64,000 nt of DNA from the NCBI GenBank assembly GCA_029582265.1, contig CM055817.1:31601097-31665096 (forward strand). Direction: 5' to 3'. This DNA comes from Zoroaster sp. YZ-2022. Taxonomy: Eukaryota > Echinodermata > Asteroidea > Forcipulatida > Zoroasteridae. Position 1 is the stretch's first letter; each line of letters begins with the position of its first letter. Position numbers and translations under genes: made by a program. Under the pieces are notes generated by a model. That model was not told the DNA's origin. It searched no databases and was given only the letters and a program-made list of their open reading frames with translations. Shown in pieces: positions 1 through 64,000 of this stretch.

Positions 1-563
1 CCGTCGATATGTGGACAGCCCTCATATTTGACCGAGATTTTCATTGACGGCAAGGTTGTACTGTTATCTAAGTACATATGACTAAATGTAGATGGTGGAA
101 TTTCTTCCATTTCCTTTGCCCTCATTTCAGATATATTAATTCAATATTTGTTTTGTTAAAAAAATGCATAGAACTATTTCGACCGGCAAATACCATCCAA
201 ACATAAATGACAGTCAAAACGAAACGTTGGCTGATTTTATGCATTTTTCTCTAATGTCTTTTTAAAACACGTTGTTATGAGCTACAATTTGCGCAGATTG
301 TTTTTGCATCTCGTTTTTTGCAAATGTTCTGTCGCAATGTTCAATGTTCAGTGCATTTCGTCGAAACAAAATTTCCGTCAGACGTAACTTAAGTAAAGAT
401 AAATCGGTGGTTTGATTCTATGTGATTGAAATTCATGACATTACAACTTACAATTTGAGGAGGTTTTGTAGACCATCAAATGTTCCTGGTGCAAGTTCAC
501 TGATTCCGTTTTTCTGAAGATTTCTAGGATGGGAAACAAAGTAGAGTTTGACATTTAATTAAG
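1..563 (-). repeat. Arm of an inverted segmental duplication (partner 46665-47235)
   Basis: Read on the minus strand, this segment matches the plus strand at about 46665-47235 almost base for base, including the LRR exon, its splice sites and the downstream intron. Divergence is a few percent, judged by eye. The left edge is cut by the window start. The homology stops near 563, beside the LINE fragment, so the LINE may have inserted at or near the duplication edge. Confidence 0.85.
452..523 (-). CDS. Single leucine-rich-repeat exon (72 nt)
   Basis: On the minus strand a 72-nt segment is bounded by a CTAG acceptor (AG at 525-524) and a GTAAGT donor starting at 451. It encodes one 24-residue LRR of the form LxxNxIxxLxxGxFxxLxxLxxL (for example ISELAPGTFDGLQNLLK). 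One-LRR-per-exon organisation is common in extracellular LRR proteins such as Slit, LRIG and peroxidasin relatives, so this is probably an internal exon of such a gene or of a pseudogene copy. No signal peptide, cap or transmembrane exon is recognisable nearby, so the protein cannot be named. The exon is duplicated at 46708-46779 and a related one sits at 18579-18650, all with the same length and phase. Confidence 0.72.
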
Positions 564-1031
564 GCGTCGATTTCTTCCACATGTATGACCTCTACGAGTT
601 TTGGATTTAGAGTTGATTCCCAGGGATCTGATAATTGTCCAAACAGAGTGGTCAATCCTATGATTATAATGAAGAAGGTTGAAGAGTTCTGCACGGTTGT
701 AGGAAGTGCGAATAGGGCTAGAAGTTCGCTGCAGCAACACATTATCTCTAGATGTGACAACATCTTGGGGTACTGATTGTCTGATTCCAGCTTCAGGACC
801 TGGATTGGTGTGAATATCGCCTGCTTGCAATAGCTCAAGCTGGAAAGGACAGCCAGCGTTGCTGTAATAGGCAATTCTCCTGCCACAGAAGGTAGTTGTA
901 GTAGTAGTAGTATGCCTACTTAGGTTCACCACAATAAGATTGCATGAATGCACCAAGTGGCCATTGTGTTGAAGTCCACTGATGAATATAATGATGCTGG
1001 CAAAGAGTTGAAGACAGGTAATAGCCCTCAT
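555..1031 (-). mobile_element. LINE (CR1/L2-like) ORF N-terminal fragment with 2A-like motif
   Basis: This 158-codon minus-strand ORF starts with a hydrophobic, signal-like segment (residues ~1-20, containing LFASIIIFISG). A Thr run and then GDIHTNPGP follow at about residues 71-79. It ends in a basic segment with RRGHTCGRNRR. Known non-LTR retrotransposons of the CR1/L2 type in invertebrates often begin with a hydrophobic stretch and a D-x-E-x-N-P-G-P ribosome-skipping motif, followed by an Arg/Gly-rich spacer before the endonuclease domain. The endonuclease and reverse transcriptase are absent. The ORF ends at 555, next to the inverted-duplication arm, so this is a 3'-truncated piece. The motif has His where the 2A consensus has Glu. 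It could also be an unrelated secreted protein, but the tail fits a LINE better. Confidence 0.68.
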
Positions 1032-1493
1032 TGTACGTGCTTAGAGTAGATTCTCAGCATTGTCAAGTTAATACGAGGTGTATGGTTGAGCGACCAGCAC
1101 CTTGCTGTGTACAAGATGGCTACAGCTATCCCAAATGTATTGGTCAGAGTCAACTTGAAGTTTGCGGAAAAAATACTGGTAAAACAAGGACAAATCTACC
1201 AATAAATTTTGTCCTGTATAATCTCTACTGCAGAATGAATTGACTGGTTGACAAAATGAGGACTAGAAGGCTCAAAGTACACCACAAAAGTAAAGGTAGA
1301 GGAGAGGTGAACAGAGCAGCTGTTACGCGCTCAGTCACCAATACCATTCTTATTCTATGGTTATCCTGCAGTGGTTATATTCTAGTTATAGACTCAGTCT
1401 GGTTTACAGGCAGATGGCATTGAACATATGAATACATATGTCCTTATATTCAGCATTGGCCAGTGGTACTAGTTCTAATTTGCAAGATGAATT
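1032..1493. other. No gene recognised
   Basis: Only a short ORF of 70 codons with no recognisable motif is present. The part next to 1031 may be 5' untranslated sequence of the minus-strand LINE fragment. Confidence 0.5.
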
Positions 1494-1640
1494 GTAAGTA
1501 AGACTAATTGCGGTGACACCATGTGGAATCTCAATTGAGTAGTAATGAGTTCTGAAAAGAAGTGGTGGTACAACTCGACGTTTCGATCAGTATGCTCTGA
1601 TCGTCCTCAGGAGAAAGATGAATTGTATCAAATTACTGAG
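1494..1640 (+). repeat. Solo Penelope-like terminal repeat (third copy of the 9272/10637 arms)
   Basis: The block from GTAAGACTAATTGCGG to TCGTCCTCAGGA at 1494-1611 is nearly identical to the plus strand at 9272-9390 and to the reverse complement of 10519-10637. No RT or GIY-YIG coding sequence adjoins it, so it is an isolated terminal repeat. The hammerhead-like motif at 1576-1609 is retained on the minus strand. The exact right edge is uncertain. Confidence 0.75.
1576..1609 (-). ncRNA. Hammerhead-ribozyme-like motif in solo repeat
   Basis: On the minus strand this reads CTGAGGA, then a 6-bp helix GATCAG/CTGATC closed by AGCATA, then GAAACGTC. These are the parts of a minimal hammerhead with a very short helix III, as known in Penelope-like elements. 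One extra C sits between the CTGANGA box and helix II, so activity is uncertain. Confidence 0.5.
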
Positions 1641-2668
1641 CATCACCAGGGAACAAAGCAAACTGCACATCATCGTTGTTAATCAGTTGGCAAAGTTAAG
1701 TATAAAGGTCAGAATATTACAACTGACCATGATAGGAAATTAAATTCCAAAGCAGTGATAAATTGCAGCCTCTGCATTAAGCCAAATAAAACAAATGTTT
1801 ATACTTAATAGGGTTTTTTACAGTATGTAGATACATGTATTTATTATACCAAACAAATGGTTATCAGGTCTTATTGGTAGGTCGGATATGTTTTAATACA
1901 CTTTAACCCTAACTACACATAACATATTTCATTATGAACTAATTCATATCCATCAAACTACCACAGGATATAGTACAATGTAAAGCAAACCCAAACCTTT
2001 TGACTTGGACACATACAACTGTCTATTACGCCCCTTAAAAGTTTGGATGTACAAAATGGTACAGTTCCTAATACATCAAAATCAGACAGAATCATGAAAT
2101 GGATTTTTAAAAACTTTGAACAGTTAGGGTTAGGTTTCCAATTTTAGGGTTAAGTTTCCTTATTTGTGCATTACTTTTTGCGCTTTCCTATTTTTTCTCT
2201 TCAAAGACACATCTTTCAGCTCTCTATTTTTGTATTTAAGTGCACATTGAATGCGCATGCTTACAAAAATGTTTACTATTCGAGCTCGAATCCCCTCACT
2301 ACATACCCCCAGTTTTGTGTATGCACTTTGTTTGCAGATGACATTCTTGATCAAACTACTGATTCTGTCACGAGTCATGCCTTGCCTATCTAATTCTGCT
2401 ATAAATATGTTTTCACACAGAGCACAGAATTGAACAAAAGAGCTGGATGGGACAATTAGTGAACCAAAGTCAGTTTTTGTAGTGTCCTATGTTTTGTTAT
2501 GAATTAATAATTGAGAAGGTTCAGCCAAAAATGTGTCAGGAGACATTAGTGCTGCTCGACAAGTACTGCAAGGAGAAATAACTTCATGGCTTGCCATAAC
2601 TTTTCTACATAAATACCCAGCAACGTAAGAAATTGTATTCTGCTCAAATATATTAAGAGCACTTTAAG
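1641..2668. other. No gene recognised
   Basis: AT-rich sequence with overlapping short ORFs on both strands and no domain motif. Two copies of a GTTAGGGTTA(G)GTTTCC-like phrase occur near 2124-2160, too few for a telomeric or minisatellite call. Confidence 0.5.
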
Positions 2669-4306
2669 TCACAGGAACATAATGCAAACTACCAGCCACT
2701 TTGTGTCCTTGTTTTTAGATTTCTTTGAAAGACAACTTAAATTCAACAGAAATGAATCAGAGTCAGGTGCACAATTGGAACTGAGGGCTGGCTTTATGGG
2801 TTCAGCTACCATGACCATTCTTAATGCATATCGAAATTCTGAAGCTGAATGATTATCCCTGAAACCATCCTTACTTCTGATTGTCGAAAATGTGTTTTCC
2901 ACAACATCTTGATTGAACCTGCCTATCAGAAGAAATTTGATTTCATTCTTGGATTTCATTTCATCCCACATTTGAGTAATACACTCATTAAAAAATTGAA
3001 CATGCTCAGAGTTCTTAGACAGAGGTCTATGAACTTTCTTCTTTTCTTTGAAACTCCTGCAGTTGAAAGCATCAAACAGTCTGTCTATCTTTTCTACAAA
3101 TTATGCAGTGTGAACAACTTCTGCAGGCAATTTACCCAAACATGTATAAGTGTAAATTCCTGCAGCAACAGTGTGACTGAGAACTTGAGCTGCTTTATTT
3201 ACCCTCATTTTAGAGAAACTATTCAACTCAAAATGCCCCTTTGTCAATTTTGGAGCCATACGGATTGGTAAGAGGGAATCAAATTCATAGAACTGCTGAA
3301 TATATGACCATTTAGCATGTTTTGTGTCCCTATCTGAACCATCAAATCTTAGTAGATACTTCATTAAGTTTGATCTTGTGTTTTTCAGAAGGTGAGGAGG
3401 GTCGTACATACAAAATACTTTCTCTCCGTCTAATATGAAAAATGGGTTGTCAACTGAAATACCCAACAGTTTGAAGGTTTTGACATTATTTGAACCTTCG
3501 TCGCACACAACTAATTTTGGACACAGACCAATAGCCCTCAATTTGGCTAAACATGACTTTACCAGTTCAGCCTGTGTCTCTCCTGATGCAGCATCCTTTG
3601 AAAGGAAATAACCAAAAGGCTGCTTCCAATGAGAAAGCATGCCCCTGACTATGAAAACTAATGTATGGTTTGCAATGTTATTAGTTCTACCTAAGTCACC
3701 AAAGTCCTCAAAGCCTTCAATGCTGTCATTACTGATGCCATATGTCAGCCCAGAACGTAAACTCATGTCATCAAATGTGACTACACAGTATTTATCCCGT
3801 TCTTGCAATGAGGAAACCTTGTTCTTCATAACATCAAAGATTCGTTCATTGAAGCCAGGGTGGATTTCTATACTGTGTAGCCACTTTCGAAGAGAAGAAA
3901 CTGAAGGCAAAGTAAACAATTCTGGAACAAAATGTATAGGCTCAAGGGCCTTGGTGATAGAGAGATAATGCAATGACTTTATCGGTGTATGTCCACCTCC
4001 TACCCCTAGCCTTAGTACGCTTTGTGGAATTTCGGAGCTGTGAAGCAAAACATGACAGAACTGGCTCATTCAGATATTTGCTTGCGCCATCGATGAGTTC
4101 CTTGATTGTTTCAGCCCCAGACAACATGTTGTTCATCGCCGTCTGAAGATGCTGCACTTTCCTCTTGAGCCTGGTGGTCCGTACCCGTTCTCTGTGAAGA
4201 GCTCTAGTTTCATGTGATGGCTTCTCATCAGGCAAAGGTGGAGAAGTATCATCCTCATGCTGCTTGTAATAACTGTGATCGACATTGATGTGCACATCAG
4301 GAGAAA
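2669..4306 (-). pseudogene. P-element/THAP9-like transposase, main exon with breaks
   Basis: Read on the minus strand. The exon begins after an acceptor (TTTTTTGTAG, AG at 4308-4307). It first encodes a charged helical segment (RERVRTTRLKRKVQHLQ), a likely coiled coil, and then the RNase-H-like core typical of P-element transposases (CVVTFDDMSLRSG, LVVCDEGSNN, FCMYDPPHLLKNTRSN). C-terminal sequence with NQDVVENTFSTIRS matches the region known in this family as NQD-x-x-E-x-x-F. Two breaks are visible: a frame change near 3940-3960, just before the core, and a TAA at 3101-3103 after which the same frame continues to 2669. The core acidic residues look present. This is either an old transposon copy or a decayed host THAP9-type gene. 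The THAP exon lies upstream at about 4956-5145. Confidence 0.8.
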
Positions 4307-4917
4307 CTACAAAAAAGAACAACAAATTACAAACATATTTTAACTGCAAATCTTAACTAGCTACTGATCTCAGGCAAACAGTGATGTGTAAAATTTAATC
4401 AAACAAATGGATTTGTATTTTATGATACATGCCACCTTGAGTGTAACCATGGCTTATATGTACATCGTCTCTGAAACAATAATAGAAGTTTTCCTACTTA
4501 GGGGGACAACGATTGATCCATTAAAAAAAACTTGCACTAAAATATGGCTTAGGCATGAGCCAAACAATTCTTCAAGGCTCATTCTTTGTGCTAAAAGAAG
4601 AAAAGACACAGACTCCTCCCCTTCATTCTTCTATGGTTAAAGTACAAGGAAGTGTGTACAAAATTTGACCATTAATGTCATTGCAAAATGTTCACCTTAT
4701 AGGTCTCTCTTGTTGTGCAAGTGCATGGACAGTATAGTGCATCAAACCTAATCAATAAACACATATTTATTATCGACAAAGATATACCAAAGTTTAGAAG
4801 TCTCACATCTGTATTGGACAATACGTATGTATCAGGTTTGTGAACCACAGTGAATATAATTCCAAATATACAGGTAATAGCCGTTAGAAGGCCTTGAACA
4901 ATATCAACCAGATGACA

Positions 4918-5145
4918 TTAACTCAAAACTACTTGAAATTCAGTTTTACATCTACCTTTCAAACGCTTTGGAGGGATGTCGTCTTGTGCATTGATGACCT
5001 TCCTTTTCAGTGGTCTCCTTCTTGGTTCAGCTGATTTTGGTGGATTGGGAATGCTGAAAACTGTTGGAACTGCATTCCATTTGAGCCTTCTTTTCTCTGT
5101 GTTAACAAAGCGACTTGGCACAAAATGCTCGGAGCAAGGCGACAA
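4918..5145 (-). pseudogene. THAP zinc-finger domain fragment, upstream exon of the P-element-like gene
   Basis: The minus-strand ORF encodes CSEHFVPSRF and then KRRLKWNAVPTVFSIPNPP. This is the second half of a THAP domain: Cys-x-x-His, then the AVP-T-x-F block that ends it. The first Cys pair is not in this frame and is not seen upstream. A basic tail (RRRPLKRKV, PPKRLKG) follows, and a possible donor GTAGAT lies at 4955-4950. In the P-element/THAP9 family the THAP domain binds DNA ahead of the coiled coil and the transposase core, which matches the order here (THAP exon, intron ~650 bp, core exon starting at 4306). Without its first half the domain is incomplete, so it is either split over another exon or decayed. 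Confidence 0.68.
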
Positions 5146-7606
5146 TTATTGTACAGATACTACGGGGTTCTCCCTTGCAGGTCTCTACGCCTAGTGTTCT
5201 GCACCCACTGTTGGCCTCTGAAATGAGTACATAAGGGAATGTAATTGTAAAGTGAGGCCAAAATGATCAGTAGGCCTATTCCAGTAATGCAGGAAATGGA
5301 TCAGACTCAGAGTCAGAATGTCAGAACTAACATTAAACCCAACAACGTTTAAGTTCTCCTTCATAATGTATTCAAAAGAGGTCACAGCAATCTTGAGTTT
5401 AAAAATAAATTTATAAAACAAAATGTTTAAAATGAAAAATGGGAAAAAACGAAAGAAAAAAAAGTGTGCCACAATTGCGTTACGTTAACTTAGTAAAAAA
5501 AAAAAACACAGCCGATCATGCCCGATGACGATGTTATGCCATCCCGTCTGTAAAAAATGCCGTCGTGCTAGCCGTTAGAATTAAAATGAAACCATTTTTC
5601 CCTGAACTCACCTTTCTTTATTCTTTGGAAATCTGAAAAATGAAAGATTCGGACATTTCTTCTTATTGTTTTGGCAGTTAATGGCCGAGCAGAACGACAT
5701 GATGATTGTTGAATGAAAAATGGCCTCGAAAACTTAGTGCATGTATTATATAACTTAGTGCGTGCTCCGTATCCCCTTTTGCTGTAAACTTTCCACCAAT
5801 CCCCTACTTACCAGCTTGCCGAAATGGCGGCCGCTTGTCTCCATGCAAATTTCATGACGTAGATTCAGTGCTCCATCTTGCGCTTTACGATCTTTGGTGT
5901 CAACTAACTCCCACTGATTCGAGGGTGTGTGTGGCGGGGGGGGGGGGGTGGGGGTGTGCGTGTGTGTGTATATATTTCTGTACAAGATGTATCAAAACGT
6001 TCTCAACGGATTCGGATGAAATTTGCTGAATATGTTGAGTTTGTTACACGGACCAATCGATTAGGTTTTGATGAAGATCCGATTTCAGGAAAGCGTATTT
6101 TTAGGACCATATCTAACGTTTCTAACGTTAAAGTTATCGAGGATCAGTGAGCAAATAGTGTAGAACCGATGGGGCTCACTAGTTACCTATTTACTTATAA
6201 CCTAATGTTTTCATCAAGTTTAAAGAATCGTTTGTGGCTCAGGGGATTAGATGTACGACTGTCATCTCGGAGACATCGGATCAAATCCTGGGATTATCAT
6301 TTTGTTCATGTCTCTGAAAAAAGCTCTACTTTGTTATGTTTCAATTCAGGACAGGATAACGACTTAATAATGTCATACTTCCCAAAACAATTGGCAGAAG
6401 CATGGATTTACAGCAAATAGTGTCCCGAAATTATTGATGGTTTGTACCCTTCATAAATCATTGGGGCACGTAATGAAAGTATCACAATTTTCTGACAATT
6501 ATTTTGTAAAATATCTCTTTTCAAAGTATTTGTATTAATTTCTAAAAGAAAATTAGCAATATTCTACATTGCTACATCAAACAAAACTTGGAAATATGAC
6601 GAAAAACACCATTGATATATATTTTGGTAAAAGTTTGGTTCCTTCGCATTTAAGTGAATTGATTTTCTAACTCGTTTGTTTTTTTATATTGCGATTTTTA
6701 CTGATGCTAGTGAAAATTATTTATCTAATGACAATGAAGATACTATTTCCAGAGGTCAAAGTAACTGGTTCTAAATTTTACAAAAACGATTTTAATCATT
6801 TAACTATTACCCCAGTTTCTAGGAACAATTTTTTAACCTTATTAGGCCTGGGGGCACAATTTGGCCCTATGACATTTGTTATAATATTTCCAGAACGCTT
6901 TGTCCGATTACGTTGAAAATGTCTGACTTTATCGAACTATTCGTTGGGACCACCTAATGAAAAACAAAATCAATGATAATGGGTGTTGATGGTTCAAGAA
7001 TTTTTTTTTTATTTTGTGTTTATGCATAGAACTATTTTGACCGGCAAATACGATGTTCGTACTTTTGTTTCCACGCCAAACGTAAATGATAGTCAACACG
7101 AAATGAGGGTTACAGTGTGGGACTATATTTTAATTATTAGGAAATAAATGTCCCACATGTTCCTATGAGGCCTATACAATCCATTCCAGTAGCACGGTGT
7201 GCTGTTAAATCCAGATTTACATTCAACAACTGATCTGTAAACATGCCTATGATTCCGTTGTGTGGCATAGAAACAAATTCGTAATGTAAACATGATGTTC
7301 ATACTTTATCAAGTATGTTTCGCCGTCAGACGTGTTCCTCTGGGCAAACGTGAACGATCCGTGGAACATCATAGTGTTCCCATTGGAAGGTTATAAACGA
7401 AATATGTGTAAAATGTTTGAATGTTAAATTTGGTGAAAGAAATTCTTCCAGACTCAAACTTTTCAGATTGTTGATACCGCTTTGACACATTGCTCTGAAA
7501 TGCAAAAGGAAACGACATTTTATTATAAAATAAATCTAAAACTATTCATATGTTATTGGAAATGTATCATGATTTAAATTAAACAAATAAGCAAGCCCAT
7601 CATGGA
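5146..7606. other. No gene recognised; G-run and GT/TA microsatellite near 5926-5974
   Basis: No ORF here carries a recognisable motif. A G-rich run followed by GTGTGCGTGTGTGTGTATATAT occupies about 5926-5974. The phrase at 7021-7110 (GCATAGAACTATTTTGACCGGC...) resembles intron sequence at 168-230 and 47010-47070, so remnants of the same LRR-locus duplication extend here. A GCCGTCAGACG phrase near 7322 also recurs at 370-385 and 18498-18508. Confidence 0.5.
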
Positions 7607-7935
7607 GTGCCATGGTCGAGCGGTTTAGTGCATCAGATTTGTGTTCTGATGGCTGAGTCGTCAGAATGTGGGTTCGATTCCCGACCGCGACCGTGGTACT
7701 TGTGTCCTTGAGGAAGACACTTTACCATAAATGATTCTTTCCACCCAGGAATAAATGGGTACCTGTGAGGGCAGAGTTGGTTTGTTGTGTTTGATTAGCC
7801 CATAATGCGCCGAAATGAAAGCAATTGAGCTGTATACTCCCCAGGGAGCTGAGATGGTTTCTGGAATGATTTATGCGCCTGATGAGCAGGGGTAATAATG
7901 TACAGCGCTTTGATACATTTGTAGTAACCAGTCAA
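7607..7935 (+). mobile_element. tRNA-derived SINE, copy 1
   Basis: The head (7607-~7695) is tRNA-like, with an A box in TGGTCGAGCGGT, a long variable region as in tRNA-Leu or tRNA-Ser, and a B box GGGTTCGATTCC. The body continues with GTCCTTGAGGAAGACACTT and GAGCTGTATACTCCCCAGG, shared almost word for word with the copy at 46214-46577. The two RNA polymerase III boxes and shared body make this a SINE and not a tRNA gene. It has no poly-A or ATT tail, so the 3' end may be truncated. Confidence 0.85.
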
Positions 7936-9271
7936 AAAAATAACCAGAATTATTTGTTATTTGATATTTAATCATAGTTCTTATGTAATCTTGGCAAAGA
8001 GGTTTTTCTTTTGACCATGTTAAATTCAAGCATCTAATTGTTTCTTTCAATCAGCCCAGAAACTTGCCTAGACAGTGAGCCAGTTTATTGCCTTGTTTTG
8101 ATTAATATGTAGTGTATATCCAATGACTTAAATTAACCAATGAGTGTCTTTTTAATTAATATATTCACTAATTCTGCAGTTGTTAGCCAATCAGAGCCCG
8201 AATTAGTATTCCTGTTGGGGCCATGTGTCATTCCGTTGTTTTCTTTGCTGCCTTTCGTATAACACGGTGTACATGTGTATTGTCGTATCTGGATTTTTCT
8301 AGAAGTAACATTTCAGCTGTAGTTCTACGCCCATGTGTTCGTTTAATAAATACATGCCAAGCTTACGGTAGTTCTATAATGTATATAAGTTTTCTTCAAT
8401 GGACCGTAATTCTGTGTAGACATCGTACAGCAGTTGACAGCATTTAGAACATGAGTTTCTTTTGTAACTGTTTTCCTGACCATCGAGTTGTGAGCGGATT
8501 ACCGCCATTTTGTGTGTTTACATCGTGTGAGCTGAGCACCGCCATTTTTGTGTGTATACAATCGTAGGACAGCCCCGCGTAGCACGGGTCGACCACTGTT
8601 AAACCCTACTTTCGTCCCATGTGCGTTGGATGGATGATCTGGACTTCTGCAGTATTTGTTACTCCATTCCAGCACAGTAGCAGCCCCTTTTTCATGGATA
8701 CAGTTTGTTTCCACGATGAAGCAGTTTTCCCTCGCTGATGTCGGACCTCGAGGTGCATGATTTTGCTGTCGCATGATCGCAGTAGTAAACAGCAACACAT
8801 GTTCCAGGTCCATTAACTTCGATAGCGGCCATCTTATCACCTTGTCGCATCGCGTTTATCCTAACGTCATGTACTTCGGAACTTTTTGTTGCACTTTGTC
8901 ACGTGTGGAACATTTATTTCATATGAACTGAACTGAACTGAACGCAGTACCGTTGAAATTGTATCCGTTTTGTTACTTATTTTTGTATGGTACAATTGAA
9001 TCAACCACAACAACAAAGTAAACCTAGCCGTTTTCTTTTGTAATTTATAACTAAAGTGTACTCTTGTACATGTGAAGGTAATATTGACCCTCTAACATTG
9101 AGAGAATTTCTTTGCCATCTTATTTACACATTGCGAATCATTCATTACTCTTGTCAATCATATTTTGATCTCTAGTGAAGTACTTTTCACGTTTATTTAG
9201 TTCATTGTGACTATCCTTTTGCAATTTAAAGGGTTTTATTAATCACCGATTGAGAAGTGACTTAATTTACA
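7936..9271. other. No gene recognised
   Basis: Overlapping ORFs (for example 8499-8840 on the minus strand) show no domain. Around 8490-8560 the phrase ACCGCCATTTTTGTGTGT is roughly repeated. The stretch could be an old LTR or untranslated repeat, but no partner copy lies in the window. Confidence 0.45.
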
Positions 9272-9355
9272 ATAAGTAAGACTAATTGCGGTGACACCAT
9301 GTGGAATCTCAATTGAGTAGTAATTAGTTCTGAAAAGAACTGCAGGTGACAACTC

Positions 9356-9389
9356 TACGTTTCGATCAGTATGCTCTGATCGTCCTCAG
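9356..9389 (-). ncRNA. Hammerhead-ribozyme-like motif, left arm
   Basis: The minus strand here carries the same CTGAGGA / GATCAG-AGCATA-CTGATC / GAAAC layout, on the same strand as the RT remnant. The base at the expected cleavage site is A where the other two copies have C (GTA instead of GTC). A is an allowed residue in hammerheads. Confidence 0.5.
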
Positions 9390-9609
9390 GATAATGCCGG
9401 ACTCTGGAAATTGCTGCTGCTTAAGTAGACTGCTGAAGGATCATCCCATGAATGGATGCTGGAGGATTGGTTCGTTGAGGCGCGCAGGCGGGAACTGTTG
9501 AAACTAGGATACTAGGGGTTGGGGAGAGGAGTGTGTGCTCTCTGAACTGAATCAGTTGTTAACAAGCACAGGGGGAGGAGGGTGGTTGACTTAGGATATG
9601 GGAGATTCC

Positions 9610-10514
9610 TCAGTCTGGGGTGGGTATTTTGGGTATAGATGATCCTTCAGTCCGTAGAAGTGGTCGCCAAATGTCGCTGATGTAGAAGCCGATGTCCTGT
9701 GGCACAGTGTCGTGTTTGACGATCTCGATGGCCTCTGTGATGCGTCTGGGGTGCCATGTGTCGATGGGTGTGATGAGTTGGGCTGCCTGCCAGTCGATTT
9801 GGTGGTCCTTGATGTGCGAGTGCTTGACGATGGCGAAATCTCCTCTGCGGCCGTGTGCTCGGTGTTCGTTCAATCTGATGGGGAGGTTGCGTCCTGTTTC
9901 GCCGATGTACACCTTACCGCACTCACAGGGGCTCCGGTAGACACCCGCTCTGTTGTTTGGGTCCGGTTTGTCCTTGTGGGTGTGTAGAAGTCCTTGGAGT
10001 TTGCTGGGGGCTGAGTGGAACACATCGATGCCTGCTCGTCGGAGGATGCGCTGTAGTTTGTGAGACGTCGAACCTAAATAGGGGAGACAAGCAGAGAGGG
10101 TTAGATTACTTACCTTGCTTTCGGGGTTTGGAACCGGCTTCGCTGTGCTGATCTTGCTGGGATTGTAACCGTTGCGTTTGAGGGTGGTTCGGATGTGCTG
10201 TAGTTCCTTGGGAAGGCTGTCCTTGTCACAAATGTTGTAGGCGCGTTGTACGAGGGTACTGTTGACCGATGGCTTGATGCTTGGGTGATGGAAGGAGCGC
10301 TAGTTCAGGTACCGATCTGTGTGCGTGGGCTTTCTGTAGACGTTGTGGTCTAGGGAGCCGTCTGGGTTTCTGGAAATGCCAACATCAAGGAACGCGATCT
10401 TGCCGTCTTCTTCTGTTTCCATCGTGAACTTGATGCTCGGGTGTTGCTGGTTGAGATGTTGTAGAAAATCCTGGAGTATGTTTCTGCCATTTTCAGCAAT
10501 TTCCAGAGTCCGGC
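9610..10514 (-). pseudogene. Penelope-like reverse transcriptase C-terminus and GIY-YIG endonuclease
   Basis: One minus-strand frame runs from about 10514 to 9610, interrupted only by a TAG at 10302-10300. Its first part is the end of the RT domain (FLDVGISRN, then HNVYRKPTHTDRYLN), with the Arg-Lys-Pro-Thr block typical of Penelope RTs. Next is a linker, and then the GIY-YIG nuclease: GVYRSPCECGKVYIGETGR with a downstream RLNEHR and NH-type helix. The CCHH-like Cys pair in the GVY...YIG loop (SPCECGK) and downstream His residues are typical of Penelope endonucleases. The catalytic RT palm (YADD-like) is absent. With one nonsense codon and a missing N-terminus the gene is not functional. Confidence 0.88.
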
Positions 10515-10520
10515 ATTCTC

Positions 10521-10554
10521 CTGAGGACGATCAGAGCATACTGATCGAAACGTC
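10521..10554 (+). ncRNA. Hammerhead-ribozyme-like motif, right arm
   Basis: CTGAGGA is at 10521-10527, the helix II strands at 10529-10534 and 10541-10546 pair perfectly around AGCATA, and GAAACGTC follows at 10547-10554. A single C at 10528 would be bulged. Flanking CTC and GAG give a short helix I. The layout fits the minimal hammerheads known from Penelope-like elements, but the bulge means activity must be tested. Confidence 0.52.
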
Positions 10555-11044
10555 GAGTTGTACCCCCAGTTCTTTTCAGAACTAATTACTACTCAATTGA
10601 GATTCCACATGGTGTCACCGCAATTAGTCTTACTTATCATCCTCACCATGCAAAGCTACAAGTTTTACCTAATTTACAATACATTTACTCAAGTATATAT
10701 CCTTTTGTGTTTGATCATTCAATTTCTTGTTCGTGGGTCACACATTAAAACGTAGGATCCCTGCTGATATTTTTGTTGAATAATTGGAATTGATTTTTGA
10801 AGTTTGTTGCAGAAATCCTAAATTATATTCATACTCTTAACAAAAAAAACTACAAATTGGTGACCCAGACGTGATCCCACAGGCAGGAACAGCATGATCA
10901 CACACGTTTACTGATACTTGTGTATAATATCTTATGGTACAATACTGTTACTATACTGGTATCTATGGTACTATACTGGTAATCATATCCAGATATAATT
11001 CCTATCAACGTATTAACCTATGCTTGTATGTGGCACTGATAATT

Positions 11045-11990
11045 ATGTCTGAATCCGACGATGATAGTAAGGCTGGTACGTCCTCACCGGCTAAACCTTC
11101 ACCATCCCTGCATGTCGTAGGTCTTAAGATCCCACCTTTCTGGACGAGTGACCCCCAATATGGTTTGCTCAGGTGGAGGCCCAGTTCTCGACACGGGGCA
11201 TCGTAGCTGAATCAACAAAGTATGCGCATGTCATCTCCTCTCTACAACCCAAGGTGGCACAAGAAGTGAGGGACATCTGCCTCGGAGCAGAGGCGGGTCC
11301 AACTCCTTCTCAACGAAGAGGTGCTCGGGGATCACAAGCCCACACAGCTCTTAAAAGATAGAGGCAGGCATTCTACGTCAGCTATTCCTACCACGTCTGC
11401 CACCTAACATCCGTCTGATCCTTGCATCAACTAGCGACTCCACCACTGTCGATGATCTCGCTACTCTAGCTGACCGTCTGGTTGAGACGCAAGTACCGAC
11501 CATTTCACAAGTTCTTCCTTCATCCGAGATGCAGGACCTCAAGGAACAATTGTCGCAACTAACTAAGCAAGTTAGTTCCCTCAAAGTGCAACTGGAGCGC
11601 CAGCGTTCGCGCTCCCGCCCCCGCTCTCGCGGCCAATCCCGCAATCGTGGTCGTGCTGCTAATTCCATTCCAGCTGGAGGGCAACCTGACTCTACCACTT
11701 CTTCCAGCACCCATTGTTGGTATCATGCACGATTCCAGGACAAAGCTCACAAATGTGTACCACCCTGCAGCTATGGTGACGACCATCAGGGAAATGCACT
11801 TCCCACTGGGCGAGATGGCAGCCGCCTCTTTTATGTTATGGACAAGTACTCTAACTACAGGTTTTTGGTGGACACTGGGGCAGCTGTGAGTGTGTTTCCC
11901 CCAATGCAACAGAGCGGCGTCGCAGCTCGTCACTTATCCTACAGGCTGCCAATGGTTCCCCCATCCCCACCTACGGACAGCGTTCCTTAA
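11045..11990 (+). pseudogene. gag-pro: Gypsy gag and protease
   Basis: Gag starts at ATG 11045 (MSESDDD) and has the [11 protein letters not shown] block known from Gypsy gag. The frame changes near 11155-11175 and again near 11300-11390. A basic Arg/Ser-rich stretch near 11600-11660 precedes a nucleocapsid finger of the form C-x3-H-x8-C-x3-C (HCWYHARF...KCVPPC). The aspartic protease follows with [12 protein letters not shown], in which DTG is the catalytic triad. The frame changes again near 11900, before the sequence joins the RT frame. Gag would form the particle and the protease would process the polyprotein, but this copy cannot make either intact. Confidence 0.85.
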
Positions 11991-13460
11991 CGCTAGATTT
12001 CGGATTCCGTCAGACTTGCAGATGGGTATTCATACTTGCCGATACTCCTACTCCGATTTTGAGGCGGATTTTCTGAGACATTTTGCTCTGTTAGTCGACG
12101 TTGCGAAGCAGCAACTCATTGACGCTACTACCCACTTGGTCGTGAAAGGAATCAACTCCTTGGAGACACCTGTCAGTCCAGTTTTCTCTAGACCCTCTCC
12201 AAGTACATATGACAACATCCTCCAGGACTTTCCAGAGATTACACAGCCTTTGTGTAAGGAGACGCCATTGAAGCATGATGTCACTCACCATATCTTGACC
12301 AAAGGGCCACCAGTCAAAGCTCGCCCTCGCCGTCTGGCACCCGACCGTTTAGAGGTTGCCAAGCAAGAGTTTGAACATATGCTCGAGTTGGGCATAGACC
12401 GTGCACCAGACAGCAACTGGTCCTCCCCTTTACATCTTGTACCGAAGAAATCACCGGGTGACTGGCGTCCGTGTGGCGATTATAGGACGCTAAATCGAGT
12501 GACCGTGCCCGATCGATATCCCATCGCTCATCTTCAGGACTTTGCCGCAAATCTCAAAGGCAAGACCATTTTCAGCAAGGTGGATTTAATACGCGCTCAT
12601 CATCAGATCCCAGTCGAACCTGAGGACGTGGGCAATACAGCCATCATCACTCCATTTGGATTCTTCGAATTTGTGAAGATGCCATTTGGGTTGCGAAACG
12701 CAGCACAGACGTTTCAACGGTTCATCGACCAAGTGGTCCGAGGCCTCCCCTTCGTCTACACGTATATTGACGACATCTTAATTGCCAGTGAGACTCCTGC
12801 ACAACATGAAGAGAAATCTCCGTCTGCTTTTCACTAGACTCCGACAGTACGGTGTCGTAATCAATCCAAGCAAATGCTTGTTCGGAGTATCCGAGCTTAG
12901 TTTCCTTGGCCACCATGTCGATGCACAGGGAATTCGACCACTACCAGAGAAATTCGAGGCCGTCCGCAACTTCCCCCAGCCAACTTCATATAAGCGACTT
13001 CGGAGTTTTCTCGGCATAGTCAATTGTTATCGTCGATTTGTTCCCAATTGTGCTGATATCCTCGCTCCCCTGACCAACCTTCTTGCCAAACAGGGAAAAG
13101 GATCCCGCAAACCACTGGTTTGGTCACCAGAAAGCATCAAGTCCTTCATTGAGGTTAAAGATGCTCTGGCAATCCATAGCGTTCTACTCTCACAAGCTTC
13201 TTCCTGCCGAGACGCGAACTCCTCGCCATCTACTTGACTATCAAGCATTTTTGACATATGTTGGAAGGACGACAGTTCTGTGTATTCACGGATCACAAAC
13301 CTTTGATCCACGCTTACCACGCCAAGCCAGACAGACACAATCCACGTGAAATCAGAATGTTAGATCTTGATCTCGCAGTATACCACTGATTTGAGGCATG
13401 TTAAAGGCAAATATAACGTCGTTGCTGACACATTATCTCGTCCTGAGGTCGGTGCGCTCT
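11990..13460 (+). pseudogene. pol: Gypsy reverse transcriptase and RNase H, broken
   Basis: The RT palm is well preserved in the frame 11890-12837: it has [14 protein letters not shown] (motif A), [14 protein letters not shown] (motif B) and [11 protein letters not shown] (the catalytic Y-x-D-D, here YIDD). A frame change near 12810 moves the ORF to 12782-13237, which carries the thumb/connection (FLGHHV, LRSFLGIVNCYRRFVPN). The RNase H begins normally but lacks roughly 150 nt near 13165, including its first catalytic Asp. Remaining parts (FYSHKLLPAETR, LRHVKGKYNVVADTLSRP) are in shifted frames. The 13367-13460 part already reads in the integrase frame. Confidence 0.88.
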
Positions 13461-15581
13461 ACACTGACACAACGGTTGATTTCAAACAACTGTCAGCTGA
13501 CCAGAAGGATGATGCCGAGTTGCAGGAAGAATTGCAGAACCCTACTACTAGTCTCGTTCTCCAGACTTTTCCACTGATTAACACTGGAGGCAGTAGCATA
13601 TGCGACACATCTACGGGTAGTCCTCGACCATTCGTACCTCAGAGACACAGGCGTGCAGTATTTAACGCCACACATGGTCTTTCCCACCCAGGGATTCGCC
13701 CAACGCAGTCAGCCGTCACTTCTCGTTTTGTCTGGCCTGGAGTCAAGAAGGACATCCGCAAATGGGCACAGTCTTGTGTTCAATGTCAGAAGTCTACGAT
13801 TCACAGACATGTGAAAGCCTGACTTGGCACCTTCAGTACTATACCCCAGATGCACGCTTTGAGCATGTACATCTTGTTACATACACACACAAGCCGTAAG
13901 TGGAGATAATCCGTGCGTGACCGCGTGTTGACCCCAAAGGGGGCGGGATTATGTTTACAGATTATGACTAGAACGTTCTGGAAGTTTCTTTTGGAAAATT
14001 ATGTAATTTTCAGAAATTTCTAGAAGTGAAGTGAAGAAGAAATCTCTAGTATTTTCTAGAAGGGATTAAAAACTATAAATACAGGCTGATAGAGGATTTT
14101 AAGCAGGACTTGAGCAAACCATTAAGACTTCGGTAAACAAGACTTGAAATCCAGACTTCAGTGTACACCAGCTAGGACCTGTGATGTCGCTTACGACTCG
14201 TCTGTGGAGTGTTTTGAGAAAGTTCGTCTTGACCGAGTGAAGTGTCTGAGAGCTGAATTTAATTCCGGAAGAGACATTTTGTGAACTAAATCTACAGTTC
14301 AGTATTTTTGGGAGTTCTTCTTTCCCATATTTTGTCACGGTAGTCGACATGCGTCCCCGTGGTTTCGTCTATTTCCGGCCGTTTATTGGAGGTGAATTCG
14401 CCCCACGTCCAGCTCTATTTACACCGTGTAATAGAACTGTTTTTTGTGTCGTCTTTCGATGAAGCCTGCTCAGTCCTCGCCCGTACGATCTTCTTATTTA
14501 GTATAAGATCTTTTCTTAATATACACTTGTTTACCCTAATCATTGTACGCTTGTTAAACCCATCGATATTTGGAACGGTTGATATTTTCATTATTAAATC
14601 ACTTTGTTTCTTTGTTCTTTATATCAGTGTGACCTTGTTTGATTTCTTTGTTGCATCTGAGAAAATTCATGCTTTTTGAGTAATTTGCATTCACAGATAG
14701 TTTGAAGTTTTTGGGATCGTAACAATCTCGACTTGGTTGGACCCTTGCCCACCTCTAACGGCTGCACTTACCTTCTTACATGTGTGGACAGATTCACACG
14801 ATGGCCAGATGCCATCCCCATTCCAGACATCACAGCGGAAACAGTCGCGAAAGCATTTGTAGAGCGTTGGATTTCCGTTTTTGGTACTCCTGCCACCGTC
14901 ACTACCGATCGAGGTCGACAATTCGAGTCTCACCTGTTTGCAGAGCTCACAAAGTTGCTAGGTACCTCTAGACTTCGCACTACAGCTTACCATACAGCTT
15001 CTAATGGGCTCGTGGAGCGTTTCCACCGGACTCTTAAAGCTGCCTTAAAGGCACACGAATATCCTCAGAGATGTACCGAGTATCTCCCTCTAACCCTTCT
15101 TGGCATCAGATCTACAGTCAAATCTGATTTGAACTGTTCGCCGGCAGAACTGATTTTTTAGACAACTCTCAGCCTACCGGGACAGTTTGTGGCTCCTGAT
15201 CAACCTTCCACAACTCTTGACCCTGGCAGATATGTTGATAGGGTACGCCAACACATGCACAATGTCTCTCCATCCCATACCAGAGCTCAGCTGGTCAAAG
15301 CCCAGATGCCTAAAGCTCTCACTCAAGCCTCGTTTGTCTTTGTGAGAGTTGACTCAGTTAGAAAGCCCTTACAACAGCCGTATAATGGTCCTTTCCAAGT
15401 TTTGAAGAACACGGATAAATTATTCACCCTTTCCATTGGAGGGAGGAAGGAGAACATTAGTGTGGACCGACTCAAGGTGGCGTACGTCGAGCCACCTTCC
15501 TCACCCTTAGGACCGGTAGCGGATGACAGCCCTTCACCACCTGCCAGTACCCCTTCTGCTACCACAGATATAGGTTGGTGA
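13440..15581 (+). pseudogene. pol (integrase): Gypsy integrase, split by a solo LTR
   Basis: The N-terminal HHCC zinc-binding part lies at about 13645-13815 (HGLSHPGIR, CVQCQKS). The catalytic core lies at about 14728-15161 with its acidic triad in [19 protein letters not shown] and [10 protein letters not shown]-terminal GPF-type module follows (YNGPFQVLK, near 15380). Between zinc finger and core sits the 850-bp insert 13875-14724. The flanks read in one frame across the insert if it and one ATCT copy are ignored. Other defects are a TGA at 13820-13822 and a TAG at 15159-15161, with the same frame continuing to 15581. Confidence 0.88.
13875..14724. mobile_element. Solo LTR nested in the Gypsy integrase
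   Basis: The 850-bp insert begins TGTTAC and ends GTAACA, a 6-bp inverted terminal repeat with TG...CA ends, and is flanked by ATCT on both sides (13871-13874 and 14725-14728). TG/CA termini and a 4-bp target duplication are usual for Gypsy LTRs. It has no coding sequence; a TATA-like ACTATAAATACAGG lies near 14070. It therefore looks like a solo LTR left by recombination between the two LTRs of a full element. The internal orientation is uncertain, although the TATA box suggests the plus strand. Confidence 0.82.
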
Positions 15582-15980
15582 AATTCTTGCGTCGGGAAAT
15601 AAACAATTGATTTAATTTTGCCCTAACACCGACGTGTGTATAGCACTGTATACTCGTACTCAGTGCTTTCCGAGTCTCTGTGAAAAACTACACAGGCGGG
15701 ACTCGGGCGGGATTCACCAACCTAGACATATAGCAGAACCCGCTGCTATATAGGATTCTAGCCAGCCAATCGCCATCGGGCAAGCTCGGTGGTCGATAGG
15801 TTAAGACGTCTGCACTAGTAAGCAGGAGGTCGTGGGTTCGAATCCCGCCCGAGTCGCCTGTGTAGTTTTTCACAGAGACTCTGAAAGCACTGAGTATACA
15901 GTGCTATACACACGTCGGTGTTAGGGCTAAATTAAATCAATTGTTAATTTCCCGACGCAAAAATTTCACCAACCTATATA
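15568..15980. repeat. Foldback (MITE-like) element, ~413 bp
   Basis: Arms 15568-15715 and about 15843-15980 are inverted copies, with matching runs such as TATAGGTTGGTGAAA, GCGTCGGGAAAT, ACACCGACGTGTGTATAGCACTGTATACT and TCTCTGTGAAAAACTACACAGGCG read in opposite directions. The outer ends show TA next to TATAGG and CCTATA, so a TA target duplication is possible. The centre holds a tRNA-like block. The last codons of the Gypsy integrase overlap the left arm. It could be a MITE or two SINE-like units joined head to head. Confidence 0.75.
15776..15858 (+). repeat. tRNA-like core with A and B boxes inside the foldback
   Basis: The block contains GCTCGGTGGTCGATAGGTTA (A-box-like) and GGTTCGAATCCC (B box), and its ends GCTCGG and CCGAGT are partly complementary, as in an acceptor stem. 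The anticodon region is not clean. I read it as a tRNA-derived promoter of a repeat and not as a tRNA gene, because it lies between the foldback arms. Confidence 0.55.
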
Positions 15981-16025
15981 CTTTATTATTGTTATAACTC
16001 AAGTACGTGAAGAGATTTAGTTGTG

Positions 16026-16026
<1 letters not shown>

Positions 16027-16089
<63 letters not shown>
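16027..16089. repeat. (TA)n microsatellite
   Basis: About 63 bases of perfect TA dinucleotides, between the foldback element and the second Penelope fragment. Confidence 0.97.
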
Positions 16090-16091
<2 letters not shown>

Positions 16092-16174
16092 TTTATCCCG
16101 TATTCTACCCAAGGGTCTCAAAATCAAATGCAGCCCCTCCTTTGGGGACCTAGACCCCGGCATTCAGTAAGAAA

Positions 16175-16792
16175 TGGAATGACACACTTACCAAGACTTC
16201 CTTCCATTTACTTGAACTTCTCGAAACCCAATGCCTAAAATGCATTGACAAGCAGTCACTTGATATTGCGAGTACAGAATCTAAATTAAAAGTGGCTTGC
16301 TCTAATGATCATGAACGGGACAATTTCCAAGCCATTCTTTCCTCCAACATTAACCACCTTCGTTTCTCCCTACAACGCCAACAGGACAAGAAACGCTGTA
16401 ATGCCCAGGTTAACCATAAGAAATACCTGTACAGGCGTTTCCATAAGGTCACCAATAGACCCTCTGGTAACAACACCCCTAACCCACCAACACATACTGT
16501 AAATAATCTGTCTGATACTGCACTCAGTGATCCCAAGGTTAAATTGCTCTCAAGGGGTCTTAAGTTTTGCCCCACACCCAAGGAACATAATCAACTCTCA
16601 CTCCAACAGGACATATTCCACTTCAAACGCAGACTACGACTCCGTTAATTCTTTCACATCGAGCCTCCATCAGACGACGAGACCCCAGATGACAGTCCTT
16701 CTGGGGCCCCCAGCCGCAACCGCTTCAAAGAAAAAAGTGTATGGGTACCTCCTAAGAATAGAGATGCAGCCCGTTACAACTAAACTCGTGAA
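16175..16792 (+). pseudogene. Penelope-like ORF N-terminal fragment
   Basis: One plus-strand frame runs from about 16175, with the phrase TVNNLSDTALSDPKVKLLSR and then GLKFCPTP, continuing to LQQDIFHFKRRLRLR. A short segment rich in Asp/Ser follows after a TAA at 16646-16648, in the same frame to about 16792. The 'LS...LS.G..F.PTP' block followed by a basic helix is known from the region before the RT palm in Penelope-like elements. There is no RT, so only the front part remains. It is on the opposite strand to the 9610-10514 remnant and covers a different part of the protein, so the two do not overlap. Confidence 0.62.
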
Positions 16793-16821
16793 AAAAGTTC
16801 GGAAACTCAAGTTTGGCTGAC

Positions 16822-17740
16822 GATTTCTCTCTTGTTACCAACTCATTTTCCTTGCATTTGATATCATTGGAAAGCCCTGTTATTCCTCTTTACAATGATG
16901 TGCTATTTGTTATAATTACGCAATTGGGGGATGTGCAGCACAGCTGAATATGGGTGTGGGTGTAAAGTGAAATGTATTCTTCCAATAACCAATGAGATGA
17001 TGTGTCATGCCTTAAAGTTGTCTCTATGTAAAGGAGTCATCTCTGACCTTATTTCCATGCATGATCCAGTTAGGTAGAAATGTCCTCCTTTTCGCCCCAG
17101 AACTTCACTAAGCCTATTGAATTTTGGAAGGACATGCATAAAATGAACCAGTCACGACAGAACGTCAGCACTAATGTTAATTTAAATGTCAATACCAAGC
17201 ATAATATCATTCACACAACAACTAGCCGATTAGTTACAGTAACTAGAGCAAAAACAGTTGAAACATGCTTACATGCTTAAGAGTCATATTTGGGATATTT
17301 GGTGCTCCATACTGACAGCATTTGTTGCTATATGTTCCATAGTAGATTCTACATGTGTGCCTGCACGGTTGCCATAGTGTTCTCAACATATAACGCAGTA
17401 GTCATCAAGAACAACGTATAGACTCTATCGTAAAGACCCGCTTGCTTTTTATGTCAATTGTGGCCGCCAAAAAAATATGTGTTGGTAAATTGGTTACATT
17501 TTTTCACTTTTAGATCAATTACATTACACTGATAATGCAAAATGTTGCAATGTAGTCAACTGAAGATTATTTCTTTTAAATTTCTAAACAAACATAAATT
17601 TCTCCCTTTGTCTACTGGAAACAAGTTAAAGTCATTCTCAATGTTTTTAGTAAAAATCCGCATCCATGTCAGTTATTGCCACAGTGCAACTAAGTAAATG
17701 TACTTGAAAATCAGAGTTGATTAATAGGCCAATAATTATT
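16822..17740. other. No gene recognised
   Basis: AT-rich sequence with a 66-codon ORF at 17080-17280 rich in Asn, Thr and Lys and without motifs. I see nothing that supports coding. Confidence 0.45.
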
Positions 17741-17812
17741 GAAATATAATCACAACGGAATCTCAATACACAATACTTTAGAGCATCAACATTTAAACAC
17801 AGTGTTTGTGTA
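17741..17812 (+). repeat. Short duplicated block (partner 18812-18880)
   Basis: The phrase from GAAATATAATCACAACGG to AACACAGTGTTTGT recurs at 18812-18880 with three or four differences. Part of a local patchwork of duplications around the LRR exon at 18579-18650. Confidence 0.8.
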
Positions 17813-18353
17813 GACCATTATTCTTAGTGCAAATTTACTTATATTTATGTTGTCAAGCCATCTTTAATAAAGAAAAAAAACTAAGTAGTGATGACTCCTC
17901 AATAAATTAATAAATAACGGGTAGTCCTCTAGTTTGTACATAACATAGTTGTTCACACAATGTAACGTGCAAGCGTCTTGTATAAAGGCTAGACCAGTCA
18001 TACAGTGATTGTAATACTTATAATGTCGCCATTAGACACTATTTGTAATTGGAAAATAATATATATGATCACATTTTAACAGAAAACTTACTTTGTGTTA
18101 AGTTGATGATGGTATCAAACATCAATTGTAATATTTATGTCTTGGGTGCTATCGTTTAGGTAAAAGTAATAACATAATTTCCAAATTTAATTTCTGTCAT
18201 CTGAAGACAGACATCACACGTTACAATGATTACGAACAGGATGAATGCATTTCCACAATTTTTCATGATCGAGACACAATTACATTTACAGGTTGTTTTT
18301 ATACATACATCTTAATTATTGTTTAGGATGAATTTACAAACTGTTTACCAAAA
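17812..18353 (+). repeat. ~540-bp direct duplication, copy 1 (partner 19494-20035)
   Basis: The two copies match closely from ATTCTTAGTGCAAATTTAC to ACATACATCTTAATTATT. One difference is a 12-base segment present near 18071-18083 and missing in copy 2. No coding sequence is apparent. Confidence 0.88.
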
Positions 18354-18578
18354 GTGTAAACTAGATTTAATGTCTACTATAATTATGTTATCAAGGTTTC
18401 AAAACAATGTTGCTTCGAGCAGCTTGCTGGCTTCTAAAGTAATCTGATCTGAGTATTAATAGCGGATGCAACATAAGCCATAACTCTAGTTTGTTTCGCC
18501 GTCAGACGTTAATGCAACTAAAAGAAGAAATCAGTGACTGGATACTACGTGATTGTAATTTATGATATTAATACTTAC

Positions 18579-18650
18579 AAGTATCCGAGCTGTCGTAGAC
18601 CATCAAACGTTCCTGGTACAATTACACCGATGTGGTTGTTGGACAGGTAT
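18579..18650 (-). CDS. Single leucine-rich-repeat exon (72 nt)
   Basis: On the minus strand the exon follows an acceptor (ATATTAG, AG at 18652-18651) and ends before a GTAAGT donor starting at 18578. It encodes one LRR with the LxxNxIxxIxxGxFxxLxxLxxL pattern (SNNHIGVIVPGTFDGLRQLG). Length and phase equal those of the exons at 452-523 and 46708-46779. It lies on the same strand as the first, 18 kb away, so both could belong to one large LRR gene, or they may be dispersed copies. No other exon of the gene is recognisable between them. Confidence 0.7.
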
Positions 18651-18892
18651 CTAATATGATCAAACAAAGAAGGGTTAAAACATCTCGTTAACTCAAGTTG
18701 ATTTGGTTATTTTTTACCAATGTTCGTAGATTTTCCGGAAAGCATACTTGGTTAAATATGATGGATCCATTAAACTCTGAGAAATAATTGTGCCTGCAAT
18801 AAATTATACAGAAATATAATCATAACGGAATCTCGATACACAATACTTAAGAGCATCAACATTTAAACACAGTGTTTGTTGACACACTGCAC

Positions 18893-19015
18893 ACCAATGA
18901 CAAGTGTGACAGTGTGAGGAATAAAATAATAAAACAAATGTCCCTATTACTTGACAAGAATGACAACCTTTGTATAAATTAAACGACTGATCTCTGAAAA
19001 TACATTGCTCATTAC
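18893..19015 (+). repeat. ~123-bp direct duplication, copy 1 (partner 19271-19394)
   Basis: CACCAATGACAAGTGTGACAGTG through ACATTGCTCATTA occurs in both places with only a few changes. Non-coding as far as I can see. Confidence 0.87.
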
Positions 19016-19493
19016 TATCAGCATAATGACGAATAAGAAAGTATAGGCCTTTACGCTATGCGTGTGCTAAAGTGACGAATAGGCAACGACATTATTTTCA
19101 TAGTGACGAATAAGTTCAAGCCATCGTTACACATAGACAATCAACATTTTAAACAAAGAAAACACAGTAAATTACCAACCAGGTACTTAAAACTTGGATG
19201 ACAAAACGAAATGTGTTTTTTTAAGCAAAAAACTAACAGAGAAAATGTGTCCGACTTAAAGCATGATTTACACCAATGACAAGTGTGACAGTGTGAGGAA
19301 TAAAATAATAAAACAAAAGTCCCTATTACTTGATGAGAATGATAACTTTTGTATAAATTAAACGACTGATCTGTGAAAATACATTGCTCATTACGTTGTG
19401 TCATTTTAAGAAATAAAGTAGTGAAAATAGATTCAGTCAAACCTATTTTGTTGCTAGTTATTGCCTATTTGCAGTTTATGAAGAATTAGTATG

Positions 19494-20035
19494 TGTAGAC
19501 CATCAAATATTCTTAGTGCAAATTTACTTATATTTATGTTGTCAAGCCATCTTAAATTAGAAAAAAAATAAGTAGGGATGACTCCTCAATAAATTAATAA
19601 TAACGGGTAGTCCTCTAGTTTGTACATAACATAGTTGTTCGCACAATGTAACGTGCGGACTTCTTGTATAAAGGCTAGACCAGTCATACAGTGATTCTAA
19701 TACTTATAATGTCGCCATTAGACACTATTGGTAATCCAAAAATAATATATATGATCAAACTTACTTTGTGTTAAGTTCATGATGGTATCAAACATCAATT
19801 GAAATATTTCTGTCTTGGGTGCTATCGTTTAGGTAAAAGTAATAACATAATTTCCAAATTTAATTTCTGTCATCTGAAGACATGTCTGTCTTCACACGTT
19901 ACAATGATTACGAACAGGATGAATGCATTTCCACAATTTTTCATGATCGATACACAATTACATTTACATGTTGTTTTTATACATACATCTTAATTATTAT
20001 TTAGGATGAATTTACAAATATTTTACCAAAAGGGA
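19494..20035 (+). repeat. ~540-bp direct duplication, copy 2
   Basis: Second copy of 17812-18353. Its end runs into the N gap at 20061, and the last ~25 bases before the gap (runs of A and T) no longer match copy 1. Confidence 0.88.
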
Positions 20036-20060
20036 AAAAGATTTTTTTAAAAAAATTTTT

Positions 20061-20560
20061 NNNNNNNNNNNNNNNNNNNNNNNNNNNNNNNNNNNNNNNN
20101 NNNNNNNNNNNNNNNNNNNNNNNNNNNNNNNNNNNNNNNNNNNNNNNNNNNNNNNNNNNNNNNNNNNNNNNNNNNNNNNNNNNNNNNNNNNNNNNNNNNN
20201 NNNNNNNNNNNNNNNNNNNNNNNNNNNNNNNNNNNNNNNNNNNNNNNNNNNNNNNNNNNNNNNNNNNNNNNNNNNNNNNNNNNNNNNNNNNNNNNNNNNN
20301 NNNNNNNNNNNNNNNNNNNNNNNNNNNNNNNNNNNNNNNNNNNNNNNNNNNNNNNNNNNNNNNNNNNNNNNNNNNNNNNNNNNNNNNNNNNNNNNNNNNN
20401 NNNNNNNNNNNNNNNNNNNNNNNNNNNNNNNNNNNNNNNNNNNNNNNNNNNNNNNNNNNNNNNNNNNNNNNNNNNNNNNNNNNNNNNNNNNNNNNNNNNN
20501 NNNNNNNNNNNNNNNNNNNNNNNNNNNNNNNNNNNNNNNNNNNNNNNNNNNNNNNNNNNN
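20061..20560. other. Assembly gap (500 N)
   Basis: Exactly 500 Ns, a conventional placeholder. ORFs that run through it are artefacts. The left edge of the satellite array lies inside the gap. Confidence 0.99.
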
Positions 20561-23500
20561 CATGGACACATAGCCCTCTGTAAAATACTGTCAACTTGCA
20601 TGCGTTTCACCGCAAACAATACAGCACTATACAGTGTTACAAAAACATTTCTATGGTTGGGAATAACTTTTAAAGTTTTCAAGGGAGGTCGATAATTTTA
20701 TATCTAAATTAAAGCGTAGGTTCTCCCCTTTCAGAAAAACACCATACTTTTGAATTTGGATAATTATTTCGTACCTTAAACGGCCTCCATGGACACATAG
20801 CCCTCTGTAAAATACCTTGCATGCGGTTTCACAGCAAACAATACAGCACTATACAGTGTTACAAAAAAACACATTTCTATGGTTGGGAATAACTTTAAAG
20901 TTTTCAAGGAGGTCGATACTTGTATATCTAAATTAAAAGCGTAGGTTCTCCCCTTTCAGAAAAACACCATACTTTTGAATTTGGATAATTATTTCGTACC
21001 TTAAACGGCCTCCATGGACACATAGCCCTCTGTAAAATACCGTCAACTTGCATGCGGTTTCACCGCAAACAATACAGCACTATACAGTGTTACAAAAAAA
21101 CATTTCTATGGTTGGGAATAACTTTTAAAGTTTTCAAGGAGGTCGATAATTTTATATCTAAATTAAAGCGTAGGTTCTCCCCTTTCAGAAAAACACCATA
21201 CTTTTGAATTTGGATAATTATTTCGTACCTTAAACGGCCTCCATGGACACATAGCCCTCTGTAAAATACCGTCAACTTGCATGCGGTTTCACCGCAAACA
21301 ATACAGCACTATACAGTGTTACAAAAAACATATCTATTGTTGGGAATAACTTTTAAAGTTTTCAAGTGAGGTCGATAATTTTATATCTAAATTAAAGCGT
21401 AGGTTCTCCCTTTCAGAAAAACACCATACTTTTGAATTTGGATAATTATTTCGTACCTTAAACGGCCTCCATGGACACATAGCCCTCTGTAAAATACCGT
21501 CAACTTGCATGCGGTTTCACCGCAAACAATACAGCACTATACAGTGTTACAAAAAAAACATTTCTATGGTTGGGAATAACTTTTAAAGTTTTCAAGGAAG
21601 GTCGATAATTTTATATCTAAATTAAAGCTTAGGTTCTCCCTTTCAGAAAAACACCATACTTTTGAATTTGGATAATTATTTCGTACCTTAAACGGCCTCC
21701 ATGGACACATAGCCCTCTGTAAAATACTGTCAACTTGCATGCGGTTTCACCGCAAACAATACAGCACTATACAGTGTTACAAAAAACATTTCTATTGTTG
21801 GGAATAACTTTTAAAGTTTTCAAGGGAGGTCGATAATTTTATATCTAAATTAAAGCGTAGGTTCTCCCTTTCAGAAAAACACCATACTTTTGAATTTGGA
21901 TAATTATTTCGTACCTTAAACGGCCTCCATGGACACATAGCCCTCTGTAAAATACCGTCAACTTGCATGCGGTTTCACCGCAAACAATACAGCACTATAC
22001 AGTGTTACAAAAACATTTCTATGGTTGGGAATAACTTTTAAAGTTTTCAAGGAGGTCGATAATTTTATATCTAAATTAAAGCGTAGGTTCTCCCTTCAGA
22101 AAAACACCATACTTTTGAATTTGATAATTATTTCGCACCTTAAACGGCCTCCATGGACACATAGCCCTCTGTAAAATACTGTTCTTGCATGCGGTTTCAC
22201 CGCAAACAATACAGCACTAATACAGTGTTACAAAAAAAACATTTCTATGGTTGGGAATAACTTTAAAGTTTTCAAGGAGGTCGATAATTTTATATCTAAA
22301 TTAAAGCGTAGGTTCTCCTTTCAGAAAAACACCATACTTTTGAATTTGGATAATTATTTCGTACCTTAAACGGCCTCCATGGACACATAGCCCTCTGTAA
22401 AATACTGTCAACTTGCATGCGGTTTCACCGCAAACAATACAGCACTATACAGTGTTACAAAAAACATTTCTATGGTTGGGAATAACTTTTAAAGTTTTCA
22501 AGGAGGTCGATAATTTTATATCTAAATTAAAGCGTTAGGTTCTCCCTTCAGAAAACACAATACTTTTGAATTTGATAATTATTTCGTACCTTAAACGGCC
22601 TCCATGGACACATAACCCTCTGTAAAATATCGTCAACTTGCATGCGGTTTCACCGCAAATAATACAGCACTATACAGTGTTACAAAACAAACATTTCTAG
22701 TATTGGGAATAACGTATAAAGTTTTCAAGGGAGGTCGATAATTTTATATCTAAATTAAAGCGTAGGTTCTCCTTTCAGAAAACACCATACTTTTGAATTT
22801 GGATAATTATTTCGTACCTTAAACGGCCTCCATGGACACATAGCCCTCTGTAAAATACCGTCAACTTGCATGCGGTTTCACCGCAAACAATACAGCACTA
22901 TACAGTGTTACAAAAAACATTTCTATGGTTGGGAATAACTTTTAAAGTTTTCAAGGGAGGCCGATAATTTTATATCTAAATTAAAGCTTAGGTTCTCCCC
23001 TTTCAGAAAAACACCATACTTTTGAATTTGGATAATTATTTCGTACCTTAAACGGCCTCCATGGACACATAGCCCTCTGTAAAATACCGTCAACTTGCAT
23101 GCGGTTTCACCGCAAACAATACAGCACTATACAGTGTTACAAAAAAACATTTTTATGGTTGGGAATAACTTTAAAGTTTTCATGGGAGGCCGATAATTTT
23201 ATATCTAAATTAAAGCTTAGGTTCTCCCCTTTCAGAAAAACACCATACTTTTGAATTTGGATAATTATTTCGTACCTTAAACGGCCTCCATGGACACATA
23301 GCCCTCTGTAAAATACTTTCAACTTGCATGCGGTTTCACCGCAAACAATACAGCACTATACAGTGTTACAAAAACATTTCTATGGTTGGGAATAACTTTA
23401 AAGTTTTCAAGGGAGGTCGATAATTTTATATCTAAATTAAAGCGTAGGTTCTCCCTTCAGAAAAACACCATACTTTTGAATTTGGATAATTATTTCGTAC

Positions 23501-26500
23501 CTTAAACGGCCTCCATGGACACATAGCCCTCTGTAAAATACTGTCAACTTGCATGCGGTTTCACCGCAAACAATACAGCACTATACAGTGTTACAAAAAA
23601 CATTTCTATGGTTGGGAATAACTTTTAAAGTTTTCAAGGAGGCCGATAATTTTATATCTAAATTAAAGCTTAGGTTCTCCCTTTCAGAAAACCACCATAC
23701 TTTTGAATTTGGATAATTATTTCGTACCTTAAACGGCCTCCATGGACACATAGCCTCTGTAAAATACTGTCAACTTGCATGCGGTTTCACCGCAAACAAT
23801 ACAGCACTATACAGTGTTACAAAAACATTTCTATGGTTGGGAATAACTTTTAAAGTTTTCAAGGAGGTCGATAATTTTATATCTAAATTAAAGCTTAGGT
23901 TCTCCCTTTCAGAAAACACCATACTTTTGAATTTGGATAATTATTTCGTACCTTAAACGGCCTCCATGGACACATAGCCCTCTGTAAAATACTGTCAACT
24001 TGCATGCGGTTTCACCGCAAACAATACAGCACTATACAGTGTTACAAAAAACATTTCTATGGTTGGGAATAACTTTTAAAGTTTTCAAGGAGGTCGATAA
24101 TTTTATATCTAAATTAAAGCGTAGGTTCTCCCCTTTCAGAAAACACCATACTTTTGAATTTGGATAATTATTTCGTACCTTAAACGGCCTCCATGGACAC
24201 ATAGCCCTCTGTAAATACTGTCAACTTGCATGCGGTTTCACCGCAAACAATACAGCACTATACAGTGTTACAAAAAACATTTCTATGGTTGGGAATAACT
24301 TTTTAAGTTTTCAAGGGAGGTCGAAAATTGTATATATAAATTAAAGCGTAGGTTCTAACCTTTCAGAAAAAAAACATAATTTTTAATTTGGATAATTATT
24401 TCGTACCTTAAACGGCCTCCATGGACACATAGCCCTGTAAAATACTGTCAACTTGCATGCGGTTTCACCGCAAACAATACAGCACTATACAGTGTTACAA
24501 AAAACATTTCTATGGTTGGGAATAACTTTAAAGTTTTCAAGGAGGTCGATAATGTTATATCTAAATTAAAGCTTAGGTTCTCCCCTTTTAGAAAAACCCA
24601 ATACTTTAGAATTTGGATAATTGTTTCGTACCTTAAACGGCCTCCATGGACACATAGCCCTCTGTAAAATACCGTCAACTTGCATGCGGTTTCACCGCAA
24701 ACAATACAGCACTATACAGTGTTACAACAAAAACATTTCTATGTTTGGGAATAACCTTTTAAGTTTTCAAGGGAGGTCGATAATTTTATATCTAAATTAA
24801 ATCGTAGGTTCTCCCCTTTCAGAAAACACCATACTTTTGAATTTGGATAATTATTTCGTACCTTAAACGGCCTCCATGGACACATAGCCCTCTGTAAAAT
24901 ACCGTCAACTTGCATGCGGTTTCACCGCAAACAATACAGCACTATACAGTGTTACAAAAAAAACATTTCTATGGTTGGGAATAACTTTAAAGTTTTCAAG
25001 GGAGGTCGATAATTTTATATCTAAATTAAAGCTTAGGTTCTCCCCTTTCAGAAAACACCATACTTTTGAATTTGGATAATTATTTCGTACCTTAAACGGC
25101 CTCCATGGACACATAGCCCTCTGTAAAATACCGTCAACTTGCATGCGGTTTCACCGCAAACAATACAGCACTATACAGTGTTACAAAAACATTTCTAGGG
25201 TTGGGAATAACTTTTAAAGTTTTCAAGGAGGTCGATAATTTTATATCTAAATTAAAGCGTAGGTTCTCCCTTTCAGAAAAACACCATACTTTTGAATTTG
25301 GATAATTATTTCGTACCTTAAACGGCCTCCATGGACACATAGCCCTCTGTAAAATACTGTCAACTTGCATGCGGTTTCACCGCAAACAATACAGCACTAT
25401 ACAGTGTTACAAAAACATTTCTATGGTTGGGAATAACTTTAAAGTTTTCAAGGAGGCCGATAATTTTATATCTAAATTAAAGCTTAGGTTCTCCCTTTCA
25501 GAAAAAACCATACTTTGAATTTGGATAATTATTTCGTACCTTAAACGGCCTCCATGGACACATAGCCCTCTGTAAAATACTGTCAACTTGCATGCGGTTT
25601 CACCGCAAACAATACAGCACTATACAGTGTTACAAAAAACATTTCTATGGTTGGGAATAACTTTAAAGTTTTCAAGGAGGTCGATAATTTTATATCTAAA
25701 TTAAAGGTAGGTTCTCCCTTTCAGAAAAACACCATACTTTTGAATTTGGATAATTATTTCGTACCTTAAACGGCCTCCATGGACACATAGCCCTCTGTAA
25801 AATACTGTCAACTTGCATGCGGTTTCACCGCAAACAATACAGCACTATACAGTGTTACAAAAACATTTCTATGGTTGGGAATAACTTTAAAGTTTTCAAG
25901 GGAGGCCGATAATTTTATATCTAAATTAAAGCTTAGGTTCTCCCTTTCAGAAAAACACCATACTTTTGAATTTGGATAATTATTTCGTACCTTAAACGGC
26001 CTCCATGGACACATAGCCCTCTGTAAAATACTGTCAACTTGCATGCGGTTTCACCGCAAACAATACAGCACTATACAGTGTTACAAAAACATTTCTATGG
26101 TTGGGAATAACTTTAAAGTTTTCAAGGAGGCCGATAATTTTATATCTAAATTAAAGCTTAGGTTCTCCCTTCAGAAAACACCATACTTTTGAATTTGGAT
26201 AATTATTTCGTACCTTAAACGGCCTCCATGGACACATAGCCTCTCTGTAAAATACTGTCAACTTGCATGCGGTTTCACCGCAAACAATACAGCACTATAC
26301 AGTGTTACAAAAAACATTTCTATGGTTGGGAATAACTTTAAAGTTTTCAAGGGAGGTCGATAATTTTATATCTAAATTAAAGCGTAGTTTCTCCCCTTTC
26401 AGAAAAACACCATACCTTTGAATTTGGATAATTATTTCGTACCTTAAACGGCCTCCATGGACACATGATCTTCTGTAAAATACTGTCAACTTGCATGCGG

Positions 26501-29500
26501 TTTCACCGCAAACAATACAGCACTATGCAGTGTTACAAAAAACAACATTTCTATGGTTGGGATAACTTTTAAAGTTTTCAAGGGAGGTCGATAATTGTAT
26601 ATCTAAATTAAAGCTTAGGTTCTCCCTTCTCAGAAAACCCAATACTTTTGAATTTGGATAATTATTTCGTACCTTAAACGGCCTCCATGGACACATAGCC
26701 CTCTGTAAAATACTGTCAACTTGCATGCGGTTTCACCGCAAACAATACAGCACTATACAGTGTTACAAAAACATTTCTATGGTTGGGAATAACTTTTAAA
26801 GTTTTCAAGGAGGTCGATAATTTTATATCTAAATTAAAGCGTAGGTTCTCCCTTTCAGAAAACACCATACTTTTGAATTTGGATAATTATTTCGTACCTT
26901 AAACGGCCTCCATGGACACATAGCCCTCTGTAAAATACTGTCAACTTGCATGCGGTTTCACCGCAAACAATACAGCACTATACAGTGTTACAAAAAAACA
27001 TTTCTATTTTTGGGAATAACTTTAAAGTTTTCAAGGGAGGCCGATAATTTTATATCTAAATTAAAGCTTAGGTTCTCCCTTTCAGAAAACACCATACTTT
27101 TGAATTTGGATAATTATTTCGTACCTTAAACGGCCTCCATGGACACATAGCCCTCTGTAAAATACTGTCAACTTGCATGCGGTTTCACCGCAAACAATAC
27201 AGCACTATACAGTGTTACAAAAACATTTCTATGGTTGGGAATAACTTTAAAGTTTTCAAGGGAGGCCTATAATTGTATATATAAATTAAATCTTAGTTTC
27301 TCCCATTTAAGAAAACACCATACTTTTGAATTTGGATAATTATTTCGCACCTTAAACGGCCTCCATGGACACATAGCCCTCTGTAAATACTGTCAACTTG
27401 CATGCGGTTCACCGCAAACAATACAGCACTATACAGTGTTACAAAAAACATTTCTATGGTTGGGAATAACTTTTAAAGTTTTCAAGGAGGTCGATAATTT
27501 TATATCTAAATTAAAGCTTAGGTTCTCCCTTTCAGAAAAACACCATACTTTTGAATTTGGATAATTATTTCGCACCTTAAACGGCCTCCATGGACACATA
27601 GCCCTCTGTAAAATACTGTCAACTTGCATGCGGTTTCACCGCAAACAATACAGCACTATACAGTGTTACAAAAACATTTCTATGGTTGGGAATAACTTTA
27701 AAGTTTTCAAGGGAGGCCGATAATTTTATATCTAAATTAAAGCGTTAGGTTCTCCCCTTTCAGAAAACACCATACTTTTGAATTTGGATAATTATTTCGT
27801 ACCTTAAACGGCCTCCATGGACACATAGCCCTCTGTAAAATACTGTCAACTTGCATGCGGTTTCACCGCAAACAATACAGCACTATACAGTGTTACAAAA
27901 AACATTTCTATGGTTGGGAATAACTTTAAAGTTTTCATGGAGGCCGATAATTTTATATCTAAATTAAAGCTTAGGTTCTCCCTTTCAGAAAAACACCATA
28001 CTTTTGAATTTGGATAATTATTTCGTACCTTAAACGGCCTCCATGGACACATAGCCCTCTGTAAAATACTGTCAACTTGCATGCGGTTTCACCGCAAACA
28101 ATACAGCACTATACAGTGTTACAAAAAACATTTCTATGGTTGGGAATAACTTTAAAGTTTTCAAGGAGGTCGATAATTTTATATCTAAATTAAAGCGTAG
28201 GTTCTCCCTTCAGAAAAACACCATACTTTTGAATTTGGATAATTATTTCTGCACCTTAAACGGCCTCCATGGACACATAGCCCTCTGTAAAATACTGTCA
28301 ACTTGCATGCGGTTTCACCGCAAACAATACAGCACTATACAGTGTTACAAAAAAACATTTCTATGGTTGGGAATAACTTTAAAGTTTTCAAGGGAGGTCG
28401 ATAATTTTATATCTAAATTAAAGCTTAGGTTCTCCCTTTCAGAAAACACCATACTTTTGAATTTGGATAATTATTTCGTACCTTAAACGGCCTCCATGGA
28501 CACATATCCCTCTGTAAAATACTGTCAACTTGCATGCGGTTTCACCGCAAACAATACAGCACTATACAGTGTTACAAAAACATTTCTATGGTTGGGAATA
28601 ACTTTTAAAGTTTTCAAGGAGGCCGATAATTTTATATCTAAATTAAAGCTTAGGTTCTCCCTTTCAGAAAAACCCAATACTTTTGAATTTGGATAATTAT
28701 TTCGTACCTTAAACGGCCTCCATGGACACATAGCCCTCTGTAAAATACGGTCAACTTGCATGCGGTTTCACCGCAAACAATACAGCACTATACAGTGTTA
28801 CAAAAAAAACATTTCTATGGTTGGGAATAACTTTTAAAGTTTTCAAGGAGGTCGATAATTTTATATCTAAATTAAAGCGTAGGTTCTCCCTTTCAGAAAA
28901 ACACCATACTTTTGAATTTGGATAATTATTTCGTACCTTAAACGGCCTCCATGGACACATAGCCCTCTGTAAAATACCGTCAACTTGCATGCGGTTTCAC
29001 CGCAAACAATACAGCACTATACAGTGTTACAAAAAACATTTCTATGGTTGGGAATAACTTTTAAAGTTTTCAAGGGAGGCCGATAATTTTATATCTAAAT
29101 TAAAGCTTAGGTTCTCCCTTTCAGAAAAACACCATACTTTTGAATTTGGATAATTATTTCGTACCTTAAACGGCCTCCATGGACACATAGCCCTCTGTAA
29201 AATACTGTCAACTTGCATGCGGTTTCACCGCAAACAATACAGCACTATACAGTGTTACAAAAAACATTTCTATGGTTGGGAATAACTTTTAAAGTTTTCA
29301 AGGAGGCCGATAATTTTATATCTAAATTAAAGCTTAGGTTCTCCCTTCAGAAAAACACCATACTTTTGAATTTGGATAATTATTTCGTACCTTAAACGGC
29401 CTCCATGGACACATAGCCCTCTGTAAATACTGTCAACTTGCATGCGGTTTCACCGCAAACAATACAGCACTATACAGTGTTACAAAAACATTTCTATGGT

Positions 29501-32500
29501 TGGGAATAACTTTTAAAGTTTTCAAGGAGGTCGATAATTTTATATCTAAATTAAAGCGTAGGTTCTCCCCTTTCAGAAAAACACCATACTTTTGAATTTG
29601 GATAATTATTTCGTACCTTAAACGGCCTCCATGGACACATAGCCCTCTGTAAAATACTGTCAACTTGCATGCGGTTTCACCGCAAACAATACAGCACTAT
29701 ACAGTGTTACAAAAACATTTCTATGGTTGGGAATAACTTTAAAGTTTTCAAGGAGGCCGATAATTTTATATCTAAATTAAAGCTTAGGTTCTCCCTTTCA
29801 GAAAAACACCATACTTTTGAATTTGGATAATTATTTCGTACCTTAAACGGCCTCCATGGACACATAGCCCTCTGTAAAATACTGTCAACTTGCATGCGGT
29901 TTCACCGCAAACAATACAGCACTATACAGTGTTACAAAAAACATTTCTATGGTTGGGAATAACTTTAAAAGTTTTCAAGGAGGTCGATAATTTTATATCT
30001 AAATTAAAGGTAGGTTCTCCCCTTTCAGAAAAACACCATACTTTTGAATTTGGATAATTATTTCGTACCTTAAACGGCCTCCATGGACACATAGCCCTCT
30101 GTAAAATACTGTCAACTTGCATGCGGTTTCACCGCAAACAATACAGCACTATACAGTGTTACAAAAAACATTTCTATGGTTGGGAATAACTTTAAAGTTT
30201 TCAAGGGAGGTCGATAATTTTATATCTAAATTAAAGCGTAGGTTCTCCCCTTTCAGAAAAACACCATACTTTTGAATTTGGATAATTATTTCGTACCTTA
30301 AACGGCCTCCATGGACACATAGCCCTCTGTAAAATGCTGTCAACTTGCATGCGGTTTCACCGCAAACAATACAGCACTATGCAGTGTTACAAAAAACATT
30401 TCTATGGTTGGGAATAACTTTAAAGTTTTCAAGGAGGTCGATAATTTTATATCTAAATTAAAGCTTAGGTTCCCCTTTCAGAAAAACACCATACTTTTGA
30501 ATTTGGATAATTATTTCGTACCTTAAACGGCCTCCATGGACACATAGCCTCTGTAAAATACTGTCAATCTGCATGCGGTTTCACCGCAAACAATACAGCA
30601 CTATACAGTGTTACAAAAAACATTTCTATGGTTGGGAATAACTTTTAAAGTTTTCAAGGAAGGTCGATAATTTTATATCTAAATTAAAGCGTAGGTTCTC
30701 CCCTTTCAGAAAAACACCATACTTTTGAATTTGGATAATTATTTCGTACCTTAAACGGCCTCCATGGACACATAGCCCTCTGTAAAATACTGTCAACTTG
30801 CATGCGGTTTCACCGCAAACAATACAGCACTATACAGTGTTACGAAAAAAAACATATCTTTGGTAGGGAATACAATTTAATGTTATCAAGGGAGGTCGAT
30901 AATTTTATATATAAATTAAAGAGTAGATTCTAACCATTCAGAAAAACCACCATACTTTTGAATTTGGATAATTATTTCGTACCTTAAACGGCCTCCATGG
31001 ACACATAGCCCTCTGTAAAATACCGTCAACTTGCATGCGGTTTCACCGCAAACAATACAGCACTATACAGTGTTACAAAAAAACATTTCTATGGTTGGGA
31101 ATAACTTTTAAAGTTTTCAAGGGAGGCCGATAATTTTATATCTAAATTAAAGCTTAGGTTCTCATACTTTTGAATTTGGATAATTATTTCGTACCTTAAA
31201 CGGCCTCCATGGACACATAGCCCTCTGTAAAATACCGTCAACTTGCATGCCGTTTCACCGCAAACAATACAGCACTATACAGTGTTACAAAAAACATTTC
31301 TATGGTTGGGAATAACTTTTAAAAGTTTTCAAGGGAGGCCGATAATTTTATATCTAAATTAAAGCTTAGGTTCTCCCTTTCAGAAAAAACACCATACTTT
31401 TGAATTTGGATAATTATTTCGTACCTTAAACGGCCTCCATGGACACATAGCCCTCTGTAAAATACTGTCAACTTGCATGCGGTTTCACCGCAAACAATAC
31501 AGCACTATACAGTGTTACAAAAACATTTCTATGGTTGGGAATAACTTTAAAGTTTTCAAGGGAGGTCGATAATTTTATATCTAAATTAAAGCGTAGGTTC
31601 TCCCTTTCAGAAAAACACCATACTTTTGAATTTGGATAATTATTTCGTACCTTAAACGGCCTCCATGGACACATAGCCCTCTGTAAAATACTGTCAACTT
31701 GCATGCGGTTTCACCGCAAACAATACAGCACTATACAGTGTTACAAAAACATTTCTATTGGTTGGGAATAACTTTAAAAGTTTTCAAGGGAGGTCGATAA
31801 TTTTATATCTAAATTAAAGCTTAGGTTCTCCCTTTCAGAAAAACACCATACTTTTGAATTTGGATAATTATTTCGTACCTTAAACGGCCTCCATGGACAC
31901 ATAGCCTCTGTAAAATACTGTCAACTTGCATGCGGTTTCACCGCAAACAATACAGCACTATACAGTGTTACAAAAACATTTCTATGGTTGGGAATAACTT
32001 TTAAAGTTTTCAAGGAGGTCGATAATTTTATATCTAAATTAAAGCGTAGGTTCTCCCTTTCAGAAAACACCATACTTTTGAATTTGGATAATTATTTCGT
32101 ACCTTAAACGGCCTCCATGGACACATAGCCCTCTGTAAAATACTGTCAACTTGCATGCGGTTTCACCGCAAACAATACAGCACTATACAGTGTTACAAAA
32201 ACATTTCTATGGTTGGGAATAACTTTTAAAGTTTTCAAGGAGGTCGATAATTTTATATCTAAATTAAAGCGTAGGTTCTCCCTTTCAGAAAAACACCATA
32301 CTTTTGAATTTGGATAATTATTTCGTACCTTAAACGGCCTCCATGGACACATAGCCCTCTGTAAAATACTGTCAACTTGCATGCGGTTTCACCGCAAACA
32401 ATACAGCACTATACAGTGTTACAAAAACATTTCTATGGTTGGGAATAACTTTTAAAGTTTTCAAGGGAGGCCGATAATTTTATATCTAAATTAAAGCGTT

Positions 32501-35500
32501 AGGTTCTCCCTTTCAGAAAACCCAATACTTTTGAATTTGGATAATTATTTCGTACCTTAAACGGCCTCCATGGACACATAGCCCTCTGTAAAATACTGTC
32601 AACTTGCATGCGGTTTCACCGCAAACAATACAGCACTATACAGTGTTACAAAAAAACATTTCTATGGTTGGGAATAACTTTAAAGTTTTCAAGGAGGTCG
32701 ATAATTTTATATCTAAATTAAAGCGTAGGTTCTCCCTTTCAGAAAAACACCATACTTTTGAATTTGGATAATTATTTCACCCTTAAACGGCCTCCATGGA
32801 CACATAGCCCTCTGTAAAATACTGTCAACTTGCATGCGGTTTCACCGCAAACAATACAGCACTATACAGTGTTACAAAAAACATTTCTATGGTTGGGAAT
32901 AACTTTAAAGTTTTCAAGGGAGGCTGATAATTTTATATCTAAATTAAAGCTTAGGTTCTCCCTTTCAGAAAAACACCATACTTTTGAATTTGGATAATTA
33001 TTTCGCACCTTAAACGGCCTCCATGGACACATAGCCCTCTGTAAAATACTGTCAACTTGCATGCGGTTTCACCGCAAACAATACAGCACTATACAGTGTT
33101 CACAAAAAAACATTTCTATGGTTGGGAATAACTTTAAAGTTTTCAAGGGAGGCCGATAATTTTATATCTAAATTAAAGCTTAGGTTCTCCCTTTCAGAAA
33201 AACACCATACTTTTGAATTTGATAATTATTTCGTACCTTAAACGGCCTCCATGGACACATAGCCCTCTGTAAAATACTGTCAACTTGCATGCGGTTTCAC
33301 CGCAAACAATACAGCACTATACAGTGTTACAAAAAAACATTTCTATGGTTGGGAATAACTTTAAAGTTTTCAAGGAGGTCGATAATTTTATATCTAAATT
33401 AAAGCGTAGGTTCTCCCTTTCAGAAAAACACCATACTTTTGAATTTGGATAATTATTTCGTACCTTAAAACGGCCTCCATGGACACATAGCCTCTGTAAA
33501 ATACTGTCAACTTGCATGCGGTTTCACCGCAAACAATACAGCACTATACAGTGTTACAAAAAACATTTCTATGGTTGGGAATAACTTTAAAGTTTTCAAG
33601 GGAGGCCGATAATTTTATATCTAAATTAAAGCTTAGGTTCTCCCCTTTCAGAAAACACCATACTTTTGAATTTGGATAATTATTTGTACCTTAAACGGCC
33701 TCCATGGACACATAGCCCTGTAAAATACTGTCAACTTGCATGCGGTTTCACCGCAAACAATACAGCACTATACAGTGTTACAAAAAACATTTCTATGGTT
33801 GGGAATAACTTTAAAGTTTTCAAGGAGGTCGATAATTTTATATCTAAATTAAAGCGTAGGTTCTCCCTTTCAGAAAACACCATACTTTTGAATTTGATAA
33901 TTATTTCGTACCTTAAACGGCCTCCATGGACACATAGCCCTCTGTAAAATACTGTCAACTTGCATGCGGTTTCACCGCAAACAATACAGCACTATACAGT
34001 GTTACAAAAAAACATTTCTATGGTTGGGAATAACTTTTAAAGTTTTCAAGGAGGTCGATAATTTTATATCTAAATTAAAGCGTAGGTTCTCCCTTTCAGA
34101 AAAACACCATACTTTTGAATTTGGATAATTATTTCGTACCTTAAACGGCCTCCATGGACACATAGCCCTCTGTAAAATACTGTCAACTTGCATGCGGTTT
34201 CACCGCAAACAATACAGCACTATACAGTGTTACAAAAACATTTCTATGGTTGGGAATAACTTTAAAGTTTTCAAGGGAGGTCGATAATTTTATATCTAAA
34301 TTAAAGCTTAGGTTCTCCCTTTCAGAAAAACACCATACTTTTGAATTTGGATAATTATTTCGTACCTTAAACGGCCTCCATGGACACATAGCCCTCTGTA
34401 AAATACTGTCAACTTGCATGCGGTTTCACCGCAAACAATACAGCACTATACAGTGTTACAAAAAAACATTTCTATGGTTGGGAATAACTTTAAAAGTTTT
34501 CAAGGAGGTCGATAATTTTATATCTAAATTAAAGCGTAGGTTCTCCCTTTCAGAAAAACACCATACTTTTGAATTTGGATAATTATTTCGTACCTTAAAC
34601 GGCCTCCATGGACACATAGCCCTCTGTAAAATACTGTCAACTTGCATGCGGTTTCACCGCAAACAATACAGCACTATACAGTGTTACAAAAAAACATTTC
34701 TATGGTTGGGAATAACTTTTAAAGTTTTCAAGGAGGTCGATAATTTTATATCTAAATTAAAGCGTTAGGTTCTCCCTTCAGAAAAACACCATACTTTTGA
34801 ATTTGGATAATTATTTGCACCTTAAACGGCCTCCATGGACACATAGCCCTCTGTAAAATACTGTCAACTTGCATGCGGTTTCACCGCAAACAATACAGCA
34901 CTATACAGTGTTACAAAAAACATTTCTATGGTTGGGAATAACTTTAAAGTTTTCAAGGGAGGTCGATAATTTTATATCTAAATTAAAGCTTAGGTTCTCC
35001 CTTTCAGAAAAACACCATACTTTTGAATTTGGATAATTATTTCGTAACTTAAACGGCCTCCATGGACACATAGCCCTCTGTAAAATACTGTCAACTTGCA
35101 TGCGGTTTCACCGCAAACAATACAGCACTATACAGTGTTACAAAAACATTTCTATGGTTGGGAATAACTTTAAAGTTTTCAAGGAGGCCGATAATTTTAT
35201 ATCTAAATTAAAGCTTAGGTTCTCCCTTTCAGAAAACACCATACTTTTGAATTTGGATAAATATTTCGTACCTTAAACGGCCTCCATGGACACATAGCCC
35301 TCTGTAAAATACCGTCAACTTGCATGCGGTTTCACCGCAAACAATACAGCACTATACAGTGTTACAATTTTTTTTTCTATGGTTGGGAATAACTTTTAAA
35401 GTTTTCAAGGGAGGTCGATAATTTTATATCTAAATTAAAGCGTAGGTTCTCCCCTTTCAGAAAAACACCATACTTTTGAATTTGGATAATTATTTCGTAC

Positions 35501-38500
35501 CTTAAACGGCCTCCATGGACACATAGCCCTCTGTAAAATACCGTCAACTTGCATGCGGTTTCACCGCAAACAATACAGCACTATACAGTGTTACAAAAAC
35601 ATTTCTATGGTTGGGAATAACTTTAAAGTTTTCAAGGGAGGCCGATAATTTTATATCTAAATTAAAGCGTTAGGTTCTCCCTTTCAGAAAAACACCATAC
35701 TTTTGAATTTGGATAATTATTTCGTACCTTAAACGGCCTCCATGGACACATAGCCCTCTGTAAAATACTGTCAACTTGCATGCGGTTTCACCGCAAACAA
35801 TACAGCACTATACAGTGTTACAAAAACATTTCTATGGTTGGGAATAACTTTTAAAGTTTTCAAGGAGGCCGATAATTTTATATCTAAATTAAAGCTTAGG
35901 TTCTCCCTTCAGAAAAACACCATACTTTTGAATTTGGATAATTATTTCGTACCTTAAACGGCCTCCATGGACACATAGCCCTCTGTAAAATACTGTCAAC
36001 TTGCATGCGGTTTCACCGCAAACAATACAGCACTATACAGTGTTACAAAAAAACATTTCTATGGTTGGGAATAACTTTAAAGTTTTCAAGGAGGTCGATA
36101 ATTTTATATCTAAATTAAAGCGTAGGTTCTCCCTTCAGAAAAACACCATACTTTTGAATTTGGATAATTATTTCGTACCTTAAACGGCCTCCATGGACAC
36201 ATAGCCCTCTGTAAAATACTGTCAACTTGCATGCGGTTTCACCGCAAACAATACAGCACTATACAGTGTTACAAAAAACATTTCTATGGTTGGGAATAAC
36301 TTTAAAGTTTTCAAGGGAGGCCGATAATTTTATATCTAAATTAAAGCTTAGGTTCTCCCCTTTCAGAAAACCCAATACTTTTGAATTTGGATAATTATTT
36401 CGTACCTTAAACGGCCTCCATGGACACATAGCCCTCTGTAAAATACAGTCAACTTGCATGCGGTTTCACCGCAAACAATACAGCACTATACAGTGTTACA
36501 AAAAACATTTCTATGGTTGGGAATAACTTTTAAAGTTTTCAAGGAGGTCGATAATTTTATATCTAAATTAAAGCGTAGGTTCTCCCATTTCAGAAAAACA
36601 CCATACTTTTGAATTTGGATAATTATTTCGTACCTTAAACGGCCTCCATGGACACATAGCCCTCTGTAAAATACCGTCAACTTGCATGCGGTTTCACCGC
36701 AAACAATACAGCACTATACAGTGTTACAAAAACATTTCTAGGGTTGGGAATAACTTTTAAAGTTTTCAAGGGAGGTCGATAATTTTATATCTAAATTAAA
36801 GCGTAGGTTCTCCACTTTCAGAAAAACACCATACTTTTGAATTTGGATAATTATTTCGTACCTTAAACGGCCTCCATGGACACATAGCCCTCTGTAAAAT
36901 ACCGTCAACTTGCATGCGGTTTCACCGCAAACAATACAGCACTATACAGTGTTACAAAAAATAATTCTATGGTTGGGAATAACTTTTAAAGTTTTCAAGG
37001 GAGGTCGATAATTTTATATCTAAATTAAAGCGTAGGTTCTCCCTTTCAGAAAACACCATACTTTTGAATTTGGATAATTATTTCGTACCTTAAACGGCCT
37101 CCATGGACACATAGCCCTCTGTAAAATACTGTCAACTTGCATGCGGTTTCACCGCAAACAATACAGCACTATACAGTGTTACAACAAAACATTTTTATTA
37201 TTGGGAATAACTTTTAATGTTTTCATGGGAAGTCGATAATTGTATATCTAAATTAAAGCTTAGGTTCTCCCCTTCAGAAAACACCATACTTTTGAATTTG
37301 GATAATTATTTCGTACCTTAAACGGCCTCCATGGACACATAGCCTCTGTAAAATACTGTCAACTTGCATGCGGTTTCACCGCAAACAATACAGCACTATA
37401 CAGTGTTACAAAAAACATTTCTATGGTTGGGAATAACTTTAAAGTTTTCAAGGGAGGTCGATAATTTTATATCTAAATTAAAGCGTAGGTTCTCCCTTTC
37501 AGAAAAACACCATACTTTTGAATTTGGATAATTATTTCTGTACCTTAAACGGCCTCCATGGACACATAGCCCTCTGTAAAATACAGTCAACTTGCACGCG
37601 GTTTCACCGCAAACAATACAGCACTATACAGTGTTACAAAAAAACATTTCTATGGTTGGGAATAACTTTAAAGTTTTCAAGGAGGCCGATAATTTTATAT
37701 CTAAATTAAAGCTTAGGTTCTCCCTTTCAGAAAACACCATACTTTTGAATTTGATAATTATTTCGTACCTTAAACGGCCTCCATGGACACATAGCCCTCT
37801 GTAAAATACTGTCAATTGCATGCGGTTTCACCGCAAACAATACAGCACTATACAGTGTTACAAAAAACATTTCTATGGTTGGGAATAACTTTAAAGTTTT
37901 CAAGGAGGTCGATAATTTTATATCTAAATTAAAGCGTAGGTTCTCCCTTTCAGAAAAACACCATACTTTTGAATTTGGATAATTATTTCGTACCTTAAAC
38001 GGCCTCCATGGACACATAGCCCTCTGTAAAATACCGTCAACTTGCATGCGGTTTCACCGCAAACAATACAGCACTATACAGTGTTACAAAAAAACATTTC
38101 TATGGTTGGGAATAACTTTTAAAGTTTTCAAGGGAGGCCGATAATTTTATATCTAAATTAAAGCTTAGGTTCTCCCTTTCAGAAAAACACCATACTTTTG
38201 AATTTGGATAATTATTTCCAACCTTAAACGCCCCCCATGGACTCCTAGACGACCGTAATATACTGTCAACTTGCATGCGGTTTCACCGCAAACAATACAG
38301 CACTATACAGTGTTACAAAAAAAACATTTCTATGGTTGGGAATAACTTTAAAGTTTTCAAGGGAGGTCGATAATTTATATCTAAATTAAAGCTTAGGTTC
38401 TCCCTTTCAGAAAACACCATACTTTTGAATTTGGATAATTATTTCGTACCTTAAACGGCCTCCATGGACACATAGCCCTGTAAAATACTGTCAACTTGCA

Positions 38501-41500
38501 TGCGGTTTCACCGCAAACAATACAGCACTATACAGTGTTACAAAAAACATTTCTATGGTTGGGAATAACTTTAAAGTTTTCAAGGGAGGTCGATAATTTT
38601 ATATCTAAATTAAAGCGTAGGTTCTCCCTTTCAGAAAAACACCATACTTTTGAATTTGGATAATTATTTCGTACCTTAAACGGCCTCCATGGACACATAG
38701 CCCTCTGTAAATACTGTCAACTTGCATGCGGTTTCACCGCAAACAATACAGCACTATACAGTGTTACAAAAAAACATTTCTATGGTTGGGAATAACTTTT
38801 AAAGTTTTCAAGGAGGTCGATAATTTTATATCTAAATTAAAGCGTAGGTTCTCCCTTTCAGAAAACCCAATACTTTTGAATTTGGATAATTATTTCGTAC
38901 CTTAAACGGCCTCCATGGACACATAGCCCTCTGTAAAATACTGTCAACTTGCATGCGGTTTCACCGCAAACAATACAGCACTATACAGTGTTACAAAAAC
39001 ATTTCTATGGTTGGGAATAACTTTAAAGTTTTCAAGGGAGGCCGATAATTTTATATCTAAATTAAAGCTTAGGTTCTCCCTTTCAGAAAACACCATACTT
39101 TTGAATTTGGATAATTATTTCGTACCTTAAACGGCCTCCATGGACACATAGCCCTCTGTAAAATACTGTCAACTTGCATGCGGTTTCACCGCAAACAATA
39201 CAGCACTATACAGTGTTACAAAAACATTTCTATGGTTGGGAATAACTTTAAAGTTTTCAAGGAGGTCGATAATTTTATATCTAAATTAAAGCGTAGGTTC
39301 TCCCTTCAGAAAAACAGCATACTTTTGAATTTGGATAATTATTTCGTACCTTAAACGGCCTCCATGGACACATAGCCCTCTGTAAATACCGTCAACTTGC
39401 ATGCGGTTTCACCGCAAACAATACAGCACTATACAGTGTTACAAAAAACAAAACATTTCTATGGTTGGGAATAACTTTAAAGTTTTCAAGGAGGCCGATA
39501 ATTTTATATCTAAATTAAAGCTTAGGTTCTCCTTTCAGAAAACCAATACTTTTGAATTTGGATAATTATTTCGTACCTTAAACGGCCTCCATGGACACAT
39601 AGCCCTCTGTAAAATACTGTCAACTTGCATGCGGTTTCACCGCAAACAATACAGCACTATACAGTGTTACAAAAACATTTCTATGGTTGGGAATAACTTT
39701 TAAAGTTTTCAAGGGAGGTCGATAATTTTATATCTAAATTAAAGCGTAGGTTCTCCCTTTCAGAAAACACCATACTTTTGAATTTGGATAATTATTTCGT
39801 ACCTTAAACGGCCTCCATGGACACATACCCACTCTGTAAAATACTGTCAACTTGCATGCGGTTTCACCGCAAACAATACAGCACTATACAGTGTTACAAA
39901 AAAAACACTTCTATGGTTGGGAATAACTTTTAAAGTTTTCAAGGAAGGTCGATAATTTTATATCTAAATTAAAGCTTAGGTTCTCCCTTTCAGAAAAACA
40001 CCATACTTTTGAATTTGGATAATTATTTCGTACCTTAAACGGCCTCCATGGACACATAGCCCTCTGTAAAATACCGTCAACTTGCATGCGGTTTCACCGC
40101 AAACAATACAGCACTATACAGTGTTACAAAAAACACACATTTCTATGGTTGGGAATAACTTTTAATGTTTTCAAGGGAGGCCGATAATTTTATATCTAAA
40201 TTAAAGCTTAGGTTCTCCCTTCAGAAAACACCATACTTTTGAATTTGGATAATTATTTCGTACCTTAAACGGCCTCCATGGACACATAGCCCTCTGTAAA
40301 ATACTGTCAACTTGCATGCGGTTTCACCGCAAACAATACAGCACTATACAGTGTTACAAAAAACATTTCTATGGTTGGGAATAACTTTAAAGTTTTCAAG
40401 GGAGGTCGATAATTTTATATCTAAATTAAAGCGTAGGTTCTCCCTTTCAGAAAAACACCATACTTTTGAATTTGGATAATTATTTCGTACCTTAAACGGC
40501 CTCCATGGACACATAGCCCTCTGTAAAATACCGTCAACTTGCATGCGGTTTCACCGCAAACAATACAGCACTATACAGTGTTACAAAAAACACATTTCTA
40601 TGGTTGGGAATAACTTTAAAGTTTTCAAGGAGGTCGATAATTTTATATCTAAATTAAAGCTTAGGTTCTCCCTTTCAGAAAACACCATACTTTTGAATTT
40701 GGATAATTATTTCGTACCTTAAACGGCCTCCATGGACACATAGCCCTGTAAAATACGGTCAACTTGCATGCGGTTTCACCGCAAACAATACAGCACTATA
40801 CAGTGTTACAAAAAAACATTTCTATGGTTGGGAATAACTTTTAAAGTTTTCAAGGGAGGTCGATAATTTTATATCTAAATTAAAGCGTAGGTTCTCACCT
40901 TTCAGAAAAACACCATACTTTTGAATTTGGATAATTATTTCGTACCTAAACGGCCTCCATGGACACATACCCCTCTGTAAAATACGGTCAACTTGCATGC
41001 GGTTTCACCGCAAACAATACAGCACTATACAGTGTTACAAAAAAAACATTTCTAGGATTGGGAATAACTTTAAAGTTTTCAAGTGAGGTCGATAATTTTA
41101 TATCTAAATTAAAGCGTAGGTTCTCACCTTTCAGAAAAACACCATACTTTTGAATTTGGATAATTATTTCGTACCTTAAACGGCCTCCATGGACACATAG
41201 CCCTCTGTAAAATACTGTCAACTTGCATGCGGTTTCACCGCAAACAATACAGCACTATACAGTGTTACAAAAACATTTCTATGGTTGGGAATAACATTTA
41301 AGTGTTCAAGGTGGTCGATAATTTTATATCTAAATTAAAGCGTAGGTTCTCCCCTTTCAGAAAAACACCATACTTTTGAATTTGGATAATTATTTCGTAC
41401 CTTAAACGGCCTCCATGGACACATAGCCCTCTGTAAAATACCGTCAACTTGCATGCGGTTTCACCGCAAACAATACAGCACTATACAGTGTTACAAAAAA

Positions 41501-44500
41501 CATTTCTATGGTTGGGAATAACTTTTAAAGTTTTCAAGGGAGGCCGATAATTTTATATCTAAATTAAAGCTTAGGTTCTCCGCTTTCAGAAAAACACCAT
41601 ACTTTTGAATTTGGATAATTATTTCGTACCTTAAACGGCCTCCATGGACACATAGCCCTGTGTAAAATACCGTCAACTTGCATGCGGTTTCACCGCAAAC
41701 AATACAGCACTATACAGTGTTACAAAAACATTTCTATGGTTGGGAATAACTTTTAAAGTTTTCAAGGGAGGACGATAATTTTATATCTAAATTAAAGCTT
41801 AGGTTCTCCCTTTCAGAAAACACCATACTTTTGAATTTGGATAATTATTTCGTACCTTAAACGGCCTCCATGGACACATAGCCCTGTGTAAATACTGTCA
41901 ACTTGCATGCGGTTTCACCTCAAACAATACATCACTATACAGTTTTACAAAAAAAACATTTCTATGGTTGGGAATAACTTTTAAAGTTTTCAAGGGAGGT
42001 CGATAATTTTATATCTAAATTAAAGCGTAGGTTCTCTCCTTTCAGAAAAACACCATACTTTTGAATTTGGATAATTATTTCGTACATTAAACGTCCTCCA
42101 TGGACACATAGCCCTCTTTATAATACCGTCATATTGCATGCGGTTTCACCGCAAACAATACAGCACTATACAGTGTTACAAAAAAAAAACATTTCTATGG
42201 TTGGGAATAACTTTTAAAGTTTTCATGGGAGGCCGATAATTTTATATCTAAATTAAAGCTTAGGTTCTCCCCTTTCAGAAAACACCATACTTTTTGAATT
42301 TGATAATTATTTCGTACCTTAAACGGCCTCCATGGACACATAGCCCTCTGTAAAATACTGTCAACTTGCATGCGGTTTCACCGCAAACAATACAGCACTA
42401 TACAGTGTTACAAAAAACATTTCTATGGTTGGGAATAACTTTAAAGTTTTCAAGGAGGCCGATAATTTTATATCTAAATTAAAGCTTAGGTTCTCCCCTT
42501 TCAGAAAAACACCATACTTTTGAATTTGGATAATTATTTCGTACCTTAAACGGCCTCCATGGACACATAGCCCTGTAAATACTGTCAACTTGCATGCGGT
42601 TTCACCGCAAACAATACAGCACTATACAGTGTTACAAAAAACATTTCTATGGTTGGGAATAACTTTTAAAGTTTTCAAGGAGGTCGATAATTTTATATCT
42701 AAATTAAAGCGTAGGTTCTCCCTTTCAGAAAAACACCATACTTTTGAATTTGATAATTATTTCGTACCTTAAACGGCCTCCATGGACACACATAGCCCTC
42801 TGTAAAATACTGTCAACTTGCATGCGGTTTCACCGCAAACAATACAGCACTATACAGTGTTACAAAAAAACATTTCTATGGTTGGGAATAACTTTAAAGT
42901 TTTCAAGGGAGGTCGATAATTTTATATCTAAATTAAAGCTTAGGTTCTCCCTTTCAGAAAAACACCATACTTTTGAATTTGGATAATTATTTCGTACCTT
43001 AAACGGCTCTCCATGGACACATAGCCCTCTGTAAAATACTGTCAACTTGCATGCGGTTTCACCGCAAACAATACAGCACTATACAGTGTTACAAAAAACA
43101 TTTCTATGGTTGGGAATAACTTTAAAGTTTTCAAGGAGGCCGATAATTTTATATCTAAATTAAAGCTTAGGTTCTCCTTTCAGAAAACACCATACTTTGA
43201 ATTTGGATAATTATTTCGTACCTTAAACGGCCTCCATGGACACATAGCCCTCTGTAAAATACTGTCAACTTGCATGCGGTTTCACCGCAAACAATACAGC
43301 ACTATACAGTGTTACAAAAAAACATTTCTATGGTTGGGAATAACTTTAAAAGTTTTCAAGGGAGGTCGATAATTTTATATCTAAATTAAAGCGTAGGTTC
43401 TCCCTTTCAGAAAACACCATACTTTTGAATTTGGATAATTATTTTGCGTACCTTAAACGGCCTCCATGGACACATAGCCCTCTGTAAATACTGTCAACTT
43501 GCATGCGGTTTCACCGCAAACAATACAGCACTATACAGTGTTACAAAAAACATTTCTATGGTTGGGAATAACTTTTAAAGTTTTCAAGGAGGTCCGATAA
43601 TTTTATATCTAAATTAAAGCTTAGGTTCTCCCTTTCAGAAAAACACCATACTTTTGAATTTGGATAATTATTTCGTACCTTAAACGGCCTCCATGGACAC
43701 ATAGCCCTCTGTAAAATACTGTCAACTTGCATGCGGTTTCACCGCAAACAATACAGCACTATACAGTGTTACAAAAAACATTTCTATGGTTGGGAATAAC
43801 TTTTAAAGTTTTCAAGGAGGTCGATAATTTTATATCTAAATTAAAGCTTAGGTTCTCCCTTTCAGAAAACACCATACTTTTGAATTTGGATAATTATTTC
43901 GTACCTTAAACGGCCTCCATGGACACATAGCCCTCTGTAAAATACTGTCAACTTGCATGCGGTTTCACCGCAAACAATACAGCACTATACAGTTTTACAA
44001 AAAACATTTCTATGGTTGGAATAACTTTTAAAGTTTTCAAGGGAGGCCGATAATTTTATATCTAAATTAAAGCTTAGGTTCTCCCCTTTCAGAAAAACAC
44101 CATACTTTTGAATTTGGATAATTATTTCGTACCTTAAACGGCCTCCATGGACACATAGCCCTCTGTAAAATACCGTCAATTTGCATGCGGTTTCACCGCA
44201 AACAATACAGCACTATACAGTGTTACAAAAAACATTTTTATTGTTGGGAATAACTTTTAAAAGTTTTCAAGGGAGGCCGATAATTTTATATCTAAATTAA
44301 AGCTTAGGTTCTCCTTTCAGAAAAACACCATACTTTTGAATTTGGATAATTATTTCGTACCTTAAACGGCCTCCATGGACACATAGCCCTCTGTAAAATA
44401 CCGTCAATTTGCATGCGGTTTCACCGCAAACAATACAGCACTATACAGTGTTACAAAAAAAACATTTCTATGGTTGGGAATAACTTTTAAAGTTTTCAAG

Positions 44501-44802
44501 GGAGGTCGATAATTTTATATCTAAATTAAAGCGTAGGTTGTCCCCTTTAAGAAAAACACCATACAATTGAATTATGATAATTATTTCGTACCTTAAACGG
44601 CCTCCATGGACACATAGCCCTCTGAAAAATACGGTCAACTTGCATGCGGTTTCACCGCAAACAATACAGCACTATACAGTGTTACAAAAAACATTTCTAT
44701 GGTTGGGAATAACTTTTAAAGTTTTCAAGGAGGTCGATAATTTTATATCTAAATTAAAGCGTAGGTTCTCCCCTTTCAGAAAACACCATACTTTTGAATT
44801 TG
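20561..44802 (+). repeat. Satellite array, about 107 tandem units of ~225-230 bp
   Basis: The marker CCTCCATGGACACATAG recurs every 225-230 bases (for example CATGG at 20561, 20788, 21013, 21242, 21470 and 21700) through the whole interval, with no other sequence between units. Each unit holds a small hairpin GCGGT-TTC-ACCGC and a palindrome CACT-ATAC-AGTG. Two linked variants exist: GGTCGAT with GCGTAGG, and GGCCGAT with GCTTAGG (the second has a HindIII site). Their order is irregular, so I see no higher-order repeat. Minus-strand ORFs of 60-79 codons recur only because the monomer is open in that frame. Both ends lie in gaps. Confidence 0.98.
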
Positions 44803-45302
44803 NNNNNNNNNNNNNNNNNNNNNNNNNNNNNNNNNNNNNNNNNNNNNNNNNNNNNNNNNNNNNNNNNNNNNNNNNNNNNNNNNNNNNNNNNNNNNNNNNN
44901 NNNNNNNNNNNNNNNNNNNNNNNNNNNNNNNNNNNNNNNNNNNNNNNNNNNNNNNNNNNNNNNNNNNNNNNNNNNNNNNNNNNNNNNNNNNNNNNNNNNN
45001 NNNNNNNNNNNNNNNNNNNNNNNNNNNNNNNNNNNNNNNNNNNNNNNNNNNNNNNNNNNNNNNNNNNNNNNNNNNNNNNNNNNNNNNNNNNNNNNNNNNN
45101 NNNNNNNNNNNNNNNNNNNNNNNNNNNNNNNNNNNNNNNNNNNNNNNNNNNNNNNNNNNNNNNNNNNNNNNNNNNNNNNNNNNNNNNNNNNNNNNNNNNN
45201 NNNNNNNNNNNNNNNNNNNNNNNNNNNNNNNNNNNNNNNNNNNNNNNNNNNNNNNNNNNNNNNNNNNNNNNNNNNNNNNNNNNNNNNNNNNNNNNNNNNN
45301 NN
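44803..45302. other. Assembly gap (500 N)
   Basis: Exactly 500 Ns, ending the array within a monomer. The array's right edge is unknown. Confidence 0.99.
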
Positions 45303-46213
45303 TAGAACGTTCCGTGGGAACGTTCCACCAGTACTATTGTTCGCAGTTGGTACACTCATTGGGTGATCGTGTAGGCCAATACTGTTATGAAGTTACACAC
45401 AGGACTGTGACCTTTTGCAGATTGTTTAGCTCTTTTTACAAATTCTCGTTTGATGCCTCATCCTCACGACAAAGATATGTTTTCTTTGTTGTTATTTGGT
45501 TTACGTTAAGCTGAAAATATATTGTTTCCAACCTAGAATTAGCTGCTTGCGATAATCGTAGCGAAGGTTTGGGCTTTCATCAATCAATAACAAATGAAAG
45601 CCGTTACCTTGAGCTACGATCGTCGCAGCCTATTACTTTACGTAGAATATGAACACTGCATTAAGTTGTTAGTGGTGTTATCATCTATGGTGATTGTTTG
45701 TAGACTCGGGCATCTGCATTTTAATAACGTCAGTAATAGTAAGTACATGGGTAAGGGGATATAGAGTATAACACATGTAAGTAACCATCACAAAGTCTAT
45801 AAAGACAACCTCATTGGCCTCTATGATTTTCATCAATAATTATCCTAGCGTTAGCTTAATTTGTGTCACCAATTTCATCATCTTGGTCACTCATAACGTT
45901 AATCTCTTCTGTGCGTTTGCTTCTTACGTAGTTTTTCGTCAATGTTTATCATTAATCTGTCCGTAGTATAATTTAAAAATAAGTTTATTGATTAAGTATG
46001 TCATGTGTTAAAAAATACAAAATTAAGGATGGTTTTTCACCATTACTCACTGCGTCGATGCTCACCACCAACACTCAGGCAGCCATTTTATTATTACGTT
46101 TGTGTGAGCACAACACAGACCCAAATTAGCAATAGGGTCACGTCGTACTGGTCCGCCCGAACGCTCCGTAGGAACGATCCTACGAGAGAGAATCTTATGG
46201 GAGAGTATTTGGA
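45303..46213. other. No gene recognised; contains a hairpin repeat
   Basis: The sequence begins with a palindromic phrase, GAACGTTCCGTGGGAACGTTC. Apart from the hairpin at 45542-45629 I see no coding or repeat signal. Confidence 0.5.
45542..45629. repeat. Imperfect 88-bp hairpin
   Basis: The outer arms GCTGC...CGTAGC and GCTACGATCGTCGCAGC pair, as do the inner arms GGGCTTTCAT and ATGAAAGCC, leaving a loop of about 14 bases. This could be a short MITE or a structured RNA. There is no second copy in the window. Confidence 0.65.
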
Positions 46214-46577
46214 ACGTGGCCGAGCGGTCTAGCTTACCGGATTCAAGTTCTGGTGTTAGCAACATAATGTGGGTTCGAATCACGGCCGTGACACTTGTGT
46301 CCTTGAGCAAGACACTTAATCATAATTGCTTCTCTCCACCCAGGGGTTAAATGGGGACCTGTGAAGGCAGAGTTGGTTTGCTCTATATGCGCTAGAAATG
46401 GCAGCAATTGAGCTGTATACTCCCCAGGGAGCTGAGATGGTTTCAGGAACGATTTATGAGCCTTATGAGACGTATGAGCAGGGATAATAATATAATGCGC
46501 CTTGAGCACCACTTAGTTGGTGGATACGTGCGCTATATAAATCCACACATTATTGTTATTATTATTATTATTATTAT
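46214..46577 (+). mobile_element. tRNA-derived SINE, copy 2, with (ATT)n tail
   Basis: The head has GTGGCCGAGCGGTCTAG (A box) and GGGTTCGAATCACGG (B box) with a long variable arm, as in tRNA-Leu. The body shares GTCCTTGAGCAAGACACTT and GAGCTGTATACTCCCCAGGG with copy 1 at 7607. It ends with GCGCTATATAAATCC and an ATT repeat (about 46549-46577). The longer 3' end shows that copy 1 is shorter. Confidence 0.88.
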
Positions 46578-46664
46578 AGTATTTGACCGATCACTAATAT
46601 TTCACCAACTACCGGAATACCTTTAAGAAAATCTAAGAACATTGGTGAAATAACAACATAAACG

Positions 46665-47235
46665 GGTTTTGATTAAATGTTAAACTCTACTTTGTTTCCC
46701 ATCCTAGAAAACTTCAGAACAACACAATCAGTGAACTTGCACCAGGAACATTTGATGATCTACAAAGCCTCTTCGAATTGTAAGTTGTAATGTCATGAAT
46801 TTCAATCACATAGAATCAAACCATCGATTTATCTTTACTTAAGTTACATCTGACGGAAATTTTGTTTCGATGAAATGCACTGAACATTGAACATTGCGAC
46901 CAAACATTTGCAAAAAACGAGATGCAAAAACAATCTGCGGAAATTGTAGCTCATAACAACGTGTTTTAAAAAGACATTAGAGAAAAATGCATAAAATCAG
47001 CCAACGTTTCGTGTTGACTGTTATTTATGTTTGGATGGTATTTGCCGGTCGAAATAGTTCTATGCATTTTTAAAACAAAACAAATCTTGAATTAATATAT
47101 CTGAAATGAGGGCAAAGGAAATCGAAAAAAAGTCCACCATCTACATTTAGTCAAATGTACTTAGATAACAGTACAACCTTGCCGTCAATGAAAGTCTCGG
47201 TCAAATATGAGGGCTGTTCATGTATCGACGGCTTG
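46665..47235 (+). repeat. Arm of the inverted segmental duplication (partner 1-563)
   Basis: Plus-strand counterpart of the minus strand at 1-563, including the LRR exon, its splice sites and about 450 bases of following intron-like sequence. It ends near CATGTATCGACGG, which corresponds to the first bases of the window, so the homology may extend further to the left of the window. Confidence 0.85.
46708..46779 (+). CDS. Single leucine-rich-repeat exon (72 nt)
   Basis: Bounded by CCTAG (AG at 46706-46707) and GTAAGT from 46780. It encodes one LRR (for example NNTISELAPGTFDDLQSLFE) in the same phase as the other two copies. It sits on the opposite strand to the others, because it belongs to the inverted duplicate. 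It has no stop and no frame damage, but an isolated exon without neighbours may still be a pseudo-exon. Confidence 0.72.
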
Positions 47236-47743
47236 AGTAACATCATTTCACATTGGTATTTTTAAATATCATTAATTCTAGTAATTTAATTATATACGGT
47301 ATATGCTAATTCTGTAATGCGCCCTTGATCATCCACATGGAAAGGGCGCAATATAAATTTCAATTATTATTATTATTATTATGCATCTTATGGATAACTA
47401 CTCCTGATTAGATTCATAAAAGTTCGGTATGAGGCGCGGCAGCTGTGATGCGGAACGGCCAGCATTTCTTCTGGGATTAAAGACCGACTCTTAAGGTCAA
47501 ATTCAGTTGTGTGCTGAACTTAGTTGGAAATGTACATTCCCATTTATTGTTGACTTCCAATGCCATAGTGTTACAGATTCAGCACCGTTTTACGGGTTGC
47601 ACGTTTCAACGTGAGGTGACAAACTTGTGATATTTCTTTCACTCTCATAAGAACTCTATCTAGTGGAAAGTGAGTGCAGCCCAAAACTGAATTCGACCTT
47701 AGAGCCACTCTTTTAATATGGATACGAGAAGATCCAGTAGACC
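47236..47743. other. No gene; SINE/LINE-like 3' tail at ~47315-47381
   Basis: CTGTAATGCGCCC...AAAGGGCGCAATATAAATTTC followed by (ATT)n at 47315-47381 resembles the 3' end of the SINE at 46214. Both halves of the phrase GCGCCC/GGGCGC can pair. The remainder has no recognisable gene. Confidence 0.5.
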
Positions 47744-47976
47744 TTATCTTTGATGGCGCTTCGTTGTATTTCGACAACAGTCTTTAATGTTCCTCCAAGT
47801 TCCGGTCTGCAGTGCCACATGACAACATGTTTTGATGTCGCGTTTGTCAGGTAGCTTCTTCACCAAAAAGAATCCCTGCAAGCCCTCCGTGACGTCTCTT
47901 TTCTCCTCGGCAGTCCAGGGATGACGCTTCAGTCGTCGAGATTGCAGAGATGGCTGTCTTCTGGATGGTACACTGG
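47744..47976 (-). CDS. Myb/SANT-like domain exon
   Basis: The minus-strand frame runs from an acceptor (GATCGTAG, AG at 47978-47977) to a TAA at 47746-47744. It has SRRLKRHPWTAEEKRDV, a conserved pair of Lys (LVKKLPDKRD), a Cys pair and GTWRNIKDCCRN, then ends in KRHQR. Spaced Trp residues and charged helices fit a Myb/SANT fold, which would bind DNA or chromatin. An overlapping frame, 92 codons at 47847-48125, includes a hydrophobic stretch but lacks homology I can name. The 44-nt exon at 48330-48287 with GTAAGT probably splices to this exon. This is the best preserved part of the gene. Confidence 0.55.
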
Positions 47977-49293
47977 CTACGATCGGTCATATAACACACA
48001 ACAAACACGATGATAATTAAAAACATTAATGTTAGGGCAAATTCAACTGAAGTATTCCATTTCCCAGAAGCAAGAATTATTTCAGGATTACAACAACAGG
48101 CAACATAACAAAGAGAATTACACATATTCGGACCGAAAGATCATGCCACACAAACAAAACATGCAGCACAACATATATCCAGATACACAGACCCAGCACA
48201 ACAAACAGCCCATCAGAGAGGCAGGCAGGAAGACAGACAACCCAACCAACAGACAGACACACAGACACAGAAATATGAAAACTTACTGATGTCACTCGGC
48301 TCGTCTGAGGGGTTGGAGTCGCAGGAATCGCTGCACACATTTATCATTTATTATTACATCCAGTTACATGCAACTCATCAAATGATTTCCCATGTTGAGA
48401 AGCCAAGTTGCCCCTCTCCAAGCTCAGGAAAAGTCGAGACAGTATCTGTCAACATGTACGGTAGCACTCGCAATGGACCCGCAAATTATGGCCCATGAAG
48501 ACGGCAAGTGTTTCAAGCTGATGGTCCTTAAAGGAAATAATTTGTGATGCAGTCGTTACATGTTCACGAAGCTTTGTAGACCGGATGCTGTCAGCATTGC
48601 GTCCATAACAACGTCACGCGAACGAGTACGTGTTGTCTTGGGTGACTCCAGCTTGATGTCTCTTTGCGACCAGAGCCATCAACCACAACATCACCTCAGT
48701 AGTGAGAAGAACAGGAACAGTTCTCACTGACAATGGCTGCACTGTGTTTGTGGAAGTCTTCCAGTTTCATATTGGATACCCCCCCCCCCGCCTTCTGCGG
48801 TTGAACATAATGAGATTGCACAGTGTGACTTTATTCAGTCTCTTCCAAGCTGGTAATTTTTATGGGCCCCGAAGGAGTTGCATTGCCCTGGCATTTAGAT
48901 GCATGGAGGAACGAGGACATTTTGACCATATCGGCATTTGTTGGGAGAACGTTAGGTTTATTGCGCTTTCCAAGTTATAGTACCTTGTTCTGTGCGCGTG
49001 GGTGGACACATGTTCTCGCCAATTCATGGACACAACTTTTCCATTTGTTCCGCTTTGTACTTTTGCCCACACTCTAGAGCATTCCCTTTGAGTATGAGCG
49101 CACATTTCTTGCTGGAATGTCCAATCTTTAGTGCTAGACATGGAACATGATACAACTGCTTGTCTTCATTGAAGCCAGCGACATCATGAACAGTCTTGAC
49201 GATATCATTCAGGTGGTGGGGATGCACGAATAACTTGAGTGATGCATTTAGTTGGTGAGTGTTTTTTTGCGGAGTTGTATGACGAGACGACAC
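47744..49293 (-). pseudogene. Decayed tyrosine-recombinase-like / Myb-SANT-like gene
   Basis: On the minus strand, pieces in several frames line up in the order of a known animal protein type with a tyrosine-recombinase-like domain and a C-terminal Myb/SANT-like domain. 49293-49024 encodes a helical N-terminal part (LALKIGHSSKKCALIL). 49020-48860 continues it in another frame (NWREHVSTHAHRTRYY). About 48561-48439 holds the recombinase signature: an Arg in TKLREHV, then FMGHN, then a Tyr in CYR. A 44-nt exon at 48330-48287 has good splice sites. 47976-47744 encodes the Myb/SANT-like part, with Trp residues in HPWTAEEKRDV and GTWRNIKD. Stops and frame changes show decay in the recombinase part. 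A Crypton origin is plausible but inferred. Confidence 0.6.
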
Positions 49294-49416
49294 AATTTGC
49301 GTAGTTTGTTTCGGATGTAGACATGTAGTAGTATGTTAGATGAGGGTTCTGGACCAGTTACCCAAAAATGGGCGTGGTTGATGATGAGATAAAAAAGAGG
49401 GAGGGTGGGTTGATGA

Positions 49417-49444
49417 TGACGTCATCAATTTTTTGATGACGTCA
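49417..49444. promoter_or_regulatory. Two perfect TGACGTCA (CRE/ATF-type) sites, 20 bp apart
   Basis: TGACGTCA occurs at 49417-49424 and 49437-49444, each inside a longer near-palindrome (TGATGACGTCATCA in the first). They lie about 125-150 bases before the polymerase start at 49568. CREB/ATF sites occur in early promoters of several animal DNA viruses, so a role in host-driven early transcription is plausible. This is inference only. Confidence 0.5.
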
Positions 49445-49567
49445 TGAGAGTGTCGTGGGTAGTAGTAGGGGGATAACATTTTATATCACCAAAAAATTTG
49501 AAAAAAATATTACCAAAAAAATAGAAAAACAAACAAATAAAAAATATTATCTAGTATTAATAATAAA

Positions 49568-52500
49568 ATGGAAGAGAGAAGAACATATTTATCAAAGTGG
49601 ACATTAGCGGAATTGAAAGAGTTTGAGCAAGAACACAGACCAATCTTTTTAGTACAAAACCAAAAGGGTAAAGTAGATAAACGGGTTTATTACGAAGCAA
49701 TAAAAAGATATATAAAACGGCATAAACAAAAGCCATTATATAAATTAAGTTTAGCCGAGCTTAAAGAGTATATAAGAATAAATAATTTTGTTTTACCCGA
49801 ATCTTACCGCGGGAAAAGAGGAGAGCACACTAAAGAAGGGTATATCATCGCTATTAAAAGGTTTCGCGGTTTAGAATCCGAGTTGAGATTTGACGAACCA
49901 CCCATCGACGGTGGAATATGTTTACGCGAACGATGGATGTTTGTACCGTTTGGTCATAGCAAAGAGGAAGATTTAAACATATTTTGGGAAGCGGCAAAGC
50001 CAAAGATTATCGAAAAGTTTAGTTTAGACTTGCAAGATTTTACATCGTTTAAGTTTATGATATGTATACGTATATCTTTACGTAAGGATAAACCGGACGG
50101 TACTATCGATTATGAAGATCCTAATTTTCATAATAACGGACAAATTGTTTTATTTAATTTGAACGACATCGAAAATGTACTCAACACTGTTTTTTCACAA
50201 ATTCAAGAGTCTTTAGAAAAGTGGACGCAAACGGTTCTAATTGGGTCGTATATCGTATTGCAGATATGAGTATTATCTACAAGAGATATCAACCTTTGAG
50301 AGGCGGTTCTTATATCGAGCTATGTAACTACATAAAAAACAAAAAAAACGTGTATCAACGTAAAAAACAAAGACGACGATTGTTTACGATGGGCGCTGCG
50401 CAGCGCTCTTTTTATCGCAAAACATCACTCGGATAGAACGAGTAGCTATCCGACGGAAGATGGTTTAAATTTTAATAATATCGACGCTCCAACTCCGATT
50501 AATCAAATTAAGCAAGTGGAGAAACAAAATTGTATCGCGCTAAACGTTTGTGGTTACGAATCAAAATCAATTATAGTTAATAAACTCAGCGAGCAACCTA
50601 AAAATATAGATCGCATTAATTTATTATTAATTCATAAAGGAACTAAATTTCACTACGTTTGGATTAAAGATATAAATAAATTACTTTACGATCAAACAAA
50701 ACACACAAATCGTAAACATTTTTGTTTGAGATGTTTACAGGGTTTTTCAACAGAAGCGTATCTTGAAGATCACGCAAAAATGTGCGAGGGAGTTAACAAC
50801 AGACCGACGGCGATCGTGATGCCGAAAAAGACAAAAACGATACTAGAAAATGTATAAATCTTCATAAAAAGATGAAAGTTCCTTTTGTTATATACGCCGA
50901 CTTTGAAAGTATAATTTGTAAGATTAAAGACGTGAATATGACAAATACTAAAAAAAACTACAAGAACACGTTGTTTGCGGCTATTCATACATTGTCGTTC
51001 GATGCGACGGTCAAACTTTCTCTCCCGTTGTATACCGAGGAGAAGATGCAGCGGAGCATTTTTTAAATGAATTACAAAAAGAAGAAGAACATATTAACGA
51101 GATATTTGCAAAACCTAAAGAAATGATGATGATGACTGAAGAAGATGTCGAATATTATGCGAGTGCAAAAAAATGTTGGATATGCGAAAAAAAAGGTATT
51201 TAAAACAATCAACAAGTTTAGAAAAGTACGCGATCATTGTCACATCACCGGGAAATACAGGGGCGCGGCGCACAATAGTTGTAATTTTAAACTAAAAATA
51301 GAACTGGGTAAAACATTTATTCCGGTCGTATTTCATAATTTGCGAGGATACGACTCTCATCTCATTATGCAGGCCGCGAGTCGTAGCGAAGGAAAAATAA
51401 AATGTATTCCAAACAATATGGAAAAGTATATTTCTTTTTCAATCGGGCAACTGCGATTTATCGACAGCGATCAATTTTTACTAGCTTCGTTAGATAAACT
51501 CGTAGAATCCAACAACGTTTTTTCAATCACTAAAAAGTACGAGCATGATTTAGAAAAATGTAATCTTTTAAAACAAAAGGGTATTTATCCTTACGAGTAC
51601 ATGGATAGTTTTAAAAGATTTAAAGAAAAAGAAATTCCTTTACAAGAACAATTTCATAGTCGATTAAACGGTCAGCACATTACTGATGAAGAGTACGAGC
51701 ACGCAAAGAAGGTATGGAATACATTTGATTGTAAAACTCTAGGTGATTATCACGATTTGTACGTGCACACCGATACTTGTTTATTGGCGGACGTTTTTGA
51801 AAATTTTCGTACTACTTGCGTACGAGAATACGGTTTGGATCCAGCTAATTATTACACAAGTCCAGGATTGAGCTGGGACGCTTTGCTGAAACATTCAAAA
51901 GTTTGTCTAGAGTTATTGACGGATATCGACATGTATTTATTTATAGAAAAAGGTTTGAGAGGAGGAACGGGTATGACAAGTAAACGATACTCAAAAGCAA
52001 ACAATGTTTATTTAGATGATTACGATCCATCAAAACCAACGAGTTACATTATGTATTTAGGCGCGAATAATTTGTACGGCTATGCGATGAGTCAACCTTT
52101 GCCAACGGGTAATTTTAAATGGATGACTAAAAAACAAATTGACAGACTCTTAAACAAAGGATTAAAACGTGGAAAAGGATGCATTTTAGAAGTTGATTTA
52201 GAATATAATCAAGAATTACACTATTCTCACAATGCATTTTCACTCGCGCCAGAGTCGTTGAGGGTAGCGAAAGAATGAATGTCACCGTATCAGCTCGAGC
52301 TATTAAACAACAAATCGGCTCCAAACGTTACAAAATTAGTTCCAAATTTATACGATAAAACAAACTACGTGCTTCATTATAGTAATTTACGATTGTATTT
52401 ACAACTCGGTATGAAACTTACTAAAATACATCGCGTTTTAGAATTTGATGAATCGCCTTGGATGAAATCATACATTGATTTAAACACTCAACTCAGAAAA

Positions 52501-53376
52501 AACGCAACGTCAGAATCTGAAAAAGATTTGTATAAACTCATGAATAATTCAGTCTTTGGAAAAACGATGGAAAATGTACGAAATCGTGTTAACGTAAATT
52601 TAAAGCGATTAAACGATGAAAACGAAAAAAAGCAAATGCTTAAATTATTCGCAAAACCAAATTTTGCCGAGGCTAAAATGTTTAAAGATCACGATCTAGT
52701 GGCGATTCACATGCATAAAACAAATCTTGTACTCAACCACACAGTATACGTCGGAATGAGCATACTTGAATTATCTAAAGCTTACATGTACGATTTTTAT
52801 TACAATCATTTAAAAAAGAAATACGGCAAGATGTGTAATTTACTTTACACAGATACGGATAGCTTATTACTCGAGATTCAAACGGCTGACGTTTATAAAG
52901 ATATGGAAGAAGACAAGCATTTATACGATTGTAGTAATTATAAGAAATAATTTTTTTTATATTCTGAAGAGAATACAAAAGTAATCGGTAAAATGAAAGA
53001 CGAGACTGCGGGAACTCTAATCTCCGAATTTGCAGGTTTAAGACCAAAAATATATTCGATACTTTTATTGAATGAAATATAAATAAAAATACCTACCGGC
53101 TTAAGACCTAGTGTTTTTTCGAAAGAAATAAGAAAAGCCAAGGGCGTTAAAAAACAAGTGTTAGAAAAGAAAATTAAACACGAACAAAATAAAGAAGTTT
53201 TAGACGATTTAAAACCATTACGTCACCCTATGAATTTTATTAGAAATGAAAAACATAGATTATATACAACGCGAGTAAATAAAATATCACTCTCTCCTTT
53301 AGACACAAAGAGATATATTGTACCAGATGGAATACACACTTTAGCTTACGGACATTATAGCGCATCAATAACTTAA
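49568..53376 (+). pseudogene. polB: Protein-primed-type DNA polymerase B (DNA_pol_B_2), broken
   Basis: Starts at ATG 49568 after TATTAATAATAAA. The first part carries two similar motifs (TLAELKEFEQEHR, SLAELKEYIRINN), probably a repeated SAP/Rho-N-like fold. A zinc-finger-like HFCLRCL...H...C follows near 50720-50795, then exonuclease motif I (YADFES, ~50894), a second Cys/His cluster (HCHITGKYRG), Exo II (FHNLRGYDSH), Exo III (LYVHTDTCLLADVF), motif B (NNSVFGKTMEN) and motif C (YTDTDS, 52846-52863). Motif A has GANNLYGYAM with Gly (GGC at 52060-52062) where this family has the catalytic Asp. Frame changes occur near 50222-50265, 50340-50370, 50835-50860, 50985-51010 and 51190. Stops are TGA 52276-52278, TAA 52948-52950 and TAA 53080-53082. 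It would copy the viral genome from a protein primer; this copy cannot. Confidence 0.92.
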
Positions 53377-53444
53377 AGAATTAACCTACACTATAATCGT
53401 TTAATCGGTGGATTTTCTGTATCTGGCGGTACAATTTGTATTTC

Positions 53445-54404
53445 TTATTTTACAAAACTACGCGCGGGACCTGCGTCTACGCCCGGCGCAGAGGCTAAAT
53501 AATAGAAGATGGGTTGATTAGCAGCTTTCATCGTTTTAGCTAATCTATAAATTGTTATACTCCATATAGGATCGGTCGCGCGACGTCTCGTATCTTTTTC
53601 ACTTCACCGGGTGCGTATAAATACCGAACTAAACTGCTAGTTGGGATTCTTTTTTTCTTTCTTTGAAGCTGTTGAGGCTGTATTTTGCTCGATAACGGAC
53701 AACTTAATCGCGTCTTTAGGTTTTAAATTGACAAGTCTGGTCGTTTCGTCGTTTAATGCTTTTACGACTAGCGGTAATCTTTTAACCTATTCTCTATTTC
53801 TCGTATCCGTCGCTATTTCTTTAGCGTATTGATGAGAAAATGTTCTTTCGGCTAACGTTCTATTGAATCGTTCTACTATACCCTGAGCTCTATGATTACC
53901 GGCTTCGCTTCTTTGGATTTTTACATCGTGTTTACTCATTAATACACCGACGGTCGACATAAATTCTTTTCCAGGATCGACTTTTAAAATTGTTGGCCAA
54001 GTGAGCGGCGAACGTTTATAATTTTTTTCAAACGCTAGAACGACTTGAGCGGCAGTTTTATCGGTTAACGGTTCAGCTTCTTTATATCTGCTGGCTTCAT
54101 CCGCAACGGTTAACGCGTACTTGTACGTCTTTTTACCTATACTATCGTGCGGAAGAAACAATAAATCCGCTTAATGAACCTCATTTGGTTTTTCCAACGT
54201 ACTATTTGAACTGGTCGGTCTTGGAATGTATTTAGGATAGGGTAAATAAATTTGCCACAGCGCTTGCTTTTTTATCCACCGCGAAACAATTTTTTTATTC
54301 ACCTTAGTTTCTTTAGCTAATTTATTAATAGCGTCGAGACCTTTCCAGTATCCTTTCGGACTATAATAGACGTTTTGTAGCTTTAGTTTTATACGTTTAT
54401 CCAT
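53445..54404 (-). pseudogene. int: Retroviral-type (rve) integrase, broken
   Basis: Starts at 54404 on the minus strand and converges with the polymerase gene. A basic helical N-terminal part (54404-54174) with KKIVSRWIKKQ is followed by the catalytic core 54170-53790. Its acidic triad lies in ADLLFLP, KVDPGKEF and IVERFNRTLAE. A C-terminal SH3/chromo-like part with VRYLYAP and RRRATDPIWS is still visible to 53445. Breaks are a TAA at 54173-54171, just before the first catalytic Asp, a TAG at 53789-53787, a TAG near 53635 and a frame change near 53590. Integrases of this type insert Polintons and adintoviruses and make 5-6-bp target duplications. The three catalytic residues remain, so decay is recent or partial. 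Confidence 0.9.
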
Positions 54405-54426
54405 TTTTAATATTGTGCAATATATT

Positions 54427-54672
54427 TTATTCCTTAGAATTATTAGACATAACCGATTTTTGTAAAATTCCTTGATACTCCAACCACATTTGCGTCATCG
54501 AAGCCGCCGCAACGGTCGTGGTTAGTTTTAGCCCGTCTTTTATATCAAATTTTCCTACATTGGCTGGTTCTATGCTTAATACTTTTTTACCGAGCATGCT
54601 GTATAAAATGGTAAAAAGTCCCAAAACGGCACTGTGATAAGCTGAATTGACGATTCCTTTTGTATCCATCAT
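54427..54672 (-). CDS. Small hydrophobic protein (81 aa), viral
   Basis: An intact minus-strand ORF begins with two Met codons after GTATAAAAT, 23 bases before the integrase start. The first half is hydrophobic (VLGLFTILYSMLGKKVL), one likely membrane helix. A second stretch (LTTTVAAASMTQMWLEY) is amphipathic. The C-terminus is polar (MSNNSKE). It has no recognisable enzyme motif. Similar small membrane ORFs accompany capsid genes in related elements as far as I recall, but a function cannot be given. It could be an internal membrane or minor virion component. Position between the integrase and the next minus-strand gene suggests co-directional transcription. Confidence 0.7.
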   Translation of the reverse strand: MMDTKGIVNSAYHSAVLGLFTILYSMLGKKVLSIEPANVGKFDIKDGLKLTTTVAAASMTQMWLEYQGILQKSVMSNNSKE

Positions 54673-54717
54673 ATTTTATACTTGTTAAATATAATTTTTT
54701 TTTAAATTGTATTCCAT

Positions 54718-55144
54718 TTAAAAAACAGCGAGTTCTCTCGTCGGCGGTGGCGGTGGGGCAGGTTCTGGCGCTGGCGCGGGTGTTGTTTTTGACGACGCTG
54801 ACTCTTGTTTGGAAAACAAGTAATAAGCACCCAAACCTCCAACGGCTAAGGCAATAGCGATATAGTAGTCGTAGCTTATCTCGTTGTTTTCTTCTTTTAT
54901 CGGTATATCACTTTGCGACGCTTGCGGCGCCGCATAACGAATTTTAGTCGCGCCTTTTTTTTAATTCTTGTTTTTTCTTTTTATTAAGTTCCGCGACTCT
55001 TTTTCCAGCCGCGACTCTGTTTGTTTTTTTATATTTTTTATTGATCGGTTTCGTTACTGGCACTGACGACGGTGCGCTCGCTTGGCGCTGGCGCGGTGAA
55101 ACGTTTATCGTCTGATTCACATTCTCCAACTCGTTCGTCTCCAT
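54718..55144 (-). pseudogene. Basic protein with C-terminal membrane helix and Pro-rich tail, frameshifted
   Basis: The minus-strand frame from 55144 (METNELENVNQ) carries a strongly basic segment (NRVAAGKRVAELNKKKKQELKK) and stops at 54944. In another frame, from the 8-T run at about 54954-54961, sequence continues to a TAA at 54718. That part has a hydrophobic helix (YYIAIALAVGGLGAYYLF) and a Pro/Ala tail (PAPAPEPAPPPPP). The most economical view is one gene broken in the homopolymer. The start overlaps the end of the 55038-55673 ORF by 107 bases in a different frame, so the two may instead be a single frame-broken gene. Basic domain plus membrane anchor suggests a virion protein; this is inference. 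Confidence 0.6.
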
Positions 55145-55673
55145 CGTTTTTATTATCTATACAAGATTCTTCTTTTTGTTTTAAATGTTTTGCTGTAATT
55201 AGCGCTGTACAGAGCGGTGCTATCAACATGCCGTACTTGTAGTATATTTCACGCGCTACGGTAGAAAGCATGCTCGAAATGAATGGATCCTTTTCTAAAT
55301 CTGTAATTAATTTACCTTCATCGTCAATTTCAAAATGATGACCGTATAAATCAATGCGATTTAAACTAAATCCTAATAATTTGGCATATAGCGTTAGAAC
55401 GGCGGTACCTAAAGACTCTGTTATATCACGACCTAATTTAGTTTCGTATTGCATGTATAATACATCTCGCTCTTCCGTAGACAAAGCTTCAATGTCGCTG
55501 ACGGAATACTCTTTACCGATTTTTTTTTTGGAATCTCCTCCCGCTACAACGGACAAGAGCCGTTTATCTCGTTGCTTTTGCTTTAGCAGCACGTTGTCAT
55601 TCGTAACAACATCCGCGGATGGTGAGCTTAACACGGATGGATTTTCGGTTAATAGTTTATGAAGGTCTTCCAT
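55038..55673 (-). CDS. Uncharacterised viral protein (211 aa)
   Basis: An open minus-strand frame starts at ATG 55673 just after TATAAATACTTATAATAA. The N-terminal third is polar and basic (KQKQRDKRLL, GGDSKKKIGKEY). The middle is acidic with a helical segment (LSTEERDVLYMQYETKLG) followed by a more hydrophobic part (TAVLTLYAKLLGFSLNRI). The C-terminal tail is Glu/Asp-rich. I do not recognise the family by motif. The truncated copy at 55687-55839 shares its N-terminus and promoter. Its end overlaps the next frame (55144), so the real C-terminus may differ if a frameshift lies there. Confidence 0.68.
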   Translation of the reverse strand: MEDLHKLLTENPSVLSSPSADVVTNDNVLLKQKQRDKRLLSVVAGGDSKKKIGKEYSVSDIEALSTEERDVLYMQYETKLGRDITESLGTAVLTLYAKLLGFSLNRIDLYGHHFEIDDEGKLITDLEKDPFISSMLSTVAREIYYKYGMLIAPLCTALITAKHLKQKEESCIDNKNDGDERVGECESDDKRFTAPAPSERTVVSASNETDQ

Positions 55674-55686
55674 TTATTATAAGTAT

Positions 55687-55839
55687 TTATAGAATAATCA
55701 GTAAACAAAAAAAAACAGAGAGTAACCAATAAGTAATGCTAGATAATCCATCAAGAACGGAGAAAAGACGCTTTCGCTTAAGCACGTTGTCTCTTTTATC
55801 ATTCGATGGTGGGCTTAACATGGATGACTTTTGTTCCAT
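55687..55839 (-). CDS. Short paralogue of the next gene's N-terminus (50 aa) with hydrophobic tail
   Basis: The minus-strand ORF begins MEQKSSMLSPPSNDKRDNVL, which resembles the start of the 211-aa protein at 55673 (residues ~14-35, including SSPSADVVTNDNVL). The 18 bases before both ATGs are identical (TATAAATACTTATAATAA). After about 33 residues the similarity ends, and a hydrophobic segment with TYWLLSVFFCLLIIL finishes the ORF. It looks like a partial tandem duplication that took promoter plus N-terminus and then read into a chance hydrophobic frame, or a decayed full copy. It may or may not be expressed. Confidence 0.55.
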   Translation of the reverse strand: MEQKSSMLSPPSNDKRDNVLKRKRLFSVLDGLSSITYWLLSVFFCLLIIL

Positions 55840-55874
55840 TTATTATAAGTATTTATAATTTATTTAAGTAATAA

Positions 55875-56055
55875 TTCAGTAACGAATCAGTAATGGAGAG
55901 TAACGAATCAGTAATGGAGGGTAATGAATCAGTAACCAATCAGTACTGGAGGGTATTCTACAAGTAACCTACAAGTAACCTACAAGTAATTACTAAGTAA
56001 TGGAGGGTAACCGACAAGTAACCTGCAAGTAACCTACAGGTAACCTACGAGTAAT
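55875..56055. repeat. Degenerate ~11-bp tandem repeats (AGTAACCTAC / GAATCAGTAA)
   Basis: Units such as GAATCAGTAAC (55881-55950) and CAAGTAACCTA (55961-56050) follow one another at 10-11-bp spacing, with two longer TGGAGGGTAA units between them. The stretch lies between the ATPase stop and the short paralogue's start. A helical-turn spacing suits protein binding on one face (iterons, enhancer), but simple repeat slippage is also possible. Confidence 0.75.
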
Positions 56056-56065
56056 GCAAAGTCAT

Positions 56066-56686
56066 TTAGTCTAGAATCGCATAACCGGTAGGTTGATCCG
56101 TTTTTAAAATCAATTTACAATGTTTGACTCGTTTTAATTTCTCGTGAATTTCCATTCTTAACTCTTTCGTCGGTATGACATCATTTTCTCGAAGACAAAC
56201 TTCAAACGAATCTCTATCTTTACAATAAAATAAACACACCCATTTGAGTTGCTCTCTAAAATCTTTTAATACGCTATTATATTTTTGTGAAATGATCCAA
56301 CAGCTGTGATGTGCGTGTCGACCGCTAAAATCCAAGTGTACCAATGCATTCGTCTCATCTTGACAATTTATTTTATATCGCAAATCTTTACTCGCGCTAC
56401 AATCGTCGATGATAAACAACGTTTCGTCTCCTTTGAACAAATCGCTATACATTTTTATCGCTTTGTTTAACGTATAATTTGTTAAATCGTCGACAAACAC
56501 TCGCTCGTCGTCCCAAATCCATTTTCTATTTTGATACGCGTCGTTGTCACCTAGGGTGGGGCATAATATGACGATCGTTTCGAAATGTTTTAAATATTGT
56601 TTTTGTAGCAAATTTAAAACAAATTCAGTTTTTCCGCATCCGGTTTGGCCGCAAATGAGTCCAGCGTGTGGATATTTAGGCAACAT
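56066..56686 (-). CDS. Genome-packaging ATPase (A32-like)
   Basis: Intact 206-aa minus-strand ORF. Walker A is GQTGCGKT (residues 13-20). Walker B is TLFIIDD (89-95), followed by CSASKDLR. A conserved block (FSGRHAHHSCWIISQ, ~124-138) carries the sensor region. This arrangement is that of the A32/FtsK-HerA packaging ATPases of Polintons, adintoviruses, poxviruses and giant viruses, which move viral DNA into the capsid. At ~206 aa it is near the usual length for Polinton ATPases. It lies just after the capsid gene on the same strand (12 bases between them), a common virion-module order. The gene appears open from end to end. Start: ATG 56686 after AATATTAAAAGGAA. Confidence 0.9.
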   Translation of the reverse strand: MLPKYPHAGLICGQTGCGKTEFVLNLLQKQYLKHFETIVILCPTLGDNDAYQNRKWIWDDERVFVDDLTNYTLNKAIKMYSDLFKGDETLFIIDDCSASKDLRYKINCQDETNALVHLDFSGRHAHHSCWIISQKYNSVLKDFREQLKWVCLFYCKDRDSFEVCLRENDVIPTKELRMEIHEKLKRVKHCKLILKTDQPTGYAILD

Positions 56687-56698
56687 TTCCTTTTAATA

Positions 56699-57988
56699 TT
56701 AGTCGCTAATACTAATAACCGGCAGATTCAAAACGCCCATTTTTATAACGATTTGCGCATCCATAATAATAAAAGTATACAGGGCCAATTCACCCGGGGC
56801 TTCCTCTTCTTTATCTATTTTAATGGTAATTCCATCGGATAAGTTTTTTACTCGTCTTCCACTTCCGTGTATTTTATTGTCATCGCTCGTTCTCATATCT
56901 AAAAATAAACCGTATCGATTGAGTAAATAATCGGATTGTTTGACGTTGGATAAATTTAGAGCTTTAACGACTTGTATAGCGTGTTGTTTGTTTGAATCAC
57001 CAACATATTTTTGAATTTCTTCATACTGTTGATACCTTTTCATTCCGTGCGCGTAGAGTTGATTGGGAACACCGTCGATCGTAATTTCAACTCTATCGAT
57101 TTTTGGATTATAAAATTTGTTAGTTTCTTTCACATTAGGTTCTTTAAATAAAAACAATATTCCTTTCATACTTTTTGCGGGGGTATTTAAATTTATTTCC
57201 CACGTCGTATCGCGTTTGTTTAACGCGGTCACGCCCCGTCTTAAAACGCGATCAAACAATATCGACAAACGGTTGCTATATTGATTTGTAATCGTTCGAA
57301 CGAGTTCCGGCTGATGAACGACTTGGAATTCTAAAGAAATCCCACTTATGATATATTTTGCATTATCGTCGGTGCTTTTAATCACGTTTGAACATTTATT
57401 AAACACGAGTTCGTAAGTCAGTTTACCTCCGAGTCCCGATTGGTAGAAGGGCAGATGATCGGTCAACAATGCAAAATCGAGCGGAATATAATACCTATTT
57501 TTATATGTATCCGCGATGGCTTTATCTTTTCCTCCGTTGCCCGCGGGAACCTTATCGCTAGCGTTTATTCTTAAGTTAGTCACGTTAGGATCTTCGATTC
57601 CTTGATACGCTAGATTGTCGCGTTGATCTTTCGTTAACCATTCGTCTTTATAACAATTGAACACATCCGCATCGTATAATGAATATATTTCATTTCCTTC
57701 CATTTCAATGACTATATGTGTTACGATAGCTCTATCTATGTTTTGTACCATCGTTCTCGTATCATCATCCGCAGAAAAAAGATCAATGTTGAAAGCTAAT
57801 CGAGCCGTATTCGGAACGATGACGTCATTTTCTGCTAAATTCGGAAAATTAACCGTCAACATTTGATTTTCGGTAATGGTGGCCGGATTGTTTGTAATGA
57901 CGACTTTTTTACACAATCCTTTTATACCTCTCGGTTCTCTTAATCTTCTGTATGGATCGAGTACATCTCCGTACGTATTATTTGCCAT
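56699..57988 (-). CDS. mcp: Probable major capsid protein (double jelly-roll type)
   Basis: An intact 429-aa ORF. The N-terminus binds a Pro/Arg-rich arm (LREPRGIKG), then beta-rich sequence (VVITNNPATI, DVIVPNTARLAFNIDL). About residues 83-125 include HIVIEMEGNEIY and FNCYKDEWLTKDQRDN, then IPLDFALLTDHLPFYQ and, later, SILFDRVLRRGV and MKGILFLFKEP. I take these from known Polinton/adintovirus capsid proteins as hallmarks of the double jelly roll. It is shorter than many Polinton capsids (usually 500-700). It sits next to the ATPase and starts divergently from 58044. An alternative is the frame-broken gene at 61213-59870. The assignment would be tested by structure prediction. Confidence 0.75.
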   Translation of the reverse strand: MANNTYGDVLDPYRRLREPRGIKGLCKKVVITNNPATITENQMLTVNFPNLAENDVIVPNTARLAFNIDLFSADDDTRTMVQNIDRAIVTHIVIEMEGNEIYSLYDADVFNCYKDEWLTKDQRDNLAYQGIEDPNVTNLRINASDKVPAGNGGKDKAIADTYKNRYYIPLDFALLTDHLPFYQSGLGGKLTYELVFNKCSNVIKSTDDNAKYIISGISLEFQVVHQPELVRTITNQYSNRLSILFDRVLRRGVTALNKRDTTWEINLNTPAKSMKGILFLFKEPNVKETNKFYNPKIDRVEITIDGVPNQLYAHGMKRYQQYEEIQKYVGDSNKQHAIQVVKALNLSNVKQSDYLLNRYGLFLDMRTSDDNKIHGSGRRVKNLSDGITIKIDKEEEAPGELALYTFIIMDAQIVIKMGVLNLPVISISD

Positions 57989-58043
57989 AGTTTATAGTTT
58001 GTAAATATAAAATAAATACAATTTTTTTTAAATAAAAAGTAAA

Positions 58044-58465
58044 ATGGTGAGTGTAGCGATGATGATTGGAGGCGCGGTAGTCAACGCGTTGGCATTTACC
58101 GGATCAAATGTTTTATTTTCTCGAAGTGGTCATGAAGAACAAAAAAGACACGATTTAGCGATAGAACAACTTTCGAAAGCCAGAAACGAATTTAGTAAAA
58201 AGCGTTTAAAATATCTAGATTATTTAAACGAAAAAATACAAAAATAATCAAGCGCTGTAAGAACGTTGACGAAGCGATGAATGAATATTATAACATCACC
58301 GGAGAACAAGTTGATTTACCAACAGATTTATACGACGAACCTAAACTTACAGATGTTTACGTTCCTAGCGAAGATCAAAAAACGCGAGAAATCATATTCA
58401 TTATTTTAGGAATGTGTGCTGTAGGTTACGTGAGTTATAAATTATTAAAAAAAGATAAAAAGTAA
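58044..58465 (+). pseudogene. Small membrane protein with two hydrophobic ends, one frameshift
   Basis: From ATG 58044 (after TTTAAATAAAAAGTAAA) a frame of 67 codons has a hydrophobic start (VAMMIGGAVVNALAF), then a charged helical part (AIEQLSKARNEFSKKR). It stops at 58247. The following frame is open from at least 58235 and runs to 58465 through NVDEAMNEYYN to a second hydrophobic helix (IIFIILGMCAVGYVSY) with a Lys tail. The two halves meet in an A-rich stretch near 58235, so one base is probably missing or extra. Together they suggest a viral membrane protein of about 140 aa with helices at both ends. Such genes occur beside capsid genes in related elements, but I cannot give a function. 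Confidence 0.7.
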
Positions 58466-58472
58466 TTATAAA

Positions 58473-59819
58473 ATGGCAGCAGGAGGACATGATCTTATGG
58501 TAGCGGATCCATTATTACAAAATCTTGACGAAGATGATGATGAAAATTATGAATTAGCTAATGATGGATATATTGAAGATGATAGCATCAACACTCAACT
58601 GACACCATCCAATTGGGAGCTGCCCAGTCCTGTCGGTGACTCAGACTATTATAAAAGTAAAGAAGATGCCGTTGATGCATTTTACAAGCAACTCAAGTAT
58701 ACGAATGTTGAAAAAGAATATAGTAGATTTAAATACAGGTATTCCATAATACTTTATTTTGTAAAATAATACGGTAATTTTATACGATTACCTAACTTGA
58801 CAGTAAAAACGGGTGAACATTTTTTAGCAGAATCTACTTTTAAAAAAGAAGGTAAAGATTTATTTCACGAACTTTTAGGTTTACAGAAACCAAAATTATC
58901 GGAAGAAAGTAAAAAGTCTATATTAAATGTTGTAAAAGAGACAGAAAAACCATTAAATGTTGTCGATAAAACAATCTCCGCCGAGAATAAAGTTTCACCA
59001 ACGGGACGAAAGTTACCATCTATACCGAGACAACAGGTAAAGAAATCAGTACAAGTAGAAGAAGCTATCGAAATGGCGGTTATGACTCTCAAAAGAGATC
59101 AAGAAATTCAAACAGAATTAGACATTCCATGGCGAGAAATCTTGGGACTCGATAAAACCTTGCAAAAGACTCGAGGTCAACTTGAATTAAATTTAGCCAA
59201 ATTGAGCCAACTTGACGAAGAAATATCTAATCTTGAAAAATAATACGTAAGCGCTCGAGATCGAAACGATGAAGATGAAGATAAAACAGAAAAACTACGT
59301 GAACAACTGCGAGATAAACAAAATGAAAGACGAATGAGATTAGAAGTCGCGAGTACGAATGCGCGCAATCTTCGTAGTCAAATTAATAGAATTAAAGAAA
59401 CGTTTCAAAAAATGTTAGAAAAAGATGTTACGTTGGGTGAAAGAATTAAAACTTTATTTAGAGAACAAGGTATAACGATCGTTAGTATATTAACGGCTTT
59501 TAGTATGACCATTGGTCTTATCGTCAAATCGATCGGTAAAACTGTAAGTTCAGTTTTACCAACACCTATACCCCCTACGCCTAGCGGCGGCGGTGTAAAA
59601 GAGTGGAAACAAAAAACATTAAAACATCTAGCGAGTGTATTAGCGAAACTCGGAGAAAAAGCTTTAGCCGCTTTACCGGCTATTATCGGTGCGGTTATAA
59701 GTTGGTTATTTAAAACAGCTTCCAACATCGTCACATGGACGGCAGAACATTTATGGTTGGCTTTGACGGGGGTTGGAGTTTTAATTTTAACTTACGTGCA
59801 GAAAAAAACTCTAAAATAG
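58473..59819 (+). pseudogene. Long coiled-coil protein with C-terminal membrane helices, broken
   Basis: ATG 58473 follows TAATTATAAA. Pieces 58473-58769, 58797-59243 and 59334-59819 follow one another and are joined by open stretches. The start is acidic (LDEDDDENYELANDG). The middle is charged and helical (ELNLAKLSQLDEEISNLEK, then KTEKLREQLRDKQNERRMRLE), a coiled coil. The C-terminus begins LGERIKTLFREQGITIVSILT and has several hydrophobic helices (AALPAIIGAVISWLF, LWLALTGVGVLILTYV) plus a Pro/Gly linker. The stops at 58767 and 59241 interrupt it; the third part is the best preserved. It is probably a large virion or membrane-spanning protein conserved in invertebrate copies of these elements. 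It has no enzyme motif. Confidence 0.7.
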
Positions 59820-59869
59820 CAATTCATAAATCATAACGCCAAGTCCACTTAAAATCGCAAAACCAATAA

Positions 59870-61213
59870 TTAAAGCATTGTTTTCTTCTTGGTGGCTATC
59901 GCGCGATTCTTCCAAATGTCTTGAGTTATTGTAGCCTCCAAAGAGTCTTGGGCTATGGTAGAGGGAGATTCTTGCACACTCGTTGTTGTAGGGCTCGATA
60001 CTAGATCATTAGATTCTTCCACATGCTTAGCGGTTAACGACGACGTCGATTGTAAAAGTAAAATAGGATGAGGAACGGGTTCTGAATTTGTATCTAAATT
60101 TGAACCTAGAGATAAATCACTCGTCGCGATTAATATATTATTGTTGTATCCTGCGTACGTGCCTATTCGTAAATTCATATCGCTCAGCATCATGTATAAA
60201 TTTTCTCCGATAGCAAAGTTTAATTGAGAACGAGCGTATTGTAAATTATCTTGATATCGTTGAATAGAAGATTGTAAATCGACCGGAGAATCAATCTCAG
60301 CATCCACTATATTTATAAATTCACGCTGCGCGTCTAAACCGGTACCGGGTGTAAGAAATCCACTTTTAACTCGTACTTGAGCTCCCAATAATGCGTAAAC
60401 GTACGTTCTTATAGAGTCGTTTATGCGTTCTGACGGACATTCGTAAAACCTTGAGCTAATCCCAAAGACAATATAAATTTAGTCCACGCTGTTTCAACGC
60501 GTTCAGATTGAGAAATGTATTCAACAACGTACGAACCCCCAATATCATTAACGCTATTCACTTTATCAAGTTTAACATTTTCTTTATCAAAATACATCCT
60601 TTTATTGTTTTGATGAAACAAAGTTGAATTGTCATACTTTTTCCCTGGTACTGGATTGTAGCCGTAAATGTTCAAATAATAAGCCGTTCCCAATCCATTA
60701 GATTTGTTGTCTACTCGTTGTTTCCAATTATCAGATATTGAGAGGTGAAATTGATTACATAGTCTATTGTACGCGCTAATGTCTATATTGTTGTCAAACG
60801 CGTCATTAAAGATTTGAAAAGATGTAGGACAGCTCATTTCTTTGAGCATTCGTCTAATTTGATAATGTACGTGAAATAAATAAAAAACTACGAATCACCA
60901 AGTTTGAATGATTTAAATGCTCATAACCCACGCCACATCTCGTTGTACCGCAATACATTACAAAATTTATTTGATTTTGATAAAATTTTAGCGGGTTAGA
61001 AAGCCAATCATTTACAACATCGTTGCTATCAACGTCAGGTAACACATAATTTTGAAATGGATTAACGAGTTCTACGCTAAAAAACTCGTTCTCGTTAATA
61101 TAAATTTTTATACTCGTCAAATCACTAGCGTTAAAATTTTGAGGCGCGTTAAAATTTCCAGATTGCGGATATGGAAATGAAAAATTACTCTGAAACGCTA
61201 ATGGAAACGTCAT
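59870..61213 (-). pseudogene. Likely structural protein of ~450 aa, two frameshifts
   Basis: Three minus-strand frames follow each other: 61213-60854 (MTFPLAFQSNFSFPYPQ..., TTRCGVGYEHLNHSN), 60849-60421 (MSCPTSFQIFN, FHLSISDNWKQR, YLNIYGYNPVPGKK) and 60388-59870 (GAQVRVKSGFLTPGTG, RIGTYAGYNN). Open sequence crosses the joins, near 60854-60880 and 60420. A protein this size rich in aromatic residues and beta segments, on the opposite strand to its neighbour, suggests a second capsid or fibre component. It has no recognised catalytic motif. I do not know its role. It starts inside a perfect palindrome shared with the divergent gene at 61249. The last part converges on 59819. Confidence 0.65.
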
Positions 61214-61251
61214 TTTATTATTAAAAATTATAAATTTTTAATAATAAAATG
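61211..61251. promoter_or_regulatory. Perfect 19-bp-arm palindrome covering both start codons (bidirectional promoter)
   Basis: Left arm 61211-61229 and right arm 61233-61251 are exact inverted copies, separated by ATA. Each arm ends in the start codon of one gene: CAT at 61211 (minus gene) and ATG at 61249 (plus gene). Each thus has TTTTTAATAATAAA immediately before the ATG. A symmetric A/T motif touching the start codon suggests a very short 5' leader and a shared initiation site. Confidence 0.85.
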
Positions 61252-61929
61252 TATCATACCTTTGAAATCGAAATTGAAAAAAATGGCGAGTCGGTTCAAT
61301 TAAATGACGCCATCGATAATCGCGAGGGCAATCTTGCAATTTTATTACATAGCGTAAACATTTGGGTGGGATATTACAACGTGCGTAAAAAAGAAAAAAT
61401 AATCTATCGTACAGTGGGTGAGCGACAAGATGTCGTAAAGTTTGTCGAACCGGGCCTTTACAACATTAACGAAATTATCGATATTATAGTAAAAAACGCG
61501 CCTTGGATCACTTTCACCATCGATAAAACATCGGGTGTTTTCTTGCTAAATTTGACTCAAGAAAACAAATCCGTCAAATTTACATCCGGGTTAGCTAATT
61601 TACTCGGGCTTCACAACGAATTTCTAACTGTGGGAGAATATAGTAAAACAAAAATTATGTACAACTTTTTAAAATTCTATACATTCATTGCGATCAAATT
61701 TCTACAAACGAAAATTATTTTAACGGTAAACATTGTACTATTTTAAACGCTTTTCCCTTGCAAGGTAAATCGTTCGGAGAAAGTATGTGGATGGAATATA
61801 AAAATCCATTAATGAAAACATATAAAAAAAGATACTTTTAGCGCATTGAGTTTTCAAATTAAAGATTCAAAGGGTAGAGACATAAATAATCACGGTTTTC
61901 CCGTTATTTTAAATCTAAAAGTTATATAA
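61249..61929 (+). pseudogene. Possible penton-like minor capsid protein, two frameshifts
   Basis: From ATG 61249 the frame begins MYHTFEIEIEKNGESVQL and continues with beta-rich sequence (ILLHSVNIWVGYYNV, LYNINEIIDIIVKNA, ITFTIDKTSGVFLLNL) to about 61665. The frame then changes near 61670 and again beside an A7 run near 61825. Sequence in the shifted frames stays open to a TAA at 61927-61929 (FPLQGKSFGE, NHGFPVILNL). The beta content and position suggest a single-jelly-roll minor capsid (penton) as in Polintons. This is inference: I see no diagnostic motif. The gene lies head-to-head with the 61213 gene and directly before the three-copy family. Confidence 0.6.
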
Positions 61930-61931
61930 AT

Positions 61932-62393
61932 ATGGCGAGCATTTACGGGCCTCCTCGAACGAGCGGCGTTGTTGCTAAAGATAGAGACGAAATTGTACGA
62001 GCAATCTCTCACTCTGGTGAAATTTATCAACACCACGGATACATCAACAGAGATGAAATTTTACAAACGTTACCTTTAGTCGAAAAATACAACGTCATAC
62101 TCGGATGGTGGGCTACGTCTAAACTACCCTTTTTCATGTTTATCGAGGCGCCAACGTACTGCTCTGTTTTTGTACATTTTACAAAAGCTAATAATTTTAC
62201 TTCATATTCATCAACGCGTGATTATGCGGTTGACGTTTATTATATTCCTTCTCCAGCGCTAAATAATAAATTGTATTTTATCGATGATGAAATGTCGCAT
62301 TTAAGATACGAAATGTGTTTTAAAATGCGAAATGTTCAAAAAGTGTTTGTAGAGGCAACCTTTTTCGGTGCGCTAAAATCTGTTTCAATATAA
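61932..62393 (+). CDS. Tandem-family protein, copy 1 (153 aa, intact)
   Basis: ATG 61932 follows TTATATAAAT, three bases after the previous stop. The protein starts MASIYGPPRTSGVV, then has HHGYINRDEI, and a core with VILGWWATSKLPFFMFIEAP, SVFVHFTKANNFTSY and LRYEMCFKMRN. Its end is FVEATFFGALKSVSI. There is no signal peptide or strong membrane helix, and no enzyme motif. It is mostly beta and aromatic, so a small jelly-roll or receptor-binding fibre knob is possible, but I cannot name the function. Two more divergent copies follow at 62441 and 63004. This is the only undamaged one and is therefore the reference for the family. Confidence 0.8.
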   Translation: MASIYGPPRTSGVVAKDRDEIVRAISHSGEIYQHHGYINRDEILQTLPLVEKYNVILGWWATSKLPFFMFIEAPTYCSVFVHFTKANNFTSYSSTRDYAVDVYYIPSPALNNKLYFIDDEMSHLRYEMCFKMRNVQKVFVEATFFGALKSVSI

Positions 62394-62440
62394 AAATGAA
62401 AAATTTACCGTTAAATTAATTTTAATGTTATACTATAAAT

Positions 62441-62902
62441 ATGGAAGACATTTATGGTTATCATAACTACGTCACTAACGATGAACACGGAAAGGTACAA
62501 ACAATATCTCACACCTACGTCGCTAAAGATGGAGACGGAGGTTCACAATCAACTCCCTATCCTAGTGGAACTTATCGTCACCACGGATACATCGACAGAA
62601 ATTAAATTTTACAAACGTTACTTCTAGTCGAAAAATACGACGTCATACTCGGATGGTGTGCTACGTCTAAACTACCCTTTATCATGTTTAACTACGCGCC
62701 AACGCACTACTCTGTTTTTATAAATTTTACACGAGCTAATATTATTAATTCATATTCATTAACACGTGATTATGCGAAGAACATTGTTTATTATATTTCT
62801 TCTCCAGTGCTAAATAATAAATTTTATTTTATCGATGATGAAATTTCGCATTTAAGATATGAAATGTGTTTTATTCTGCATAAGAAACAATTTTTTTTGT
62901 AG
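62441..62902 (+). pseudogene. Tandem-family protein, copy 2 (nonsense codon)
   Basis: ATG 62441 follows TATACTATAAAT. The frame keeps the shared HHGYI, VILGW, SKLPF, FTRANI and LRYEMCF segments but has a different N-terminus (MEDIYGYHNYVTNDEHG). A TAA at 62603-62605 (codon 55) interrupts it where copy 1 has GAA, and the frame continues to 62902. The C-terminus after LRYEMCF also differs from copy 1 and ends early. Compared with copy 1 the core is clearly similar, so this is a diverged duplicate that has decayed. Confidence 0.82.
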
Positions 62903-63003
62903 AGGCAACCTTTTCAGGTGCGCTAAATTCTAAAATCTCTTTCGATATAATAATTAAAAGCTACCCATTCTTTAAAATTTAATCTTTTATTATTATTAAA
63001 AGA

Positions 63004-63480
63004 ATGGCGAGCATTTACGGTCCTAGTCGAACGAGCGTAAAGAGTAATCAAACAAGTAGCGGTATCGTTAGCAACGATAACAACGTTTTTGAAAAAACTG
63101 GTCATATCGACAGCGATGAAATTCAACAAAATATAACGTTGTATAAATTATACGATATATTCTACATTCAATGGAACGGTTCGGCAAATATCGGTATACC
63201 GAGGTTTGCCATCTTTGAACCGATAACAAACTGTACAACTTTTTCTAAAATAATATACAACGATGAATCTTTTTATTCCAATGTTATGAAACGAGAAATA
63301 AACCCACTATACCAGATGTTTTTGAGTTTGATGCTAGATCGCAAGATTATTTTAATAATATGGAAGCGAAACACATAGAATGTGGAATTTGCTTCAAAAT
63401 AGAAAACTGCAGAAAAAAGTGTTTGTACATGCGACCTTTTCGGCTCTTTAGAAACGGGAATCTGTTACGATATTAAAATT
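63004..63480 (+). pseudogene. Tandem-family protein, copy 3 (frameshifted)
   Basis: ATG 63004 follows TATTATTATTAAAAGA. The N-terminus is again MASIYGPSRTS, and GHIDSDEI matches GYINRDEI of copy 1. The middle is far more divergent (IQWNGSANIGIPRFAIFEP). The open frame ends at 63378, but another frame continues with a Cys-containing CGICFKIENC and a KVFVHATF block like the end of copy 1. The exact end is uncertain; the shifted frames can be followed to about 63450-63480. The copy is either inactive or a single base from open. Confidence 0.72.
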
Positions 63481-63535
63481 AAAACTTGGTCGTTAAATTA
63501 TTATTTTTTAAATATTTTACTATTAATAGAAAACA

Positions 63536-64000
63536 ATGAGCGTAGAATCAACGAATGTACTTTATCCAAATTTACGGTCTATGACGGATGATGCGAACGA
63601 TGCTAAATCATTTCGTCTGCCAAAAATCGACGATATTCAAAAAGAATTACGAATCGAAATAAATCATCGTGAAGCCGTCTATAAAATATATAATAAAATC
63701 ATCAACACTTGCTCCATCGTAGAAACTCTCGCTGAATTGGGCTGTATGGGAGCGGGAGCTATTGGAATCGCGAGTATCGCCACCGTTATAGCAGCGCCGG
63801 TTGGGCTTGTTTTAGAAGGTTTAGCTTTAGGGTTGGGTGGTGCGGCGTTTGCTCTCAGATACGCGAAATATAAATTATCTAAAAAAGCTAAAAAACACGA
63901 TGAAATTATAGTTTTAGCATCGTCTAAACTCAACACGATCGAAAATCACGTTTCAAAAGCCATCGAAGACGGTGTCATTACCCAAGATGAATTTTTACTC
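63536..64000 (+). CDS. Helical protein with Ala/Gly-rich hydrophobic centre, cut by the window end
   Basis: The frame starts at ATG 63536 after ATTAATAGAAAACA and is open for 155 codons to the last base. The N-terminal part is polar (PKIDDIQKELRIEINHREAVYK). A hydrophobic Ala/Gly-rich region follows (GCMGAGAIGIASIATVIAAP, GLVLEGLALGLGGAAFAL), then a basic helix (KYKLSKKAKKHDEIIVL). It ends with IEDGVITQDEFLL, still open. Proteins with this charged helix, small-residue hydrophobic hairpin and basic helix pattern occur often in invertebrate genomes with these elements. The function is unknown; a membrane-active virion protein is possible. The C-terminus is outside the window. Confidence 0.75.
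   Translation, partial: MSVESTNVLYPNLRSMTDDANDAKSFRLPKIDDIQKELRIEINHREAVYKIYNKIINTCSIVETLAELGCMGAGAIGIASIATVIAAPVGLVLEGLALGLGGAAFALRYAKYKLSKKAKKHDEIIVLASSKLNTIENHVSKAIEDGVITQDEFLL

Follow-up and report, generated by a model that had tools for sequence, protein, structure and literature searches.

Polintons or Mavericks (Polintoviricetes) combine a terminal-protein/OTU protein-primed polymerase, an rve integrase, an A32-type ATPase and a double-jelly-roll capsid between inverted repeats, and their features were compared here using parts of PMC11071308 and PMC4642659. An Ulp1/adenain-type maturation protease is present in the majority of Polintons, according to the portion of PMC4642659 used. 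The Adintoviridae, which couple a polymerase bearing an OTU-like domain with an rve integrase, are defined in the relevant portion of PMC11071296 by a hexon match (BLASTP from reference adintoviruses) and an integrase C-terminal chromodomain; the legend to Figure 7 of that paper presents the "Meldvirus" chimera Meld23486, also among the closest known systems. The window, i.e., the whole 64,000-nucleotide stretch of Zoroaster sp. YZ-2022 DNA that was analysed, holds all but the last 823 bases of an element of 15,497 bp. We identify this element, with a probability of roughly 0.9, as a Polinton (Maverick)-type virus that has integrated and decayed, and that belongs to a family with a great many members in this genome. 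The polymerase, integrase, ATPase, capsid (its fold being predicted) and inverted-repeat features of Polintons, and also the size, are shared by this element, whereas it differs from Polintons in having no recognised Ulp1-type protease or minor capsid protein and in its 5-bp target duplication, and its relatives differ further in that they bear a gene resembling PCNA and a polymerase of a second lineage. For the identification we rely on both boundaries and the duplicated target, on the set of genes, on the fold predicted for the capsid and on co-linear relatives, while the life cycle described below is drawn from known families. Points against it are the protease and minor capsid protein not being recognised, the length of the duplication, polymerase pieces that match no Pfam polymerase model and the small number of relatives with outer repeat ends.

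The element extends from position 49327 to 823 bases beyond the right end of the window (L009:823). The initial annotation had recognised it but gave its range as 49300 to 64000. Terminal inverted repeats of about 240 to 250 bp each bracket the element; aligned with each other, in 270 columns that reach a few bases into the flanks, the two match at 85.6% (E 1.9e-81), and the same repeat start was present in the relatives L024, L026 and L034. A terminal inverted repeat and a duplication of 5 to 6 bp had been proposed as targets for a search to the right, and the right-hand partner of each was located there (Table 1). Polintons typically generate a target duplication of 6 bp, whereas 5 bp were found in both copies for which two ends were read, namely the window copy and a second copy that shares these ends and is flanked by a 5-bp duplication of its own. 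Outer repeat ends were found in only 3 of the 13 relative loci searched. Another related fragment is located 4.5 kb further to the right.

Table 1. Features of the integrated element (window coordinates; L009 positions lie beyond the right end of the window)
Feature	Position	Strand	Remarks
Target duplication CATGT, exact 5 bp, left copy	49322..49326	.	Right copy L009:824-828
Left terminal inverted repeat	49327..49568	+	Start AGTAGTATG; partner L009:572-823
N-terminal polymerase piece, terminal-protein region by position	49568..50269	+	Recurs in L027, L028, L034
OTU-like polymerase piece	50336..50857	+	Motif CLRWAL; 34% to L030 polymerase, E 4e-22
Polymerase piece	51136..52278	+	Motifs DHCH, HNLRGYD, ANNLYG; in-frame stop at end; 48% to L030 polymerase
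Polymerase palm piece	52279..52950	+	Motifs NSVFGK, YTDTDS; 47% to L030 polymerase
C-terminal polymerase piece	53083..53376	+	34% to L030 polymerase, E 1e-12
rve integrase	53787..54494	-	PF00665; open pieces 54171-54494 then 53787-54170, stop between
81-aa protein	54427..54672	-	Kept in relatives
80-aa protein	54718..54960	-	Kept in relatives
211-aa protein	55038..55673	-	No Pfam match over cut-off
A32-type packaging ATPase, 206 aa, open	56066..56686	-	PF04665; Walker A GQTGCGKT
Major capsid protein, 429 aa, open, predicted double jelly-roll	56699..57988	-	Model and fold comparison
88-aa frame	58199..58465	+	Part of 147-aa frame in L025
One gene, three pieces	58473..59819	+	Single frame, two stops; 369-aa frame in L026, 362 aa in L025
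One gene, two pieces	59870..60849	-	Frame break between; 342-aa frame in L026
119-aa protein	60854..61213	-	Kept in relatives
165-aa protein, minor capsid candidate	61249..61746	+	3 database homologues
Small gene MASIYGP..., tandem set	61932..63378	+	Middle copy decayed
Last small gene, continues past window end	63536..64000	+	205-aa frame in L026

The annotated gene order, with the polymerase on the plus strand followed by the integrase, small membrane-type genes, ATPase and capsid on the minus strand and then by small genes on both strands, was present in full, and the ATPase and capsid genes are single open frames, as had been noted. Its description as largely complete needs qualification, the copy being decayed: the polymerase, the integrase and two other genes are broken. 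Because its own polymerase and integrase are broken, the window copy is unable to replicate or insert itself, and a live copy in the window was ruled out. The polymerase gene is divided into several open stretches by frame breaks and a single in-frame stop. No Pfam polymerase model was reached by these pieces, and the N-terminal piece gave Phage_int_SAM_4, under cut-off, as its sole notable Pfam match; they derive from a protein-primed polymerase whose terminal-protein and OTU domains are assigned by position and motif after PMC11071308. The IMG/VR relatives of this polymerase comprised one contig, L030, which encodes a 1285-aa polymerase plus an rve integrase and an A32 ATPase. The broken rve piece matched PF00665 with an E value of 1.7e-6 (28.6 bits, under the curated cut-off of 32.6), the homologue beside the L030 polymerase reached 33.2 bits, and the integrase of the relative L027 is a single 238-aa frame. 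The ATPase matched PF04665 (Pox_A32) over cut-off (E 2.9e-10), and the only PHROGs match of importance was a terminase match (5.4e-7) for this protein. Searches of IMG/VR returned nine pattern stretches for the ATPase and seven, from an alignment, for the capsid, none of which was confirmed, and no relative of either protein was found in the PDB by sequence. Chance is excluded by the rve, Pox_A32 and inverted-repeat E values together with the co-linear independent copies.

About a dozen smaller genes complete the element. Those annotated are present, but two groups of them proved to be pieces of single 369- and 342-aa frames in L026. As had been noted, no cysteine protease was recognised in the window, and none was found to the right, where it had been suggested that one may lie; the 823 bases there hold only a cysteine-rich frame. 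No Pfam match to an Ulp1/adenain-type protease was obtained in 20 window pieces (E<=1) or in 10 frames of relatives (E<=0.5), and both the 211-aa protein and the sequence right of the window, which gave no match, were rejected as sites of the protease. A minor capsid (penton) protein was not recognised in the element; the 165-aa protein remains a candidate, and its structure model (pLDDT 35) was too poor for use.

The capsid gene was assigned from a predicted model and fold comparison as encoding a double-jelly-roll major capsid protein, and its predicted fold was closest to giant-virus capsids. Against the viral library, giant-virus rows gave the best E value (1.1e-17), and the ninth rank, with a close value of 5.5e-15, went to an entry from Adintovirus sp. 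that is labelled as a penton capsid protein. This proximity and the fitting layout of polymerase and integrase favour a true adintovirus whose hexon has diverged past recognition, in which case the likeness to giant viruses would reflect missing solved structures of adintovirus capsids. We regard this as possible but rather unlikely. Membership of the Adintoviridae was not established by the defining hexon match or by an integrase chromodomain, none being detected in L027:2664-3374 (Pfam, E<=0.5). Of the label "Polinton/adintovirus-like", the Polinton part is supported and the adintovirus part is not established, neither a chromodomain nor an adenain-like protease having been found. A giant-virus-like capsid beside Polinton replication genes fits the idea of capsid and replication modules travelling separately. 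The capsid dN/dS had a median of 0.16 (36 pairs among nine other copies), and purifying selection on so many capsid genes suggests that spread takes place in encapsidated, viral form and not by bare transposition. By analogy with known families, an intact member would encode a protein-primed polymerase joined by an OTU-type protease to a terminal protein, and its linear DNA would be copied starting at the inverted repeats. The A32-type ATPase would package this DNA into the double-jelly-roll capsid, and the rve integrase would insert it, generating the 5-bp duplication.

The same gene set and order were found in independent copies, mostly with 45-92% protein identity per piece (lowest, 29%), and the palm piece had at least 150 scored matches in the genome. 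At least 18 polymerase-capsid pairs no more than 10 kb apart were found, one of them in the window, compared to about 0.29 expected under uniform placement; all 18 shared one orientation and side. The element could be a mosaic in which polymerase, integrase, ATPase and capsid genes from unrelated elements landed side by side, since the integrase and capsid have relatives that are accompanied by a different polymerase and a second fragment lies nearby. However, a single inverted-repeat pair with its duplication encloses all genes, and the linked pairs all have one orientation. As other copies repeat both the gene set and its order, the element is no mosaic, and we consider this origin extremely improbable. 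The initial annotation would have been overturned by different boundaries for these genes or by the lack of any related element with this gene set; instead, the four core genes share one boundary pair, and other copies contain them together, in an unchanged order.

In relatives with integrase DNA 80-88% identical, the same slot held a distant protein-primed polymerase, which occupied exactly the polymerase slot in the two copies followed. This shows that the polymerase module was exchanged among relatives in the same genome, and having two distant polymerases within one genome, in elements that otherwise match, allows module exchange to be compared directly. Many family members also carry a PCNA-like sliding clamp: a first look at the genome gave 667 candidates, and all 150 that were scored matched. 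The window copy has no clamp gene. We give even odds to the reading that a protein-primed Polinton lineage acquired its own PCNA-type clamp and uses it in replication, also swapped its polymerase for a distant protein-primed one, and kept a capsid with a predicted fold closest to giant-virus capsids; the genes themselves were observed, and the replication role of clamp and exchanged polymerase is proposed from them. A DNA sliding clamp of its own is unexpected for a Polinton-type virus; protein-primed polymerases are not known to need clamps. Alternatively, the PCNA-like genes and the second polymerase could be unrelated repeats that came to lie near the elements by chance or later insertion, as the clampless window copy would allow and as would the fact that, among the matches listed, only part of the clamps are close to a capsid or polymerase gene that was scored (150 clamp matches gave 8 and 26 pairs). 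We consider this unlikely, as clamp genes near such genes had one fixed position and orientation in all cases (8 of 8 and 26 of 26, from at least 8 and at least 26 linked pairs, compared to 0.44 and 0.9 expected), the C10 copy has its clamp gene inside repeats with their own 5-bp duplication, and the second polymerase lies exactly in its slot. A clamp gene in a 14-kb protein-primed element bears on the relation of small protein-primed viruses to the PCNA-using large DNA viruses. The relatives' clamp gene shares the PCNA N-terminal domain (PF00705, E 1.1e-9) with the PCNA of cells and large DNA viruses, but its identity to the eight clamps found in databases is 26-30%, and it is carried by an integrating element. 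The PCNA C-terminal domain was not reported for it, although alignments with some solved clamps span residues 64-304 and further.

The sequence left of the polymerase recurs as an inverted copy (85.6% over 270 columns, E 1.9e-81) in L009, the 10 kb of chromosome following the window. Similarity between the two repeats reaches a few bases into the flanks, and the start of the window element was placed where it is because the relative loci L024, L026, and L034 start at AGTAGTATG. With these limits, CATGT stands at either side of the element. The initial annotation had proposed extending to the right to search for a terminal inverted repeat and a 5-6-bp duplication; both were found, the repeat in L009 and the duplication with 5 bp. 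A second element on contig C10 (left half L034, right half L024) begins with AGTAGTATG at both ends and is flanked on both sides by AACGC. A 5-bp duplication is thus present in both copies in which the two ends were read. In Polintons, a 6-bp target duplication is typical. The outer end of the repeat was not seen in 10 of the 13 relative loci searched; several of these 10, including the copies with a different polymerase (see below), show the inner part only. The right flank appears to hold a reverse transcriptase fragment, which we take to be of LINE type partly from its motifs. This fragment is apparently the insertion target, and the flanks at the site form an imperfect palindrome. When both flanks were joined in silico with a single CATGT, one frame (DVDM-LTYIVAQFQ) spanned the junction, although a stop interrupts it farther to the left.

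Coordinates of the features (plain numbers refer to the window)
Feature	Position	Remarks
Window element	49327 to L009:823	15,497 bp
Second element	C10:6808952-6822646	13,695 bp
Reverse transcriptase fragment, right flank	L009:729-1646	RVT_1 E 0.0075, below cut-off
Broken gene	58473-59819	two in-frame stops; single 369-aa frame in relative L026
Broken gene	59870-60849	frame break; single 342-aa frame in relative L026
Small MASIYGP... gene	61932-63378	tandem copies, middle one decayed
Cysteine-rich frame, window copy	L009:347-598	
Cysteine-rich frame, C10 copy	L024:5098-5406	
Cysteine-rich frames, relative L025	L025:754-1080; L025:1097-1399	tandem
Open clamp gene	L039:1474-2487	337 aa
Second related fragment	L009:5304-7907	opposite orientation
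Satellite array	20561-44802	226-bp unit, ~107 copies, 95% matches

Reading of the frames in the window bore out the gene order and strands of the initial annotation, from the polymerase (+) through integrase, ATPase, and capsid (-) to the small genes on both strands. The ATPase, the capsid gene, and several small genes (211, 119, 165, and 153 aa) are open, as had been stated there. In a Pfam search of the window pieces, Pox_A32 scored above its curated cut-off (E 2.9e-10) and the integrase core PF00665 below (E 1.7e-6), while the polymerase pieces reached no polymerase model. These pieces contain NSVFGK, YTDTDS, and DHCH, which we read as polymerase motifs, and CLRWAL, presumably OTU-like. For the two largest, identity to a 1285-aa polymerase encoded on an IMG/VR contig (L030) is 47-48%; the same contig also carries rve integrase and A32 ATPase genes. 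PMC11071308 gives the polymerase domain order as terminal protein, OTU, exonuclease, and palm. The window polymerase is split into several open pieces by frame breaks and has one in-frame stop. In relatives L027 and L028, a single frame covers both the terminal-protein-like and the OTU-like part, and in L028 that frame (614 aa) also takes in the polymerase start. The integrase has an in-frame stop, and both of its pieces fall within a single 238-aa frame in L027. Since it lacks a working polymerase and integrase, the window copy is dead. The small MASIYGP... gene is present in more than one copy in several relatives too.

The 429-aa capsid protein gave no match in Pfam or PHROG and no convincing sequence match in the PDB. 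A protein database search yielded 492 homologues, the best of the 120 listed being 58% identical. A structural model computed from the window protein and 35 of the listed homologues (pLDDT 76.7, pTM 0.81) matched PBCV-1 chains (Z 24.4, with an rmsd of 5.8 over 343 aligned residues, and 22.2), faustovirus (23.1), grouper iridovirus (22.0), ASFV p72 (21.8), and vaccinia D13 (19.2). Sputnik (17.5), mavirus (16.1), and PRD1 and adenovirus hexon (14.0) scored lower. Foldseek also ranked iridovirus and PBCV-1 chains first, and in a viral library giant-virus capsids came at the top, with an Adintovirus sp. entry ninth at a similar E-value. The protein is therefore predicted to be a double-jelly-roll capsid, nearest by modeled fold to those of Nucleocytoviricota. 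PMC10120064 places the capsids of cnidarians outside the main Maverick-Polinton cluster.

The source genome (1.0 Gb, 616 contigs), in which the window occupies C2:31601097-31665096, contains many relatives. Among the best 98 of 3147 first-look capsid candidates, all matched (79-85% identity, window excepted), 78 of them with no stop within the match; for the polymerase palm, all of the best 150 of 2901 candidates matched (77-95%, window excepted). Eighteen polymerase-capsid pairs, window included, lay at most 10 kb apart among the scored matches (~0.29 expected by uniform placement). In every pair the two genes are on opposite strands, and the polymerase lies downstream of the capsid gene. The same order was read directly in right halves (L023-L026 and L033) and left halves (L027, L028, L032, L034, and L035). 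Exceptions were L029, where ~7 kb of other sequence with 505-aa and 315-aa frames separates the capsid gene from the ATPase; L022, with just three right-hand genes visible; and the C10 copy, in which the region from ATPase to integrase lacks three small genes but for a remnant of one. For dN/dS, 10 of 12 capsid loci were used, the window (L010) among them; L018 and L021 were omitted owing to a different start and a gap. The nine other copies, three with one stop each, gave a median dN/dS of 0.16 (36 pairs, dS 0.28). Pairs involving the window copy ranged from 0.21 to 0.65, as expected for a copy released from full constraint; a separate sublineage would also fit.

Some relatives carry a distant PF03175-type polymerase instead of the window type. 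At least 60 PF03175 matches were found among the best 91 of 1074 candidates. At seven of the eight best loci, integrase pieces were 72-100% identical to those of the window (none in L004), and the window polymerase had no match at these loci except a weak one in L006 (23%). Two of these loci, at about 4890 kb on C14 and about 35742 kb on C16, combine small genes, ATPase, and capsid of the window type (the C14 capsid taken from the genome-wide match list) with the second polymerase, which takes the same slot. This polymerase (PF03175 E 5.3e-27) has the motifs LDVTSLYP and YTDTDS and an OTU-like cysteine. Identity of the two types is 22-29% in parts of the exonuclease and palm regions (best E 4e-7, L030 versus L005 from the second group; window pieces 4e-4). 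Integrase DNA, by comparison, reaches 80-88% across groups (28 pairs), so the polymerase has a history different from that of the remaining element. Within groups, integrase DNA identity was 85-91% (window type, 6 pairs) and 81-94% (second type, 21 pairs). In an integrase tree the second-polymerase group clusters together, but with support of 42-93. Chimeras of capsid and replication genes are already known, as PMC11071296 describes polymerase and integrase joined with pox-like capsid genes in Meld23486 and alpha/beta hexon-polymerase pairings in adintoviruses.

The C10 copy encodes a PCNA-like protein (PF00705 E 1.7e-8; 3k4x E 1.2e-12), broken into two frames, in the stretch that leads from the last small gene to the right repeat. 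This gene lies inside the repeats of an element whose polymerase is of the window type. All of the best 150 of 667 candidates in the genome matched (57-91%, query excepted), many open and many with stops. The open clamp at L039 matched N-terminal PF00705 (E 1.1e-9) and PDB entry 3k4x (E 3.6e-14), with no C-terminal PCNA model reported by Pfam, and is 26-30% identical to eight database clamps. Counting the query copy, eight clamp-capsid pairs lay within 15 kb (0.44 expected), each with both genes on one strand and the clamp upstream. The 26 clamp-polymerase pairs within 20 kb (0.9 expected) were all on opposite strands, on one side. This putative clamp would most likely make the polymerase processive or recruit repair proteins of the host. 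No Polinton-encoded clamp was found in searches of mostly non-subscription literature on polintons or adintoviruses with PCNA or a sliding clamp, including passages of PMC12198294 and PMC11244446; the latter passage lists PCNA among domains of endogenised viral regions, with the virus not named. The window copy has no clamp match at the corresponding place near the right repeat. A small cysteine-rich frame occupies this place and recurs in L024, L025, and L033.

The analysis thus documents the ends and target duplication of the element, its genes and predicted capsid fold, and, in relatives, the exchange of the polymerase and a clamp gene. By analogy with known families, protein-primed DNA copying would start at the repeats, the OTU would cleave the terminal protein, the ATPase would package the DNA, and the rve integrase would carry out insertion. 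Some 4.5 kb past the right inverted repeat lies another fragment of related origin, itself diverged (66-76% DNA and 40-81% protein identity). The satellite array makes up more than one-third of the window.
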